Positions 1 through 64,000 of a stretch of 64,000 nt of DNA are shown here, one piece after another. Every line of letters starts with the position of its first letter. Positions within the stretch are counted from its first letter, which is position 1. The position numbers and the translations under genes are program-made. The notes beneath the pieces were generated by a model. The model made no database searches and was not told the DNA's origin. It saw nothing but the letters and a program-made list of their open reading frames with translations. Source of the stretch: Metabacillus litoralis (GTDB taxonomy: Bacteria; Bacillota; Bacilli; Bacillales; Bacillaceae). The stretch is taken from assembly GCF_007994985.1 (NCBI RefSeq), contig NZ_VOQF01000007.1, positions 310,001 to 374,000 on the forward strand. Direction: 5' to 3'.

Positions 1-334
1 AGACCTCATCAATATGTTCAAGAACACTTTTTGATTTCTTAAAACGATATTTATCAGCGTAATCCTCAGCATCGAATAGAAGTTCTTCAACTTCTGGTAG
101 TTGAGAAGTGATAATCTCATCCCATTCATCTCTCCACTGCTCAAACAACTCTTCTGCTTGTCCGATCATTTTCAATTCTTTTACTTTTGATAACTCGTCT
201 ATAATAGATCGATTCATAATTTCAATTTTCCGAGCCTCTAACCGATCTACTTCTTTATATATCTTTCTTCTTAATACATATCCAGTACCAAATAAAATAC
301 ATATTAGAAGGACTAGTCCAATGATAACTTCCAT
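1..334 (-). CDS. ezrA: septation ring formation regulator EzrA (N-terminal part, cut by window edge)
   Basis: Only the first 111 codons are present; the gene runs off the left edge. The start ATG (332-334) follows a strong GAGGGGG ribosome site. The translation opens with one N-terminal membrane helix (MEVIIGLVLLICILFGTGYV), then a basic RRKIYKEVDRLEARK stretch and a helical region with EELFEQWRDEWDEI. This matches the EzrA plan of an N-terminal anchor followed by spectrin-like coiled-coil repeats. EzrA in Firmicutes is an inner-membrane regulator that restrains FtsZ ring assembly and links it to cell-wall synthesis. Its position beside hisJ and refZ agrees with the B. subtilis order. The identity is recognised from the N-terminus and synteny; the rest of the protein cannot be checked here. 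Confidence 0.88.
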   Translation of the reverse strand, partial: MEVIIGLVLLICILFGTGYVLRRKIYKEVDRLEARKIEIMNRSIIDELSKVKELKMIGQAEELFEQWRDEWDEIITSQLPEVEELLFDAEDYADKYRFKKSKSVLEHIDEV

Positions 335-953
335 AATGAGCCCCCTCGTTGTTACACAAAATCGTCATGACAGGGATGATTGAAACTCCCCAAAGATGAA
401 AGGTTTCACATGATCATGCTGATAAGCGTTTATATCAAATTATATTTACTAATTATTAGAATTTATTAAATTTTGTTGTTGATTTCTGTTACATGCTAAG
501 CTAATTTACTTTATTTATTTAAACATATGGTAAAGTCCTAAAACAGAACACACTTTATATAAGAGTTTATAATGTTTTTTCAATGTTTTTATGATACCAT
601 GTAAACGACATTTTTTGACCAGAAATTTTTATTTTTTTACATTATTTGTCCTATTTTGTTGTAAATGTGATTTTGTAAGCGAAATTCACTCAAAAAAACT
701 AAAAAAGCAAAGGAAATAATTGATAATAGTGTTTGGTCGAGAAAAGATCGAGCCCCAACATCAGAGAACTAGAAGCCTAAGATTTTCGCCTATATAATCC
801 TGTGTCTGAGGAGTAATGATGAAGCATATCATTATTATGAAAACATCCTATGGCAATATATCAAGTCTTTTATAAACTGCTTTCTTCAAGTTCTAAATGC
901 TACAGCTATAGTTGAAAAGCATAAATACAATGGTTGCGGAGAGGGAGAGAAAT
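335..953. other. long intergenic region between ezrA and hisJ
   Basis: About 620 bp of AT-rich DNA between divergent genes with no convincing gene. It holds a degenerate copy of the Bacillaceae GTTGATTTCCGTTACAGGC repeat at 475-497, and a short segment at 800-838 that resembles 24515-24550. A TATAAT at 793-798 could be a -10 box for hisJ, but no good -35 box lies 17 bp upstream. Confidence 0.6.
475..497 (+). repeat. degenerate copy of the GTTGATTTCCGTTACAGGC intergenic repeat
   Basis: The sequence GTTGATTTCTGTTACATGC matches the copies at 32743-32763 and 51971-51991 with one or two substitutions. All three lie in intergenic DNA in the same orientation. Confidence 0.55.
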
Positions 954-1754
954 ATGTTGAAAATAGATGGACATGTTCATACACCATATTGTCCACACGG
1001 GACTACAGATTTATTAGAAGAATATGTTGAAAAAGCAATTACAGAAGGCTTTCAAAGCTTAAGTTTTACGGAGCATGCTCCACTTCCAATTGGTTTTATG
1101 GATCCTACACCTATGAAGGATAGTGCAATGAAGCTAGACGATTTAGAGGAATATATTGAAAGAGTTCAAAAAGTAAAAAATAAATATCATAATAAAATAG
1201 CAATCAACCTTGGACTAGAGGTAGATTATATTAAAGATTTTGAAAATGAAACAACAAAGTTTTTAAATAAGTATGGAAAGTACTTAGACGATAGTATTCT
1301 CTCTGTTCATTTCTTAAATATAAAGGACTCCTACTATTGCCTAGACTTTGATGAAAATACTTTTGGAGAAATGGTTCAGCTTACCGGAACATTGCAAAAA
1401 CTTCACCAATTATATTATGATGAAGTTTTACATTCAGTTAATAGTAATCTAGGTACTTATAAACCAAATAGAATTGGTCATTTAACATTAGTGAAAAAAT
1501 TCCAAAAGTTATATCCAGTAACATTTTCTATGGAAAAATCGATTTATCATATCCTACAGGCAATTAAGGAACAAGGTATGGAGATTGATTATAATGTAGC
1601 AGGTTTAAGAAAAGAATTCTGTGGAGAAACGTATCCTGGATCAACAATTATCGAATTGGCGAAAAAACAAAAAATCCCTTTAATATACGGTTCTGATGCC
1701 CATTGTGCAAGGGATGTAGGGAAGAATTATTCTTATTTTTATTCATTAACATAA
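954..1754 (+). CDS. hisJ: histidinol-phosphatase (PHP family)
   Basis: 267 residues, the usual size of Bacillus HisJ. It hydrolyses L-histidinol phosphate to histidinol, the penultimate part of histidine biosynthesis, in the cytoplasm. The PHP-domain metal motif DGHVHTPYCPHGT lies at residues 5-17, and a C-terminal metal-binding SDAHCARDVG segment is present near the end. The open frame extends upstream to a TTG at 912. The ATG at 954 is preferred because GGAGAGGGAGAG lies just before it and the family begins MLKIDGH. The gene stands alone, outside any his operon, convergent with refZ, with only 54 bp between the two stops and no clear terminator hairpin. Confidence 0.93.
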   Translation: MLKIDGHVHTPYCPHGTTDLLEEYVEKAITEGFQSLSFTEHAPLPIGFMDPTPMKDSAMKLDDLEEYIERVQKVKNKYHNKIAINLGLEVDYIKDFENETTKFLNKYGKYLDDSILSVHFLNIKDSYYCLDFDENTFGEMVQLTGTLQKLHQLYYDEVLHSVNSNLGTYKPNRIGHLTLVKKFQKLYPVTFSMEKSIYHILQAIKEQGMEIDYNVAGLRKEFCGETYPGSTIIELAKKQKIPLIYGSDAHCARDVGKNYSYFYSLT

Positions 1755-1808
1755 TTCTTTTCTTAAAAAACTGTTTATTCCAATTTTTTTAAAGTATTCG
1801 TTACATTT

Positions 1809-2459
1809 CTACCGAATAACTGCTATTTTTTCATTTCTTGAATAGCTTTCGATTAGCAATGAATTTAACCAAATTTTCAACTCTTTATAATATTGATGAA
1901 CAAAATAAGCTTCGTGTGACTGAATATGCAGCACTTCACTCATGTATTGTGGCTGTAGGTATGGCGTATGCAAAAGACTTCGAAGTTGAATGATCAAATG
2001 TGGAATAAAGGCCTTGCGGTAATAACCTTCTTTAATTCCTTGTTCAAATAAAGACTTAATATAGTACTTCTCTTTTGTTAAATATGTTGTCATAACCTCA
2101 CGTATTAAGATCGAATCAACCGTCACTTCACGATATACTAATCTTGAAAGTTGACGATTTTCATGTTGATAATTTAATATATCTAGAATAATCTTACTTA
2201 ATACTGCGTGGACATTACTATATTGGAGAAGAGAATAATTATCTTCTATTAGTTTAATATATCCTTCATAGTAATAAGAAACAAGAAATTCTAGTAAGCC
2301 ACCTTTTCCTTTAAAATAGTAAGATATATGAGCTACATTTACGTCTGCCTTACTGGCGATTTCTCTAACTGATGTTCCAGTAAAACCCTTTGAATTAAAA
2401 AGTTCAATCGCAGCAGTAAGAATTTTCTGTCTTGTATCTTTTAACACTTTTTGAGCCAT
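1809..2459 (-). CDS. refZ: TetR-family regulator RefZ (YttP), FtsZ/chromosome-positioning factor
   Basis: 216 residues. A TetR N-terminal helix-turn-helix spans about residues 8-55 (DTRQKILTAAIELFNSKGF, then TSVREIASKADVNVAHISYY) and is followed by an all-helical ligand/dimer domain. In B. subtilis RefZ (formerly YttP) is made early in sporulation, binds a few motifs around the origin and influences FtsZ-ring position and chromosome capture. Identity rests on the TetR fold plus position between hisJ and ytsP. The frame starts at a GTG that overlaps the Shine-Dalgarno AAGGAGGTG; the ATG eight bases further on is taken as the start. Divergent from ytsP across a 113-bp gap. Confidence 0.83.
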   Translation of the reverse strand: MAQKVLKDTRQKILTAAIELFNSKGFTGTSVREIASKADVNVAHISYYFKGKGGLLEFLVSYYYEGYIKLIEDNYSLLQYSNVHAVLSKIILDILNYQHENRQLSRLVYREVTVDSILIREVMTTYLTKEKYYIKSLFEQGIKEGYYRKAFIPHLIIQLRSLLHTPYLQPQYMSEVLHIQSHEAYFVHQYYKELKIWLNSLLIESYSRNEKIAVIR

Positions 2460-2572
2460 CACACTCACCTCCTTATGTAATAATTCAATTCGAATTAGAA
2501 GAATCCTTTATCATTCGCTCGACAATGTTTGATGAGGTTTTGTAACTAAATAGCTGAAAGTAGGTAATATTC

Positions 2573-3052
2573 ATGTTTCATGTCGAAAAATACAATGGTA
2601 ATAAACAAGATCAATATCAATTATTACTTAATCAACTCAAAGCACTACTAGATGGTGAAGAAGATCAGATCGCAAATCTATCTAATGCATCTGCATTATT
2701 AAATCAATTTCTAGATAACATAAATTGGGTAGGCTTTTATCTTATGAAGGAAGATCAACTAGTTCTAGGACCATTCCAGGGCTTACCTGCTTGTGTTCGT
2801 ATTCCAGTTGGCAGAGGTGTATGTGGTACAGCTGCTGCTAATTTAAAAACTGAACGTGTAGCAGATGTGCATGAGTTTCCAGGACATATCGCATGTGATG
2901 CAGCATCAAACTCAGAGATTGTCGTTCCACTCGTTAAAGAAGGTAAATTACTTGGGGTTTTAGATATTGATAGCCCGATTAAAAATAGATTCGACGAGGA
3001 AGATCAAACATTTTTAGAAGAATTTGTAAATGTATTAATTCAATATCTTTAA
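2573..3052 (+). CDS. ytsP: GAF-domain free methionine-(R)-sulfoxide reductase (YtsP, fRMsr)
   Basis: 159 residues, essentially one GAF domain. The enzyme class reduces free Met-(R)-sulfoxide in the cytoplasm. Three cysteines at residues 74, 84 and 108 (GLPACVRI, GRGVCGTA, HIACDAAS) have the same 10 and 24 residue spacing as the catalytic/resolving cysteines of E. coli fRMsr. The family blocks GPFQGLPACVRIPVGRGVCG and VLDIDSP are intact. It is convergent with the diguanylate cyclase gene, and the two share a bidirectional terminator. Confidence 0.9.
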   Translation: MFHVEKYNGNKQDQYQLLLNQLKALLDGEEDQIANLSNASALLNQFLDNINWVGFYLMKEDQLVLGPFQGLPACVRIPVGRGVCGTAAANLKTERVADVHEFPGHIACDAASNSEIVVPLVKEGKLLGVLDIDSPIKNRFDEEDQTFLEEFVNVLIQYL

Positions 3053-3104
3053 AATTTCGTAACATATGTTCGTTTCAGTTAACGCATCAATCTTTAAGAA
3101 CAGC

Positions 3105-3134
3105 AAAAAAGGATGACAAATTGTCATCCTTTTT
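3105..3134. terminator. bidirectional terminator between ytsP and dgcP
   Basis: A perfect stem of AAGGATGACA and TGTCATCCTT with a short AAT loop. It is flanked by A and T runs, so it has a U-tract on either strand. Confidence 0.85.
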
Positions 3135-4937
3135 CTATTTTGTATCCGATTGGACAATGACTTGATCTTTCCCCAGACTTTTCGCCTCGTACAGTGCATT
3201 ATCCGCTTTTTTGAATAGTTGATCAAAATTATACTGATTCTCAGCATTCCAATATGAAACTCCACATGAAACAGTTATGGCTGGAGTTGTATCTTCTCTA
3301 ACACGAGTAACAATTCTTTCGGCAATTGCTATCCCGGCTTCCAAATCTACATGTGGCAGATAAATAGCAAGCTCTTCTCCACCCCACCTAGCACCTATAT
3401 CTTGTTCACGAATATTATTGCGAATTATGTTAGCAACTTGTATAAGTACATCATCACCAATTTGGTGACCATATGTGTCATTCACCATTTTGAAATTATC
3501 AATATCTATCAAAACAAATGTACCTTGACGATCAACTTTAATTGATTTTTCAATACGATTGTTCATATGATTTCTAGAATGTAGCTGTGTTAAATGATCT
3601 GTTTTAACTAAAGTTTCAAGCTCTTCTCTAAGAAGTGAGTTCGTTAAAGCTAGTGTTGAATGATGAATTAACGATTGAAGCAGCTTAAACATGTCGAACG
3701 AAAAATGATAGGGATTTTTATGCATGACTAAAGCACAACCCTTAAGACTATCACTTTGCACCATTGGAACAGCCATTATTGAAGAGTACTCTGCACCTGA
3801 AAGGTATGTTGAAATATCCCCAATGAACAAGCCCTCTAAATCCTTCTCAATTTTCCCCTTTATATAATCAAGATAAATTTGTAATTCATCTGAACTAAAA
3901 AATTTAGTACTACCTGGGAATATCTGAATTGTCCCATCTGGATTAATATAGAAAAAACCTACCTCATCTGCATCAAATGATTCCATAATTCTAGAAGACA
4001 TATATGTCATTGTATCTGTAAGTCTTAAATTTTTATTTAATCGATGCGATGTTTCGTTAATAAGCTGTAAATCTTTTATTAATCGTTTAGACTGATCGTA
4101 CAGTTGAGCATTTTCTAATGCAGTCCCAGCTGTATTTGCAAGCATAACAATGAAATTTTTATTTTCATCTGATAACTCAACGCCATTATTTGCGACTATT
4201 TGTAAAACACCATACACACCCTGTTTTCCCTTTAAAGGTGAATATATAGTTGCTTGATTTGCCTCATCTTGGTTTGATACTGTAACTTTCCCCGTTACGT
4301 ATGCTTCCATTGCAAGCTCATTACCATCTTGATGATCAAAACCTAATTCTTTAATTGGTAAGTTTCGGTGATTTTCATTATCATGTGATAAAAATAGATA
4401 AAAAATAAATTCTGAATACAATGCTTGCAGTGTTGATATCAATTCAACTAATACATCATCTTTGTCCATTAAAGAATGAAATTTTTCTGTTATACGATAC
4501 AACTCTTCATATTTTTGATCATTTTGAGTTACAGAAACTAAATTCATACAGTAAGAATAAAAGGTAGAACATGCTTTAGCTACTTCTGTCAGCTCTTTAT
4601 TTGCTAGAGTTTCATTTATATCCGCTAGTTCTATTACTCCAATCAAACGATCTTTCTGCATAATTGGAATAAAAGATGTTCCTTCATGCTGAAATACTTC
4701 TCCGTATATGAAACTGTGTGGTAAAGATTTTGACGGAAGATCACGATTGTCAAGTGGTGTAAGGTAATCTAGCTTTTTATTATATAGATAGAAAACTACG
4801 TGCTGAATAGACAGTTCATTCTTTAGTATACTTGTAAGATTTTCTACTACATCGTTAATAGAAGGCTTTTCATTATTTTCACTTAAATAATTAAAAAAAG
4901 CATATTTAATTGTCTTTTCAACTGATTGACTACCCAC
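3135..4937 (-). CDS. dgcP: diguanylate cyclase with tandem GAF-type domains (DgcP/YtrP)
   Basis: About 600 residues. Numbering here follows the longest frame, which has five extra residues. GAF-like sensor segments occupy roughly residues 30-140, 150-285 and 300-440. They are followed by a GGDEF domain (about 448-600) with the active-site signature GGEEL at 524-528. An RxxD inhibitory-site motif (REQD, 515-518) lies exactly five residues before it, so product inhibition is likely retained. It makes cyclic di-GMP from two GTP. B. subtilis DgcP occupies the same place beside ytsP. No membrane helix is seen, so it should be cytosolic. The frame begins at a GTG at 4952; the second GTG at 4937, preceded by GGTGA five bases upstream, fits better. 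An ATG start is absent. Confidence 0.88.
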   Translation of the reverse strand: MGSQSVEKTIKYAFFNYLSENNEKPSINDVVENLTSILKNELSIQHVVFYLYNKKLDYLTPLDNRDLPSKSLPHSFIYGEVFQHEGTSFIPIMQKDRLIGVIELADINETLANKELTEVAKACSTFYSYCMNLVSVTQNDQKYEELYRITEKFHSLMDKDDVLVELISTLQALYSEFIFYLFLSHDNENHRNLPIKELGFDHQDGNELAMEAYVTGKVTVSNQDEANQATIYSPLKGKQGVYGVLQIVANNGVELSDENKNFIVMLANTAGTALENAQLYDQSKRLIKDLQLINETSHRLNKNLRLTDTMTYMSSRIMESFDADEVGFFYINPDGTIQIFPGSTKFFSSDELQIYLDYIKGKIEKDLEGLFIGDISTYLSGAEYSSIMAVPMVQSDSLKGCALVMHKNPYHFSFDMFKLLQSLIHHSTLALTNSLLREELETLVKTDHLTQLHSRNHMNNRIEKSIKVDRQGTFVLIDIDNFKMVNDTYGHQIGDDVLIQVANIIRNNIREQDIGARWGGEELAIYLPHVDLEAGIAIAERIVTRVREDTTPAITVSCGVSYWNAENQYNFDQLFKKADNALYEAKSLGKDQVIVQSDTK

Positions 4938-5167
4938 AAAAATCACCCACACTAATTAAGTTACAAAATAATACCATATTTACTCTTTATTATAACATAA
5001 AACCATCACATAAATAGTAGAAAGAAAATACAGATTGTCCATTGAATTATAATTAACTTTATCTTTGACATATATTCTTTTGACCTTCAATAAGACCTTA
5101 TTTATGGATAAAATTATTTTACCTGAACTCTTAAAAAACACTAAAAAATAGATAGTCAGAAAAATTC

Positions 5168-5196
5168 TTGACTTAATATGTTTTAAGTCATATAAT
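5168..5196 (+). promoter_or_regulatory. sigma-A promoter of rpsD
   Basis: TTGACT (5168-5173), a 17-bp spacer and a perfect TATAAT (5191-5196). It places the transcript start near 5203, leaving a leader of about 190 nt before rpsD. Confidence 0.85.
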
Positions 5197-5202
5197 ATTC
5201 GT

Positions 5203-5392
5203 TGTGTATAAAATATGCAGCCTATTGATGTAGCAGTTGTGATTTCATTTTGTTCCCCTTGGTAAATAAGGAGGTGTATCGAGTAACTCTATGCTGCTGG
5301 AGCGAGGATACATGAAAACAAAATGTGCAGAATTGTATAGTCAGTCTGGTTTTTATTTTATGCAAAAATAAAAACATAAAGGAGGAGTTAGC
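5203..5392 (+). promoter_or_regulatory. candidate S4 autoregulatory leader of rpsD
   Basis: A long leader for a single ribosomal-protein gene. It can form a long-range helix (CATTTTGTT at 5246-5254 with AACAAAATG at 5317-5325) enclosing a second pairing (GTATC 5276-5280 with GATAC 5307-5311). In B. subtilis S4 represses rpsD by binding its own leader; that this one works the same way is inference. An AAAGGAGGAG ribosome site precedes the start. Confidence 0.6.
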
Positions 5393-5995
5393 ATGGCTCG
5401 TTATACAGGCTCTAGCTGGAAACTCTCTCGTCGATTAGGAATTTCATTAAGTGGTACAGGTAAAGAATTAGAAAAGCGTCCATACGCTCCAGGACAACAT
5501 GGTCCAGGGCAACGCAAAAAAATCTCTGAATATGGTTTACAACTACAAGAGAAGCAAAAGCTTCGTCATATGTATGGTGTAAATGAGCGTCAATTCCGTA
5601 ACTTATTTGATAAAGCTAGTAAAATGGTTGGTAAGCATGGTGAGAACTTCATGATTCTTCTTGATTCTCGTCTTGATAACGTAGTATACCGTCTTGGTTT
5701 AGCACGTACTCGCCGTCAAGCTCGTCAATTAGTTAACCACGGTCATATCGTAGTAGATGGTGGACGTGTTGATATTCCATCATACCAAGTAAAACCTGGT
5801 CAAACTATCACTTTACGTGAAAAATCACGCAACCTTGATATCGTTAAGGAAGCTATCGAAGTAAGTAACTTCGTACCTGATTACCTAACTTTCGACGCTG
5901 ATAAATTAGAAGGTACTTTCACTCGTTTACCTGAACGTTCTGAACTACCTGCTGAAATTAACGAAGCTCTTATCGTTGAGTTCTACTCTCGTTAA
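5393..5995 (+). CDS. rpsD: 30S ribosomal protein S4
   Basis: 200 residues, the normal Bacillus length. It is a primary 16S rRNA-binding protein that nucleates assembly of the 30S body. The start [19 protein letters not shown] and the S4 RNA-binding domain (about residues 88-155, with [20 protein letters not shown]) are intact. This is the non-zinc form, since the N-terminus has no cysteine cluster. Monocistronic: it has its own strong promoter, leader and terminator. Codon use (CGT, CGC, TTC rich) is typical of a highly expressed gene and differs from its neighbours. Confidence 0.98.
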
Positions 5996-6002
5996 TAGCT
6001 AC

Positions 6003-6036
6003 AAAAAACCTGTGCCAATTTTGGTACAGGTTTTTT
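6003..6036 (+). terminator. rpsD terminator
   Basis: AAAAAACCTGTGCCAA pairs with TTGGTACAGGTTTTTT across a two-base loop, with one mismatch, and ends in a T run. Confidence 0.88.
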
Positions 6037-6070
6037 ATTTTATAAGAACTAAGACTAGATTTATCACGAC

Positions 6071-6112
6071 AAAATAAAAAACAGGAGAAGGACTTTCATC
6101 CATTCCCCTGTT
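6071..6112 (-). terminator. tyrS terminator
   Basis: On the minus strand, AACAGGGGAATGGA and TCCTTCTCCTGTT form a stem just after the tyrS stop, followed by a run of T residues. Confidence 0.75.
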
Positions 6113-6124
6113 CAATAGAGCACA

Positions 6125-7411
<1,287 letters not shown>

Positions 7412-7435
7412 TTAAATTTCAAGATGTTTCTTAGC

Positions 7436-7526
7436 TAGGCTATTTTCGCGAATTTTGTCGCTTTTAGAACTTCAAGGTAACAGCAATGTTCACAGTAAAA
7501 TTAGCAACAATCTTTTAGAAAAGAGC
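7436..7526. repeat. dispersed intergenic repeat, copy 1 (AGGCTATTTT ... GCAACAATCTTTTAGAAAAG)
   Basis: The right end, GCAACAATCTTTTAGAAAAG followed by AGC (7504-7526), matches 47581-47603 at 21 of 23 positions. The left end AGGCTATTTT matches AGGCTGTTTT near 47494. The middles are diverged. The copy sits between the tyrS T-box and the tyrS start. Confidence 0.7.
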
Positions 7527-7609
7527 AATTATCAAAGGACTCTCTAATTGTCAAACAACTATTGTAATAGCTTCTTTCAACATAGTGCCCATAATGAACG
7601 TAATGTACA

Positions 7610-7860
7610 AAACAACAAAAAGCCCCTTCATCACTGAAGGGGCGAAATAATCGCGGTACCACCCTACTTAGAAATAACTAAGTTACTTCTATCTCGGCTA
7701 TTTAACGGATAATCCGTCTTTTTCTACTAGGGAACTATCCTTTTCAAAAAAGATGCTCATGGATGTAATTCATAGAATACCTTTGTACTGATTTCCACCA
7801 ACCATCAGCTCTCTAAAACAGGGAGATTTCTACTACTTATTCCAATCAAAGCTTAAATAT
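7610..7860 (-). promoter_or_regulatory. T-box riboswitch (tyrosine) upstream of tyrS
   Basis: On the minus strand the T-box GGTGGTACCGCG (7652-7663 complement) precedes an intrinsic terminator (GCCCCTTCA with TGAAGGGGC, 7622-7643, then T residues). A stem I region with AGAGAG, GATGGTTGG and a specifier segment GAATTACATCC lies upstream. The TAC specifier (complement of 7765-7767) is a tyrosine codon, matching the downstream gene. Uncharged tRNA-Tyr should stabilise the antiterminator. Confidence 0.93.
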
Positions 7861-7879
7861 TTAGTTATAATTACAAGCA

Positions 7880-7909
7880 ATTTTAACCATAAACACTTAT
7901 GAAAGTCAA
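7880..7909 (-). promoter_or_regulatory. promoter of the tyrS T-box transcript
   Basis: Minus-strand TTGACT (7904-7909), an 18-bp spacer ending in TGGT, and TAAAAT (7880-7885), just upstream of the T-box stem I. Confidence 0.65.
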
Positions 7910-7971
7910 TAGGAGAAACAATACATTAGAACTTCTTGTTGACAAAACCATACAAATTCCTCACTTTATTA

Positions 7972-7980
7972 TGGTATAAT
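7972..7980 (+). promoter_or_regulatory. extended -10 promoter of the PBP gene
   Basis: TGGTATAAT forms an extended -10 element 27 bp before the start codon. No good -35 box is seen at 17 bp. Confidence 0.5.
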
Positions 7981-8006
7981 AAGTTAGGTTTGGGGGGATT
8001 GCATAA

Positions 8007-10874
8007 ATGGATAAAAAGGATAAAACAAATAGGCGCTTCTCACCTTTTAACAAAGATATAACCAAAGGTCTTAGAATATCATATAACGTCATAGGAAATC
8101 TTTTATTGCTATTTTTCGTCATAGGACTAATTGGTTTATGCTTTGCTGGGGGGGTTGGTGCTGGTTATTTTGCTTCATTAGTCAAGGACGAGCCAATACG
8201 ATCTTTTGAAGATATGCAAAGGGATATATACAACTACGAAGAGACTTCACTCATATACTTTGATAAAAATGTTCACTTGGGTAAATTAAACACTGATATC
8301 GAGCGGGAAGAAGTCAAATTAAGTGATGTTTCACCACATGTAATTAATGCTGTAGTCGCTACAGAGGATGAATTGTTTTATGAGCATGAGGGTGTTGTCC
8401 CTAAAGCAATACTTCGAGCCCTTTTTCAAGAGTTTACAAACGCATCTGTTCAAACGGGTGGTAGTACACTTACACAGCAATTGATTAAAAATCAAATTTT
8501 AACTAATGAAGTATCATTTGATCGAAAAGCAAAGGAAATTCTTTTAGCTCTTCGTTTAGAGAAATTCTTCGAGAAAGAGGAAATACTCGAGGCTTATTTA
8601 AATGTTGCTGATTTTGGTCGAAATTCAAATGGTAAAAATATTGCCGGAATCCAAGCTGCAGCAAAAGGAATTTTTGGTGTTCCTGCTAAGGATTTAACGA
8701 TTGCACAGGCTGCCTTTATAGCTGGTTTACCTCAGAGTCCTTTCGGATATACACCTTTTTCAAATAATGGAGGAGAAGTAAAAGAAGAACTTGATCCGGG
8801 AATTACTCGAATGAAAACAGTTTTAAGCCGCATGCTCTCAGCTGGTTATATTGATCAAACTGAATATGAAGAAGCACTTGCATTTGATGTACGTGCTAAT
8901 TTAGTCGCGAAAAAACCTTCATCTGTTGATCAGTACCCATATTTAACATATGAAGTTGAAGATCGCGCAAAAGAGATTATTAAAGTTCAATTAGCAGAAG
9001 AAGATGGCTATACGGCGGAAGACTTAAAGAAGGATAAGAAGTTAGATGCACAATATAGATCACTAGCCGATGTGAATTTAAGACAAAACGGCTATCGAAT
9101 TCATACAACAATCAATAAAGAAATTTACGATAAAATGCAGGATGTTGTTAATAATTACGAATATTATGGCAGTGACAAACCTGAAGAGGTAATTGATCCA
9201 GATACAGGGAAAGAGATAACGATTAAAGAGCCTGTCGAGGTTGGTGGGGTGTTAATTGAGAATAGTACAGGTAGAATTATAAGTTTTGTAGGTGGGCGTG
9301 ACTTCGAGCGAGAAAATCTTAATCATGCTACTGATTCAAAACGTCCTAATGGTTCTACTATGAAGCCATTGCTAGTATATGCTCCATCAATGGAATTAGG
9401 TAAATCACAGCCAGGTTCAGTCATAGCAGATATGCCAATTGCATCCGGCTATAATCCAGGAAATTATGGCGGTGGCTACCATGGTCTGACAAGTGCTAGA
9501 ACGGCACTCAAATATTCCTACAACGTTCCCGCCGTAAAAACGTATAAGAATATATTAGACCAAAATCCAGTTTCTTATCTAGAAAAAATGGGATTTACAA
9601 GTTTGAATAAAGCTGATTACGGGATCGAATCTCTTAGTTTAGGTGCTATGACAGATGGTGTAACAGTAGAAGAAAATGTTAATGCCTATGCAACATTTGC
9701 CAACCAAGGAAAGTTTATTGATGCTTATCTCATAGAAAAAATTGAGAATAGTGATGGTCAAGTTATTTATCAACATGAAAAAGTAGAAAATGATGTGTTC
9801 TCAGCTCAAACTGCATACTTAACTATTGATATGATGCGGGATGTCATTAATAGTGGTACTGCTACTTCTTTGAATGGCTATTTAGGATTTAGTGCAGATT
9901 GGGCTGGTAAAACCGGAACTGGACAGGATTATAAGGATGCATGGTTTGTCGCAACCAACCCAAATGTAACGTTCGGAACCTGGATAGGGTATGATACTCC
10001 GAAGTCATTAGAGCAAAACTATAAGGGCATGTCATACAGTAGAAGAAATATTCTACTATGGGCAAAGTTAATGAATGTGGCACACGATGTAGAGCCAGAG
10101 TTATTAGCACCTAAAAACCGTTTTGAAATGCCAGGTGGTATCGTCCAGCGTTCTTACTGTGCGTTAACAGGAGAGTTACCTTCTGATCTATGTAGAAGTG
10201 CTGGATTAGTCGCATCAGATCTTTTTAATGCTAAATATGTACCAAATAAGGTTGACGATAGCTTAACTCGAGGCAAATATGTTTTTGTAAAAGATAGAGC
10301 ATACAAGGTACCTGCCTCAGCACCATCAGAATTTGTCCAAGAAGGTGTTATGCTCAAAAAGGAAATATTAGAAAAACATGATATCAGTAATTTAATTGAT
10401 TTAAGAAAACTATTACCTAAGACAGTACGCTGGGATAATCTAGTAATTACTGAAGGTAAGGAAATATCTGATAATGGCTCAAATCCAAGACAAGTTAGTG
10501 GTGTTTCTGCTAGCGGTACAAGAATTAGTTGGAGTGCAAATGGTGATAACGATGTATTAGGCTACCGAATATATGCAGCTCCAAACTTTTCAAAAAACTT
10601 TAGAAAAGTTGCTAGTGTTTTATCAACAGATTCATTAGCAGTATCAGTTGGAAGTACACCAGCTGCATATTATATCGTTGCTGTAGACGTTGGTGGAAAC
10701 GAATCAGCTCCTTCTTCAATTATTAAGGTAGGAGACTATTTAGAAGAAAAACCTAAACCTACCGTACCTAAAGATCAAAAGCCAAACAAACAAGAAACTT
10801 CTCAAAAACCTGATACAAATGAAGATTCACCACAATCACCATCTGATTCAGCACCAGAACCAGTTACAGAATAA
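8007..10874 (+). CDS. class A penicillin-binding protein (transglycosylase/transpeptidase) with C-terminal fibronectin III domain
   Basis: 955 residues. It polymerises lipid II into glycan and cross-links the stem peptides on the outer face of the membrane. A short cytosolic tail is followed by one membrane anchor (about residues 29-54). The glycosyltransferase 51 domain carries ATEDELFYEHEGV with catalytic Glu120, then TGGSTLTQQLIKNQ. The transpeptidase domain has STMK (Ser450), SYN (504-506) and KTGTG (635-639). A fibronectin type III module follows at about 815-905, and the last 50 residues are Pro/Glu/Lys-rich and probably unstructured. The ribosome site is GGGGGGATT. It is divergent from tyrS and ends at a bidirectional terminator shared with acsA. 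Which B. subtilis PBP it corresponds to cannot be settled from this alone. Confidence 0.93.
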   Translation: MDKKDKTNRRFSPFNKDITKGLRISYNVIGNLLLLFFVIGLIGLCFAGGVGAGYFASLVKDEPIRSFEDMQRDIYNYEETSLIYFDKNVHLGKLNTDIEREEVKLSDVSPHVINAVVATEDELFYEHEGVVPKAILRALFQEFTNASVQTGGSTLTQQLIKNQILTNEVSFDRKAKEILLALRLEKFFEKEEILEAYLNVADFGRNSNGKNIAGIQAAAKGIFGVPAKDLTIAQAAFIAGLPQSPFGYTPFSNNGGEVKEELDPGITRMKTVLSRMLSAGYIDQTEYEEALAFDVRANLVAKKPSSVDQYPYLTYEVEDRAKEIIKVQLAEEDGYTAEDLKKDKKLDAQYRSLADVNLRQNGYRIHTTINKEIYDKMQDVVNNYEYYGSDKPEEVIDPDTGKEITIKEPVEVGGVLIENSTGRIISFVGGRDFERENLNHATDSKRPNGSTMKPLLVYAPSMELGKSQPGSVIADMPIASGYNPGNYGGGYHGLTSARTALKYSYNVPAVKTYKNILDQNPVSYLEKMGFTSLNKADYGIESLSLGAMTDGVTVEENVNAYATFANQGKFIDAYLIEKIENSDGQVIYQHEKVENDVFSAQTAYLTIDMMRDVINSGTATSLNGYLGFSADWAGKTGTGQDYKDAWFVATNPNVTFGTWIGYDTPKSLEQNYKGMSYSRRNILLWAKLMNVAHDVEPELLAPKNRFEMPGGIVQRSYCALTGELPSDLCRSAGLVASDLFNAKYVPNKVDDSLTRGKYVFVKDRAYKVPASAPSEFVQEGVMLKKEILEKHDISNLIDLRKLLPKTVRWDNLVITEGKEISDNGSNPRQVSGVSASGTRISWSANGDNDVLGYRIYAAPNFSKNFRKVASVLSTDSLAVSVGSTPAAYYIVAVDVGGNESAPSSIIKVGDYLEEKPKPTVPKDQKPNKQETSQKPDTNEDSPQSPSDSAPEPVTE

Positions 10875-10910
10875 GAAAAACTTTTTTTCCTTTCTTTTTA
10901 AAATAAACAA

Positions 10911-10961
10911 CCAATAAAAAAGAGATGTTCATTTAATTTGCGAACATCTCTTTTTTATTGG
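10911..10961. terminator. bidirectional terminator between PBP gene and acsA
   Basis: A perfect 20-bp inverted repeat (CCAATAAAAAAGAGATGTTC and its complement) around an 11-nt loop, lying between two converging genes. Confidence 0.9.
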
Positions 10962-10966
10962 TTTTG

Positions 10967-12679
10967 TTAATCTTCCATCGTTGATAAATCACCTGTTGGT
11001 AAATCAAGTTCCCACGCTTTAAGAACTCGCCGCATAATTTTACCACTTCTTGTTTTTGGTAACTTATCTCGGAAATCAATTTCCCTTGGAGCAGCATGGG
11101 CAGCCAGACCCTGTTTTACAAACAAGCGGATTTCTTCCTTTAACTCATCCGATGGCTCATACCCTTCACGCAATGCGACAAACGCTTTAATAATTTCCCC
11201 TCTAACTGGATCAGGCTTACCGATTACCCCAGCTTCTGCAATTGCTGGGTGTTCAACTAATTTACTTTCAACCTCAAAGGGACCAACACGTTCTCCAGAT
11301 GTCATAATAACATCATCAATTCTACCTTGGAACCAAAAATACCCCTCTTCATCCATATAAGCGGAATCACCTGATACATACCAATCTCCAGGCATAAAAT
11401 AAGATTCATATTTCTCTTGGTTATTCCAAATTGTATGCATCATTGATGGCCAGCCTTTTTTAATAGCCAGATTCCCCATTCGGTATGGTGGAAGCTCGTT
11501 ACCTTGGTCATCAACAATGGCTGCCTGAACTCCAGGAATCGGTTTACCCATAGATCCTGGCTTGATCTCCATACAAGGATAATTACAAATAGTCTGTGCA
11601 CCTGTTTCTGTCATCCACCATGTATCATGAATGCGATTATTAAATACCTTTACTCCCCAACGAACAACTTCAGGATTTAGCGGCTCACCAACACTTAAAA
11701 CATGTCTTAATGAGGTTGTATCAAACTGCTTAACCAGCTCATCTCCAGCACTCATTAACATCCTGAATGCTGTTGGGGCACTATACCAAACAGTTACTCC
11801 ATAATCCTCGATTGTTTTATACCAGGATTCTGGCTTGAATCTTCCTCCAACAATAACATTCGTTGCTCCAGATAACCAAGGACCAAATATTCCATAAACG
11901 GTTCCTGTTACCCAACCAGGATCTGCTGTACACCAGTATACATCATCTTCTTGCAAATCTAAGACCCATTTACTAGTTTGATAATGTTGGACCATGGCTT
12001 GATGTACATGTAAAACACCCTTTGGCTTTCCTGTTGAACCAGAAGTGTAATGGAGCAATAATCCATCTGTTTTTTCTACCCATTCAATATCAATATTTTT
12101 ACTTGCTGTTTTCATTTCTAGTAAGAAATCAATTTGTGAGTCATCAGTTGTTTCCCCAACAACAACAACATGCTTTAATGAAGGCAGCTCATCTACAGGA
12201 ACTCTTTTCAATAGTTCTGGTGTAGTTACAATTACTTTAGCATCACTATCCTCAAGACGATCTCTAACTGCTCCTTCCATGAACGCTTCAAACAATGGTC
12301 CTACAATAGCACCTAGTTTAACTGCTCCTAAAATAACAGAATATAATTCTGGTGTTCTTGGCATAAAGACGAATAGTCGATCTCCCTTTTCAACGTCAGC
12401 CTTGTTTTTTAAAACATTTGCAGCTTTATTTGAAAGTTCCTTCATTTCTTTAAATGTATACTTCTCTTCTCGTTCAGGGTCGCGATAATAAAGAGCAATT
12501 TTGTTTTTACGGTGAGATTCTGCATGTTTATCAATTGCTTCATAAGCTGCATTAATCCGACCTGTTTCTGACCATGTAAAGTTCTCTTCTACCTTATTCC
12601 AATCAAAGGATGCATAAGCAGCATCATAGTCTGATAAGTTGAATTTCCCCTTTGTCGGTGACAACGCTTCCAATTTCAT
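10967..12679 (-). CDS. acsA: acetyl-CoA synthetase (AMP-forming)
   Basis: 570 residues. It converts acetate, ATP and CoA to acetyl-CoA in the cytoplasm. The adenylation P-loop TSGSTGKPKG lies at 212-221 and the hinge/lysine motif PKTRSGKIMRR near the C-terminus. Lys547 there corresponds to B. subtilis Lys549, the residue acetylated and switched off by AcuA. The genes for that acetyltransferase and the matching deacetylase, acuABC, are transcribed divergently right next to it. A minus-strand promoter and a cre site lie upstream, so catabolite control by CcpA, encoded 5 kb away, is likely. Ribosome site AAGGGGGAG. Confidence 0.96.
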   Translation of the reverse strand: MKLEALSPTKGKFNLSDYDAAYASFDWNKVEENFTWSETGRINAAYEAIDKHAESHRKNKIALYYRDPEREEKYTFKEMKELSNKAANVLKNKADVEKGDRLFVFMPRTPELYSVILGAVKLGAIVGPLFEAFMEGAVRDRLEDSDAKVIVTTPELLKRVPVDELPSLKHVVVVGETTDDSQIDFLLEMKTASKNIDIEWVEKTDGLLLHYTSGSTGKPKGVLHVHQAMVQHYQTSKWVLDLQEDDVYWCTADPGWVTGTVYGIFGPWLSGATNVIVGGRFKPESWYKTIEDYGVTVWYSAPTAFRMLMSAGDELVKQFDTTSLRHVLSVGEPLNPEVVRWGVKVFNNRIHDTWWMTETGAQTICNYPCMEIKPGSMGKPIPGVQAAIVDDQGNELPPYRMGNLAIKKGWPSMMHTIWNNQEKYESYFMPGDWYVSGDSAYMDEEGYFWFQGRIDDVIMTSGERVGPFEVESKLVEHPAIAEAGVIGKPDPVRGEIIKAFVALREGYEPSDELKEEIRLFVKQGLAAHAAPREIDFRDKLPKTRSGKIMRRVLKAWELDLPTGDLSTMED

Positions 12680-12714
12680 TATTTACTCCCCCTTATGTAA
12701 CATTTTACATTCCT

Positions 12715-12743
12715 ATTATATTACAATATTTCACTTTTCACAA
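12715..12743 (-). promoter_or_regulatory. sigma-A promoter of acsA
   Basis: Minus strand: TTGTGA (12738-12743), a 17-bp spacer and TATAAT (12715-12720), about 36 bp before the start codon. Confidence 0.7.
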
Positions 12744-12771
12744 TTTTGAGACATATATTTACTAAATTATA

Positions 12772-12786
12772 TTGTAAACGCTTTAT
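12772..12786. promoter_or_regulatory. cre site (CcpA operator) in the acsA/acuABC divergent region
   Basis: TTGTAAACGCTTTAT matches the cre consensus WTGNAANCGNWNNCW at all but one fixed position. It lies upstream of the acsA promoter and would cover the -35 region of a possible acuA promoter whose -10 TATAAT is at 12803-12808. The acsA and acu genes of B. subtilis are also CcpA targets. Confidence 0.7.
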
Positions 12787-12959
12787 TTTATACTGCATTT
12801 AGTATAATAATAGAATAACAGCAATAATCTGCTTTTACATAAGTCAGGTTTCTATGGATGATTCCATCATTTATCATGGTCTATAATGAAAGTGTAGAAT
12901 TTCTAAACCAAAACTAGTTTACTATCTGATCATCACAATATTAAAAGGCGGTGACCTTA

Positions 12960-13592
12960 TTGAAACACCCTAAAACATATAATGCAAAAGAAATAAAAAC
13001 ACCAACGTGGAGTATTTTTATTGAAGGTCCTATCTCACCTGAAAAACTTGCTACATATGATTTCCATGAAGGGTTAGTTGCTTTTCGTCAGCCTAAGCAA
13101 CAGCAAAAGGCATTGATCGAAATAGCGGCTTTACCTGAAGGAAGGATTATTATCGCTAGACAAAATGACCAGATTATTGGATATGTAACTTACCTTTATC
13201 CAGATCCTTTAGAACGATGGTCTGAGGGTAATATGGAAGAGCTAATTGAATTAGGAGCCATTGAAGTTGCCCCTGAATACAGAGGTTTTTCTGTTGGTAA
13301 AAATCTCTTGAAGGTTTCAATGATGGATGATGCAATGGAAGATTATATCATTATCACAACAGAATACTATTGGCATTGGGATTTAAAAGGCTCAGGTTTA
13401 AATGTCTGGGAATATAGAAAAGTAATGGAAAAAATGATGAATGCTGGTGGTTTAGAGTGGTACGCTACAGATGAACCTGAAATTAGTTCTCATCCAGCAA
13501 ACTGTCTCATGGCCAAAATCGGTAAAAGAATACAACCTAACTCTATTCAGCAATTTGATCAATTACGTTTTAAAAATCGCTTTATGTATTAA
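12960..13592 (+). CDS. acuA: acetyl-CoA synthetase protein acetyltransferase AcuA
   Basis: 210 residues, exactly the B. subtilis length when started at the TTG at 12960. A longer GTG start at 12951 overlaps the ribosome site AAGGCGGTGA, which is spaced five bases from the TTG, so TTG is preferred. It is a GNAT-fold enzyme; the acetyl-CoA-binding segment IEVAPEYRGFSVGKNLL lies near residues 103-119. It acetylates the active-site lysine of AcsA and inactivates it. First gene of acuABC. Confidence 0.93.
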   Translation: MKHPKTYNAKEIKTPTWSIFIEGPISPEKLATYDFHEGLVAFRQPKQQQKALIEIAALPEGRIIIARQNDQIIGYVTYLYPDPLERWSEGNMEELIELGAIEVAPEYRGFSVGKNLLKVSMMDDAMEDYIIITTEYYWHWDLKGSGLNVWEYRKVMEKMMNAGGLEWYATDEPEISSHPANCLMAKIGKRIQPNSIQQFDQLRFKNRFMY

Positions 13593-13668
13593 ATGATAAA
13601 CAAAATCCCTTCAAAGGGAATGTAATCTTTTATAGGTAATTTCTTTCATTTCGTAAGGAGGCAACATG

Positions 13669-14313
13669 ATGATCGTTAAGCAAATAATGAAGCAAAACGT
13701 GGTAGCCTTAAACTCAAACGATACAATCCAATTAGCACTAAATACAATGAAAGTAAATAAAATACGTCACATCCCAATATTATCCGATACTGCTAAGTTA
13801 GTCGGCATTATTACAGAACGAGATGTAAAAGATGCAAGCCCATCTATTTTTCAGCTTGAATTAAAAGAAGACTTTTTAAATAAACCTATAAATACCGTCA
13901 TGACAAAAAATGTTGTAACAGGTCATCCTCTAGATTTTGTTGAAGAAGTTGCAGCTGTTTTAATGGAGCATAAAATTGGTTGTTTACCAATATTACAAAA
14001 TGACAAGCTAGTTGGAATGCTCACAGAAACAGATTTGCTGCATACTTTTGTAAAACTGACTGGTGGAGATCAACCAGCATCACATATTGAAATAAAGGTT
14101 CCTAATAAAGCAGGCATGCTCGCAGAGGTCTCATCTATTTTTCGTCATAGAAATGTTAATATCTCAAGTGTTTTAGTTTACCCTGATGCTGATCCAAACT
14201 TTAAAATACTTGTTTTTAGAGTCCAAACGATAAACGTCACGATGATAATTAATGATTTAAAGGGTGAAGGATATGAAATTTTATGGCCTAATTTTCCGGA
14301 GAGCTTAGAATGA
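13669..14313 (+). CDS. acuB: CBS-ACT domain protein AcuB
   Basis: 214 residues. Two CBS domains (about 1-60 and 70-130, with HIPILSDTAKLVGIITERDV and GCLPILQNDKLVGMLTETDL) are followed by an ACT domain from about 140 (IEIKVPNKAGMLAEVSSIF). The architecture suggests sensing of an adenine nucleotide and perhaps an amino acid; the precise role of AcuB in acetoin/acetate metabolism is not established. Tandem ATGs occur at 13666 and 13669 after AAGGAGG. The second gives the B. subtilis-like start MIVKQIMK and a better spacing. The stop overlaps the acuC start as ATGA. Confidence 0.9.
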   Translation: MIVKQIMKQNVVALNSNDTIQLALNTMKVNKIRHIPILSDTAKLVGIITERDVKDASPSIFQLELKEDFLNKPINTVMTKNVVTGHPLDFVEEVAAVLMEHKIGCLPILQNDKLVGMLTETDLLHTFVKLTGGDQPASHIEIKVPNKAGMLAEVSSIFRHRNVNISSVLVYPDADPNFKILVFRVQTINVTMIINDLKGEGYEILWPNFPESLE

Positions 14314-15470
14314 TTAATAAAGATACTGCATTTATTTATTCACCTCTCTTTCAGACATATAAATTTAATAATGATCATCCATTTAATCAGCTGCGTGTTG
14401 AGCTTACTTATGATTTATTAAGGAAAATAAATGCTATTACTGATAACGATATAGCACCTCCTAGAATGGCTACAGTTGACGAATTAGCACTTGTTCATGA
14501 TAGAAAGTATATAAAAGCTGTGGAGTTAGCTGGACATGGGAAATTAACCAGTGAAGAAGGTATGAATTATGGGATTGGCACTGAAGATACGCCAATTTTC
14601 AAGAATATGCATGAAGCTAGTTCACTTTTAGTTGGTGGTACTTTAACAGCAGTTGATCTTGTAATGGAAGGTAAAGTTACACATGCTGCTAACTTTGGTG
14701 GTGGGCTTCATCATGGTTTCCGAGGAAAAGCTTCAGGTTTTTGTATATATAATGATAGCTCTGTAGCGATTCGTTATATGCAAGAAAAATACAACGCAAG
14801 AGTACTATATATTGATACAGATGCTCATCATGGTGATGGTGTACAGTGGACATTTTATGATGACCCAAATGTTTGTACTTTATCTATTCATGAAACCGGA
14901 AGATATTTATTTCCTGGAACAGGCAATATTACAGAACGAGGTGCTGGCAAAGGCTACGGATATTCCTTTAACATACCTTTAGACGCTTTCACAGAGGATG
15001 AATCTTGGCTTTATGCCTATAAAACCTCTTTAGAAGAAGTAGCAGCATTTTTTAAACCAGATGTTATCCTTACACAAAATGGAGCGGATGCCCATTTCTA
15101 CGATCCATTAACACACTTAGCTAGTACTATGAGGATATATCATGAAATTCCTAAGCTCGCTCATGAAATAGCCCATAAGTATTGTAATGGTCGATGGATT
15201 GCAGTAGGTGGGGGTGGATATGATATATGGCGTGTTGTACCAAGAGCATGGAGTCTAATTTGGCTTGAAATGAATAATATACAAGTACCACAAGCCCTCC
15301 CTGAAGAATGGATCAAGCATTGGCAAGCTCAAGCTCCAGTAACCCTCCCAACACAATGGCAGGATCCTAAAGAAATAGTTAAACCAATACCTAGAAAAGC
15401 TGAAATTGAAGAAAAAAATGCTTTAACAGTAGAAAAAGCTCTACACTCCATTCGACCATCAAAGGATTAA
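14310..15470 (+). CDS. acuC: AcsA deacetylase AcuC (arginase/histone-deacetylase fold)
   Basis: 386 residues. It removes the acetyl group that AcuA puts on AcsA, reactivating it. Zn-dependent deacetylase signatures are intact: GGGLHHGFRGKASGFC near 130-145, with the catalytic His pair at 134-135; the metal motif DTDAHHGDG at 169-177; and NGADAHFYDPL further on. Translation is probably coupled to acuB through a 4-bp ATGA overlap. The 3' end is followed by a long stem-loop repeat that could serve as terminator. Confidence 0.94.
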   Translation: MINKDTAFIYSPLFQTYKFNNDHPFNQLRVELTYDLLRKINAITDNDIAPPRMATVDELALVHDRKYIKAVELAGHGKLTSEEGMNYGIGTEDTPIFKNMHEASSLLVGGTLTAVDLVMEGKVTHAANFGGGLHHGFRGKASGFCIYNDSSVAIRYMQEKYNARVLYIDTDAHHGDGVQWTFYDDPNVCTLSIHETGRYLFPGTGNITERGAGKGYGYSFNIPLDAFTEDESWLYAYKTSLEEVAAFFKPDVILTQNGADAHFYDPLTHLASTMRIYHEIPKLAHEIAHKYCNGRWIAVGGGGYDIWRVVPRAWSLIWLEMNNIQVPQALPEEWIKHWQAQAPVTLPTQWQDPKEIVKPIPRKAEIEEKNALTVEKALHSIRPSKD

Positions 15471-15485
15471 TTTTTTACTCCATTA

Positions 15486-15665
15486 AGAGTGGGACATTAT
15501 TATTTAACTTAAAGATAAACCCGAATTATTAGGAGATCGTTACATTATTCTTTCGCCTAAAAGTTCGGGTTTTGCTGTCTATAATATATTTTATGACGTT
15601 GCATACTATTTTTTTAGTACTGGTGGAATGGAGCAAACTTGTTTCTCCAGCTTAGCTGATTAATA
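15486..15665 (+). repeat. composite intergenic repeat, copy A (GTGGGACAT / AAACCCGAATTATTAGG stem-loop)
   Basis: It opens with AAGAGTGGGACAT, then a stem-loop whose arms are AAACCCGAATTATTAGG (from 15517) and CGCCTAAAAGTTCGGGTTTT (15554-15573), then TTGCATACTA and GTACTGGTGGAATGGAGC. The same modules occur in the same order at 55172-55430. Copy A lacks the internal segment between two AATGGARC words that copy B has. It lies just downstream of acuC and can act as its terminator. Confidence 0.8.
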
Positions 15666-15722
15666 GAAAACAGTTTTACATATTGAATAGTTTAGATTTA
15701 TTCGTCTTTATGGACTATTTCT

Positions 15723-17603
15723 TTAATTATTTCCCAGTACCTTACTATTTCTAATAGCAGTTATAGATTTATCAGAATGTGTCTTCATTAAGAAAGAATA
15801 GGAGAAAAGAAGTCCGAATACATATAAACCGCTCGCTATATATGCTGGCAATAAATGAATAAAGGTGGTATACCCAATCACATAATGAATAATGATGCCA
15901 GATAAAAATGCTGGAAGACCTCCGATCAACATACTCCACCATACCCATCTGTCTCCCTCATGAAATCCCCATAATGAGATCATAAGTACAATAAGCCCAA
16001 CACTTAAAAGAGCACTACCAAATCCAGCCCGATCATGAGCAATCACTGGAATTAACGTTTCATTAAACTGATTAATTACTTCAGGAGGCATACATAAGTA
16101 TTCAACATCTGTTTTAACAAAAACATTTGTCATTCCTATAACCGAGATAATGACACCACCTAACGTAAATGAGAAGCCTAAAATAATAAATGACAGTTGT
16201 CCATATAAACTAATTTTCCATGCTTGATGGTTACGTTCATTTTTTGACTTAGGGCTATTTGTGACATTCTTAGTTTTCCTATATCCCATAACAAATAGTG
16301 GTAATAAAATCACCCAAAATAAACCATGTAACCAATCGAAATAACCATATCCTATAAACATTAATATACCTAAAAATCCAGTTACACCAGCTATATTAAT
16401 TGTTTTTCTACACCAATGAATTCCATTTCGTACTCCATGTCTAGCTAGCTGCATATACAAAATGCCACCGGATATCATAGTGCCTGCTAAAGTCATTCGA
16501 TCATGTGCCATAAAAAAGACTATTAACTCATTAAAAGCCAATATCTCACTTCTTGAAATACCTAGAAAAGCTTCATCATACGGCAAAATCACTTTTGTCA
16601 TACTAAAAAGTAAAGCTAAAATTCCACCAATAAAAATACAAAACCCAAATAACCAATACCAAATCCATCCTGGATAGGAGCGATCTGAGGTTTGAGCAAA
16701 TTTATCATCTATTAATTCATTAATCCTCTTTGGCAAGCCTGGGCCTGATGTAATATAACCACCTGATAACATGAGCAGACTTACTCCTTCATTTAGATAG
16801 GTTATTGCATCTTTAGGTTCATTAATTCCTCCAGAAATAATAATAGGCAAAGTTTTCGGTAAGGATGACTTAATCATACGTAATGATTGATTAATAGAAT
16901 AGCTATCTTCTTCTCTATCACAGTCAAGTAAGATACCAGTTACATTCTCATCCTGAATAAGCCCAAAAATATGATCTGTGAAACTATTTAACTGTTTTGG
17001 TGAAACAGCAATGAAAAGAGGTGAATAATCTACATTTTTCTTTAATTGTAAAAAAGAATGCTCATCTAGATTTGTCGTATACTCGATAATAAATGCATCA
17101 CCATGTGGACTCAATTTACTAGTCATGTTTAAAAGCTCTGTTTGATTTCCTTTTATCCTAATTAACTTCTTTACTGAAAGATGATCATACTGACTTAATT
17201 TTTCAATTGTTTTTTGACATCCTAAGGATTCTTCACGTTCTGGAAATTCAATTTTCAAATGATCTTTCTTACTATAGTGAGGTCTTACCTCAGGTTTTTG
17301 TAACTGATCTGTAACAGGACCAATCTCTATAAAGCTAAAACCTAAATTTTCAAATGCCTTCGTTCCAGATAATTGTGGATCTACCTTACCACTAAGTCCT
17401 ATAGGAGATGTAAAAGTCAGTTCATCAACTCTTACTTTATTATGTACCGAAGGCTCCATATGACCTAAAAAACGGATAAGATACTTCCCCCCTGGAATCG
17501 TGGCAATGCCATTCATTCCTCTATGAATAGCTTCTCTCCCAATATGCCCAGGCAGTTTGGCTACTATATGCTTAAAGATTGTGTGGTATGACCAATCAGG
17601 CAT
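15723..17603 (-). CDS. membrane protein with N-terminal dihydroorotate-dehydrogenase-like domain and duplicated membrane domain
   Basis: 626 residues. Residues about 30-300 resemble the class 2 DHOD barrel: TSPIGLSGKVD and LGFSFIEIGPVT near the start, and the FMN-phosphate region IIISGGINEPKDA with GPGLPKRI near the end. The substrate/catalytic SSPNT-type motif is replaced by EYTTNL (174-179), so orotate chemistry is doubtful. Residues 311-605 form about seven or eight membrane helices built from two homologous units: positions 323-369 and 480-525 share GG, MT, FNE and the motif AHDR (366-369 and 522-525). The frame extends to 17666, but AGGAAGGAG favours the ATG at 17603. It sits where B. 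subtilis has motPS. The function is unknown to me. Confidence 0.8.
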   Translation of the reverse strand: MPDWSYHTIFKHIVAKLPGHIGREAIHRGMNGIATIPGGKYLIRFLGHMEPSVHNKVRVDELTFTSPIGLSGKVDPQLSGTKAFENLGFSFIEIGPVTDQLQKPEVRPHYSKKDHLKIEFPEREESLGCQKTIEKLSQYDHLSVKKLIRIKGNQTELLNMTSKLSPHGDAFIIEYTTNLDEHSFLQLKKNVDYSPLFIAVSPKQLNSFTDHIFGLIQDENVTGILLDCDREEDSYSINQSLRMIKSSLPKTLPIIISGGINEPKDAITYLNEGVSLLMLSGGYITSGPGLPKRINELIDDKFAQTSDRSYPGWIWYWLFGFCIFIGGILALLFSMTKVILPYDEAFLGISRSEILAFNELIVFFMAHDRMTLAGTMISGGILYMQLARHGVRNGIHWCRKTINIAGVTGFLGILMFIGYGYFDWLHGLFWVILLPLFVMGYRKTKNVTNSPKSKNERNHQAWKISLYGQLSFIILGFSFTLGGVIISVIGMTNVFVKTDVEYLCMPPEVINQFNETLIPVIAHDRAGFGSALLSVGLIVLMISLWGFHEGDRWVWWSMLIGGLPAFLSGIIIHYVIGYTTFIHLLPAYIASGLYVFGLLFSYSFLMKTHSDKSITAIRNSKVLGNN

Positions 17604-17771
17604 GTAGAAAAACTCCTTCCTATTACATAATCCATAAGATGCGTTTAGACACTTGTGCTTAAACATATTCTAAGAGGAGTAGTAATGAATTCACTTCATT
17701 TCGCCCCACTATAACAACCAACAAAAAATTGAAAAACGAGTACTTTTGTAAAGGTTATAATAATAAACATA

Positions 17772-17802
17772 AAAAAGCGAGCAAAACTTAAAGTTCGCTC
17801 AC
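17772..17802 (-). terminator. ccpA terminator
   Basis: Minus strand: GAGCGAACTT and AAGTTTTGCTC form an imperfect stem followed by GCTTTTTTAT, just after the ccpA stop. Confidence 0.75.
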
Positions 17803-17829
17803 CTCATTATAAATATTTAACTAATTAAT

Positions 17830-18834
17830 TTATTGTTTAGTGGATTGTCTGAATTCCATACGATGTGGTAGTTCTACATTTTGATTTTCTACTTCTTCTT
17901 TATTCATTAACTTCGTAAGCAATCTCATTGATACGGCACCAATATCATATGTTGGTTGTACAACTGTAGTTAATTGTGGTCGGACCATTGTTGCTAGTCT
18001 TGTATTATCAAACCCAACAACTTCAAAGTCATCTGGAATTGAATAATTACGATCTTGTGCCGCATGAATTACTCCTAATGCCATTTCATCTGTTCCAACG
18101 AAAATAGCTGTAGGCTTTTCAGCAAGCTCATCAATCTTCTCAAAAGCTTCAATACCAGAATCATACGTATAATCACCCTCGATGATTAATGATTCATCAA
18201 ACGCAATTTTTGCATCTTCTAAAGCACGTCGATATCCAACAGATTTCTTTAGACGATTAACAGGCTCTTCTGCCGGGCCTTCAACATATGCAATCCGTTT
18301 ATGTCCCTTTTCAACAAGCATTGAAATGACATCATAGGCAGCTTGTTCATAATTGATATTAACAGATGGTGTTGTATCAGTTAAATCAATAGAAGCAGCT
18401 AAGACAATCGGCACTGGAGAGCGTTTAAATTGTTCAACAAGCTCCTCTGTTACATTACCGCTCATGAATACGATACCATCTACTTGCTTACCTAGCATTG
18501 TATTTAAGAGATGTAGCTCTTTATCTTTATTGGAATCTGAATTACTTAAAATAATATTATATTTATACATTGTTGCAATATCTTCAATTCCACGAGCAAG
18601 CTCAGAATAAAAGATGCTTGATATATCAGGAATAATTACACCAACAGTCGTTGTTTTCTTACTTGCTAATCCACGCGCAACTGCATTTGGTCGATATCCC
18701 AATCGATCTATTGCATCTAGTACCTTTTTTCTAGTTGTTGGTTTTACATTTGGATTTCCATTAACTACACGAGAAACTGTAGCCATAGAAACATTAGCTT
18801 CACGGGCAACATCATATATAGTTACACTTGACAT
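17830..18834 (-). CDS. ccpA: catabolite control protein A (LacI family)
   Basis: 334 residues, the normal size. It is the global carbon catabolite regulator; with HPr-Ser46-P or Crh-P it binds cre sites. The LacI helix-turn-helix is at residues 4-25 ([20 protein letters not shown]), followed by the hinge helix with [10 protein letters not shown] and a periplasmic-binding-protein-like core. Upstream AGAAGGAG precedes the ATG. It lies between the DHOD-like gene and aroA, in the same relative place as in B. subtilis. The cre at acsA/acuABC in this window is a likely target. Confidence 0.97.
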
Positions 18835-19127
18835 TTAAAACACTCCTTCTGTTACATTCAATACGTTTAGTTAATCGCTCTCTATTTTCGTATGTAAAGT
18901 TTGTTGACTTATGTCTAAAAATAAAGTTATTTCTCATTCTATGTAAATAATCATACGATACTCTAAAAACGTCTGCAATCTATTTCAACTGTTTTTTACG
19001 TTGTTGCAACATATTTTGTTTATTTATTCACAATTTCATGATAAATCCCCTAGATTTTCCCTCATTAATAACAATCTATAAAATCATTTTGCCTAAATGT
19101 ACCACATTTATATACATAAATAAAATT

Positions 19128-19154
19128 AAGAGGCTAACGAAAGGTCAGCCTCTT
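19128..19154. terminator. aroA terminator
   Basis: AAGAGGCTAAC pairs with GTCAGCCTCTT (one mismatch) around a short loop, in the 350-bp gap between the aroA stop and the ccpA start. The rest of that gap (18835-19127) shows no gene and must hold the ccpA promoter. Confidence 0.7.
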
Positions 19155-19183
19155 GATGTGTTATATATAAAATTACCTGATAA

Positions 19184-20260
19184 TTACGCATTCACCTTAA
19201 CTAAATGTTTTAATTCAGTCATAAAGTTATCAAACTGATCAAAGTCCATTTGTTGTGCTGAATCTGATAACGCAACAGCTGGATCTGGATGTACCTCAGC
19301 CATAACGCCATCAGCACCAATTGCAAGTGCAGCTTTTGCTGTTGGAATAAGTAAATCCCTTCTACCTGTCGAATGTGTTACATCAACAAAAACTGGTAAA
19401 TGAGTTTCTTGCTTTAAAATAGGAACTGCTGAAATATCTAATGTATTTCGAGTTGCACGCTCATACGTACGAATTCCACGTTCACAAAGAATGATTTGAT
19501 CATTCCCTTGTGAAATAATGTACTCAGCAGCATTTATAAATTCATCAATTGTTGCAGCTAAACCACGTTTAAGTAATACTGGCTTACGTACAGCACCAGC
19601 TGCTTTTAATAATTCAAAGTTTTGCATATTTCTTGCACCAATTTGAATGATATCAACGTAATCAAGAGCTTTTTCAATATCAGCCGGATTGACAATCTCG
19701 CTTATAATCGCTAAACCATACTCATCCCCAACTCTTCTCAGAATTTTCAGACCTTCAAGGCCAAGACCTTGGAAATCATATGGACTTGTACGCGGCTTAT
19801 AAGCCCCACCACGAAGTATTTTAATTCCTTGCTTCTTAGCTTGCTCTGCTACTGCTGCAACCTGCTCATAGCTTTCTACTGCACAAGGACCAACAATGAA
19901 TGATTGACTGCCATCGCCGATTCTAACACCGTTTACTTCAACGATTGTATCTTCAGGCTTTTTCTTACGTGAAACTAATAATGCTTTACTATGATCATCT
20001 TCTTGTAGTTCTAATCCAGCTTTAAATATTTCTTTGAAAATATGCTGTAATGTTGAGTTTTCAAATGGACCATCGTTAAATTCTTTAATACTATTAAGCA
20101 TTTTACGCTCGCGAACAGGATCGTAACGATGTACACCTTGTGCCTCTTTTGTTTTACCAATTTCTTGAACAACACTTCCTCGTTCATTAATCAGCTTTAA
20201 AATCTGTAAATTAATCTCATCTGCTCTTTCTCTTAATGCTTCTAATTCTGCATTACTCAT
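19184..20260 (-). CDS. aroA: bifunctional chorismate mutase / DAHP synthase
   Basis: 358 residues. An AroQ-type chorismate mutase domain (about 1-85, [20 protein letters not shown]) is fused to a type I-beta KDPG-like DAHP synthase barrel (about 105-350, with [32 protein letters not shown] and [12 protein letters not shown]). It catalyses the first step of aromatic amino-acid synthesis; the mutase part serves as a feedback sensor for chorismate/prephenate in the Bacillus enzyme. The frame extends nine bases to another ATG; the second ATG after AAAGGATGAG gives the conserved start [12 protein letters not shown]. subtilis calls this gene aroA, although it is not EPSP synthase. Confidence 0.97.
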
Positions 20261-20794
20261 CTGTCTCATCCTTTCGCATTAAAAATTAAATCTGTCAACC
20301 ACACAAATCTTGTGAATAAAGTAGAAGTTATAGATTCATAATCTATCTTGATGGATAACACTATAGAAATACAATGTTTTCTTTATCATTCACTGAAAGT
20401 ATGGTACATTTTCTATAATTAGTTGTAATTATATACGATAAAATTAAGATTGTCACCAAAAACTTTAACATTTAAACGCTTTTAAGCAGTAAAGTGTCTG
20501 AGTTAAGTAATTTTAACAGATACAAACAGCATCGTAACATATAACGAGGTTGCTTTTCATTATTTTACTAGGACAAGCACCTGTAGATTTTCTGATTCAA
20601 ATATATTTAAATTGGCGAACATTTGGCAAGAACTCCTCAAACGTGTCTTCTAAAGAATTGCTTTTATAAATAAAGGACCTTCACTTCCTTTACAAGCACA
20701 TATACGATCAAATTTTAATTTACTATCTCGTAATGACATAAAATATATAAAATAGGACTCAAATCATGTTTTCTAACGAAGAAGGGTGTAAAAA
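20261..20794. other. intergenic region between aroA and the FtsA-like gene
   Basis: About 530 bp between divergent genes. No gene, tRNA or strong structured element is seen. A weak cre-like word (20471-20485) has two mismatches at fixed positions and is not called. Promoters for both flanking genes must lie here. Confidence 0.5.
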
Positions 20795-22939
20795 ATGGAT
20801 AATAAAGACCTAACATTTGCTCTGGATATTGGAACTAGATCTGTTGTGGGTTTAATTCTTAAAGAAGAAGATGGCTTCTATTACATTATAGATACAGTAA
20901 TAAAAGAGCATGATAAACGAGCAATGCTTGATGGGCAAATACATGATGTGTTGGCTGTGGCTAACGTTATTTTATCAATAAAGAATGAACTTGAACAAAC
21001 ACATGGATCCTTAAATAAAGTATGTGTTGCAGCAGCAGGGCGTGCATTAAGGACTGAAAGAGCAAAAGTCACCACAGAAATAAAAGGTAAACCAATGATC
21101 CAAAAAGAAGATATCCTACATTTGGAATTAATGGCTGTTCAAATTGCACAAAAGCAATTAGCTGAAAAATATGATAGTGAACGTGCTCACCATTATGATT
21201 GTGTTGGATACTCTGTTCTTCATTTTCATTTAGATAATCAGGAAATCGGTAGTTTAATAGATCAACAAGGTGAGGAAGCGTCCGTAGAAATAATTGCGAC
21301 ATTTCTTCCTAAAGTTGTTGTTGAATCTTTACTAGCCGCATTAAACCGTGCCGGCTTGGAAATGGAAGCACTTACTCTAGAACCGATTGCTGCAATTAAC
21401 GTTTTAATTCCTGCATCAATGAGAAGGTTGAACGTCGCTCTTGTTGATATTGGTGCAGGAACTTCTGATATTGCCATTACAGACTTTGGTACAATCATTT
21501 CTTACGGGATGGTGCCTATTGCAGGAGATGAGATCACAGAAGCAGTTTCAGATGAATTTCTATTAGATTTCCCCAAAGCAGAAGAAGCAAAAAGACAGCT
21601 ATCTTCTCAAGAAAAGATTATCGTAACAGATATATTGGGCTTTGAAACTGAGATGCCGAGAGAAGAAGTAATCGAAAAAATATCTCCTTCTATTGATAAA
21701 CTGGCTATTGCTATTAAAGATGAATTATTGTTATTAAACAATGGAATAGCACCAAAAGCAATTATGCTTGTCGGTGGAGGAAGTTTAACACCCAAGCTAC
21801 CAGAAAAATTAGCAGCACTACTTCAATTACCTACCAATCGTGTAGCTATAAGGGGGATTGATGCTATAAATCAGTTAAAGCTTGCTGATCATGTGCAAAA
21901 AGGCCCTGAGCTCGTAACACCAATTGGGATTGCTGTTTCATCCAAACAAAATCCAATTCAATATATAAGTGTTAAAGTAAATGATCGGTCTGTTAGACTT
22001 TTTCATATGAAAACTTTAACAATTGCAGATAGCCTTTTAGCTTCAGGGATACAACTAAATAAGCTCTATGGAAAACCCGGAATGGCCATAATGGTTGAAG
22101 TAAATGGACAAACAATTACGATCCCAGGTAATCAAGGCTCATCACCTGTGATTAGAAAAAATGATAGCATATGTTTCCTTGATGATGAAATAAAGCATGG
22201 AGATAATATTATTGTAGAAAACGGGCAAAATGGATCAACTCCAGTAATCCCAATATCACAAATAATAGATGAAATACCATCAAAGTCAGTTTCAGTCAAT
22301 GGAACAATCTATACCGTTCAAGCTAATATACTTCTAAATAATCAAGAAACACATGAGGATGTAATTTTATCTGATCGTGATAAGATTTCATGTTCTATAC
22401 CTAAAACAATTGAGGAATTCCTGGAAAAAATAAACTTACAGAGCGAACTTTCAGAGCTTAAACCTTTTTCAATTCAATTAGATGAAGCAGTAGTACCTTT
22501 AGATGTATTTTCAGGTAAAATCTATAAAAATGGGCTTCAAACAACTAGAAATTCCAATCTTGAGAATGGTGATATCCTTGTTATTAAGCCTACTAAATTA
22601 CCAACTGTTGAGGAATTTGTAAAAGAAACAAAAATGATGCTTGTTCAATCTTTACCAATCACATTTAACGAAAAATCAATAACACTTGAAAAATCAATAA
22701 CTGAATTTTACCGAAATGAAAAACTGTTATCACACAAAGATGTTTTACTTAATGGCGATAGAGTAACAACAAAAAGAAAAGCTGTTGAGCCATTTATTTT
22801 TCAAGATATATTCATTGCAATTGATATTGATGTACCCACTTCAGGTACTAGTAAATTTATCTTATTAAAAAACGAGCAAGAAGTAAGCTTTCAGGAGCCA
22901 TTATTACCAGGAGATAGCCTTTCAATTAAATGGCTATAA
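20795..22939 (+). CDS. FtsA/PilM-like actin-fold protein with long C-terminal beta-grasp-like repeats
   Basis: 714 residues, against about 420-440 for true FtsA. Residues 1-385 have an actin-type ATPase core: phosphate-1 FALDIGTRSVVG (8-19), an SHS2-like 1C region, phosphate-2 VDIGAGTSDIAI (217-228) and the adenosine motif MLVGGGSLTPKL (324-335). Residues 390-714 hold about four to five modules of the form hxVNGxxxxI ... LxxGDxIxV (GDNIIV near 469, GDILVI near 592, GDSLSI near 706), resembling ThiS/MoaD-like beta-grasp folds. There is no FtsA-type C-terminal membrane-targeting helix. It is likely a paralog of the division FtsA. The role is unknown; ATP-dependent assembly at the membrane or wall is inference. 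It is monocistronic, with a terminator shared with ytxJ. Confidence 0.78.
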   Translation: MDNKDLTFALDIGTRSVVGLILKEEDGFYYIIDTVIKEHDKRAMLDGQIHDVLAVANVILSIKNELEQTHGSLNKVCVAAAGRALRTERAKVTTEIKGKPMIQKEDILHLELMAVQIAQKQLAEKYDSERAHHYDCVGYSVLHFHLDNQEIGSLIDQQGEEASVEIIATFLPKVVVESLLAALNRAGLEMEALTLEPIAAINVLIPASMRRLNVALVDIGAGTSDIAITDFGTIISYGMVPIAGDEITEAVSDEFLLDFPKAEEAKRQLSSQEKIIVTDILGFETEMPREEVIEKISPSIDKLAIAIKDELLLLNNGIAPKAIMLVGGGSLTPKLPEKLAALLQLPTNRVAIRGIDAINQLKLADHVQKGPELVTPIGIAVSSKQNPIQYISVKVNDRSVRLFHMKTLTIADSLLASGIQLNKLYGKPGMAIMVEVNGQTITIPGNQGSSPVIRKNDSICFLDDEIKHGDNIIVENGQNGSTPVIPISQIIDEIPSKSVSVNGTIYTVQANILLNNQETHEDVILSDRDKISCSIPKTIEEFLEKINLQSELSELKPFSIQLDEAVVPLDVFSGKIYKNGLQTTRNSNLENGDILVIKPTKLPTVEEFVKETKMMLVQSLPITFNEKSITLEKSITEFYRNEKLLSHKDVLLNGDRVTTKRKAVEPFIFQDIFIAIDIDVPTSGTSKFILLKNEQEVSFQEPLLPGDSLSIKWL

Positions 22940-22948
22940 AAAGAAGCA

Positions 22949-22984
22949 AAAAAAGTGTCTATCCAATATGGTAGACACTTTTTT
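22949..22984. terminator. bidirectional terminator between FtsA-like gene and brxC
   Basis: AAAAAGTGTCTATCC pairs with GGTAGACACTTTTTT around a short loop, with one mismatch, between converging genes. Confidence 0.88.
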
Positions 22985-22985
22985 A

Positions 22986-23315
22986 TTATTCACTGATTGC
23001 TTTGCTTAGGGTATCACTTGTAATTTTCCAATGTGATGTATTCCATGTAACGGTTTTGTCTTTAAATAATAGTGCTTGTGGTGATTCATGCTTAATATTA
23101 AAATTCTCTGCGATATGATTGGAAAGTGGGCGAGAATCTTGTACATGAAGGTGATATGTAGGAAACTCATCATGATTATTAGCAAACTGTTGATATTCTT
23201 CATAAGCAGCCTGACTAATTGGACATGTTAAGCTATTCTTTAAAAATAAAAATTGATCATGCTCTGTTAGTAGCTCTTCAAATTCTTCTACTGTTGAAAT
23301 CGTTTTTGTACTCAT
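22986..23315 (-). CDS. brxC: monothiol bacilliredoxin BrxC (YtxJ)
   Basis: 109 residues with a thioredoxin fold. The single-cysteine TCPIS active site near residue 31 (KNSLTCPISQAA) is the hallmark of YtxJ/BrxC, which takes part in de-bacillithiolation of proteins after oxidative stress. A GTG three codons upstream overlaps the ribosome site AAGGGTGA, so the ATG at 23315 is chosen. It is the last gene of the ytxG-ytxH-ytxJ operon; 44 bp separate it from ytxH. General-stress control by sigma B is expected from the promoter upstream of ytxG. Confidence 0.9.
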   Translation of the reverse strand: MSTKTISTVEEFEELLTEHDQFLFLKNSLTCPISQAAYEEYQQFANNHDEFPTYHLHVQDSRPLSNHIAENFNIKHESPQALLFKDKTVTWNTSHWKITSDTLSKAISE

Positions 23316-23359
23316 ATTTTTCACCCTTCAATATAGAAAGTAAGATTTCACTAGTTCAC

Positions 23360-23860
23360 TTATTTCTTATTATCTTCTGTAATGTCATTGTCTTCTTCAT
23401 TTGCATTAGACTTCTCTTCATCCTTAGATGATTCTACAGCAGAAAGTATAGTTTTATCTTGTTGCTCTTCTGTATTATCTTTATCTTCTGTACCCTCTGA
23501 CAGTTCTTCAAGAGCTTTAGAAACCTGTTGCTCTGCTAATTCTGCTTGGTCCTCTGAATTAGCACTTGATTGACTCGTAATATCTCTTACTTTATCCATA
23601 ATTTGTGTAGATTGATCTGATACAACTTGAGATAAAGAAGCTGTTTTTTCTTTAGCTAAAGCAGCTATATCTGAACTCTTTTCAAGTGCATTATTCGTCA
23701 ACTTTCCTGTTCGTTCTTTCATGACATTTGCTTGTTCACCAAGATTATCTCGCATTTCTTTACCACTTTTAGGAGCTAAAAATAAAGCTGTTGCTGCACC
23801 GATTAGTCCCCCAATTACTGAACCCACTAAAAAGTCTTTGCTATTATTCTTCTTCGCCAT
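23360..23860 (-). CDS. ytxH: YtxH-domain general stress protein
   Basis: 166 residues. The N-terminal YtxH domain has a glycine-rich hydrophobic segment (LVGSVIGGLIGAATALFLAP, residues 11-30) followed by KSGKEMRDNLGEQ. A long amphipathic/coiled segment follows, and the last 55 residues are rich in Glu, Asp and Lys and probably disordered. Membrane association by the N-terminal helix is likely. The biochemical role is unknown. Ribosome site AGGAGG. Middle gene of ytxGHJ, whose B. subtilis counterpart is induced by stress and at the start of stationary phase. Confidence 0.9.
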   Translation of the reverse strand: MAKKNNSKDFLVGSVIGGLIGAATALFLAPKSGKEMRDNLGEQANVMKERTGKLTNNALEKSSDIAALAKEKTASLSQVVSDQSTQIMDKVRDITSQSSANSEDQAELAEQQVSKALEELSEGTEDKDNTEEQQDKTILSAVESSKDEEKSNANEEDNDITEDNKK

Positions 23861-23895
23861 TATTTATACCTCCTGATAGTTGATTTTAATCAAGT

Positions 23896-24342
23896 TCAAA
23901 TTAAGTGATCATTATTAACCTGTTGTCTTTTTTCAGTTCTTTGTTTCCATTTTCCCCAAATATCCATTGCTGCATTACTCCACTGTACAACTTGATTAAC
24001 TTTTTCTTGATTATTCTCCATACTTGTTGATGCAGTCGTGGTTATTTTCTTAACAGTTAGATTTAATTTCTGAATTGTATCACCAACATCTTTAACAGAT
24101 TCAACAACCGTATTAAGTTTATCTGACTTATGTTGTATATCTTCTGCTAAAGCATTTGTTTTATGTAACAGTTGTGTCGTTTCTGTTGTTATACCTTCCA
24201 TCTGTCTTTCAAGACCTGATAAAGTTCCTGCAACATTTGTTAAAGTCCCCTGCAGTGCTTTTAAGGTTTTTGACACATATACAACTAAAATTGTAAAAGC
24301 GATCGCAATTAAAGCAACACTCAAATATAAAATAATTATCAT
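23896..24342 (-). CDS. ytxG: DUF948 general stress protein YtxG
   Basis: 148 residues. An N-terminal membrane helix ([20 protein letters not shown], residues 3-22) is followed by a long heptad-like helical region (about 25-115) typical of DUF948. The protein probably forms a membrane-anchored coiled coil; its molecular role is unknown. GGAGGTG lies six bases before the ATG. First gene of ytxGHJ, directly downstream of a near-consensus sigma-B promoter. Confidence 0.9.
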
Positions 24343-24375
24343 ATCTCACACCTCCAATAACATTTACTATTTGCC

Positions 24376-24401
24376 ATACCCGGTTATTACTTATTATAAA
24401 C
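24376..24401 (-). promoter_or_regulatory. sigma-B promoter of ytxGHJ
   Basis: Minus strand: GTTTAT (24396-24401), a 14-bp spacer and a perfect GGGTAT (24376-24381), about 34 bp before ytxG. The sigma-B consensus is GTTTAA-N12-14-GGGTAT. Confidence 0.85.
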
Positions 24402-24666
24402 ATAAATATTACATAATATCTAATTTCTCCACTTATTTAGACAATCCCTTTAATATTCCTACTTTTGTTGTTTCTATTTATAAAGACAAAAAATTAGTGT
24501 GTCAAAGTTGAATTCTGTGTCTGAAGACAATGGAACTATATCATTACTATAAAAGAGATATTAGCGTTTATAATACCTTCCTGGCCTTTCAGTATAAATA
24601 TAGGGAAAGCTGCTAAAATCGGGTACAATAGGTATGACAGAAAAGAAAATAAATGGAGGTTTTATT
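24402..24666. other. intergenic region between ytxG and the M29 aminopeptidase gene
   Basis: Divergent gap with the ytxG promoter at its left end. It contains the word CTGTGTCTGA (from 24515) followed by AATG and ATATCATTACTAT, which resembles 800-838 upstream of hisJ. No other feature is seen. Confidence 0.45.
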
Positions 24667-25782
24667 TTGAAAGACCAACGTATAGAACAATTGGCTAAAA
24701 ATCTAATTAACTACTCAATTCAACTTCAAAAAGGTGAGAAAGTACTTATTGAAAATTTTGGGTTACAAAAGGAATTAGTTTCCGCTCTTGTAAATGAAGC
24801 ATACAAAGCTGGTGGTTTCCCGTTTGTTTCTATAAAAGATCATCAAATTGATCGAGCACTTCTAATGGGTGGACAAGAAGAGCAATATAACATGATGGCT
24901 GATTTTGAGGCCGAGGTTATGAAGAATATGGACGCTTATATTGGGTTAAGAGCTGGTAATAATATCAATGAATTCGCTGATGTGCCTGATGAAAAAATGA
25001 GACTGCAAGGTAAGACAGTTGGACAAAAGGTTCATCGAGAAATTAGGGTTCCAAACACACGATGGGTAGTATTAAGATATCCTACATCATCAATGGCTCA
25101 GTTAGCTAAAATGAGCACCGAGCAATTTGAAGATTTCTATTTTAATGTATGTAATTTGGATTATAGTAAAATGGACAAAGCAATGGATGCACTCGTTACA
25201 CTCATGAATAAAACAGATAAAGTTAGATTAACTGGTGTCAATACAGACATTACTTTCTCAATAAAAGATATACCTTCAATAAAATGCTCTGGTCAAATGA
25301 ATATACCCGATGGAGAAGTGTATACAGCTCCTGTTCGGGATTCTGTTAATGGAAAAATTACATATAATACACCATCACCCTATAACGGGTTTACATTCGA
25401 GAATGTTCAATTAACATTTAAAGATGGAAAAATTATTGATGCAGCAGCAAATGATACAGATCGTATTAATAAAATCTTTGATACCGATGAAGGTGCTAGA
25501 TATATTGGGGAATTTGCGATAGGTGTTAATCCATATATTTTACATCCAATGCAGGATATATTATTTGACGAAAAAATCGATGGTAGCTTCCACTTTACAC
25601 CTGGACAAGCCTATGATGATGCTTACAATGGTAATAAATCAAACATCCACTGGGATATGGTTATGATTCAACGACCTGAATACGGTGGAGGAGAAATCTA
25701 TTTTGATGACGTGCTTATTCGTAAAGATGGTCGCTTTGTCATTGATGAACTTAATGATTTAAATCCAGAAAACTTGAAATAA
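24667..25782 (+). CDS. M29-family (AmpS-type) metallo-aminopeptidase
   Basis: 371 residues. It is a cytosolic dinuclear metal aminopeptidase of the AmpS/PepS family. C-terminal metal and catalytic elements are recognisable: GSFHFTPGQAY with a His ligand and Tyr, and IHWDMVMI with the HxD pair. The frame extends upstream to an ATG at 24634, but GGAGG lies within that extension and points to the TTG at 24667, giving the start MKDQRIEQLAKNLI. It is shorter than the 410-residue AmpS group, and I see no missing block that would explain this, so it may be a separate subfamily. Followed by a bidirectional terminator. Confidence 0.85.
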   Translation: MKDQRIEQLAKNLINYSIQLQKGEKVLIENFGLQKELVSALVNEAYKAGGFPFVSIKDHQIDRALLMGGQEEQYNMMADFEAEVMKNMDAYIGLRAGNNINEFADVPDEKMRLQGKTVGQKVHREIRVPNTRWVVLRYPTSSMAQLAKMSTEQFEDFYFNVCNLDYSKMDKAMDALVTLMNKTDKVRLTGVNTDITFSIKDIPSIKCSGQMNIPDGEVYTAPVRDSVNGKITYNTPSPYNGFTFENVQLTFKDGKIIDAAANDTDRINKIFDTDEGARYIGEFAIGVNPYILHPMQDILFDEKIDGSFHFTPGQAYDDAYNGNKSNIHWDMVMIQRPEYGGGEIYFDDVLIRKDGRFVIDELNDLNPENLK

Positions 25783-25822
25783 CTAGTAAATCAATTAATA
25801 AGAAAGAAATTATGTGAAAATT

Positions 25823-25883
25823 AAAAAGCTGACATCTAAAGATGGATTACAACAATCCACTTCCTGATGTCAGCTTTTTTTAT
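25823..25883. terminator. bidirectional terminator between the aminopeptidase gene and murC
   Basis: AAAAAGCTGACATC pairs with GATGTCAGCTTTTT, with a structured inner loop holding GGATT and AATCC. T runs lie on both strands. Confidence 0.85.
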
Positions 25884-25890
25884 TATAAGG

Positions 25891-27189
25891 TTATACTAAA
25901 ACCTTTTCATATGCTTGTTGATATTTTTGAATATCTCCTGCACCCATGAACACTAAGACTGCAGAATCATGCTCCTTAAGGACAGTAGTATCTTCTTCAT
26001 TAATTAAATGAGAATTATCAATTTTATTTAGTAAATGATCAATTGAAAGTTTCCCTACATTTTCTCTTGCAGAACCAAATATATCACATAAATAAATATG
26101 ATCGGCTCTTTGTAAGCTTTCAGCGAATTCACCTAAAAATGATTGTGTTCTCGTAAAGGTATGAGGCTGGAATACAGCTACAATTTCACGATCTGGATAT
26201 TTCTGTCTTGCTGCATCTATTGTTGCATTAATTTCAGTCGGATGATGTGCATAATCATCAATCAAAATTTGATCACCGATTTTTTTCTCATTAAAACGGC
26301 GTTTAACACCTTCAAATGTTTGCAATCTTTGCTGAATAATTTCTACATCGATATCTTCATAATGACATAATGCAATAACAGATAAAGCGTTTAACACACT
26401 ATGGTCACCATATGATGTAATCTTAAAGTTTGCATAAAAAGTGTTTCGAACAAAAACATCAAAGGAAGTTCCTTCAGTAGACTTTACAACATTTCTAGCT
26501 TGAAAATCATTTTCATCACCAAAACCATAATATACTACTGGCACCTTGGCTTGGATTTGTTGAAGTTGCTCGTCATCTCCACAAGCAATAATACCTTTTT
26601 TTACTTTAAGTGCCATTTCTTGAAATGCACTAAAAACATCTTCTATGTTTGTAAAATAATCCGGATGATCAAAATCGATATTTGTCATAATTGCGTAATC
26701 CGGGTTATACGAAAGAAAATGTCTGCGATATTCACAAGCTTCAAAAACAAAATATTTGCTATTAGGTACACCACTGCCTGTTCCATCACCAATTAAAAAT
26801 GAACTAGGCTCTGCACCTTTTATAACATGTGATAGCAATCCTGTTGTAGAAGTTTTCCCATGAACACCAGTTATTGCCACACTCGTATATCTTTGAATAA
26901 AGTCGCCAAGAAAACGGTGATAGCGAATAACAGGCAGCCCTAAATTAACTGCTTCAACAATCTCTTCATGTGTATCTGCATAGGCATTTCCTGCGATAAT
27001 GGTCAAGCCTTCTTTAATATTTTCTTTGGCAAAGGGTAATATTTTAATGTTACGTGCTTCAAGGGCTTTTTCTGTAAATACATGTTTCTCTATATCTGAT
27101 CCTTGAACTTCATAATTCATATCGTGTAAAATTTGTGCTAAGGCACTCATACCAGTACCCTTAATTCCAACAAAATGATAAACAGTCAT
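25891..27189 (-). CDS. murC: UDP-N-acetylmuramate--L-alanine ligase
   Basis: 432 residues. It adds L-alanine to UDP-MurNAc, the first peptide step of peptidoglycan precursor synthesis, in the cytoplasm. The N-terminal nucleotide-binding [12 protein letters not shown] (residues 8-19), the ATP P-loop [10 protein letters not shown] near 108 and the central [12 protein letters not shown] block are intact. The frame begins at 27207, but GGAGG eight bases upstream favours the ATG at 27189 with the conserved start MTVYHFVG. It lies between the unknown 209-residue gene and the aminopeptidase gene. Confidence 0.97.
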
Positions 27190-27385
27190 AATTAGAACCT
27201 CCAACAAACGTCTATCTGATGACAGTATATGACGCTCATCTTGATTTGCAACTCATCTATATCAATCCACAAAAATTAGCTAATTGCTTCAGAATATATA
27301 CATATGTAATCAGCTTACGAAAATATATTATATCATCAGCTTTACATAAAGACCATGAAAATCCTTCAATTATCATGGTGAAATC

Positions 27386-28015
27386 TTATACCCAAGTATA
27401 TTTTATGGAATATTTCTTTAAAAATGTACGCCAGTTTTCTTCAGATTTCTCAATATCCTTTAAAAGCCTGTTAATAACCTCTGTATCTCTTTGTACATAT
27501 ACCTCACTAATACATAATAGCTGGTCATAGATCGGAATCGTTCGAATAAAAATATTTTCTTTCTCTTTAATATCTCTACTCTTATTTAGTAATTTGATAT
27601 TTATTTCAACTACTTCTTTTGTAAGTAATTTCTCTGCATGTATATGATCATTATTTACTTTTATTACTCTAAATGGTTCAAGTACACAAGCCATAAAAAG
27701 GGCATGAATAACCGAATGTAAAGGATGTAACTTACTAGTTTGCGAACTCACATAAGACTGATAAATTGTTAAACCTTTTAATGTTAAATAATCAAACGTA
27801 AACCAATCACGAAAAAGCAATTCCTGATCATCCGTAAATTCAATAGTCTTAATACTATTTTTATTTCGGAAAATATGCTTAGCCTTTACTTTTTCGCGAA
27901 TATTTACTTTTCGATTAACAAAATAATGCAGTTCGCCAATATGCTGAGCTGCAAAAGTGATCAAACGATCTTCCTTTTCCTGACGAATTAATTTTAAATC
28001 AACTATTTTATCCAT
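27386..28015 (-). CDS. conserved-looking protein of unknown function between sftA and murC
   Basis: 209 residues; I do not recognise the family. It is soluble and basic, with no signal peptide or membrane helix. The middle (about 70-125) has WFTFDYLTLKGLTIYQSYV and LHPLHSVIHALFMACVLEPF. The C-terminal part is charged and ends ENWRTFLKKYSIKYTWV. The ATG at 28015 has GAGG 12 bases upstream, a weak spacing. Codon use matches its neighbours and the frame is open throughout, so it is likely real. It is co-directional with sftA and murC, but gaps of 126 and 196 bp on either side leave operon membership open. Confidence 0.7.
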   Translation of the reverse strand: MDKIVDLKLIRQEKEDRLITFAAQHIGELHYFVNRKVNIREKVKAKHIFRNKNSIKTIEFTDDQELLFRDWFTFDYLTLKGLTIYQSYVSSQTSKLHPLHSVIHALFMACVLEPFRVIKVNNDHIHAEKLLTKEVVEINIKLLNKSRDIKEKENIFIRTIPIYDQLLCISEVYVQRDTEVINRLLKDIEKSEENWRTFLKKYSIKYTWV

Positions 28016-28141
28016 GCAATGAAACTAACCTCTACTTTTTCTCGTATCATACCATTTCTTTAAAGCTCTGTTAATTACTTTACAATTTTTGCTTTTAAAA
28101 ATTGTTTTTTAATTATTGATAGTATTTTTAAGTAGTACTAT

Positions 28142-30673
28142 TTAAAAAGTACTGCTCTCCTGTATCGCGTCTAAATCTTCTTCGGAAATAAGAATATCTC
28201 TTGGTTTACTACCACGATTTTCAGATACAATACCTTGCTCTTCCATCATGTCAATTAACCTGGCTGCACGATTATAACCAACTCGAAAGCGTCTTTGAAG
28301 ACTTGATGTCGAAGCTCCACCTTGATTCACGACAAACTCACACGCCTCAACAAATAACTCATCTTCTTCAGATTGAATTGTTGCCTTTTTCACTAACTCA
28401 TCTTGATGAAATAGATAGTCTGGCTTTGCTTGTAGTTTAACATGTTTAACAACTCTTTCAATTTCTTCATCAGAAACAAAGGTCCCTTGAAGTCTCACAG
28501 CTTTAGAAGACCCGTTTTCTAAAAATAGCATATCTCCTTTTCCTAATAGTTTTTCAGCTCCACTAACATCAATTATTGTCCTTGAGTCTACCTGTGAAGA
28601 AACAGAAAAGGCTATTCTAGTTGGGATATTTGCCTTAATTAAACCAGTGATAACATCTACAGATGGACGCTGTGTTGCAACAATTAAGTGAATTCCACAT
28701 GCACGAGCCTTTTGGGCAATACGACAAATTGATTCTTCTACATCATTAGGTGCAACCATCATTAAATCCGCTAATTCATCGATAATAATAACTAAGTATG
28801 GAAGATGTTCACCTTGCTTATGTTCTTTAACAAGCTGGTTATATCTCGTAATTTCTCTTGTTCCAGAATGAGCAAATAATTCATATCGTCTTTCCATTTC
28901 TTCAACCGCCCATTTCAATGCGGCTGTTGCAGCTTTCACATCTGTTATAACAGGACTAACTAAATGTGGTATGTCATTATATGGTGCCAATTCGACCATT
29001 TTTGGATCAATTAACATGAGTTTAACATCATGTGGTGCAGCTTTATAAAGTAAGCTAACTAAGATCGTATTAATACATACACTCTTACCTGAGCCTGTAG
29101 CACCTGCAATTAATCCATGTGGCATTTTCTTAAGATCAGTAACTGCCGGCTGTCCAGAAATGTCTAAACCTAAGACAGCATTCATCGGAGAAGGATTATT
29201 ACGAAATTCTTGACTTCTTAAAATTTCACGCAGAAAAACCATCTTACTTACTTTATTTGGAACTTCAATTCCTATCGTATTTTTACCTGGTATGGGCGCT
29301 TCGATTCTTATATCTTTTGCAGACAAGCTTAATTTAATGTCATCACTTAGATTGGTTACTTTACTCACTTTTACTCCTGGCTCAGGATGTACTTCAAAGC
29401 GAGTAACTGCCGGACCTTGTGTAACATTTACTACACTTGCACGCACATTAAAGTTTGTTAATGTAAGATCTAGTAATTCTTTTTGTGATTCAAGCCATGT
29501 ATTATCTTCTGTTAATTCTTGTGTCGGAACATTTAAGTAAGAAAGTAAGGGAAATTGATAACTGTCTTCGTTTTTTTCTTTACCATGAATACGCTGTTTA
29601 TCTCTTCCTAGCATCATTACATTAAAAGGATGTGAACTTTTTCTACTTTCCTTCTGTTGTGGAATAGCTTGGATGTGTTCAACTTTACCTTCATTTGGTT
29701 GATCCAAAATGACATTAGCTTCTTTTTCTTTATTATTATCAGTTAATTTATCTTCCTTAAACGACACTGAATTCGTATGACTACTTTCAATTTCTTGATG
29801 TTTAACCACATCTTCTTCAGTATCAAGGCTAGGTGAATTAGATTCAGATAATAAGTTATCTTTTATACTTTGATCACCAATTGGTTGAACTTCAGATTTG
29901 AGAAGTTGCTGAAGAACCTCATCCTCCACATCTCCATTTGTTTCGTTATTTATTATTGTATCGTTATCCTCATCGTCGAAAAGCTCTATATTACGTTCTT
30001 CTAAAATGTAGTTGTTATCTCTAAAACTAGATTCAGCATATTCAGATTCCTCAATTTCCGTTTCACTTTGATATGAACTTTCTTGTATCTCTTTATTTTT
30101 TGAAGAAGAACTGATTTCAAACTCTGCTTCTTCATTACTATCTTCCATAACCTCTTCATGTTGTCTACTGAATAAATGAACTTTTTCCTCATTCGCTTTT
30201 TCCGTTACAATTCGTGAAGAATTAGGATACCTTATATGATCTGTTTGAAATCCATATATCGGAGATGGTGTTGACGTCGGGTGGAAAGGTTTTTTCATTT
30301 TCTCAACAACAGGTTTTTTTTCTTCAAATGAAGATTCAGAATAATCAAAGGTTGGTGTAGTTTGCTGCTTTTTGGCTGTTTGTTGAGTCTGGCTCTGATT
30401 ACGAACAGTTCGCTTTGGTCTTTCATCTCTCTCTTTTTTTGTATATGTTTCATCTGGAATAACGGGAAATTTAAAATTACCTTTTGGATATTGGTAAGAT
30501 ACTCTAGCTTCAGCTTTTTGATGATCATTTGATTGTCCTGCAGTCATATTTCGTTCATTAAAAACATTTTTCACATTAATTTGCTCATCATTCTTTAATT
30601 CATCAACTGTTCTATTAAATTCTTTTTCATCATCACCTAAAAAGAAGGTTACTAGTTTTTTTACCCAATTCAT
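28142..30673 (-). CDS. sftA: DNA translocase SftA (YtpS), soluble FtsK/SpoIIIE family
   Basis: 843 residues. It is an ATP-driven double-stranded DNA pump that clears chromosome from the division septum. The N-terminal 350 residues are acidic and low-complexity, with no membrane helices, which distinguishes SftA from SpoIIIE. The motor has Walker A IAGATGSGKSVCIN near 510 and Walker B LVIIIDELADLMM near 615. The C-terminal gamma winged helix (about 770-835, STSSLQRRFRVGYNRAARLI) reads polarity sequences. A GTG at 30682 is part of the AAAGAGTGAT ribosome site, so the ATG at 30673 (MNWVKKLV) is preferred. Confidence 0.95.
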   Translation of the reverse strand: MNWVKKLVTFFLGDDEKEFNRTVDELKNDEQINVKNVFNERNMTAGQSNDHQKAEARVSYQYPKGNFKFPVIPDETYTKKERDERPKRTVRNQSQTQQTAKKQQTTPTFDYSESSFEEKKPVVEKMKKPFHPTSTPSPIYGFQTDHIRYPNSSRIVTEKANEEKVHLFSRQHEEVMEDSNEEAEFEISSSSKNKEIQESSYQSETEIEESEYAESSFRDNNYILEERNIELFDDEDNDTIINNETNGDVEDEVLQQLLKSEVQPIGDQSIKDNLLSESNSPSLDTEEDVVKHQEIESSHTNSVSFKEDKLTDNNKEKEANVILDQPNEGKVEHIQAIPQQKESRKSSHPFNVMMLGRDKQRIHGKEKNEDSYQFPLLSYLNVPTQELTEDNTWLESQKELLDLTLTNFNVRASVVNVTQGPAVTRFEVHPEPGVKVSKVTNLSDDIKLSLSAKDIRIEAPIPGKNTIGIEVPNKVSKMVFLREILRSQEFRNNPSPMNAVLGLDISGQPAVTDLKKMPHGLIAGATGSGKSVCINTILVSLLYKAAPHDVKLMLIDPKMVELAPYNDIPHLVSPVITDVKAATAALKWAVEEMERRYELFAHSGTREITRYNQLVKEHKQGEHLPYLVIIIDELADLMMVAPNDVEESICRIAQKARACGIHLIVATQRPSVDVITGLIKANIPTRIAFSVSSQVDSRTIIDVSGAEKLLGKGDMLFLENGSSKAVRLQGTFVSDEEIERVVKHVKLQAKPDYLFHQDELVKKATIQSEEDELFVEACEFVVNQGGASTSSLQRRFRVGYNRAARLIDMMEEQGIVSENRGSKPRDILISEEDLDAIQESSTF

Positions 30674-31157
30674 CTTAATCACTCTTTCACATAATTAAAA
30701 ATCGTTGTATATACTACGATTTTGTTAAACCCTATTGAAGTTAAGTAACTTGCCCAGAAACATACCACAAGTTTCTGTAACTTCACTTATTACTCTCATA
30801 AATTAGAATTCATTCTCGTAGAACCGATTTTTACTTTCGAATTTCAATTTATATATCCTAATAGAACATATAATCCTACTTACTATTGTATCAATAAATG
30901 TCATGTTTTGTAGATAAGAAAAAAATCTACTGTTATTTTTTTATTAGTCAATGTTCATAACTAACTAGTAGATCCTTGTGAGACACTAGCAACCGGTAAA
31001 ATAGAAAAAAGAGGATAGCTCACAATGTACATGCATGAGCTACCTCTTTTATTTTCACTAAACTTATTAATAAAAAGCTAACAGAAAAATTCTTGCTATA
31101 ATATACCATTCGTTATTAATCCTTTTCTTGTTGGGGTTCAGGTCGTAAAAGGATAGA
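30674..31157. other. intergenic region between ytpQ and sftA, where ytpR would be expected
   Basis: About 480 bp with no gene. In B. subtilis ytpR (a tRNA-binding-domain protein) lies here, but no trace is readable in any frame. It holds the sftA promoter region and one hairpin at 31005-31052. Confidence 0.5.
31005..31052 (-). terminator. putative terminator downstream of ytpQ
   Basis: AGAGG and TAGCTCA (with one bulged A) pair with TGAGCTA and CCTCT, flanked by A and T runs on both sides. It lies 106 bp past the ytpQ stop. Confidence 0.65.
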
Positions 31158-31964
31158 TTAGTTAGTGTGTGGTTTATTTTTACCTAATATAAAGATAGGC
31201 TCAAGCTTCTTTTCTTCATATAAAAATGATAGAGCGGTAATTGGAATTGTCCCACTTGCAAAGAAACTCATAGTTAACTGAGCTAATATATCATAACCAG
31301 TGTCATTTCTTATATCAACAATAAGAAGTACATCTTGATGTGGTACAGCTACAGCCATTTGACCTTCAATTTTCTCTTCAAAAGACTGCAGAAGGTTTTC
31401 ATTTAAAATTCTACTTGCATCATATCCATCATTTGCATTAAGGAAATAAAAAACATTACCTGCAACAACATCTTCTTTAACACTTGTCTTTAATGATCTA
31501 ACATTAAACAAGGCAATTTCTTTAAGTTGTTCTTTAGTCCAACCTTCTTTTTCCATCATTTTCTCATCGATTAAACGATACGTTTTTCCAAGGTCTAGTG
31601 CATAATAAATTCTTGTTTCCGCTGTATGCTCACTATAAAACAATTTAATTCCTTCATTACTTTCTGATGGAAAGGATGTTGAACGAATAACAGGATAAAT
31701 CGATCTTTCTTTTCCTGTTATCTCCTGCTCCTCATTCATAACAGTAAGTGCTTCTTTTACATAATACACAACCTCATCAATTGCTTGTTCCTTTGTGTTT
31801 TCCCATTTTGCAATGATTCTTGGTAAAGTTAATGTAACACCTTTATTTGACTGAGAATCCTCAACTCTTAAAGTATCTTTTTCACGATCATAATTGAATT
31901 GCCATTCGGACTTATTTAGCTTCTCCTTAAGCATCTCAACTAACTTTCTAGAAGTCATCTTCAA
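31158..31964 (-). CDS. ytpQ: DUF1444 protein YtpQ
   Basis: 268 residues with no membrane segment, so cytosolic. It belongs to the DUF1444/YtpQ family of unknown function. Recognisable features are the start [16 protein letters not shown], the central [10 protein letters not shown] and the C-terminal [17 protein letters not shown] and [11 protein letters not shown]. The start is a TTG (31964) with GGAGG ten bases upstream; the ATG two codons later would be 16 bases away. In B. subtilis it is grouped with ytpP and ytpR. Here ytpP is upstream across about 280 bp of AT-rich DNA, and ytpR is missing. Confidence 0.85.
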
Positions 31965-32245
31965 TTTTCATTTTCCTCCTCTTTAGAAAAGCAAAAGTGT
32001 CTTGCTCATCGCCATACAAACTATAGGAGCATCGACTAAGATAAAGGAAACACAGTAAGCAAAGCGAACGATGTTAACTTATCATAGGGAGATGATCTGG
32101 AGTTTTATTGGCAATTGCTGCTGAAGCTAGACACTAATACAAAATTTAATACTTTTAGATCTTACTAGCAAAGTGCTTAGCACCTAGTTATCAATATCAT
32201 GTATGAATAATTTGTTTTTTTAAACTAGTTGTTTTTTAAAAAAAT

Positions 32246-32563
32246 TTAATTATGAATCGTATCAATAAATTCTTGAATTTGTTTCTTTTTTTTTCTATCC
32301 TTATTAACAAATCGACCAGCTTCTTTTCCTTGATTAAATGCAACGAAGCTAGGAATTCCATAAACATCTAGTTCTTGACAAAGCTCAATATATTCATCAC
32401 GATCAACATAGTAGAATGTAAATTCAGTATTTTCCTGTTCTAATTCTGGTAAAATTGGTTCTATGATTCGGCAATCAGGACACCAATCAGCTGAAAACAT
32501 TAAAATAGTATTCTTCTCCTGTATAACATTCTTATATTCTTCAATAGATTGTAATTTCTTCAT
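32246..32563 (-). CDS. ytpP: thioredoxin-like protein YtpP
   Basis: 105 residues with a single thioredoxin fold. The redox site is WCPDC (FSADWCPDCRIIEP, near residues 27-31), and the cis-proline loop YGIPSFVAF follows. It is probably a cytosolic thiol-disulfide oxidoreductase; its partners are unknown. A GTG start five codons upstream coincides with the ribosome site GGAGGG, so the ATG at 32563 is chosen. Co-directional with ytpQ. Confidence 0.9.
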   Translation of the reverse strand: MKKLQSIEEYKNVIQEKNTILMFSADWCPDCRIIEPILPELEQENTEFTFYYVDRDEYIELCQELDVYGIPSFVAFNQGKEAGRFVNKDRKKKKQIQEFIDTIHN

Positions 32564-32742
32564 ATTATTTCCCTCCACATTAGGTTGATTATTAAGGATA
32601 AATTATTCGTTCATTATATCTATATTGTTTAAGGCTATTATCATTATAGTGTATATGATTGCCGATCCTGTTTCCAGTTAACCAACTTGAGATATATCAA
32701 TGAGCTTAGGTTATTAGTATAAATGCTCTGTTTAATCTTATT

Positions 32743-32763
32743 GGTTGATTTCCGTTACAGGCA
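32743..32763 (+). repeat. GTTGATTTCCGTTACAGGC intergenic repeat
   Basis: GGTTGATTTCCGTTACAGGC followed by A. It nearly matches 51971-51991 and is close to 475-497. This is the least degenerate copy in the window. Confidence 0.65.
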
Positions 32764-32802
32764 TCTAAAATCATAGTAAGCTTAACATATTCAATATAAA
32801 AT

Positions 32803-32854
32803 AAAAGTGGATAACACAAAAGCAAAAGTAAGCTCCTTTTGAGTCATCCACTTT
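32803..32854 (-). terminator. terminator of the lipoprotein gene
   Basis: Outer arms AAAGTGGAT and ATCCACTTT, inner arms CAAAAG and CTTTTG, right after the stop codon, followed on the minus strand by a T-rich tract. The inner arm with ACTCAAAAG resembles the terminator at 52058-52141. Confidence 0.75.
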
Positions 32855-32857
32855 AAC

Positions 32858-33361
32858 CTATTTTTTCACTGAATTCACAATTTCCATCATATTTTGTGCA
32901 TCTTCTTCAATGTCACTTTTATTTGTTTCTGTTGTCAACTTAGTACCACCGATACCTACAGTAATCTCATACTGATTTTTCTCAACCTTATCAACAAACA
33001 AATAACCAAATTTTTCTTCGTTTTCGAATGTTTTTAAAATTAAAGGATTTTTATATTGTTTTGACAAAGCTTCATAAGAAACTTGACTATTCGATTTTTC
33101 CTTTAAATTCACAAATAAAATATAGCTTTGTTTCCCTTTTTCAAGTATTACATTATATTTATTAGTTTCTTCTATTTCAAATTTCTCTGGAACATAATAT
33201 GAAAAAAGTTTTGTTTCTTTATTTGGTTTCTTAGGTTTTTCTTCAAAAGCAATTTTTGCCTGATTGACTGTTGTTTTTGATAAATCTTCATCAGATATAT
33301 TACAGCTTGTTAAAGTGAGAATTATAAAAAAACTAAAACATAAGGTAATTAATTTATTCAC
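32858..33361 (-). CDS. predicted lipoprotein of unknown function
   Basis: 167 residues. A type II signal peptide has a basic start MNKL, a hydrophobic core and the lipobox LTSC with Cys20, so the mature protein should be lipid-anchored on the outer membrane face. The mature part has several beta-strand-like stretches (KLFSYYVPEKFEI, KYNVILEKGKQSYILFVNL, YLFVDKVEKNQYEITVGIGG) and looks like a small soluble beta-rich domain. No family is recognised. It starts at a GTG with GAGGGGG upstream. It is alone, with its own terminator. Confidence 0.75.
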   Translation of the reverse strand: MNKLITLCFSFFIILTLTSCNISDEDLSKTTVNQAKIAFEEKPKKPNKETKLFSYYVPEKFEIEETNKYNVILEKGKQSYILFVNLKEKSNSQVSYEALSKQYKNPLILKTFENEEKFGYLFVDKVEKNQYEITVGIGGTKLTTETNKSDIEEDAQNMMEIVNSVKK

Positions 33362-33686
33362 ACCAATCCCCCTCGAAAACTGATAAATGCAAGGATAGGT
33401 TCAAAGGTTTTTTAGCTGCCATTGACCTAAGTATGCGATTATTACATTGCTTTATAGCCTAAAGATAGCTTGCTTTATAAAAAGATTTTACATTAGATAT
33501 TGTTTATAACAAAGAAATGCAAGGAAATACTTATTAAAAAGCAGAAAAATTTAGTTATCGTAAAAAAGAACCTATTTAATAATAACCTTTTTCATAAAAA
33601 CGTGACAAGAGAAAGTATAGGAACAAAACACAATAATGAGTGAAAAATATGTTAATATTGAGTAATATTGATCTAGGAGGGATTTT
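33362..33686. other. intergenic region upstream of ytoQ
   Basis: AT-rich gap of 325 bp between divergent genes. It shows no gene and no clear structured element. Confidence 0.4.
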
Positions 33687-34127
33687 ATGGAATTCATTGT
33701 TTATTTAGCAGGAGAAATACATTCAAACTGGAGAGATCAAATAAAACAAGAAGTATCTAGCAAACAACTTCCATTTCATTTTGTTGGACCTATGGAAAAC
33801 CACGATTTGTCTGACTCTATTGGTGAAAATATACTTGGCAAACAGCCAAACTCTATTATCAAGGATGATATGGCTTCAGGAATTAATAATTTCAGAACAA
33901 GTGTCCTTATGAATAAAGCAGATATCGTAATTGCTTTATTTGGTAAAGAATATAAACAGTGGAATACTGCAATGGATGCAAGCACAGCAATCTCCTTAAA
34001 TAAGCCACTTATTATCATTCGACCTGAACAACTCCACCATCCATTAAAGGAACTATCAAACAAAGCTAATGTAACCGTTGAAAATGTAGAACAAGCACTT
34101 GCTGTACTTTCATATCTAGTAGAATAA
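33687..34127 (+). CDS. ytoQ: YtoQ family protein
   Basis: 146 residues. It is the conserved YtoQ family, with a fold related to nucleoside 2-deoxyribosyltransferases (YLAGEIHSNWRDQI at the start, VGPMENHDLSD, and ADIVIALFGKEYKQWNTAMDA in the middle). Catalytic activity has not been established for the family, so substrate and pathway are unknown. Ribosome site AGGAGGGA seven bases before the ATG. A GC-rich inverted repeat follows the stop codon. Confidence 0.85.
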   Translation: MEFIVYLAGEIHSNWRDQIKQEVSSKQLPFHFVGPMENHDLSDSIGENILGKQPNSIIKDDMASGINNFRTSVLMNKADIVIALFGKEYKQWNTAMDASTAISLNKPLIIIRPEQLHHPLKELSNKANVTVENVEQALAVLSYLVE

Positions 34128-34133
34128 GAATAA

Positions 34134-34170
34134 CACAAGGCGCCGCTTACCAACTCGAGGGCGCCTTGTG
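34134..34170. repeat. perfect GC-rich inverted repeat after ytoQ
   Basis: CACAAGGCGCC and GGCGCCTTGTG, 11 bp perfect, with a 15-nt spacer. No T run follows on either strand, so it is not a standard intrinsic terminator. Confidence 0.7.
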
Positions 34171-34237
34171 CTAGGTACTAAAACTAAGTGGAAATTTAAA
34201 TTCATATAAAGCTGATCGATAGGATTAAAGATAACTC

Positions 34238-34474
34238 TTAAAAAATAATAGGAAACTTTTCCTTCTCATAAAACGTTGAAAACATACAAAATAGAAATAC
34301 AAATTGTTCACCTGTCATATTTTCATCAACCTCAAATAAATAAAAAAAGGCCTCCAAGCTATCTTGATTTAATCCATCGACTTTTTCTAAATCAATCTTC
34401 ATGTATTCTACTTTTTCAAAAACTCTTTCATTCCCATATTCCTGAAATATATCTTTTATTTGATTTTTATACAC
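34238..34474 (-). CDS. small acidic hypothetical protein
   Basis: 78 residues, not recognised. It is acidic with alternating charged and aromatic residues (DSLEAFFYLFEVDENMTGEQFVFLFCMF) and no signal peptide. The GTG start has AAAGGGGTGG nine bases upstream, the main reason to believe the frame. It stands alone between ytoQ and the pha genes. A chance frame cannot be excluded. Confidence 0.5.
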   Translation of the reverse strand: MYKNQIKDIFQEYGNERVFEKVEYMKIDLEKVDGLNQDSLEAFFYLFEVDENMTGEQFVFLFCMFSTFYEKEKFPIIF

Positions 34475-34756
34475 AGTGTAAAACCACCCCTTTTCCTAAA
34501 AATTCGAATAAATATATCTTATTCATTGTTAATAGGATGTGATTGGTGTTTTGACTAAATAGAGAAAAACTACATTCCAATCTTCAAAACTCAGTGAATA
34601 TCATTGTCCATATAAAAAAAGGCAGGGGTGTTTCTATCATTTTAAGCACTCATTCAATTCTACCTTCTTATACTATAGAAAAATGTTGCTTGTATTTATA
34701 AACCTATCAGTTTTGCATGTTTATTTGAATACAGCAATCAAGGAGGAAAAAATTTA

Positions 34757-35410
34757 ATGAGTAAAAAAACAACTGATGTGTTCAAATTACTAAAGCAAAT
34801 TGGATTTAAGCTCGAACATACTTTAAACACATCTATTAAAGATAAACTTAATAATGAAGAGATTGCTATGGCAATGAATTCAGGTGGTAAAGTGATTGCT
34901 CAAATTAGTGAGGCGATTCAAGAATATGTAGAAGAAGTATCTTCACAACTTAACCTTCCAACGAAAAAAGATATCGGAAGACTAGGTAAGTTAATTGTCC
35001 AATCAGAAGATAAGTTAGATGATATTGAGGATGAAATTAAAGAAGCGATAAATCTACTTAGAGAACTTAAAATGGAGATTGATAAAAAAGCAATCCATGC
35101 AACCAAATATATAAAGCCAGCTTGTCATAAAGGTAAAAAGCAATGGAAAAATAAACAGGTATATCTAAATAAACAGGTTTGTAAAAAAATTGATAAAATA
35201 AAAGATTCAGTAATTGATATCACGTCAAAACACTCAATCTGTTCAAAAACTAAGGATAGCCATTCTAATTCTAACATGGCGAATATAAAGCAAGAACTAC
35301 TAGATCAACTATTACAACCAACAACAAATGTGGACCTTAAAGAAGTAAATAATCTACTAACTAAACTTCTTCAAGAAAAAATAAGAAATAGTGGAAGTGA
35401 AAATGGGTAA
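34757..35410 (+). CDS. phaR: PhaR-like subunit of polyhydroxyalkanoate synthase
   Basis: 217 residues. The N-terminal half is helical and carries the phasin/PhaR-type motif LNLPTKKDIGRL at 65-76, followed by a coiled coil (about 80-112). This is shared with the class IV (Bacillus) PHA synthase regulatory subunit, which activates PhaC. The C-terminal half is unusual: Lys-rich with three or four cysteines (PACHKGKKQW, KQVCKK, HSICSK), then a helical tail. AAGGAGG lies before the ATG. The last eight bases overlap the phaC start, so the two are translationally coupled. The subunit assignment rests on the motif and the context; whether it activates PhaC is inference. Confidence 0.68.
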   Translation: MSKKTTDVFKLLKQIGFKLEHTLNTSIKDKLNNEEIAMAMNSGGKVIAQISEAIQEYVEEVSSQLNLPTKKDIGRLGKLIVQSEDKLDDIEDEIKEAINLLRELKMEIDKKAIHATKYIKPACHKGKKQWKNKQVYLNKQVCKKIDKIKDSVIDITSKHSICSKTKDSHSNSNMANIKQELLDQLLQPTTNVDLKEVNNLLTKLLQEKIRNSGSENG

Positions 35411-36458
35411 ATCTGACCTCGGTCATCAATATAATCTGGATCAAGAAATGAAGAGATGGCAGGGATTTTTCAAAGCAATTGTAAACCCAGAAATTGAAGT
35501 AGGTTTGACGCCCAGAAGTGCTGTTTGGAAAAAGAATAAAGCAACTTTGTGGTATTATCCCTCACCAAATAAAAAGTACAGTATCCCATTATTTCTCGTC
35601 TATTCGTTAGTAAATCAGCCCTATATTTTAGATATGGCTCCTGGTAATAGTATGATTGAAAGTTTCACTGAAAATGGTTTTGATGTGTATTTACTTGATT
35701 TTGGTATACCGGGCTATGAAGATCAGGATATAACAGCAAGCGACTATATTGTTAACTATATTCAAAAAGGTGTCAAAAGGGCACTTCGTCACTCTGATGC
35801 AAAAGAAATAACCATTATTGGTTATTGTCTTGGTGGAACACTTGCTACCATGTATGCAGCCATTGCTGAGGAACCTATTAAAAACTTAATTTTATCTGTC
35901 TCTCCAGTTGATTTTGAAACTGCTCCCTATTTTGATAAGCTGGCACAAGCTACTAAAGAGGGGCGTTTAGATTTTACTAACTTGCTAGAAACAACTGGGA
36001 TTATTCCAGCAAAAATGATCAAATGGGCAATGAGAATGGTTACAAGTCCCATCTATTTCACACCATACCTTTCCTTACTAAATAAAGCATATGATGACGA
36101 ATACGTAGACAAATGGAAACGTCTAAATAAGTGGACATCTGAACATATTCCTTTTACAGGAGCTGCTATGAAAGAACTCATCAATGAATTAGGAAAAGAG
36201 AATAAGTTAATAAATGGTGAACTTTATATTCATGATAAAAAAGCAGATCTAAAAAATATACATGCAAATTTGCTTGTTATCTCCACAGACTTAGATCAGC
36301 TTGTCGTAAAAGAGCAAAATATTCGTGTAATTGATTTTGTTTCAAGTAATGATAAAACATTTTCTCTTGTAAATGGAGGACATACTACACTCGCAACCGA
36401 TAAGGGATTACCTTCTTTTTTATCCGAGTGGCTACCTCAACGATCTGATCCTTTATAA
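35403..36458 (+). CDS. phaC: polyhydroxyalkanoate synthase PhaC (class III/IV)
   Basis: 351 residues. It polymerises (R)-3-hydroxyacyl-CoA into storage polyester at the granule surface. It has an alpha/beta-hydrolase fold with the synthase-specific lipase-like box GYCLGG, where Cys142 is the nucleophile. The partners Asp298 (STDLDQLV) and His327 (NGGHTT) complete the triad with the spacing seen in the class III enzyme. A GTG at 35391 is part of the GGAAGTGA ribosome site, so the ATG at 35403, inside the end of the upstream gene, is taken as start. No phaA, phaB, phaP or phaQ lies nearby, so monomer supply must come from elsewhere. Confidence 0.9.
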   Translation: MGKSDLGHQYNLDQEMKRWQGFFKAIVNPEIEVGLTPRSAVWKKNKATLWYYPSPNKKYSIPLFLVYSLVNQPYILDMAPGNSMIESFTENGFDVYLLDFGIPGYEDQDITASDYIVNYIQKGVKRALRHSDAKEITIIGYCLGGTLATMYAAIAEEPIKNLILSVSPVDFETAPYFDKLAQATKEGRLDFTNLLETTGIIPAKMIKWAMRMVTSPIYFTPYLSLLNKAYDDEYVDKWKRLNKWTSEHIPFTGAAMKELINELGKENKLINGELYIHDKKADLKNIHANLLVISTDLDQLVVKEQNIRVIDFVSSNDKTFSLVNGGHTTLATDKGLPSFLSEWLPQRSDPL

Positions 36459-36589
36459 GTGTCATCTTAAAGGAAATATAATGGCTTGGCTTTGTTAAAA
36501 CCTTAACATTGCCAGGCTTATTGACGTTCCTGATTCATAGCTTTCATGTGTAACTTTCTTCAGTCTTTTCACGCTGCATTCTTCCCTTA

Positions 36590-36715
36590 CAGTCATAGGG
36601 TCGATGTGGAGGACATGCCTGAGTAAATGGTCGTCATAGAGCTGATGAATGAATGAAAGACATTAGCGAGAGGAAAGCCCGAGTTAAAGTTCTTCATAGA
36701 GCTGATGAAGAACAT
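36590..36715 (+). repeat. tandem hairpin repeats with an AGAGCTG loop
   Basis: Two units exactly 60 bp apart (36617-36655 and 36677-36715) share GCCYGAGT, then TCATAGAGCTGATGAA. The second forms a perfect 9-bp hairpin, GTTCTTCAT and ATGAAGAAC around the loop AGAGCTG (36689-36713). The first is degenerate. A third, more eroded copy, TCATAGGGTCGATG, lies at 36593-36606. They sit between phaC and the IS21 relic. Confidence 0.75.
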
Positions 36716-36730
36716 AAGTACCTATTCTAT

Positions 36731-37112
36731 TTTATTAATCTTGAACTTAAAAAGGCAAAGCTAGAAAACCGGTTAGAATCTCGATTAAAGCACTATCTAT
36801 GGAATGTATAACATTATTAAATATGAAATTAGTTACCTTCCAATTGACAATGAAGATACCAAACTACTTTTTGAGCTAATTGATTTAAGATATGAAAAGA
36901 AAAGTACTATTTTAACTACAAATATTAGCTTTAAAGAATGGGATGCGATCTGCCAGGATACTAAATTAGCAAATGCAATATTAGATTGTGTTCTACACCA
37001 CGCAACAGCCGTAAATATTTTTGGACCTTCTTTCAGAATTAAAGATCACTTAGAAAAATTGATCAATCCTTATACATTCACAAACGATCAAAATTGTACA
37101 TTGTTAGCTTGA
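36731..37112 (+). pseudogene. istB: relic of IS21-family istB (transposition ATPase), 5' truncated and frameshifted
   Basis: From 36740 one frame reads LELKKAKLENRLESRLKHY. After a frameshift near 36797-36804 another frame continues EISYLPIDNEDTKLLFELID, RYEKKSTILTTNISFKEW and ILDCVLHHATAVNIFGPSFR. This is the Walker B to C-terminal part of IstB, where intact members read DEVGYLP and SNKPFSEW. The Walker A half is missing, the first acidic residues of Walker B are lost (YEISYLP), and no istA is present. The element is dead. The last part could still be translated from an ATG at 36804 as a 102-residue fragment, but a function is unlikely. Confidence 0.85.
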
Positions 37113-37129
37113 CATATACAACAAACCAT

Positions 37130-37175
37130 TCATTACACTTTGCCGACCATTCTAACATCATTGTCGACCATGATC
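37130..37175. mobile_element. possible right-end remnant of the IS21-type element
   Basis: Two short related words, GCCGACCAT (37142-37150) and GTCGACCAT (37163-37171), lie just after the istB relic. IS21 elements carry short repeats near their ends. No matching left end was found. Confidence 0.35.
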
Positions 37176-37210
37176 TTTCTTTTGCATGCGGAATCCCCTT
37201 TCTTACGTCC

Positions 37211-37256
37211 AAAAAATAAAAAAAACCCTTTCTCATTGACTATCTTTAGAAAGGGG
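37211..37256 (-). terminator. terminator of the DUF84 NTPase gene
   Basis: Minus strand: CCCTTTCT and AGAAAGGG around a 14-nt loop, followed by a long T run, just after the stop codon. Confidence 0.8.
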
Positions 37257-37266
37257 GGTGTTACTA

Positions 37267-37779
37267 CTATCTATTTTTGTATAAATATTGACCAATTAAT
37301 AAAGTGGATAACTCAGAAAACATTTGTGTACGATCAACTAAACCATTAGTGAAAATACCAATTGCTCCTTCATTTTGACGAACATTATGCTTCTTTACAT
37401 AGCTATCCATAACATCACCTAATTCTTGACCAGCAAAAACTTGATCTCCTATTTCATTTGGAATAATAATTCTTGCTCCACCAGCAACAACAGGCTGTAA
37501 GCTATCATCAACAAGTGCACCCCAATTGCATAAAAAGTAACCAATTTCAGTTTTCACAAGACCACCTTCTAAGCCGACACCTATATTTGCTTTCTCTGCT
37601 TCACGTGCATTTCTAGCACGATTAATTGCACCTAACATCGTTTCTTCGTCAGATAGAGGCTGATCAGAAACGTTAGAAGAAACATTTACAGAGATAAACT
37701 CACCTTTAACATATTGGGTAAATGCATTTGTAACTGCATTGATTTTGGTTGGGTTCTTCGTTCCAATTGCTATAATCAA
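37267..37779 (-). CDS. DUF84 family inosine/xanthosine triphosphatase-like protein
   Basis: 170 residues. It resembles E. coli YjjX, a house-cleaning phosphatase acting on non-canonical purine nucleotides. The N-terminal AIGTKNPTKINAV (residues 4-16), the acidic PLSDEETMLGAINRARNA, and GVGLEGGL with CNWGALVD are the family blocks. The TTG start has AGGAAA just upstream and the adjacent GGAGTAGGA. It precedes no partner gene; ytoP lies 64 bp upstream in the same direction, so co-transcription with ytoP is possible. Confidence 0.87.
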   Translation of the reverse strand: MIIAIGTKNPTKINAVTNAFTQYVKGEFISVNVSSNVSDQPLSDEETMLGAINRARNAREAEKANIGVGLEGGLVKTEIGYFLCNWGALVDDSLQPVVAGGARIIIPNEIGDQVFAGQELGDVMDSYVKKHNVRQNEGAIGIFTNGLVDRTQMFSELSTLLIGQYLYKNR

Positions 37780-37843
37780 ATTTCCTACTCCTATCTGACT
37801 CTATTATCAAACGCTAATACTTGCTATTTTGTAGTAAAATCAG

Positions 37844-38917
37844 TTAAGAATTATCCTTGATCGTTTTTACTGTTGTTGCATCACAAGATCTTACAAGACG
37901 TACCAATAGCTCTTTAGCTGCTGCATAATCCTCAACATGCATAATTGAGCCAGATGTATGTATATAGCGAGACGTAACACCAATCACTATTGATGGAACA
38001 CCTTGATTTGAAACATGTACTCTTCCTGCATCTGTTCCACCCTGTGAAACAAAATATTGGTATGGAATATTATGTGTCTTAGCTAAATCAAGGACAAATT
38101 CTCTTAACCCTCGATGAGTTACCATCGATCTATCTAGAATTCTAAGTACTGCACCTTTTCCTAAATGGCCAAATTCCTTTTTATCTCCATTCATATCATT
38201 AGCAGGTCCTGCATCTAATGCAAAAAACAGATCCGGATTGATTAAATTTGCAGCTGTTTGAGCTCCTCGTAGACCTACCTCTTCTTGTACAGTTGCTCCA
38301 GAATAGAGAGTATGTGGTAACGTCTCACCTTTTAATTCCTTTAATAATTCAATTGCTAACCCACAGCCATAACGATTATCCCATGCTTTAGCTAATATCT
38401 TCTTCGGATTAGCTAAAGGTGTAAAATCACATACTGGCACTATTTGTTGACCTGGTTTTATTCCTATTTCTCTAGCATTTTCTTTATCGTCTGCACCAAT
38501 ATCAATTAACATATTTTTTATTTCCATTGGCTTTGAACGTTGACTTTCGCTTAACAGATGCGGTGGAATTGAGCCAATTACACCTATAACTGGACCATTA
38601 TCTGTAATAATTTGTACTCTTTGAGCTAATAAAACCTGGCTCCACCAGCCACCAAGTGGTTGAAAGCGTATCATCCCATTATCAGTTATCGCAGTAACCA
38701 TAAAACCTACTTCATCCATATGTCCTGCTACCATAATTTTTGGATCTCCTGTGTTACCTCTCCTTACGCCAAATATACTCCCTAATTTATCCTGTATGAT
38801 TTCATCTGACAGCTGTGCAAGCTCTTGCTTCATAAAATCCCTTACTTGATGCTCATTACCCGGTGCACCCGGTAATTCAGTTAATGTTTTAAACATGTCT
38901 AAAGTTTCTTTATTCAT
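37844..38917 (-). CDS. ytoP: M42-family aminopeptidase YtoP
   Basis: 357 residues. It is a cytosolic dizinc glutamyl/deblocking aminopeptidase that forms dodecameric shells in this family. Metal and catalytic residues are visible: AGHMDEVGF (His and catalytic Asp), AWDNRYGCG (bridging Asp), [10 protein letters not shown] (catalytic Glu and ligand Glu), DAGPAND, and a late [13 protein letters not shown] lies five bases before the ATG at 38917; the frame opens four codons earlier at an ATG that overlaps this ribosome site. Confidence 0.93.
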
Positions 38918-39098
38918 ATTAACCCTCATTTCAAATATGTATATTAGGTAAGATCTTATATAAACTACTTTCTAGCTTTGCTAACATTGGAATGCAATTG
39001 ATTTATCTGAACATGATATAATGTAAACTGTAAAAATATACGCACAAACACAATCCTGTATAAATTTTATACGATGATCGAAACTAAGGGGTGACAAA

Positions 39099-39410
39099 AT
39101 GAAAGGTAAATATTTTTTATTAGGCTTAGGACTTGGTATTACAAGTACATATTTAGTAAAAAAACGAGTGGAGCAATCGAAAATCTCTTCTGATAAGGCA
39201 CTTGCAATCGTAAAAAAAGCCTTTAAAGAAAAAGGACCAATTGATGGATCTTGGATTTACACAATCCCAGAAATCTACTCTAATGAACATTTAATATATG
39301 AAGTTTATAAAGCTGGTATTTCTCGCTCTGTAGATAATCAACTTGAGCAATATGAAGCTTATATTGATATCTACACTGGAGTTATTGTACACGTTGAACA
39401 GCTTCATTAA
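39099..39410 (+). CDS. ytzB: small PepSY-domain protein YtzB
   Basis: 103 residues. A short N-terminal hydrophobic segment (YFLLGLGLGITSTYLV, residues 5-20) probably anchors the protein. The rest is a single PepSY-like fold (SSDKALAIVKKAF ... YEAYIDIYTGVIVHVEQL). PepSY domains are often thought to inhibit proteases, but no specific role is known for YtzB. Ribosome site AAGGGGTGA. It is divergent from ytoP and convergent with ytnP, sharing a bidirectional terminator with the latter. Confidence 0.85.
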   Translation: MKGKYFLLGLGLGITSTYLVKKRVEQSKISSDKALAIVKKAFKEKGPIDGSWIYTIPEIYSNEHLIYEVYKAGISRSVDNQLEQYEAYIDIYTGVIVHVEQLH

Positions 39411-39518
39411 AATTCAAAAAAACTATTTGCTTAAGTAAAAAGTTGTAAAGTTGCTTCTTGTCTTTTTCTTAGCCAACTAAATATTACGATATTAATAAAG
39501 GATAATAAAAGTTTTTAA

Positions 39519-39549
39519 CAAAGGGGATGTTTACTTTACATCCCTTTTG
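39519..39549. terminator. bidirectional terminator between ytzB and ytnP
   Basis: AAAGGGGATGT and ACATCCCTTTT form a stem (one bulge) around a 7-nt loop between converging genes. Confidence 0.8.
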
Positions 39550-39558
39550 TCTTTATAT

Positions 39559-40404
39559 TTAAGATCTAATACGCTCTATCTTTTCCAAAACATTACCTTC
39601 TTTATCCCATTTTATTGCCCGGTAAAATGCATCATGATAAAATATAAACCAGGCATTTTGGGATTCCCCAAACTCCAGCCATTTTTGTTTATTTTCAATG
39701 GATGTCATTGGGTAATCATCATAAGCTAGAACCCACAGAGGGTTTTTATGTGCATGTGTTGGCATTAAATCAGCCATATGGACAACAGTATCTTTCTCAT
39801 CTTGAAGGATAACTACGCTATGACCATCACTATGGCCACCAGTATGATGCATTTCAATACCTTCTATAACCTTGATCGAAGTTTCAAATGTTTCAACTTG
39901 ATGTTGAATTGCTTCCCAATTTTCTTTCCAATATGTATTACGTGATCGGATATTCGGATTTCTCATTTCTTCCCACTCAATAAAAGAGGTGATAATTTTT
40001 GCATTCGGAAAAACAGATATTAACTTATCATTTTCCCACTTTGTTAATCCACATGCATGGTCAAAGTGCATATGTGTCATAAGAATAATATCAACATCAT
40101 TTGTTTCCAAACCTAACTTCTTTAATGATTTTTCAACCATTGATTCTGCTCTTACCCCATAATTTCTAAGTTGCTTTTCATCAAACTTTCCAGAACCAAC
40201 ACCTGTTTCTATTAAAATATTAAGTCCGTTTTTTTGCACAAGCATAGGATCAGTTCGTAATTCAATTTGATTTTTATCATTGACCGGATATTTTTTAGAC
40301 CATAGCGGTTTCGGCACAACACCAAACATTGCACCACCATCAAGAAATGTTACCCCACCATCTAACCATGATATTTTTGTTTGACCAATTTGAAGTATTT
40401 CCAC
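39559..40404 (-). CDS. ytnP: metallo-beta-lactamase-fold lactonase YtnP
   Basis: 281 residues. It is a quorum-quenching lactonase-type hydrolase. The dizinc motif HMHFDH lies at residues 111-116, followed by the later His in [10 protein letters not shown] and the Asp in [14 protein letters not shown]. subtilis YtnP degrades lactone signals and interferes with streptomycete signalling. The frame extends to an ATG at 40419, but GGGAGGG lies in that extension, six bases before the GTG at 40404. No signal peptide is seen, so it is cytosolic. Confidence 0.92.
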
Positions 40405-40594
40405 ATAAATCCCTCCCATTATTATCTTATCATAACTATATTCTATGATGGAAAGGAGAAGTTAGGTCTCATTATGTAAATTCAACATAAGCATTGACCT
40501 TTTAGTTCTAAGTTTGATTTCTTTGAAGGAACTATTGAGAATAATCTTTAATGAGGGTGGTCACGGAAATCATTCCATTTCAGAAATTAACAAC

Positions 40595-40622
40595 AAAAAA
40601 ACAGTGAATATCACTGTTTTCT
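40595..40622 (-). terminator. trmB terminator
   Basis: AAAACAGTGA and TCACTGTTTT form a perfect stem around a short loop directly after the trmB stop, with a T run on the minus strand. Confidence 0.82.
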
Positions 40623-40633
40623 CTAGCTTACTT

Positions 40634-41284
40634 TTATATATCTTCATTCATGTATTTTGCTTCAACTCGATAAATTCTTTGACCTTTTCCTGAGAACTTT
40701 TCTTCATACTCAGTCATAATATTTCCTTCGAAATCACTATTATGCAGATCTAAACTTAGATATTTCAGCTGTAAACCGTATTCTGAGAAGCTAATTAAAG
40801 AATACTCAAACAATCCCTGGTTATCAGTCTTAAAGTGTATTTCTCCACCTTTTATTAATATCTTTTCATATAAAGATAAGAAATCCTTATACGTTAGACG
40901 TCTTTTTGCATGACGAACTTTAGGCCATGGATCTGAAAAATTTAAATATACTCGATGAATTTCATTTCCATCAAAATACTCCGATAAATCCTTTGCATTA
41001 ACATTTAACAATTTGAAATTTTCAAGTTGTAAATCTACTGCTTTTTGAACTGCTGCTACAATAACACTGTCAAAAAGCTCAATTCCTATATAATTAATGT
41101 CTGGATTTTGCTTTGACATACCCGCTAAAAATTGTCCTTTACCAGTACCAACTTCAATATGAATTGGGTTATGATTACCGAATATCTCATGCCATTTTCC
41201 TTTATATTGCTCTGGATTTGAAATAGCATATTGAGAATGTTCTGTAATAAAATCATTTGCCCAAGGTTTATGACGTAAACGCAT
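40634..41284 (-). CDS. trmB: tRNA (guanine-N7)-methyltransferase
   Basis: 216 residues. It methylates N7 of G46 in tRNA using S-adenosylmethionine. The SAM-binding loop [16 protein letters not shown] lies near residues 40-55, followed by YIGIELFD and the family motif [16 protein letters not shown] near 115. Start [11 protein letters not shown] is typical. Its own terminator lies directly downstream. The upstream gap contains an orphan hairpin (41416-41456). Confidence 0.95.
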
Positions 41285-41415
41285 GAAGACACCTCTATCG
41301 ATTTATTATCGTTCTAAAAGATACCATGAATGGTACATGTTATCAAGTATGAAAAAGTGTAAAATGAATTTTTAGTTTGTGGCAATTTTACCTAACTTTA
41401 TTGCAGGCAGGCTAA

Positions 41416-41456
41416 AAACTAGGAGGCTGACTATAAAGTCAACCTCCTAGTTTTTA
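41416..41456. terminator. terminator-like hairpin between divergent trmB and ytzH
   Basis: AACTAGGAGGCTGAC and GTCAACCTCCTAGTT form a stem with one mismatch and a short loop, with T residues following on both strands. Neither neighbouring gene ends here, since they diverge. It may be a leader attenuator or the end of an unseen small transcript. Confidence 0.65.
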
Positions 41457-41537
41457 TATCATCTATTTATACCTGTATATTTTTACTCAAGTAATGACAA
41501 ATTATAGTTATATGTTTTATGAAAAGGAGTGTTTATT

Positions 41538-41816
41538 TTGCCAATTCAATATCATGATCAAGTAAATTTACTAAAAGATATATTATCAGAGCATCAAAGC
41601 GAATGCTGTGGAACTGTAGCAGAGTGTGAACAACTTGAAAGAGTCATCAAATCCCTTATGGTAAACTCTAACACAAATCCTAATGTGAAAAATATGCTTG
41701 AAGATATTTATACTTATAGTCAATCAGGGAAAAACTCTACTGAATTAGATCAACATATCCAATCACATCAAGAACAACTATCTCAATGGGTTGAAGATAT
41801 TAACACTTATTCCTGA
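41538..41816 (+). CDS. ytzH: YtzH-like protein
   Basis: 92 residues of unknown function. Small and helical, with the family start MPIQYHDQVNLLKDILSEHQ, two adjacent cysteines (SECCGTVAECEQL) and an acidic C-terminus. The TTG start at 41538 is chosen because AAGGAGTG lies six bases upstream; the longer GTG start at 41529 overlaps that site. Its stop codon overlaps the 3' end of the converging ytmP by ten bases, so the two transcripts must overlap antisense. Confidence 0.82.
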   Translation: MPIQYHDQVNLLKDILSEHQSECCGTVAECEQLERVIKSLMVNSNTNPNVKNMLEDIYTYSQSGKNSTELDQHIQSHQEQLSQWVEDINTYS

Positions 41817-42628
41817 GAACTGCTTTTGATCTTATTGATAATGATTGAAATATGTTCAACCCAATTATTCATTTCTTTGTTATTATTTTTTGCATGATAC
41901 CATAAAAAAGATGTTATGGCTTGTAACAGAACATACCAATAAATTCTCGTTCTCAGGTTTAAATTAAGCTCTAATCCGTAAGCTGAAAGCCATGCTTCCC
42001 AATCTGCTTCATCTATATACCAATATAATAATATACCTATATCAATAGCCGGGTCAGCAATCATTGCTCCATCCCAATCGATTAGGTAAAGCTGATTATC
42101 CTCAGATATTAACCAATTATTATGATTAACATCACAATGACAAACAACCTGGTCATTACATTGTACATCTGGAAGCTGCTCAATTAATAAATCAATCGCA
42201 TCCCTAATTTCTGGGGTTTCGATTTTCTCAAAAACAACCGCTTGCTGTATATCTTCAATTATGGAGTTAGGAGTTAGCGGTTGCTTTCCTAATCTTCTTA
42301 ACATATCTAATAACTCTTTAGAGCGATGTATTTTACGAAGAAGCTCAGCAACATGCTGACCATGCATATCTACTGCTTTTAATTCTCTCCCAATAAGACG
42401 ATGTTGGGCTGTAATAACATCTCCATTTTCCATCCGCTTCGTCCACATTAATTTTGGAACAATACCTTCTGCCGAAAGCACAGCTAAAAACGGAGAACTG
42501 TTACGCTTTAGAAAAAGCTGCTGTTCATCTTTTGTTGCAAAATATGCATCACCTGTTGCACCACCAGCAGGTGTGATTTTCCACTCGCTACCTAATACTT
42601 CTTCCAACCAGTTCACCTTCAATTTCAA
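41807..42628 (-). CDS. ytmP: aminoglycoside-phosphotransferase/choline-kinase fold protein YtmP
   Basis: About 273 residues. It has a small-molecule kinase fold: the catalytic loop HCDVNHNNWL contains the Brenner motif (H, D, N) and the metal site is LIDWDGA, followed by DPAIDIGILLYWY. The substrate is unknown; related proteins phosphorylate thiamine, choline or sugars. The start is uncertain: the frame opens at a TTG (42628) with only a weak ribosome site, and an AAGGTGA just inside the frame does not point to a better codon. Convergent with ytzH, with overlapping stops. Confidence 0.85.
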   Translation of the reverse strand: MKLKVNWLEEVLGSEWKITPAGGATGDAYFATKDEQQLFLKRNSSPFLAVLSAEGIVPKLMWTKRMENGDVITAQHRLIGRELKAVDMHGQHVAELLRKIHRSKELLDMLRRLGKQPLTPNSIIEDIQQAVVFEKIETPEIRDAIDLLIEQLPDVQCNDQVVCHCDVNHNNWLISEDNQLYLIDWDGAMIADPAIDIGILLYWYIDEADWEAWLSAYGLELNLNLRTRIYWYVLLQAITSFLWYHAKNNNKEMNNWVEHISIIINKIKSSSQE

Positions 42629-43101
42629 CCCAACATTTCATATAAGTATTTGAAAAGCACAAGCATCTTTATTCCAACCACAAGAATTAATAAATACTCT
42701 ATATTTCACAGTCACATAAGACGCTTGAACTAGACTCTAAAACATCAAGTAAAAAAACTTATTCATATTACTTACCAATTTATATATATTGACTTTAAAA
42801 TACATCCGCAAATTCAGCATAAAATTTATAGTAACTTTCTTTAATAAAAAGTACAACAACATTCTATTAAAAGCTTTGATAAGCCTTACATTGTTTTAAA
42901 TTATTTTTGCTGATAAATAAGAATATGTTACAGTTCATCATAATCTTGCCTTTACTGTTAAAGGAGCTAAAATCAACCGAATAAGTTTAACAGAGCAAAA
43001 AATAAAAAAGATAGCTGATAGTGATTATAGAACGTACACTATAGCTATCATATTAAATTTTATCTCCTAATTATGACGGTCGTCAAGTAAAAGTCGAAAT
43101 C
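42629..43101. other. intergenic region between amyX and ytmP
   Basis: About 470 bp, very AT-rich, between two minus-strand genes. Apart from the amyX terminator at its right end no feature is seen. Confidence 0.4.
43008..43050 (-). terminator. amyX terminator
   Basis: GATAGCTGATAGTG and CACTATAGCTATC pair with one bulge; on the minus strand a run of six T residues follows. Confidence 0.75.
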
Positions 43102-45231
43102 CTACTTTTTACAGAAAACATACGTTCCTAAATCTCGTATATCCACCTGATTATTTACTGGTGATGGATCATTTATTACTACCTTATGAGGATTAACTAT
43201 TTCTTTCCATCCTTCTACAAAAGGAAGCTCTATTGAATAAGAAGCATTTGGATGGTTATTGTGAACAACATACAAGAAATTCCATGGACCTAGTGTTTTT
43301 ACATCTTTTAAAAGGTAACAAATTAATTCCGGCTTCTGATCATCAAATAATAAATGCTCTTTGATTAAAGAAGAAGATGGTAAACGGAAAGCTCCATGAA
43401 GCTTTCTCAACTGTATTAACTCTTTAACATATTCAATATTTTCTTTATGGATAGAACGCTCTTTCCAATTGATCATATTTATATCGTCTGATGAGTTATA
43501 GCTATTTTCAACACCTTGTTTTGTTCTAAAGAATTCTTGTGCTGCATGGATAAAAGGAACTCCTTGCGAAAGAAGCACGATACTAGTTGCTAATCGATGT
43601 CTTGCTTCTCGTAGCTTGTTATCCTCGTCAGGCGCGTACAACTGGAAACGATCCCACATTGTATGGTTATCATGTGATTCAACGTAATTTATTGACTGAT
43701 GAGGATCTAAAAACATATTTGCAGACCCACTTATTATATTTTTCATTTGTTCATATTTTTCTAAATTCGTGTAAACAAATCCACAATCATCCACACTAAA
43801 TGTACTGCCTTTTATTACATCTCTGAATTGATCATTGAAAAAGCTAATTTCAGGAATTGTATTCGCATTGTCAATCGTTGCTTTCTTATCACCTGCTAAT
43901 GGTGTATTTAAATCCCAGCCTTCTCCTAGTAAAAATGCATCTTTTTTTATCGATAAAATTCTACTCTGCAACTCTTTCATTGTCTCAATATCCATAATCC
44001 CCATCAAATCAAAACGAAAGCCATCGACATCATATTCTTCTAACCAATATTGGGCACAATCAAGAATAAACTTTCTTACCATGCTTCGTTCTGAAGCAAG
44101 ATCATTTCCTACGCCTGTTCCATTTGAAGCAAATCCATTTTCATCATGTCTAAAGTAATATCCTGGTAGTAGCTTCTCAAAAGATGAATTTTCCTTGGAA
44201 TAAACATGATTGTATACAACGTCTATAATAACTTTAAAACCATATTCGTGAAGCTTTTGGATGAGCCTTTTAACCTCGATAATTCGTTTATAAGGATCTT
44301 TTGGATTTTGTGAATAGCTGCCTTCTGGTGCAAAAAAGTGTAGAGGATTATAACCCCAGTTATACGAATCTAGTGGATTTGTTTCATCTACTTCTTCATA
44401 ATCATTTATCGGTAATAACTCAATATGAGTAACACCTAGCTCTGACAAATAGGATAGACCTGTTGAATCACCTAAACTATTGTGTGTTTCTGTTTCTAAC
44501 CAGCCGTCGTATTGTCCTTTATTCACTATTCCACTATCAGGATGAATTGAAAAATCTCTTATGTGAGCTTCATAAATAATTGCGTCTGTTTTATTTTTGA
44601 GGAGAGGGGTACTTATTTTTTGAGTAGCTGTTTTTTCTTTATTAATAATTACACCATATAATCCATTTATTGATACAGCTTTTGCATAAGGATCAATGAC
44701 TTCATTCCACATTAAATTTATACAGGTAAGAAACGTATAATAGCTTTTTTCGTAATCACCTTCAAGAGTGATCGACCAGGTTCCTTTTTCACATCTTACC
44801 ATCTCATATGTTCCATACTCGTTAATGTTTTGATCATAAAGCCTAAGTTTTACTTGTGTTGCAGTGGGAGCCCATACTTTACACATTATTTTCTCATTGA
44901 AATAGGTAACACCTAGATCCTGACCCTCATAAGCAAACATATTGTCAAATTCATTTAAACGAATAACAGCTCCTATTTGCAGATCTGTTTCGCATCCGTC
45001 ACCATCAACAATAATGTATGTTTTACCAAACTCAATATCGCAGTCTGGCTTGCATATATATTTTATATAGCTTTCTATAAATACTTTTTCTTTAATTAAT
45101 AATGCTTCACTATAATCCTCTAACTTAAGATAGAAGGTCTTATCTTCACAATCGTGATCGATTGGGATAAGAATCGTTATTTCATCCATCGTATCTAAGA
45201 ACGCTTCAAATGACCTATTTATACTTAACAT
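43102..45231 (-). CDS. amyX: type I pullulanase
   Basis: 709 residues. It cleaves alpha-1,6 branch points in pullulan and glycogen/starch dextrins. There is no signal peptide, so it acts in the cytoplasm on imported or stored glucans. An N-terminal accessory region is followed by a CBM48 module (about 110-200) and the GH13_14 catalytic barrel. The type I pullulanase signature YNWGYNPLHF, the nucleophile region DGFRFDLMG, the acid/base LLGEGWD and VESHDNHTMWD are all present. Ribosome site GGAGGG before the ATG. The gene has its own terminator. Confidence 0.95.
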   Translation of the reverse strand: MLSINRSFEAFLDTMDEITILIPIDHDCEDKTFYLKLEDYSEALLIKEKVFIESYIKYICKPDCDIEFGKTYIIVDGDGCETDLQIGAVIRLNEFDNMFAYEGQDLGVTYFNEKIMCKVWAPTATQVKLRLYDQNINEYGTYEMVRCEKGTWSITLEGDYEKSYYTFLTCINLMWNEVIDPYAKAVSINGLYGVIINKEKTATQKISTPLLKNKTDAIIYEAHIRDFSIHPDSGIVNKGQYDGWLETETHNSLGDSTGLSYLSELGVTHIELLPINDYEEVDETNPLDSYNWGYNPLHFFAPEGSYSQNPKDPYKRIIEVKRLIQKLHEYGFKVIIDVVYNHVYSKENSSFEKLLPGYYFRHDENGFASNGTGVGNDLASERSMVRKFILDCAQYWLEEYDVDGFRFDLMGIMDIETMKELQSRILSIKKDAFLLGEGWDLNTPLAGDKKATIDNANTIPEISFFNDQFRDVIKGSTFSVDDCGFVYTNLEKYEQMKNIISGSANMFLDPHQSINYVESHDNHTMWDRFQLYAPDEDNKLREARHRLATSIVLLSQGVPFIHAAQEFFRTKQGVENSYNSSDDINMINWKERSIHKENIEYVKELIQLRKLHGAFRLPSSSLIKEHLLFDDQKPELICYLLKDVKTLGPWNFLYVVHNNHPNASYSIELPFVEGWKEIVNPHKVVINDPSPVNNQVDIRDLGTYVFCKK

Positions 45232-45425
45232 GTTATGCCCTCCAGACGAGAGTTTTTATTTATGAAAAATAGAGCTCTATATAGCTTAATTAGATGAAAA
45301 GTGGATTGAAACGCTCTTTAATTTTGGTTTGGTTAATTTTTATTGTTTCAGCTCACATGCATTAACTCAACCTACACCTTTAGTTTTACCAAAGCCTACT
45401 AAATTAAAAATATACTATAACGTCC

Positions 45426-46355
45426 CTAAATAATAATTGAAGCATGTGACTTTTTTACAGATATTTTTACTGGGCACTCCCCTACAACATCACCATCGGC
45501 ATGTAACAGAATATTCCCTTCAGAACGTGCAGCTACTTCTTGACAAATGATCTCCTTCACAGCTTTTCCCTTTAACTTCTTACTGAAAATTGGTGTCAAT
45601 AAAAGAAAAAAAAGTTGATATCTATTAATATCACTTACAACAGCTACATCTATATATCCATCATTTGAATTAGCATTAGGTGAAAGAAGCATATTCCATT
45701 GTGTATTAGGACGATTTGAAATGGTAATAAACCATACATTTTCGTAACTAATTAGCTCTCCATCTATTGTCATGTGTATGGTAAAAGGTTGATAATTCAA
45801 TAGTACCTTAATTAAGCTTGTCATAAACTTAATCCGCTTTATTAAAAAAGATTTATTTGTGTTTGTTATGGTTTTGGCTTTTGTATCAACTAGTTCAGCA
45901 TTTAATCCAATCCCGAGACGATTAATAAATGTTCTGCTTGAACCTTTTCTTTCTAAATGAAAATCTCCAAGGTCCATAGATGCTAATGGCTTTGTAAATT
46001 GTTGTCTTAAATATTTAACTGCCTTAATTGAATTACTCGGGAGTTTCGTTCCTCTAGAAGAATCCTTTCCACTTCCTGCATAAATAAAACCTATTTGAAT
46101 TTTATTTACTGGAGTTAAACCATTAATTATTTCATTGATGGTTCCATCCCCACCAATACCAATAATGGTTTTTAATCGATAGTTTTGGATAGCTGCAATT
46201 TGTCTAACAAGAACCTCTGCATGTCCTGCATATTCAGTATAAAAGGAGCGATAAGAAACTTTATTCTTCTCAAGCTCTTTTTTCACCTTTCTCCATGTCT
46301 TCAATGATTTACCATGACCAGCTTTTATATTAATAATAAAAAATAATCCATTCAT
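45426..46355 (-). CDS. ytlR: diacylglycerol/lipid kinase family protein YtlR
   Basis: 309 residues. It belongs to the DagK/YegS lipid-kinase superfamily, with the nucleotide-binding GIGGDGTINEIINGL near residue 66 and the phosphate loop GSGKDSSR. The substrate is not known; housekeeping DgkB is a separate gene in Bacillus. GGAGCC precedes the ATG. It is co-directional with ytlQ, but a 135-bp gap with a short hairpin separates the two. Confidence 0.87.
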   Translation of the reverse strand: MNGLFFIINIKAGHGKSLKTWRKVKKELEKNKVSYRSFYTEYAGHAEVLVRQIAAIQNYRLKTIIGIGGDGTINEIINGLTPVNKIQIGFIYAGSGKDSSRGTKLPSNSIKAVKYLRQQFTKPLASMDLGDFHLERKGSSRTFINRLGIGLNAELVDTKAKTITNTNKSFLIKRIKFMTSLIKVLLNYQPFTIHMTIDGELISYENVWFITISNRPNTQWNMLLSPNANSNDGYIDVAVVSDINRYQLFFLLLTPIFSKKLKGKAVKEIICQEVAARSEGNILLHADGDVVGECPVKISVKKSHASIII

Positions 46356-46445
46356 GTTATGGCTCCATTATCCATATTATTTTATGTATGTTAACCTATT
46401 ATGTTCTAGTTTTATAGAAGCTCTTTTCTTTATATAAGGGTTGTC

Positions 46446-46467
46446 AAGGCTCTAACGTAAGAGCCTT
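46446..46467 (-). terminator. weak terminator-like hairpin downstream of ytlQ
   Basis: AAGGCTCT and AGAGCCTT around a 6-nt loop, without a clear T run on the minus strand. Confidence 0.4.
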
Positions 46468-46490
46468 ACAAAATGCCCCTCCTCGAGGAA

Positions 46491-47447
46491 TCAATTAGAT
46501 TCATCCCATTCTGATCGATAGTAGGAATTTGTTAGACAATGAGACAATAACACCTGTGCTGCTTTTAACTGAGCATGTTTAAGTGGTGCAGAAGATTGTC
46601 GTAGTCTTTGAAACCAGCTTTCATATGTGCGTTTATCTAATATAGTAATATCGAAAGGAGCAAACGGATAATCTATATATCCATTTCGACTAATAATTAA
46701 TTTTTTTACAGGAAGATCTACGCCTTGTGAAGAAAGAAGTTTTGTTACAACTGTACCCGTCCGATTTAGGCTAATGAGCGGGTTTAAAAACTTCTTTTCA
46801 TTTTCACCTTTCCTCACACTCCAAAACTTCTCCTTTGAACCTGTAAAAATAGCTTCATCTAGTTGCTCAACAAATGACAGACAATATATTTCTGAAGTAC
46901 CAATAAGTATAATTTCTAATTCTACAGGTGCATTTTTCAACTTGAAAATTGGCCGATATAGTAATAAAAACTGATCAGGAAGGCGTTTTATGAAATAAGG
47001 AAGTAATTTATCTCTATAAATTGCTTTATCAACAGAAGATTTTTCTCTTATTGTTGAGCTTGCCCATCTTATTTGAAACCGAAAGATATAATCTAAAAAT
47101 AAATGTTTCAAATCATCCACTGTTTTTGGGATTGTTGTAAACTGAAACTGCAATTCTTCGTCATCTAGAGCTGTTTCATTAACTAGTGGCTTTATTTCTT
47201 GCTTTTCTATCTCTACCTCATCTTTTGAAAACCGATTTTTCACTTTTTGTAGAAATGTTTGTTTTTCTTCTTCTTGCTCTATTTGGATTTCACTAACTTT
47301 CATTACTGTGTGAAACATATTGTTTTCCCATGCTTTTGATACCTTATCCCATTGATGTCTTTTCAAACGGATAAATTGACTTGGATAGCGATAAGCATCA
47401 ATTTCATATCGTGAAATATAATCATATAGCTTAATTAATTGTGCCAA
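46491..47447 (-). CDS. ytlQ: NERD-like domain protein YtlQ
   Basis: 318 residues with unknown function. The N-terminal half is charged, with a variable linker (about 55-90). Residues 150-280 (LEIILIGTSEIYCLSFVEQL, then KLIISRNGYIDYPFAPF) resemble the NERD/restriction-like fold seen in proteins that sense or act on nucleic acids; this is a weak fold-level guess. The start is a TTG with GGAG 11 bases upstream. It lies between ytlR and the thpR-lrgAB cluster, in the place B. subtilis calls ytlQ. Confidence 0.72.
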   Translation of the reverse strand: MAQLIKLYDYISRYEIDAYRYPSQFIRLKRHQWDKVSKAWENNMFHTVMKVSEIQIEQEEEKQTFLQKVKNRFSKDEVEIEKQEIKPLVNETALDDEELQFQFTTIPKTVDDLKHLFLDYIFRFQIRWASSTIREKSSVDKAIYRDKLLPYFIKRLPDQFLLLYRPIFKLKNAPVELEIILIGTSEIYCLSFVEQLDEAIFTGSKEKFWSVRKGENEKKFLNPLISLNRTGTVVTKLLSSQGVDLPVKKLIISRNGYIDYPFAPFDITILDKRTYESWFQRLRQSSAPLKHAQLKAAQVLLSHCLTNSYYRSEWDESN

Positions 47448-47493
47448 TCGATTTTCAACTCCTCAGGTTCTATAAAACAATAAATAATCTAAT

Positions 47494-47603
47494 TAGGCTG
47501 TTTTGTAATCTTCTTTTATTTCAATAATGAAGGTTACAAGCCCTTTTTTAACCTTACAGAAGAAATAATAAGTTCAGGTTGCAACAACCTTTCAGAAAAG
47601 AGC
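47494..47603. repeat. dispersed intergenic repeat, copy 2 (AGGCTGTTTT ... GCAACAACCTTTCAGAAAAG)
   Basis: Shares both ends with 7436-7526: AGGCTGTTTT at the left and GCAACAACCTTTCAGAAAAG with AGC at 47581-47603 (21 of 23 identical). The centres are diverged and this copy is slightly longer. It lies between ytlQ and lrgB. Confidence 0.7.
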
Positions 47604-47632
47604 GTTACTCATAAATATAGTTGTGATTTTTT

Positions 47633-48319
47633 TTAGTTGATGAAAGATAAAATAACAGGACATAAAATGCTAGTGAAAATTGCACTTATAGTTAATGCAA
47701 TAGAACTGACCGCCCCTTCTACACTTCCTATTTCAAGCGCTCTTGCTGTTCCTATACCATGTGAAGCAGTACCAAATCCAATTCCTCTTGAGATGGAATT
47801 CTTTATTTTCAGCGTTTTTAATACATAAGGACCAATCATAGCTCCCGAAATACCAGCTACCATAACGTAAACAGCAGCCATAGCTGGCGTACCACCAAGT
47901 AATTCACTTATTTCCATCGCAATGGGAGTAGTCACAGACTTAGGCGCAATTGAGTACAATAACTCCTTATTAACGCCAACTATCAAACTCAATATGACTC
48001 CACTTATCACTCCAATGAACGATCCTATAAATACACTAATAAAGATACTGACTACATTACTTTTTATCAGCTTCCGATGATCATATAATGGAATAGCTAA
48101 AGCTACAACCGCTGGACCCAAAAGTCCATCAATCCACTTTCCACCGTACATATAACTTGTATAAGGTATTTTTAAAACAAGTAAAAAACAAACTGCAATA
48201 AAGCTGGCCGTAAAAATTGGGACAAGAATCGGGTATTTAAAGTGAACATACACTTTTTTCATTAACGCATATAAAGAAATGGTCATAATAATAAAGAAAA
48301 TACCAACAATGATCTTCAT
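47633..48319 (-). CDS. lrgB: LrgB/CidB family membrane protein
   Basis: 228 residues with about six membrane helices. Family blocks are GPAVVALAIPLYDHR and SITTP-like SVTTPIAMEISELLGG, then GFGTASHGIGTARALE. LrgB/CidB proteins pair with LrgA/CidA; members affect murein hydrolase activity and lysis in Staphylococcus, or import pyruvate (PftAB) in B. subtilis. Which applies here cannot be told. The start codon overlaps the lrgA stop as ATGA, so translation is coupled. Last gene of thpR-lrgA-lrgB. Confidence 0.88.
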   Translation of the reverse strand: MKIIVGIFFIIMTISLYALMKKVYVHFKYPILVPIFTASFIAVCFLLVLKIPYTSYMYGGKWIDGLLGPAVVALAIPLYDHRKLIKSNVVSIFISVFIGSFIGVISGVILSLIVGVNKELLYSIAPKSVTTPIAMEISELLGGTPAMAAVYVMVAGISGAMIGPYVLKTLKIKNSISRGIGFGTASHGIGTARALEIGSVEGAVSSIALTISAIFTSILCPVILSFIN

Positions 48320-48702
48320 ACTGACAGTCCTCTATCCTTTTTCTTTTCTTCACCTTTAGTTAAAATAAAATCACTAATTAAAGAAGACGCAGCCATCACA
48401 ATAAAAGTACTTATAAAGGCAATAGCTATTGTTAATAAGCCTTTTCCCTTAAATAGCTCAAGATAATCAATAACCCCTACAGTCGCTGGGATAAATAATA
48501 AAGGTAAATGCTTTAGTAAAAAAGCGCCTCCCAGTGAAAACCATTTTCTTTTTATAAATTTAAAGTGCAGTGCAGTAAATAGAAATAGCATTCCTATAAT
48601 ACTTCCTGGCACAGGAATTTGGCTTACATTTTGAATAAATACACCTATTAGATAGATTCCATACAGCAGAATAACTTGAAATGAAATTTTAAATATATTC
48701 AT
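48316..48702 (-). CDS. lrgA: LrgA/CidA family holin-like membrane protein
   Basis: 128 residues with four membrane helices. The CidA/LrgA signature is PVPGSIIGMLFLF in helix 2, then HLPLLFIPATVGVIDY. The charged C-terminus is GEEKKKDRGLSV. It is the holin-like partner of LrgB. The start overlaps the thpR stop by four bases and its stop overlaps the lrgB start by four bases. No LytTR-type regulator gene is nearby, unlike classical lrgAB loci. Confidence 0.88.
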   Translation of the reverse strand: MNIFKISFQVILLYGIYLIGVFIQNVSQIPVPGSIIGMLFLFTALHFKFIKRKWFSLGGAFLLKHLPLLFIPATVGVIDYLELFKGKGLLTIAIAFISTFIVMAASSLISDFILTKGEEKKKDRGLSV

Positions 48703-49289
48703 TCCCTTTTCTCCTTGTTTAGAAAAGGGAAATTGTCTTTAACTTCATACTTTGGTGCTCTATTGAGATGTGTTTGATAGAGGTTTATTTGTTCAACATA
48801 TAAGGAATTTGTATCTTTTTTAAAATGCTCTTCATGATCTATCGGTTTAATGAAGTTATCTTCCGATATCCATTTTCGTGCAATTGTAATATGTGGGCGA
48901 AATGGTTTTGAATCAAGATGAATTCCAATATCTTTACAAACATTATATACTTTTTGCTGCAAATCAGCTAAAGCTTCAGATTCTTCTAAAGAAATCCATA
49001 AAATTCTAGGGTGTTCCTTTTTTCCAAATGTATCAATTCCTTTTATATGCATCTGGAAAGGTGAATAAACTGAAGTAGTTTCGTGTAAGATTAACTTTAG
49101 TTTCTCCAGCTTTTCTGTTTCTTCTACATGTCCTAAAAATGCTAATGTAATATGGTAGTCCTCTGGATGAACCCATGATTTGAATGGTAAATTTTCTTTA
49201 TTAATCAAAATCCATTTGTTTATGATTTCTTTATTGTACTCATCTATTGGAACTGCAATAAAAAAATGAGTGTTATTTTGTTTTTGCAT
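48699..49289 (-). CDS. thpR: RNA 2',3'-cyclic phosphodiesterase (YtlP, 2H family)
   Basis: 196 residues. It is a 2H phosphoesterase with the two catalytic HxTx motifs HITLAFLG (near residue 46) and HITIARKW (near 138). The family hydrolyses 2',3'-cyclic phosphate ends on RNA and can ligate 2'-5' in the reverse reaction. AAAAGGGG lies eight bases before the ATG. It overlaps lrgA by four bases, an unexpected partnership with holin-like genes. It is the first gene of the cluster. Confidence 0.9.
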   Translation of the reverse strand: MQKQNNTHFFIAVPIDEYNKEIINKWILINKENLPFKSWVHPEDYHITLAFLGHVEETEKLEKLKLILHETTSVYSPFQMHIKGIDTFGKKEHPRILWISLEESEALADLQQKVYNVCKDIGIHLDSKPFRPHITIARKWISEDNFIKPIDHEEHFKKDTNSLYVEQINLYQTHLNRAPKYEVKDNFPFLNKEKRE

Positions 49290-49714
49290 AAACTAAACCC
49301 CTTTTCTTAAGGCTTTTGTTGTTAAAAGACATCATAATGTTACCGATACGTATCCACCACTAGATTTTAAAATGGTGCTTTCTAGATTTAAAATCAACCG
49401 TTAACAATTACCGCTATTTATTACTATATTTTATCCCACCTACCTGTGTATTAAAAGTATAAGAAATAGATTCTAATGATACTACAAATAAACACATAAC
49501 TAATGGCTAATCCTAGTATTTTTATATGAAATTATGTTTTGGTATAATATAATTTTATTGATAGGTTCAACATTATATAGAAATACTTTAATAAGACTGG
49601 TTACAAAAGTATTTAATAAAGAAATGGCTTATGATAACCTGTAGATTGATTTTTAGCGTTTAGCAGAAATCAACAAAAGGTTTAAGAGCAAGAAATAAAA
49701 AGGGATGTGAAGGT
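49290..49714. other. intergenic region upstream of cysK
   Basis: About 425 bp between divergent thpR and cysK. It has an extended -10 promoter word (TGGTATAAT, 49540-49548) on the plus strand, which would give a leader of about 160 nt. No T-box or S-box signature is seen. Confidence 0.45.
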
Positions 49715-50647
49715 ATGAAAGTTGTAAATAATGTTGCAGAATTAATTGGAAATACACCTTTAGTTAAATTAAATCGAATTAATCCAAAAGAAGGTGCAGC
49801 CATCTACTTAAAATTAGAATTTTTCAATCCTAGTGGAAGTGTAAAAGATCGTGCTGCTTATAATATGATTATAGAAGCTGAGAAACAAGGTTTATTAAAG
49901 CCAAATTCAACGATTATTGAACCAACAAGTGGAAATACTGGAATTGGGATTGCGATGAATGCAGCTGCACGTGGATATAAAGCGATACTCGTTATGCCAG
50001 ATACTATGACTTTAGAGCGAATTAATCTTTTAAAGGCATATGGAGCTGAAGTTGTGTTAACACCTGGTGATGAAAAGATGCCAGGTTCAATAAAAAAAGC
50101 AGAGCAGTTAACGAAGGAAATACCAAATGCATTTATGCCAATGCAATTTGACAACAGTGCAAATCCTGATGCACACCGTTTGACAACAGCTAAAGAAATC
50201 ATTGATGCAATGGATGAGATAGGAAAACCTCTTTCAGCCTTTATTGCAACCGCTGGGACAGGAGGGACTATTACTGGTACAGGTGAAGCTTTAAAAGAGC
50301 ACTATAAAGATTTATCTGTTCATGTTGTAGAACCAGCTGGATCACCAGTTCTATCAGGTGGTAAACCTGGAATGCATAAGTTAGTTGGGACAAGTCCAGG
50401 CTTTATTCCATCGATTTTAAACCAAAATGTCTATGATGAAATTTTCAAAATAGAAGATGAGCAAGCATATGATATAACAAGAAAACTAGCGCGTGAGGAA
50501 GGTCTATTAGTTGGTCCATCATCAGGTGCTGCATGTTATGCTGCAATTGAGGTAGCGAAGCGTCTAACACCAAATGATGTTGTTGTCTGCATCGTATGTG
50601 ACACAGGTGAACGTTATTTATCGAGTGATGTATTTGCATTTGAGTAG
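49715..50647 (+). CDS. cysK: cysteine synthase (O-acetylserine thiol-lyase) / YtkP
   Basis: 310 residues. It is a PLP enzyme that makes cysteine from O-acetylserine and sulfide. The PLP lysine lies in PSGSVKDRAA (Lys44), with the substrate loop TSGNTGIG (residues 70-77) and the PLP-phosphate glycine loop ATAGTGGTITGTG near 175. B. subtilis has the paralog YtkP in this location, so this may be the secondary enzyme rather than the main CysK. Start MKVVNNVAELIGNTPLVKL is typical. Terminator directly downstream. Confidence 0.92.
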   Translation: MKVVNNVAELIGNTPLVKLNRINPKEGAAIYLKLEFFNPSGSVKDRAAYNMIIEAEKQGLLKPNSTIIEPTSGNTGIGIAMNAAARGYKAILVMPDTMTLERINLLKAYGAEVVLTPGDEKMPGSIKKAEQLTKEIPNAFMPMQFDNSANPDAHRLTTAKEIIDAMDEIGKPLSAFIATAGTGGTITGTGEALKEHYKDLSVHVVEPAGSPVLSGGKPGMHKLVGTSPGFIPSILNQNVYDEIFKIEDEQAYDITRKLAREEGLLVGPSSGAACYAAIEVAKRLTPNDVVVCIVCDTGERYLSSDVFAFE

Positions 50648-50666
50648 GAAATAAGTTTCCACACTT

Positions 50667-50696
50667 AAGGAGAGAAAATATAATTTCTCTCCTTTT
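50667..50696 (+). terminator. cysK terminator
   Basis: AAGGAGAGAAA and TTTCTCTCCTT form a perfect stem with a short loop and a following T-rich tract. Confidence 0.85.
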
Positions 50697-50744
50697 ACAT
50701 TTAGATGTATTCTTTGGATGCACTGAAACCAAAGAGAAAAAATC

Positions 50745-51914
50745 TTATGTTTTTTTACTATACTGAAACCAAACTAACACAGGAATAGCTAATGTTGACA
50801 AGCAGCCAAAAAATAAATACACATGCATGACGGTATAACCTTCCATTATTAACCCTCCTACAAATGTACAAAACCAATTTCCTAACCCATTTCCAATAGC
50901 TGAATATAGTGAAATAGCTGTTGCACCTACTTTTTTCGGAGCTATATCCTTTACATACTGAATAGCACCAGGTATGAATAAGCCTACGGAAAATCCTTGG
51001 GCAATAGTTGAAAGATAAATAACATATAAAGGTGGTTCAATAAAATATAAAAACCATCGAAGTGCTGAAACAATCGTTGCTAAAATAATGATTCTAATGA
51101 TACCTAACTTAGCAATCATTCTTCCGGCTACTTTCATAAAGGGCGCTTCACTTCCAGCAGCAAGGAGAAAAGCAATACCAATTCCAGTTAATCCTCCACC
51201 AACTTCTGAAATTAATATACCAAAATAGATATTGTTAGCTAATATAGGTCCTAATACTAAAAATGTGACAAACAGAAAAATAAAATACTTTGGTACATTT
51301 GAAAGCTCTTTTAAGCCATCTTTTATACTAATCTTCATTGATTGATTTTCTTTCGGCAATCTCCAAGCAAATACACACGCAATGACTAATGTGATAGAGA
51401 AACCATAAAAAATAATAGACAAATTAGTTAAATCTGAAATCCAACCAACAATTAAAACGGATACAGCAAACCCTACTGCTCCCCAAAGGCGTATAGAACC
51501 ATATTGAGCCTTCGTTTTTTGAACATAGTTCATGGCAATACTATCTGATAAAGGAATAAGAGCACTTTGTGTTATCGCTAGGAGAATAGCAATAATGATA
51601 ATCCATGAATAACTAGCGACATATGAATAAATCAAGCCAAAAATTGCAGTGAAAATTAACGCAATGGTTAGCAAATAAGTTGGCCGCTGAGTCATATCAC
51701 TTAATACACCCCAAAGAGGCTGAACTAGAATCATAATAACAGGGCTTAAAGACATAATTGTTCCAATCTGACTTCCTGTTAAACCAATCACATCGTTTAA
51801 GTAAACTGATAATAGTGGAAAAAGAGAACCAAAGCCAAAAAAGATAAAAAAGTAATACAAATAAAAATTCGTATTAATAGCTCTAGCTTCTTGCTGTGGT
51901 AATGAATAACCCAT
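50745..51914 (-). CDS. major facilitator superfamily transporter
   Basis: 389 residues with about 12 membrane helices. The MFS loop 2-3 motif appears as GVLSDMTQRPTYLL near residue 73. The overall form resembles the MFS_1_like/HcaT-LacY branch. Substrate cannot be inferred. It is alone, convergent with cysK, and starts at an ATG with AGAAGGAA upstream. Confidence 0.85.
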   Translation of the reverse strand: MGYSLPQQEARAINTNFYLYYFFIFFGFGSLFPLLSVYLNDVIGLTGSQIGTIMSLSPVIMILVQPLWGVLSDMTQRPTYLLTIALIFTAIFGLIYSYVASYSWIIIIAILLAITQSALIPLSDSIAMNYVQKTKAQYGSIRLWGAVGFAVSVLIVGWISDLTNLSIIFYGFSITLVIACVFAWRLPKENQSMKISIKDGLKELSNVPKYFIFLFVTFLVLGPILANNIYFGILISEVGGGLTGIGIAFLLAAGSEAPFMKVAGRMIAKLGIIRIIILATIVSALRWFLYFIEPPLYVIYLSTIAQGFSVGLFIPGAIQYVKDIAPKKVGATAISLYSAIGNGLGNWFCTFVGGLIMEGYTVMHVYLFFGCLSTLAIPVLVWFQYSKKT

Positions 51915-51970
51915 GATGTTCCTTCTTTCTAAAATAGCTTTTTAAAAGATAGGCATTGTTAAAACATTAA

Positions 51971-51991
51971 TGTTGATTTCCGTTACATGCA
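51971..51991 (+). repeat. GTTGATTTCCGTTACATGC intergenic repeat
   Basis: TGTTGATTTCCGTTACATGC with A following, nearly identical to the copy at 32743-32763. It is preceded by a GGCATTGTTAAAAC segment (from 51951) that is also seen in altered form near 36492. Confidence 0.6.
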
Positions 51992-52057
51992 TTTGCATCA
52001 ATTAACAAAGTGCTAACATTCAACATTAAGCTGTAACATAGCCAAAAAACAAAAAGA

Positions 52058-52141
52058 AAAGGTACACTCAAAAAACTTTCTCCAAATAACCTACTTTAAG
52101 TAGAAGATTTTTAAAGAGAAGAGTTCTTTTGAGTTACCTTT
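52058..52141 (-). terminator. large structured terminator of pepV
   Basis: Outer arms AAAGGT and ACTCAAAA pair with TTTTGAGT and ACCTTT. Inner arms AACTTTCTC and GAGAAGAGTT pair as well, and CTACTTTAAGTAG forms a central hairpin. T-rich on the minus strand after the structure. Confidence 0.7.
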
Positions 52142-52189
52142 ATTAAATTCCATATTTATCCTACCACATTTTCACTAACAATACTGTTT

Positions 52190-53593
52190 TTATTTTGCAA
52201 GCTCATAAATAGCTTGTGCATAGATTGCTGTTGCTTTTAACAGATCTTCTACTATGATATATTCATCCTTTTGGTGAGCAACATCTGGTCTTCCGGGAAA
52301 CAACGGACCAAATGCAACACCTGCTTCTAATGATCTTGCATATGTTCCGCCACCAATAGCGATTAATTCAGCTTTTTCACCTGTTTGTTCTTCATAAACC
52401 TTTTTCAGTGTTTGAATTAATGGATTGCTTTCCTCTACATGATGTGGCTTCGAGTCTGAAAATGCATCTACTTTGAAGCCTTTCACCTTCGAAAAACCTT
52501 CATTTATTCGATCTGAGTCACCTGTTACAGGATAACGGATATTTACTCCAATTGTGCCTAACTGATTTTCCTGATAAGACATAACTCCTGCATTAACAGT
52601 TAATTCACCACTTATTTCATCTACAATGGCAAGGTTCAATTTTTCACCTCGTGTATCATTAGAAAAATTGTCCACTATTGTTTTAATATAATGGCTACCT
52701 TTTGAATCTAATTCATACTGCGATAAAAATGCAGCTAGCAATAATCCAGCATTTACACCATTATTTGGTTCCATAGCATGTGCAGAAACACCTTCAATTT
52801 CTAGATGCAAAACATCGTTATTACTTTCACAGTGACCTTTAACATTCTCTTTTTCAATATATGTTTGAAAAGCACCCTTGATAGAGTTGAATTCATCACA
52901 GTTCTTAATTACTGCTTTCGCTAAATCAGGAACCATATTAAATCTTCTTCCTGATTTAAATGACTTAAGAACATAATCACTATCACTAGTACCAATGTTA
53001 TTAATAGATTCTTGTTTTAACGTTAGATCTATAATCCCCTTTTCCGCAAAGATAATTGGAAAATCTGCATCTGGTGCAAATCCAAGTTCAGGCATTTTTT
53101 CATGTTTAAAATAATGCTCAACACAACGCCAATCACTTTCCTCATCAGTACCTATAATCATTCTTACATTCTTTGTAAGAGGTAAACCAAGCTCTTTTAC
53201 GATCTTCATTGCATAAAATGCAGCAATAGTTGGTCCCTTATCGTCCATTGCTCCTCTAGCAAAGATTTTACCATCTCTTATCTCTGCCCCGTAAGGATCA
53301 CTTGTCCACCCATCACCTTCTGGAACAACATCCACGTGGCAAAGTACGCCAACAATTTCTTCCCCACTTCCCTGTAATTCAATATGACCAGCATATCCAT
53401 TAAGGTTTTTTGTTTGAAATCCTTCTTTTTCACCTAATTGCAATAAATGTGTAAAAGCCTCATTTATTCCTCTTCCAAATGGTGCACCATCACTTATTGA
53501 GTCTTCATCTAAAACACTTTTTATTTTTAAAAATGATTGTGTGTCTTTTATTAAGTCTTCTTTTCTTATTTCTACTTCTTGATTCCAATTCAT
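52190..53593 (-). CDS. pepV: dipeptidase PepV
   Basis: 467 residues. It is an M20-family dinuclear zinc dipeptidase that acts in the cytoplasm on dipeptides with broad specificity. Metal and catalytic segments are intact: LCHVDVVPEGDGW (His ligand and Asp), GAMDDKGP (bridging Asp) and GTDEESDW (catalytic Glu and ligand). The lid domain occupies about 190-380. B. subtilis names it ytjP. It is divergent from pbuO and is followed by a large structured terminator. Confidence 0.94.
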   Translation of the reverse strand: MNWNQEVEIRKEDLIKDTQSFLKIKSVLDEDSISDGAPFGRGINEAFTHLLQLGEKEGFQTKNLNGYAGHIELQGSGEEIVGVLCHVDVVPEGDGWTSDPYGAEIRDGKIFARGAMDDKGPTIAAFYAMKIVKELGLPLTKNVRMIIGTDEESDWRCVEHYFKHEKMPELGFAPDADFPIIFAEKGIIDLTLKQESINNIGTSDSDYVLKSFKSGRRFNMVPDLAKAVIKNCDEFNSIKGAFQTYIEKENVKGHCESNNDVLHLEIEGVSAHAMEPNNGVNAGLLLAAFLSQYELDSKGSHYIKTIVDNFSNDTRGEKLNLAIVDEISGELTVNAGVMSYQENQLGTIGVNIRYPVTGDSDRINEGFSKVKGFKVDAFSDSKPHHVEESNPLIQTLKKVYEEQTGEKAELIAIGGGTYARSLEAGVAFGPLFPGRPDVAHQKDEYIIVEDLLKATAIYAQAIYELAK

Positions 53594-53758
53594 TATGTAT
53601 ACCTCCTAGTAGTACAAATCTTTCAGTCCTTTACTAACATACCAGACACTTACAGTAGATAAAAGAGAGAAACTATTTCTACTCTCAATACTACATAAAA
53701 TTAATATGAAAGAAAAATAAAAAAATATACTTTTACACCTCTAATTTTAAAAAACCAC

Positions 53759-53787
53759 TTGCAAAAACGCCTAAAAACGAATATTAT
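53759..53787 (+). promoter_or_regulatory. sigma-A promoter of pbuO
   Basis: TTGCAA (53759-53764), a 17-bp spacer and TATTAT (53782-53787). The -10 box overlaps the first PurBox half. Confidence 0.7.
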
Positions 53788-53817
53788 TATAAAGGTTTTC
53801 ATCAATGTTCGTAAAAA
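53773..53817 (+). promoter_or_regulatory. PurBox dyad (PurR operator) of pbuO
   Basis: Half 1 AAAAACGAATATTA (53773-53786) and inverted half 2 TCAATGTTCGTAAAAA (53802-53817) are separated by 15 bp, the arrangement of Bacillus PurR operators. pbuO belongs to the PurR regulon in B. subtilis. PurR binding would occlude the promoter. Confidence 0.78.
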
Positions 53818-53831
53818 CACAGGGGGTTCAC

Positions 53832-55136
53832 ATGTTCAAATTAGCAGAAAACAACACAAATGCTCGTACTGAAATCATAGCGGGAATTACGACCTTCTTA
53901 ACAATGGTTTATATTGTTGTCGTTAATCCGATTATTCTGGCTGATGCTGGAGTACCATTTGATCAAGTATTTACAGCTACAATTATTGCAACAATTATTG
54001 GTACTCTCTGGATGGCTTTATCAGCAAACTATCCCATTGCGATCGCTCCTGGAATGGGTTTAAATGCATATTTTGCTTATTCCGTAGTAGGGGCAAATGA
54101 AAATATTACTTATGCTACAGCATTTTCAGCAGTATTTATTGCTGGTATTTTATTTGTTATTTTATCTTTAACACCATTTCGTAAAAAATTAATAGAAGCC
54201 ATTCCCAGTAATTTAAAGCATGGTATCACAGCAGGAATTGGACTTTTCATTGCATTTATTGGCCTCCGCTTAACTGGTATTGTAACATCTGATCCTAACA
54301 ACTTAGTTGCATTAGGTGATCTTCATTCTCCATCAGTTGTACTAGCTTTAATTGGACTTGCAGTAACATTAGTATTAATGAGCTTAAATGTTCATGGTGC
54401 TCTTTTTATCGGTATGGTGATCACAGCGTTAATTGCTTTTTTCACCGGGCAACTTGTTTTTACACAAGGGTTCTTCGCTTTACCGAGCTTACCAGAAGGC
54501 TTAATTGTAGCAAATCCATTCACTGCAATTGGTGATGTTATTTCACATGGCTTATATGCCGTTGTGTTTTCTTTCTTATTAGTTACTATATTTGATACAA
54601 CAGGTACAATGATTGGTGTAGCTCAACAAGCAGGTTTAATGAGAGGCAATGAGCTTCCTAAAGCACGTACTGCTCTATTAGCTGATTCTGCAGCTACCAC
54701 TGTTGGAGCTATGTTTGGAACAAGTCCAACGAGTGCATACATTGAATCGTCAGCAGGAGTTGCAGCAGGCGGAAGAACAGGGTTAACTACACTTACAGTT
54801 GCCATATTATTTGGTTTTACTTTATTATTTAGTCCTTTAATTGGTGCAGTTTCTGGCATATCAGCTATTACTGCTCCTGCACTTATTATTGTAGGAAGTT
54901 TAATGATGGGTGCTATTTCTGAAATTAATTGGAAAGAACTAGATGAAGCATTTCCAGCATTTCTAGTAGTTTTAAGTATGCCCCTCACTTCAAGTATTGC
55001 AACAGGTATTGCTTTAGGATTTATCTCATATCCTTTGATGAAAATTGCAAAAGGAAAATGGAAAGAAGTTCATCCATTTGTTTATCTTTTCGCTGTACTA
55101 TTTTTCATACAACTAGCATTTATTGGTGGACATTAA
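53832..55136 (+). CDS. pbuO: hypoxanthine/guanine permease PbuO (AzgA-type NCS2)
   Basis: 434 residues, about 12 to 14 membrane helices. It imports purine bases by proton symport. Signature segments are TEIIAGITTFLTMVYIVVVN at the start, SANYPIAIAPGMGLNAYFAY near 60-80, and TIFDTTGTMIGVAQQAG and SAGVAAGGRTGLT in the second half. The frame opens at an ATG (53805) that lies inside the second PurBox half. The ATG at 53832 with AGGGGGTTCAC upstream is correct. Identity as PbuO rather than PbuG rests on position beside pepV (ytjP) and on the PurBox, with no purine riboswitch present. Confidence 0.9.
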   Translation: MFKLAENNTNARTEIIAGITTFLTMVYIVVVNPIILADAGVPFDQVFTATIIATIIGTLWMALSANYPIAIAPGMGLNAYFAYSVVGANENITYATAFSAVFIAGILFVILSLTPFRKKLIEAIPSNLKHGITAGIGLFIAFIGLRLTGIVTSDPNNLVALGDLHSPSVVLALIGLAVTLVLMSLNVHGALFIGMVITALIAFFTGQLVFTQGFFALPSLPEGLIVANPFTAIGDVISHGLYAVVFSFLLVTIFDTTGTMIGVAQQAGLMRGNELPKARTALLADSAATTVGAMFGTSPTSAYIESSAGVAAGGRTGLTTLTVAILFGFTLLFSPLIGAVSGISAITAPALIIVGSLMMGAISEINWKELDEAFPAFLVVLSMPLTSSIATGIALGFISYPLMKIAKGKWKEVHPFVYLFAVLFFIQLAFIGGH

Positions 55137-55171
55137 TTACTAGATATAGAAATTCACAAATATTAAACAAA

Positions 55172-55430
55172 AGAGGCTGGGACATAAGTATTTAAGCAAA
55201 TGATAAACCCGAATTATTAGGTGATATTACAATTAATCAATCGCCTAATAATTCGGGTTTTTATTTGTTGTTATTGGCTGTCATCAATAGATTCTTTGAT
55301 TTTGCATACTAATTTCTAAGAACTAGTGGAATGGAGCGGAAGACACTCGGGCACCTACTTAGAATTGAGGAAAGCGAGTGTCTGCAGCGCAATGGAACGA
55401 ACTTATTTCTTTCAGCTTAACTGAATTTAG
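55172..55430 (+). repeat. composite intergenic repeat, copy B (full length)
   Basis: It opens with AAGAGGCTGGGACATAA. A 17-18 bp stem follows (AAACCCGAATTATTAGG from 55205, and CGCCTAATAATTCGGGTTTT at 55242-55261), then TTTTGCATACTA, TAGTGGAATGGAGCGGAAG, a second hairpin (AGACACTCG 55340-55348 with CGAGTGTCT 55374-55382), and AATGGAACGAAC. It is longer than copy A at 15486-15665 by the second hairpin. The first stem ends in a T run after pbuO and can terminate it. Confidence 0.82.
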
Positions 55431-55449
55431 ATTACAGCCTTTTCTAATG

Positions 55450-56196
55450 TTATTGTTTTGTTAAAATAAGTGGTCCTTCTTTTGTAATGGCAATCGTATG
55501 TTCATATTGAGCTGATAGCTTGCCATCAATTGTTCTAGCCGTCCATTTGTTATCATCCATTTTTGATTGCCATGCGCCCAAATTGACCATTGGCTCAATT
55601 GTAATAACCATACCTTCTTTTAAACGAACCCCTTTATTTTGTTCACCATAATGAAGGATCGTTGGTGCTTCATGAATCGTTCTGCCAATACCATGACCGG
55701 TAAAATCTCTTACGACAGACACCCCTTCACCTTCAACATACGATTGAATTGCATAGCCGATGTCTCCGATTCGATTACCAATAACTGATTGAGCAACAGC
55801 ACGATTCAATGCTTCCTCTGTAATATGCAAAAGACGAGTTGCTTCATCAGAAACCTCACCAACAGCATATGACCAAGCTGAATCTGCTAGTGCGCCATTT
55901 AAGTTAACAACCATATCAATTGTCACAATATCGCCGTTCTGCAGTGGTGTATTTCTTGGGAATCCATGGCAAATTTCATCATTAATTGATGCACAAGTTG
56001 CATATTCATAACCTTTATATCCTTTTTGTTCAGGAGTAGCACCATGTTGAGCTAAATACTCATCAACAAATTTATCAATCTCTAGCGTTGTAACACCAGG
56101 CTTTATCATTTTAGCTATCTCTTTATGACACTTTGCTAATAGCTGCCCAGCTTTGTGCATTAAATCTATTTCACGTTTACTTTTTAATATAATCAA
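55450..56196 (-). CDS. map: type I methionine aminopeptidase
   Basis: 248 residues. It removes the initiator methionine from nascent proteins. The dinuclear metal ligands are present in order: DIVTIDMVVNLNGALADSAW (two Asp), DFTGHGIGRTIHE (His), ITIEPMVN (Glu) and QYEHTIAIT (Glu). It matches the MapB/YflG type of Bacillus, not the map gene of the ribosomal cluster. The frame starts at a TTG at 56202 that touches GGAGGG; the TTG two codons later (56196) has correct eight-base spacing. Confidence 0.93.
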   Translation of the reverse strand: MIILKSKREIDLMHKAGQLLAKCHKEIAKMIKPGVTTLEIDKFVDEYLAQHGATPEQKGYKGYEYATCASINDEICHGFPRNTPLQNGDIVTIDMVVNLNGALADSAWSYAVGEVSDEATRLLHITEEALNRAVAQSVIGNRIGDIGYAIQSYVEGEGVSVVRDFTGHGIGRTIHEAPTILHYGEQNKGVRLKEGMVITIEPMVNLGAWQSKMDDNKWTARTIDGKLSAQYEHTIAITKEGPLILTKQ

Positions 56197-56360
56197 AAAC
56201 AATTCCCTCCGTTAGCCACTTATATCTATTTATATATATGCAAAAGAGTACCACAAGATGAAACACTATTCAAAATGAATATGGTCTTTTCAAGTTATTT
56301 TGAATTATTCTCTTTAGAACTAAGCTGTACCTTCACCATCTTTTACAATCAATATGGTTG

Positions 56361-57524
56361 CTATATCAGAAATGAAAATACTGTTGAAAGAATGGTTAAG
56401 AATAAAACAAATAAAATAGCAGGTAGCACAATTAATTTTTCACATTTCTTTTGTGAAAGAAACACATAGTCCTCCTTACCATAATCTTTAGATAAATATG
56501 GATTTTGCTTGATTATTTCTTTAAATAGTAAAATAAGCCATTCTTTAAAGAAAAACCAAAAGGCTATAAAAGTAAGCCATTTTAACCATATTGGTGTTAA
56601 TAAAACCATCGTACATGTAATGGAAATAAGCTGCAGATAATTAATTACATTTGATTTTCCTCGTAAAAACTCCTTGATAAAAAGCTCCGTAACACCATTT
56701 ACAGGATTACGGTCACTAAAAATCCTTGTAGAATTACGCCATAATAGCCATGATTTCTTTTTAAGCTTTTTTACCCTTGGTACGTTTATTTCAGGATTTA
56801 CCGCAAACAAAAATCTGATTAACTTCCCTTTATTCTCTTGCTCCTTTTCTACATCAGTATAAAAAGTTTTATATTGACCTTGATAAACCTTTATTTGCCA
56901 AAGAGATAAGAAAAGAAATAGAACAGATACTACTATAGGGAAATTCATGTTATTTAATTGTGATCGCACAGCGAAATAAGAAACACATGCTAATAGCAAA
57001 AGCGAGAAAATATCTATAAACACTTTCTTAAGAGTACTTAAATGATATATGGCTTGTTTATAGGTCATGATTAACATATTTAAGCTAAAGAAATAAATAA
57101 TAAGCTGAACATAATGACTTAATTTTAATGTATCAAAATGATTTGTTAGTGGTAACAAAAGCAAGTAAATACACAGCCATTTAAATAAGATTATACAAAT
57201 AGAATATAGGGCACTTATATATCTTAGCTCCACCATTTTCGAGGTGTGTTGTATTAAATATAGCTGATCCGCTTCATCCATATATGTACGAATTAATCCT
57301 TGCCATGATAATAGATAACAGCCTAAGAAATAAACGAATATCGGAACATTACTTAACCATATTGGAAGTGAGTACCAAAAGGAATGATAAGCAATACCTC
57401 CAAATACAAGAGAAGGAATAAGCAGATAAACTATAATAGTCCAATCAAAAACAGATAGAAGAATGTTAGATTGATAACGCAAATCTAGCTTTGCACGTTT
57501 TATCCACAATTGTTTTCCATTCAT
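56361..57524 (-). CDS. ythQ: ABC transporter permease YthQ (EcsB-like)
   Basis: 387 residues with about eight to ten membrane helices. It belongs to the EcsB/YthQ family of ABC permeases of unknown substrate. The start MNGKQLWIKRAKLDLRYQSN and the basic loop RVKKLKKKSWLLWRN in the cytoplasmic region are seen. It begins two bases after the ythP stop, so the pair form an operon and presumably one transporter. Confidence 0.88.
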   Translation of the reverse strand: MNGKQLWIKRAKLDLRYQSNILLSVFDWTIIVYLLIPSLVFGGIAYHSFWYSLPIWLSNVPIFVYFLGCYLLSWQGLIRTYMDEADQLYLIQHTSKMVELRYISALYSICIILFKWLCIYLLLLPLTNHFDTLKLSHYVQLIIYFFSLNMLIMTYKQAIYHLSTLKKVFIDIFSLLLLACVSYFAVRSQLNNMNFPIVVSVLFLFLSLWQIKVYQGQYKTFYTDVEKEQENKGKLIRFLFAVNPEINVPRVKKLKKKSWLLWRNSTRIFSDRNPVNGVTELFIKEFLRGKSNVINYLQLISITCTMVLLTPIWLKWLTFIAFWFFFKEWLILLFKEIIKQNPYLSKDYGKEDYVFLSQKKCEKLIVLPAILFVLFLTILSTVFSFLI

Positions 57525-57526
57525 CT

Positions 57527-58234
57527 CTAAGATCTTCCTTCAGCTATGATGTGGAAACAGTCTAGAAGAGATGAATCAGGTACTCCACTTGCTAGCTGTA
57601 TTTTATCTAAAGTTCCCTCTGCTACAACTGTTCCATCTGAAATGAGGATAAAGCGATCACAAATCCTCTCAGCCGTATCAAGAACATGTGTAGACATTAA
57701 TATGCTTGCTCCTCTTTTTCTTTCTTGCTCCATTATTTCTAAAAACCTTTTAATCGCACTAGGATCTAAGCCAATAAATGGTTCATCAATTATATAAACA
57801 TCAGGCTTTAGTAAAAGGGCTTGTATGATCATTACTTTTTGCTGCATTCCCTTTGAAAAAGTTGCTGGCATTTCATGCTTCACTTTTTCCATTTTAAAAG
57901 CTTCAAGAAATTCACTGCTTCTTTGGATAAGCGTTGTATCGTCAATTCCATTAATGGATGCTAATAAATCTAAATGCTCCCACAATGTTAAATGTTCATA
58001 AAATATCGGCTTTTCAGGGATATATGCATATACACTTCCTTTTTTCCACATAACTTCACCATTAACATATTCTAAAACTCCTAATATTGTTTTAATCGTT
58101 GTGCTTTTCCCAGCACCATTTGGTCCGATAATTCCAATCAACTCACCACTTGATAAAGAAAAGTCAATGTCCTTTATAATTGATTGTTTTTCTTCATATC
58201 CTGCTTCATTTATTTTAACAGTTAACATATTCAT
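57527..58234 (-). CDS. ythP: ABC transporter ATP-binding protein YthP
   Basis: 235 residues. It is a complete ABC ATPase: Walker A GIIGPNGAGKSTT near residue 35, signature FSKGMQQKVMIIQAL near 126, Walker B VYIIDEPFIGLDP near 147, and the switch His in LMSTHVLD. The start ATG (58234) has AGGAG nine bases upstream; an overlapping out-of-frame ATG lies closer. It precedes ythQ with a two-base gap. The transport substrate is unknown. Confidence 0.92.
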   Translation of the reverse strand: MNMLTVKINEAGYEEKQSIIKDIDFSLSSGELIGIIGPNGAGKSTTIKTILGVLEYVNGEVMWKKGSVYAYIPEKPIFYEHLTLWEHLDLLASINGIDDTTLIQRSSEFLEAFKMEKVKHEMPATFSKGMQQKVMIIQALLLKPDVYIIDEPFIGLDPSAIKRFLEIMEQERKRGASILMSTHVLDTAERICDRFILISDGTVVAEGTLDKIQLASGVPDSSLLDCFHIIAEGRS

Positions 58235-58684
58235 CCATTTTCACTCCTTCTTTCTTTATACGATAACAATAGAAAAAAAGATTCATAAAAATATTCAAGA
58301 AAAACAAATTAATTGTCATAGTATTCAGAATAGGAGTCATATAAATTTATTATATTAAGTACGCGCGTGCTTACATAATTAGTTAGTGGTATTAAAAGTC
58401 TTCGTTTATTATCATTAACTCTTATTTCAACACCAGCTTTATTTTTAAAATTGGACTTCCTTAAGGATAATAATAATCAATATAATTGACTTAAAAAGTA
58501 TTAAAAATGTAAATATTTCGTAAATTGAAACATTTCTCTGGATTATTTGTGTCGAAATCGTGTAAAATATTGTTGTAACGTTTTACCACTTAATAACATA
58601 TGTATGAAGTGACATCTGAAGTTGCAGTCATCGAAAGGTTGTAGTAGGCATAGCCAGTGCGATCAAACGATAAGGAGTGGTTTT
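58235..58684. other. intergenic region between ythP and ytzE
   Basis: About 450 bp between divergent genes. Holds an 18-bp palindrome with a GC core at 58355-58372 and an isolated Spo0A-box-like TGTCGAA at 58550-58556. Nothing else is recognised. Confidence 0.45.
58355..58372. repeat. near-perfect palindrome TAAGTACGCGCGTGCTTA
   Basis: TAAG and CTTA arms with the self-complementary core ACGCGCGT; only one pair breaks the symmetry. It stands out in AT-rich DNA and is a possible operator for ythPQ or ytzE. Confidence 0.5.
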
Positions 58685-58906
58685 TTGAAACCTTCAACAA
58701 ACCGTATGCTAACCAGAATCAAATCAGTCTACATGTTTATTAATGAACGAGGAACTGTGACAACACAACAACTCGTTGACGAATTTGGTATAACTCCTAG
58801 AACGATTCAACGTGATCTAAATGTATTAGCATACAACGATTTGGTTCACAGCCCAACAAGAGGTAAATGGTCAACTACAAATAAAAAAGTTAAAATGTCT
58901 TCGTAA
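58685..58906 (+). CDS. ytzE: DeoR-type helix-turn-helix protein YtzE
   Basis: 73 residues. It consists of a DeoR-type winged helix only (RGTVTTQQLVDEFGITPRTI, residues about 21-40, then QRDLNVLAYNDLVHSPTRGKW), with no effector domain, so it is a stand-alone DNA-binding protein. The start is a TTG (58685) with AAGGAG eight bases upstream, giving the family start MKPSTNRMLTRIKSVY; the longer frame to 58622 is not supported. The targets are unknown. Shares a bidirectional terminator with ytzG. Confidence 0.9.
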   Translation: MKPSTNRMLTRIKSVYMFINERGTVTTQQLVDEFGITPRTIQRDLNVLAYNDLVHSPTRGKWSTTNKKVKMSS

Positions 58907-58940
58907 TATCTTATTATTAAAAATTAATTAAACTATACAT

Positions 58941-58977
58941 AAAAGGAACCTTCTCGTAAAAGGTTCCTCTTTTTTTG
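58941..58977. terminator. bidirectional terminator between ytzE and ytzG
   Basis: AAAAGGAACCTT and AAGGTTCC form a stem around a short loop, with a T run at the right and A residues at the left. Confidence 0.85.
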
Positions 58978-58992
58978 GTATGAAATTTCTAG

Positions 58993-59733
58993 TTACTGCT
59001 CGTTCGTAACATCAATAGGTTGAGCGTTTCTTAAGGATTCTAGTTCATCTTCTGTTAATTCGCGATATTCCCCTGTTTTCAATTCATCTTCATCCAAAGA
59101 AATAGGTCCCATAGAAATTCTTTTTAAATACGTAACCTTTTTCCCTACAGATTCAAACATTCTTTTTACTTGATGATATTTCCCTTCAGTAATCGTGACA
59201 TGGATCGTTGATGAGTCTCCAGATGTCAGAATTTCAAGTATAGCAGGTTTTGTAACATACCCATCATCAAGCTCGACACCTCGTCTGAATGATTCTATAT
59301 CTTCATTGGTTACTTCCCCTAATATGTCAGCAAAGTAAGTTTTAGGCACATGTTTTTTTGGTGACAGTAGTTGATGTGACAGATGACCATCATTTGTTAA
59401 TAACAATAAGCCTTCTGTATCTTTATCAAGACGCCCTACAGGAAATGGCTGACAAACAGCATCCTCCATTTGAAGCAAATCGATAACTGTTTCTTGTACT
59501 TCATCCTCTGTAGCCGAAAGATACCCCGCAGGTTTATTCATTAATAAATACACAAACTCCTTATATTCAACTCTATCTTCATTAACAGTAACTGTCTGTG
59601 CATCTGGATCCACTTGAGTTTTTGGATCCTTTATTGCCACACCATCCACTTTTACAACACCTGTTTTCAACATTTTCTTCACTTCTTTACGAGTGCCAAA
59701 TCCAGAATTCGCTAATAATTTATCAATTCTCAT
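58993..59733 (-). CDS. ytzG: RsuA-family rRNA pseudouridine synthase YtzG
   Basis: 246 residues. An N-terminal S4 RNA-binding domain (MRIDKLLANSGFGTRKEVKK) is followed by the RsuA/RluB-type synthase domain. The catalytic Asp is in PVGRLDKDTEGLLLLTNDG near residue 103. It is expected to form a single pseudouridine in 16S rRNA; the target base is not readable from sequence. It is downstream of murJ on the same strand, but a hairpin terminator lies between. Confidence 0.93.
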   Translation of the reverse strand: MRIDKLLANSGFGTRKEVKKMLKTGVVKVDGVAIKDPKTQVDPDAQTVTVNEDRVEYKEFVYLLMNKPAGYLSATEDEVQETVIDLLQMEDAVCQPFPVGRLDKDTEGLLLLTNDGHLSHQLLSPKKHVPKTYFADILGEVTNEDIESFRRGVELDDGYVTKPAILEILTSGDSSTIHVTITEGKYHQVKRMFESVGKKVTYLKRISMGPISLDEDELKTGEYRELTEDELESLRNAQPIDVTNEQ

Positions 59734-59758
59734 TTCCTTACCCCCTATATATCCTTAG

Positions 59759-59784
59759 AAAAAAACTCGGCTGCATGCCGAGTT
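59759..59784 (-). terminator. murJ terminator
   Basis: AACTCGGC and GCCGAGTT form a perfect stem with a TGCAT loop; a run of T residues follows on the minus strand. Confidence 0.85.
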
Positions 59785-59834
59785 CGCGCATTATATAATT
59801 ATCTTTATTTTATCCGAAATTCAGATGTTTCAAT

Positions 59835-61466
59835 CTACTCAACTGATTTTGCTTTAGGAAAGAAACGTTTTAGCTTGTTTCCTAATAGTTTCTCAAGTAG
59901 ATGTGAGCGATAAGCTAAGTATAAATAAATTGCTGCACCTAATAAAACCGAACAACCACCTATAATAACAGATTGCATCCTACCATCAGCATAGTTAATA
60001 AATATACTTAAAACAGATTGAGAAACAGACACAGCCAGACCCATAAATATTGATAACATAATAATTAACACTGATCGTTTTATTAATAATTTAAACGAAA
60101 AGCCCGCATGCCGCTTAATCATTGCAAAACCATATAATAAGGATACAGAATAGCCTGCAGCTGTTGCCAAAATTGATCCAACACCTTCAAACAATTGAAT
60201 AAGTGTAGAATTTAGAGCAAGCTTTACAATTATTCCTATGATCAAACTAATAACAGCCAGCTTTTGTTTATTTATTCCTTGTAAAATTGCAGCATTAACT
60301 GTAAAAAGTGAAAATAGTAATGCGATTGGTGCATACCACATTAAAATATGTTTACCTATTTCTTCAGATGTACCTGCATAAAAGATATTGTACGCAGGAC
60401 CTGCTAAAACAGATAATCCGACAACTGCTGGTAAAACTAAAAACATAATGATTTGTAACGTCTGATTTATTTGCTTATGAAGCAAAGCTCGATTATTACT
60501 AGTAAATGATTCTGTTATTGTTGGAATTAACGTTAAACCGAATGCTGTTGCTAGTGATACTGGAATCATAACTAATTTTGGAACGTACAGGAGTAAAACT
60601 GTATACATATCTAATGTATAGGATTTTTCATTTCCTACACTCAACATGGCACGGTTAAATGTATTTGTATCTATATAATTATAGATCGGGATTGCTAAGC
60701 CCACAAAAACAAAGGGACCAGCATATCGAAAGACTTCTTTAAACAACGTTCCAATTGGTATTGGCTCTGACTCAACAGCTTCAGTCTGCATCGCTAAAAG
60801 TGAGTGCTTTCGACGTATCCAATATACTAATAGAACTAGTAGCCCACCTATCGCTCCTACAAATGCAGCAAATGTTGCATAACCTATCGCTAAAACAAGA
60901 TCACCATTTAACACATTGAGTATTAAATAAGTTGATGTTAATAAAAATACGATTCGTACTAATTGTTCAACTACCTGTGAAACAGCTGTTGGTCCCATCG
61001 ATTGATGTCCTTGAAAAAAACCTCGAATGAGACTCATTAATGGAACTATTATAAGAGCAATACTGACCATTCGAATAACAAAAATCGCATCATCTACTGT
61101 CACGCCATTGAGATTCTCATCTGCAAGAGCACTTATAGCTAACATAGGTGCAAATGCATATAAAAGAGCAAAAGCAATAAAGCCGGTAGCTAACATCACC
61201 ACAATACCAGATTTAAACATCCTTCGACTTGTTTGGTAATCTCCCATTGAATTATATTTAGATACAAATTTTGAAATAGCTGCAGGAAATCCCGCAGTTG
61301 CAATACTCAAAAAGATTGTATATTGTGCGTAACCAGTTTGAAACAAACCACCACCAGTTGTTCCAACCATTGCAGCAAAAGGAATAAGATAAATCATTCC
61401 TAATATTCTTGAAACATATGTACCTAACGTTAATATAAACGTTCCTCTTAAAAGTTTATTCGACAT
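59835..61466 (-). CDS. murJ: lipid II flippase MurJ (YtgP), MATE/MVF-like polysaccharide family
   Basis: 543 residues with about 14 membrane helices. It belongs to the SpoVB/YtgP branch of the MOP exporter superfamily. YtgP of B. subtilis is the MurJ-type flippase that moves lipid II across the membrane. The start MSNKLLRGTFILTLGTYVSRILGMI and FFQGHQSMGPTAVSQVVEQL in the second third are typical. The C-terminal tail is basic (KLKRFFPKAKS). Together with the PBP and murC it makes three peptidoglycan genes in this window, though not in one operon. Confidence 0.88.
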   Translation of the reverse strand: MSNKLLRGTFILTLGTYVSRILGMIYLIPFAAMVGTTGGGLFQTGYAQYTIFLSIATAGFPAAISKFVSKYNSMGDYQTSRRMFKSGIVVMLATGFIAFALLYAFAPMLAISALADENLNGVTVDDAIFVIRMVSIALIIVPLMSLIRGFFQGHQSMGPTAVSQVVEQLVRIVFLLTSTYLILNVLNGDLVLAIGYATFAAFVGAIGGLLVLLVYWIRRKHSLLAMQTEAVESEPIPIGTLFKEVFRYAGPFVFVGLAIPIYNYIDTNTFNRAMLSVGNEKSYTLDMYTVLLLYVPKLVMIPVSLATAFGLTLIPTITESFTSNNRALLHKQINQTLQIIMFLVLPAVVGLSVLAGPAYNIFYAGTSEEIGKHILMWYAPIALLFSLFTVNAAILQGINKQKLAVISLIIGIIVKLALNSTLIQLFEGVGSILATAAGYSVSLLYGFAMIKRHAGFSFKLLIKRSVLIIMLSIFMGLAVSVSQSVLSIFINYADGRMQSVIIGGCSVLLGAAIYLYLAYRSHLLEKLLGNKLKRFFPKAKSVE

Positions 61467-61667
61467 AATTCTGCTTCACCATTCTTCTCTATGAAGATTC
61501 AACTTTTCTATTTTACCATAATCCTACGCTTATACCATAAGTTTGTATTTAGCTTAACCAGATTTCACTTATCATAAATATGTCTTATTTTACATTTTTT
61601 TTGGTTTTTCTTTTTCTTCAAGTATAATATGAGAAGCAAACTTAATAAATGAAGGTGTGAATAACCA

Positions 61668-62936
61668 ATGAAGTATGATGTTGTTGTAATAGGCGGTGGA
61701 CCATCAGGATTAATGGCAGCAATTGCCGCTGGAGAAAAAAAAGCAAAAGTTCTTCTTTTAGACAAAGGAAATAAACTTGGAAGAAAGCTTGCTATCTCTG
61801 GTGGAGGGCGCTGCAATGTGACAAACCGTTTACCAATAGATGAAATCATCAAACATATACCTGGTAACGGAAGGTTTTTATACAGTGCTTTCTCTGAATT
61901 TAGTAATGAAGATATTATTAAATTCTTTGAAAATCTAGGTATTCAGCTAAAAGAGGAAGATCATGGACGAATGTTTCCAGTGAGTGATAAAGCTCAATCA
62001 GTAGTCGATGCGTTACTAAGTGAATTACAGCGATTAAATGTAACCATTCGTACAAATGAGCCAGTTAAAGATGTGATTTATGATGAAGAAAAAGTACAAA
62101 CTGTAAAGCTTGTTAGTGGTGAAGCAATACGAACAAAGGCAGTTGTACTAGCAGTTGGTGGAAAAAGTGTACCACATACAGGAAGTACCGGAGATGGTTA
62201 TGCTTGGGCTGAGAAGGCGGGACATTCAATTGCTGAACTTTTTCCAACTGAAGTACCACTTACATCAAATGAACGTTTTATTCAAGATAAAACGCTGCAA
62301 GGTCTTTCTTTAAGGGATGTTGCCTTAAGTGTTTTAAATCCAAAAGGAAAGCCTATTATTACTCATAAAATGGATATGATTTTTACCCATTTTGGAATTT
62401 CAGGTCCAGCAGTTTTAAGATGTAGTCAATATGTTGTAAAAGCGATGAAAAAATTTAAAACAAATGCTATTACAGTTAGTATTGATGCTGTTCCTTCAAT
62501 AAACGAAGAACAACTGTTTCAATCGATTGTCAAGGATTTAAAGCAAGATGCAAAAAAGGCAATTAAAAATGTCCTAAAAGGCCTTTTACCAGAAAGATAT
62601 TTACTATATTTATTAGAAAAAAATGATATTGATACACTAGTAACATACGATAATCTTTCAAATGAAAAGCTCCGATCATTTGTGAAGGATTGTAAGCAAT
62701 TTCAATTTAATGTTCATGGAACATTATCACTTGAAAAAGCATTCGTGACTGGTGGTGGTGTTTCTGTAAAAGAAATACATCCACGTGAAATGTCATCAAA
62801 ATTCAAAGCTGGTCTTTATTTCTGTGGAGAAATTCTAGATATCCATGGCTATACAGGTGGCTATAATATTACATCAGCTTTAGTAACTGGTCGTCTTGCC
62901 GGAATGAATGCTGCTATTTATTCACAAACTGATTAA
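61668..62936 (+). CDS. ytfP: HI0933-family FAD-dependent oxidoreductase YtfP
   Basis: 422 residues. It is a two-dinucleotide-fold flavoprotein of the HI0933/BaiN family. The N-terminal FAD motif [17 protein letters not shown] lies at residues 5-21, with [16 protein letters not shown] at 38-53, and a C-terminal block has [19 protein letters not shown]. The natural substrate is not established. Ribosome site AAGGTGTGA before the ATG. Divergent from murJ and co-directional with cse60 85 bp downstream. Confidence 0.9.
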
Positions 62937-63021
62937 CCCTCATTATAATTTCTGGTCATATTAAGTTCATTAATCAAATATAGTATATTGATACATTTTT
63001 TCATGTAAAGGATGTGAATAG

Positions 63022-63207
63022 ATGTTAAAGGTTGCTTTATTTGATGAAGAACATGAGAAAGACTTAGAAGAAGGGTTAAATATTTTTTTAGCAGATTTGA
63101 GTGAAGGACAGGTTCAAGATATAAAATACAGTGTTGCTGTTACAACAGATGATGAAGGAGATCAGCTTTACTGTTTTTCTGCACTTATTATTTATCGTGA
63201 AAGCTAA
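63022..63207 (+). CDS. cse60: small sporulation protein Cse60
   Basis: 61 residues, acidic, with the start MLKVALFDEEHEKDLEEGLN of the Cse60 (YteV) family. In B. subtilis it is a sigma-E-dependent mother-cell gene of unknown function. AAAGGATGTGA precedes the ATG. An ATACATT word upstream (62991-62997) could be a sigma-E -10 element, but no -35 element sits at the right distance. Its presence suggests that the organism sporulates. Confidence 0.85.
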   Translation: MLKVALFDEEHEKDLEEGLNIFLADLSEGQVQDIKYSVAVTTDDEGDQLYCFSALIIYRES

Positions 63208-63317
63208 TCCAAAGGGTTATTTTAATACAACTCAGATATAAGAGTATCGTTCCATTTCGCAGCATTACACTATCCTATTTTAATAGAATCACAAGCAAAA
63301 CTCTTTAAGCAAACAAA

Positions 63318-63376
63318 CAAATACAAAAGAAGACTACCTTTTCCAAATGGGATAGGTAATCTTTTTTTGTATTTGT
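63318..63376. terminator. long hairpin terminator between cse60 and ytwF
   Basis: ACAAATACAAAAGAAGA and TACCT pair with AGGTA, TCTTTTTTTGTATTTGT. The inner loop has TCC and GGG. T runs on the plus strand and A runs on the opposite strand make it usable both ways. Confidence 0.8.
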
Positions 63377-63483
63377 TCTATTTTTTCCTTAGTGTGTAGG
63401 TAAGGGAAATTGCTAATACAGACTATGGTTTTAATCTCTAGCTCAAATATGTACAATTAATTATTTGACAATTAAATCATATT

Positions 63484-63807
63484 TTAACCTATCTGACTTT
63501 TTGGTTTTGTTTCTCCGTTATAATCAAGCATACCGCCAGCCATGTTCACAACGTTATAGCCTTTATCTTGTAAATATGCACAAACATTCCCACTACGAGC
63601 ACCAGAGCGACAAATAAAAATTGTTTCTTTTTCTTTATCAATTGCGTCTATTTGATCTGGTATGTCATTCATTCGAATATGTCTTGCTTGAGGAATCATT
63701 CCTGCTTCAACCTCTTCATCTTCTCGAACATCTATTAATTCAATTTTCTCACCTTTTTCAAGCTTTTGTTGAATTTCCTCAGGAGAAATCTCTTTAATTT
63801 CGTACAT
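63484..63807 (-). CDS. ytwF: rhodanese-like sulfurtransferase YtwF
   Basis: 107 residues with a single rhodanese domain. The active-site loop is FICRSGARSGN, with the catalytic cysteine near residue 75, and the domain start IELIDVREDEEVEAGMIPQA is typical. It probably carries persulfide sulfur in the cytoplasm; the acceptor is unknown. The frame is open for 41 codons more at the 5' end, but GAAGGGGTG lies directly before the ATG at 63807, which gives the normal family length. Confidence 0.92.
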   Translation of the reverse strand: MYEIKEISPEEIQQKLEKGEKIELIDVREDEEVEAGMIPQARHIRMNDIPDQIDAIDKEKETIFICRSGARSGNVCAYLQDKGYNVVNMAGGMLDYNGETKPKSQIG

Positions 63808-63903
63808 TGTGTTACACCCCTTCAATTTTAATATATGCATTATAACAAATGTATACGATGTAGTACCAGTAAGCAAGGCATTAGAATACTCAAAAAGATC
63901 TAA

Positions 63904-63942
63904 CAAAAACAGCTCGCAAGATAGTTTCACCTTACGAGCTGC
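63904..63942 (-). terminator. leuS terminator
   Basis: Minus strand: CAGCTCGTAAG and CTTGCGAGCTG form a stem with one mismatch followed by TTTTTGTT, directly after the leuS stop. Confidence 0.85.
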
Positions 63943-63954
63943 TAATTGAAATTT

Positions 63955-64000
63955 TTAATTTGCAACAATATTAACAAGTTTTCCAGGAACAGCAATCACT
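63955..64000 (-). CDS. leuS: leucyl-tRNA synthetase, last codons (cut by window edge)
   Basis: Only the last 14 codons and the stop are inside the window. They read VIAVPGKLVNIVAN, the typical C-terminal beta-hairpin of bacterial LeuRS. The position next to ytwF and an intrinsic terminator agree with the B. subtilis order. Confidence 0.85.
   Translation of the reverse strand, partial: VIAVPGKLVNIVAN

Follow-up and report, generated by a model that had tools for sequence, protein, structure and literature searches.

The window analyzed here, a stretch of 64,000 nucleotides from Metabacillus litoralis, carries on its minus strand (15723..17603) a gene for a protein of 626 residues followed by a stop codon, in which a relative of the class 2 dihydroorotate dehydrogenases (DHODs) is fused to a duplicated membrane module. 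Judged by the residues lost from its active site, the product is probably not a dihydroorotate dehydrogenase, and we will refer to it as pseudo-DHOD; the coordinates given below for parts of the gene all refer to the minus strand. An alternative start of the open frame would be at 17666. The ATG at 17603 is favored over it, because a probable ribosome-binding site read from the sequence, AGGAAGGAG, lies at 17613..17621, and because PDWSY directly follows the start in 79/79 aligned proteins (the first residue of this alignment was set to M by script, irrespective of the start codon). Frame, upstream site and aligned starts agree with the coordinates and the start proposed in an earlier note on this DNA, both of which were right. 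The 79-protein set comprises the window protein and 78 of the 80 fetched loci; the two omitted are L018, with a stop after residue 285, and L078, with a frame broken near residue 58.

The pseudo-DHOD gene is flanked by one gene of the histone-deacetylase family and one of the LacI family (10967-18834), which we take to be acuC-like and ccpA-like, respectively; in Bacillus subtilis, the corresponding place is presumably occupied by motility-stator genes. A terminator-like stem-loop (17774..17805, minus strand; two such sites were found vs. 1.2 expected from shuffles) separates it from the upstream LacI-type gene (17830-18834), and the pseudo-DHOD gene is thus probably transcribed alone. Elsewhere in the window, the plus strand encodes a 714-residue FtsA/PilM-like protein (20795-22939; PF11104, PF14450), about 330 C-terminal residues of which fall outside its best Pfam stretches (E 0.001). 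Neighborhoods were compared across 81 loci with frames called by a crude script: the largest shared clusters occurred in 14 and 13 loci, no conserved neighbor pointing to respiration was found among them (commonest cluster, 14/81), and a same-strand frame followed within 60 bases downstream in 5/80 loci. Thirteen patterns were tried in 77 upstream regions, and none appeared in more than four; SigW-type matches were found in three (0.3 expected from mononucleotide shuffles), Fnr-type in two (none expected) and a weak Fur/Zur-type match in one. Another DHOD match in the same genome is far stronger (353 bits), by inspection a class 1B-like pyrD in a pyr cluster with pyrE-, pyrF-, pyrK- and carB-like frames, so pyrimidine synthesis should not need the pseudo-DHOD gene.

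The dihydroorotate dehydrogenase-like half

The DHOD-like barrel that the earlier note had placed at the N-terminus was borne out by profile comparisons. Pfam model PF01180 (DHO_dh) matched the window protein with 34.9 bits, over its gathering cut-off of 27, and a 57-member profile (56 of the 80 loci plus the window protein) found class 2 DHOD structures in the PDB at E 1.9e-14. HHalign paired this half with E. coli PyrD (1F76) at 98.4% over 278 columns, residues 6-294 of the window protein against PyrD residues 2-332, the N-terminal helices and with them the alpha1-alpha2 microdomain being included. The NCBIfam class 2 model TIGR01036 gave 46.9 bits and did not reach its equivalog cut-off of 200, the best related model scored 71.2 against a cut-off of 267, and all ten class 2 models listed stayed far under their cut-offs. 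Residues 1-55 (17439..17603), opened by the PDWSY common to 79/79 proteins, are by profile alignment the equivalent of the class 2 microdomain (alpha1-alpha2), which docks the enzyme to the membrane. Residues 56-300 (16704..17438) form the barrel, related to class 2 DHOD by profile matches and, by residue mapping, bereft of the active site. Alignment to PyrD confirms two motif readings made before: the phosphate-side loops are retained (residues 257-296, 16716..16835), with SGGINEPKDA at 257-266 and SGPGLPKR, the beginning of SGPGLPKRINE, at 286-293; and EYTTNL (residues 174-179, 17067..17084) stands in place of the catalytic SSPN, opposite N-I-S-S-P-N of PyrD.

Nineteen E. coli PyrD positions were mapped onto the 79 Bacilli proteins and onto 10 more distant Bacilli members, using what we take to be the PyrD site numbering (S175 as the catalytic residue; K66, N111, N172, N177, N246 and T247 for orotate; and the FMN positions). 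Only D65 (79/79; 10/10) and G297 (66/79; 9/10) are generally kept, and K66, K217, T86, G114 and Y318 are kept in 0/79 and 0/10; where conservation is poor, in the central part of the barrel, the mapping depends on the alignment. The catalytic S175 is Thr in the window protein; its column is poorly conserved, with Ser in 9/79 and 1/10 proteins, against 16/17 class 2 enzymes. The window protein keeps none of the six orotate positions, which are found in 0 (K66), 1 (N111), 12 (N172), 4 (N177), 3 (N246) and 7 (T247) of the 79 proteins, only T247, once, in the 10 distant members, and each in 17/17 class 2 enzymes. Regarding FMN, N139 is kept in 7/79 and 0/10 and T245 in 5/79 and 0/10; N139 has given way to a new conserved Arg in 62/79 and 10/10. 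G268 is kept in 0/79 but in 5/10 distant members, where A62 and S319 are also found in 4/10 and 6/10, respectively; this partial retention speaks against the FMN site having disappeared entirely in those members, which may still bind FMN. Thus, the eroded catalytic motif that had been noticed is real, but the erosion is not confined to it, since the orotate site is gone too.

The control set consisted of aligned segments, not whole proteins, from 17 class 2 enzymes: E. coli PyrD, eight Bacillota matches over the TIGR01036 cut-off (six from one family) and eight out of 66 plasmid records picked for spread, five of these annotated as quinone-dependent DHOD and three without such annotation. Sixteen of the 19 positions are identical in at least 16/17 of these enzymes (K217, N139, G268 and Y318 in 17), and the remaining three (86, 245 and 319) in 12 or 13, T86 being found in 13 and T245 in 12.

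Conservation along the protein is also inverted with respect to class 2 enzymes. Mean pairwise identity in the family amounts to 0.61 for residues 1-55, 0.52 for 56-110, 0.26 for 111-250 and 0.58 for 251-300, and reaches 0.65 and 0.66 in the two membrane units, the most conserved parts of all; roughly matching segments of the 17 class 2 enzymes gave 0.36, 0.62, 0.46 and 0.56. As the two sets are unequal in overall divergence, the order of the segments counts rather than the values, and the lead of the microdomain over 251-300 is small. The docking helices thus vary most in class 2 enzymes, and in the family they are better conserved than any other segment of the barrel half. In class 2 DHODs, the microdomain has been proposed to govern how the enzyme interacts with the membrane and binds ubiquinone; it belongs to the least conserved regions (PMC8910288). 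Conservation of the membrane part, the docking part and the phosphate side argues for selection acting there and not on the catalytic center.

Besides the barrel by homology, pseudo-DHOD has in common with class 2 quinone-dependent PyrD (TIGR01036; E. coli 1F76) the two-helix docking microdomain and the GG and SGPG-type phosphate-side loops; it differs in lacking the catalytic Ser, the orotate site and several FMN contacts, in an aligned N-terminal half about 40-55 residues shorter, in the fused duplicated membrane module and in the inverted conservation pattern. Eukaryotic class 2 DHODs also tether the DHOD fold to the membrane, through an N-terminal transmembrane domain that anchors an active enzyme (PMC8910288), whereas in the present family a C-terminal duplicated module is best conserved and the active site is lost.

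The duplicated membrane module

The C-terminal half is made of two homologous units, delimited by HHalign, hydropathy, conservation and Smith-Waterman alignment: unit 1 comprises residues 312-455 (16239..16670) and unit 2 residues 466-612 (15768..16208). HHalign aligned one with the other with a probability of 98.6%, E 1e-15 (E-values for a single pair are indicative only) and a score of 95.2 over 135 columns, compared with 12.8-16.7 for five column-shuffled controls and one reversed control. In the window protein alone, the Smith-Waterman score of 154 exceeds the maxima of 1000 plain shuffles (70) and of 1000 hydropathy-class-preserving shuffles (74). The two-unit architecture suggested by the earlier note is therefore upheld, with some corrections: the repeat is longer than the 46 residues of its spans (323-369/480-525), extending over about 135 residues per unit, and the 156-residue offset holds as far as residue 411 and becomes 157 beyond it by HHalign. 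Concerning the motifs said to be shared in register, HDR is invariant in both units (79/79), in agreement with the His/Asp pair attributed to each; of FNE, only N exceeds 90% in both (78 and 75 of 79).

Identity between the units within one protein is 21-32% (mean 26%), and at 16 positions the same residue is found in at least 90% of the proteins in both units. Seven pairs are present in 79/79 proteins: D343/D499 (16575..16577 and 16107-16109), H367/H523, D368/D524 and R369/R525 (the HDR motifs, residues 367-369 at 16497..16505 and 523-525 at 16029..16037), W397/W553, Y421/Y578, and H426/H583 (16326..16328 and 15855-15857). The D, HDR, W and H of both units are likewise invariant in a 17-member set (divergent Bacilli and, at 37% identity, the Mycobacterium branderi member described below), where the Tyr of unit 1 is nearly invariant.

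Of the eight helices proposed, seven exceed the threshold in hydropathy profiles; helix 2 of unit 1 is postulated from its partner in unit 2. Per sequence, the linker averages 5.1 K/R, loops 2-3 of the two units 2.4 and 1.3, the tail 2.0 and loops 3-4 none. The positive charge of the linker, loops 2-3 and tail suggests that the barrel is likely cytoplasmic and the HDR ends likely at the outer membrane face. The charge rule is not obeyed throughout: loop 1-2 of unit 1 averages roughly 2 K/R, and acidic residues outnumber basic ones just ahead of helix 1 (1.5 K/R, 2.2 D/E).

The membrane half matched no family in the collections searched. Searches with this half of 17 members and with the two unit consensuses gave no Pfam or NCBIfam match over cut-off (best E, 0.074 and 0.01, respectively); PDB sequences returned nothing of note, the best hit being an RNA polymerase subunit at E 0.12; PADLOC had no match to it, and PHROGs matches were confined to the barrel. 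A database match of the second half to a characterized domain, which by the earlier note would have refuted its reading, was thus not found in these resources. Free-standing forms were found neither among 33 class matches (398 genomes; three of the 33 broken) nor among two phylum matches (398 genomes), nor in plasmids; the phage collection gave no match, and of 41 pattern stretches from IMG/VR none proved to be a relative. A Haloarcula plasmid match was dismissed (E 6), while a weak match in L083, a transporter-like frame by inspection, a match in genome G297 (E 8.6e-4), absent from the 33 class matches, and a second match in genome G735 (E 7.4e-4) were taken as chance. Phyla other than Bacillota were covered through the plasmid, phage and viral collections only. 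A literature search, with most subscription journals outside its reach, returned no paper that we recognized as describing a fusion of DHOD with a membrane module. To judge from these searches, and if the reading proposed below holds, the module would be a conserved family without catalogued relatives that bears a matched pair of candidate sites.

Distribution of the family

A contig scan revealed 152 candidate stretches encoding relatives, 80 of which were kept; these bear names of genera that we assign to the Bacillales, and the scan leans to close relatives because its patterns came from the window protein. The gene was carried by 33/398 genomes of the class sample and 2/398 of the phylum sample (the window's own genome counted in each). 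Eight other genomes of the same family were listed, all without the gene, which indicates a patchy distribution. The N-terminal half was read in 10 of the 33 class matches. Barrel and membrane module form one uninterrupted frame in 78/80 fetched relatives, and the frames of 30/33 class matches are 599 residues or longer; on these frames, the fusion is old. That the halves are separate genes mis-joined by a frameshift or an assembly error could be argued from the relatives found split or deleted: L018 and L078, genomes G326 (gene split across two frames) and G771 (also split), and G183. The conserved fusion refutes this explanation, to which we assign practically no chance.

In G183 (L095, 3958-4893), one continuous frame lacks the stretch that runs from the last part of the barrel through unit 1 into the first part of unit 2. 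Its final 8 bases are shared with the beginning of the next frame, by inspection histidine-kinase-like, after which comes a response-regulator-like one. A full-length relative in the same genus (L098) has no such kinase in the 584 bases downstream.

The sole member found outside Bacillota is encoded by a plasmid of the actinobacterium Mycobacterium branderi (L084, 5407-6924) and annotated as a hypothetical protein. It contains both membrane units and starts with PDWTYHP, only about 198 residues precede the aligned module, and with just eight columns aligning to the barrel, these may or may not be a reduced form of it. On a Mycobacterium intracellulare plasmid, an annotated gene of 74 residues (L120, 3001-3225) has a match (68.9%) to the M. 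branderi member that is confined to the latter's N-terminal 61 residues, and is perhaps a remnant.

Possible roles of pseudo-DHOD

The fusion, the duplication, the loss of active-site residues and the inverted conservation are features of which we are highly confident. The second DHOD in the genome and the unconserved neighbors lead us to read pseudo-DHOD as a membrane protein capped by a DHOD that has lost catalysis and been put to another use. Its working part would be the tandem duplicate of a four-helix unit, giving eight helices in an integral membrane protein, each unit presenting an invariant set of Asp, His-Asp-Arg, Trp, Tyr and His at the outer membrane face. The N-terminal half descends from a class 2 DHOD, of which nothing but the docking microdomain, the phosphate-side loops and the scaffold of the barrel has been retained; it would cover the module from the cytoplasmic side, without catalytic function. 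An isoprenoid lipid, in the simplest case menaquinone, is conceivable as the ligand, its tail using the retained microdomain, whose retention is the sole source of this idea; the two HDR sites might bind the head of the ligand or carry protons. Taken as a whole and with the ligand included, this reading is tentative and more doubtful than not.

A metal site or an outward-facing enzyme would fit the HDR sets nearly as well as an isoprenoid-lipid ligand. If the two D/HDR/H sets were metal sites, the module would bind or transport a metal and the barrel would act as a regulatory cap, a rather unlikely alternative for us. The two Asp and two His of each unit, invariant in both units and in the Mycobacterium member, are a usual combination of metal ligands, and the single, weak Fur/Zur-type upstream match points the same way; however, an invariant Arg adjoins the His-Asp, which is unusual for a cation site, and no neighbor cluster is shared by more than 14/81 loci. 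Should the module instead be an outward-facing membrane enzyme (acting, e.g., on a lipid head group), the HDR would be catalytic and the barrel a vestigial scaffold. This would agree with the membrane units being the most conserved part and the middle of the barrel the least, and also with the polar invariant residues gathering at one face if the proposed topology is right; but no enzyme family in Pfam or NCBIfam matched the membrane half over cut-off, and the conserved microdomain and phosphate-side loops indicate that the N-terminal half is not simply vestigial. We consider it unlikely.

The idea of the earlier note, a barrel binding FMN in an altered way and serving the membrane module as flavin sensor or redox partner, seems to us distinctly improbable. 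Although the PF01180 match, the GG and SGPGLPKR loops, the widely kept G297, the partial retention of A62, G268 and S319 in distant members and the new Arg replacing N139 could accommodate such binding, K217, T86 and Y318 are missing from every protein of both sets, N139 and T245 from nearly all, and G268 from all 79, in contrast to their conservation in class 2 enzymes; flavin dependence is therefore unsupported, though some redox or quinone role may apply.

Returning to the cap over a lipid-binding membrane protein, a bolder form of it would make pseudo-DHOD a new family of membrane proteins handling isoprenoid lipids. The quinone-tail microdomain and the phosphate-side loops of a DHOD would have been turned into a cap that recognizes a lipid on the cytoplasmic side, either menaquinone or an isoprenoid phosphate (e.g., undecaprenyl phosphate). 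The membrane part beneath this cap would be a transporter or an enzyme of pseudo-two-fold symmetry, its D/HDR/H sites paired and directed outward. We regard this form as a long shot. DUF368 is a family of lipid-carrier transporters whose likeness to the module is general, and neither DUF368 nor DedA appears in the Pfam and NCBIfam scans of the membrane half. The DedA lipid-carrier transporters (PMC10127716) resemble it just as broadly, in no more than being membrane proteins that handle an isoprenoid lipid.

One relative, in Cytobacillus spongiae, is annotated as a dihydroorotate dehydrogenase, a label that is probably wrong by the residues discussed above; pathways reconstructed from it could be misleading. 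If pseudo-DHOD is indeed a membrane protein with a DHOD-derived cap, the family would be a clear case of an enzyme whose catalysis was lost while its membrane-docking part was retained as a fixed component of a new membrane protein.
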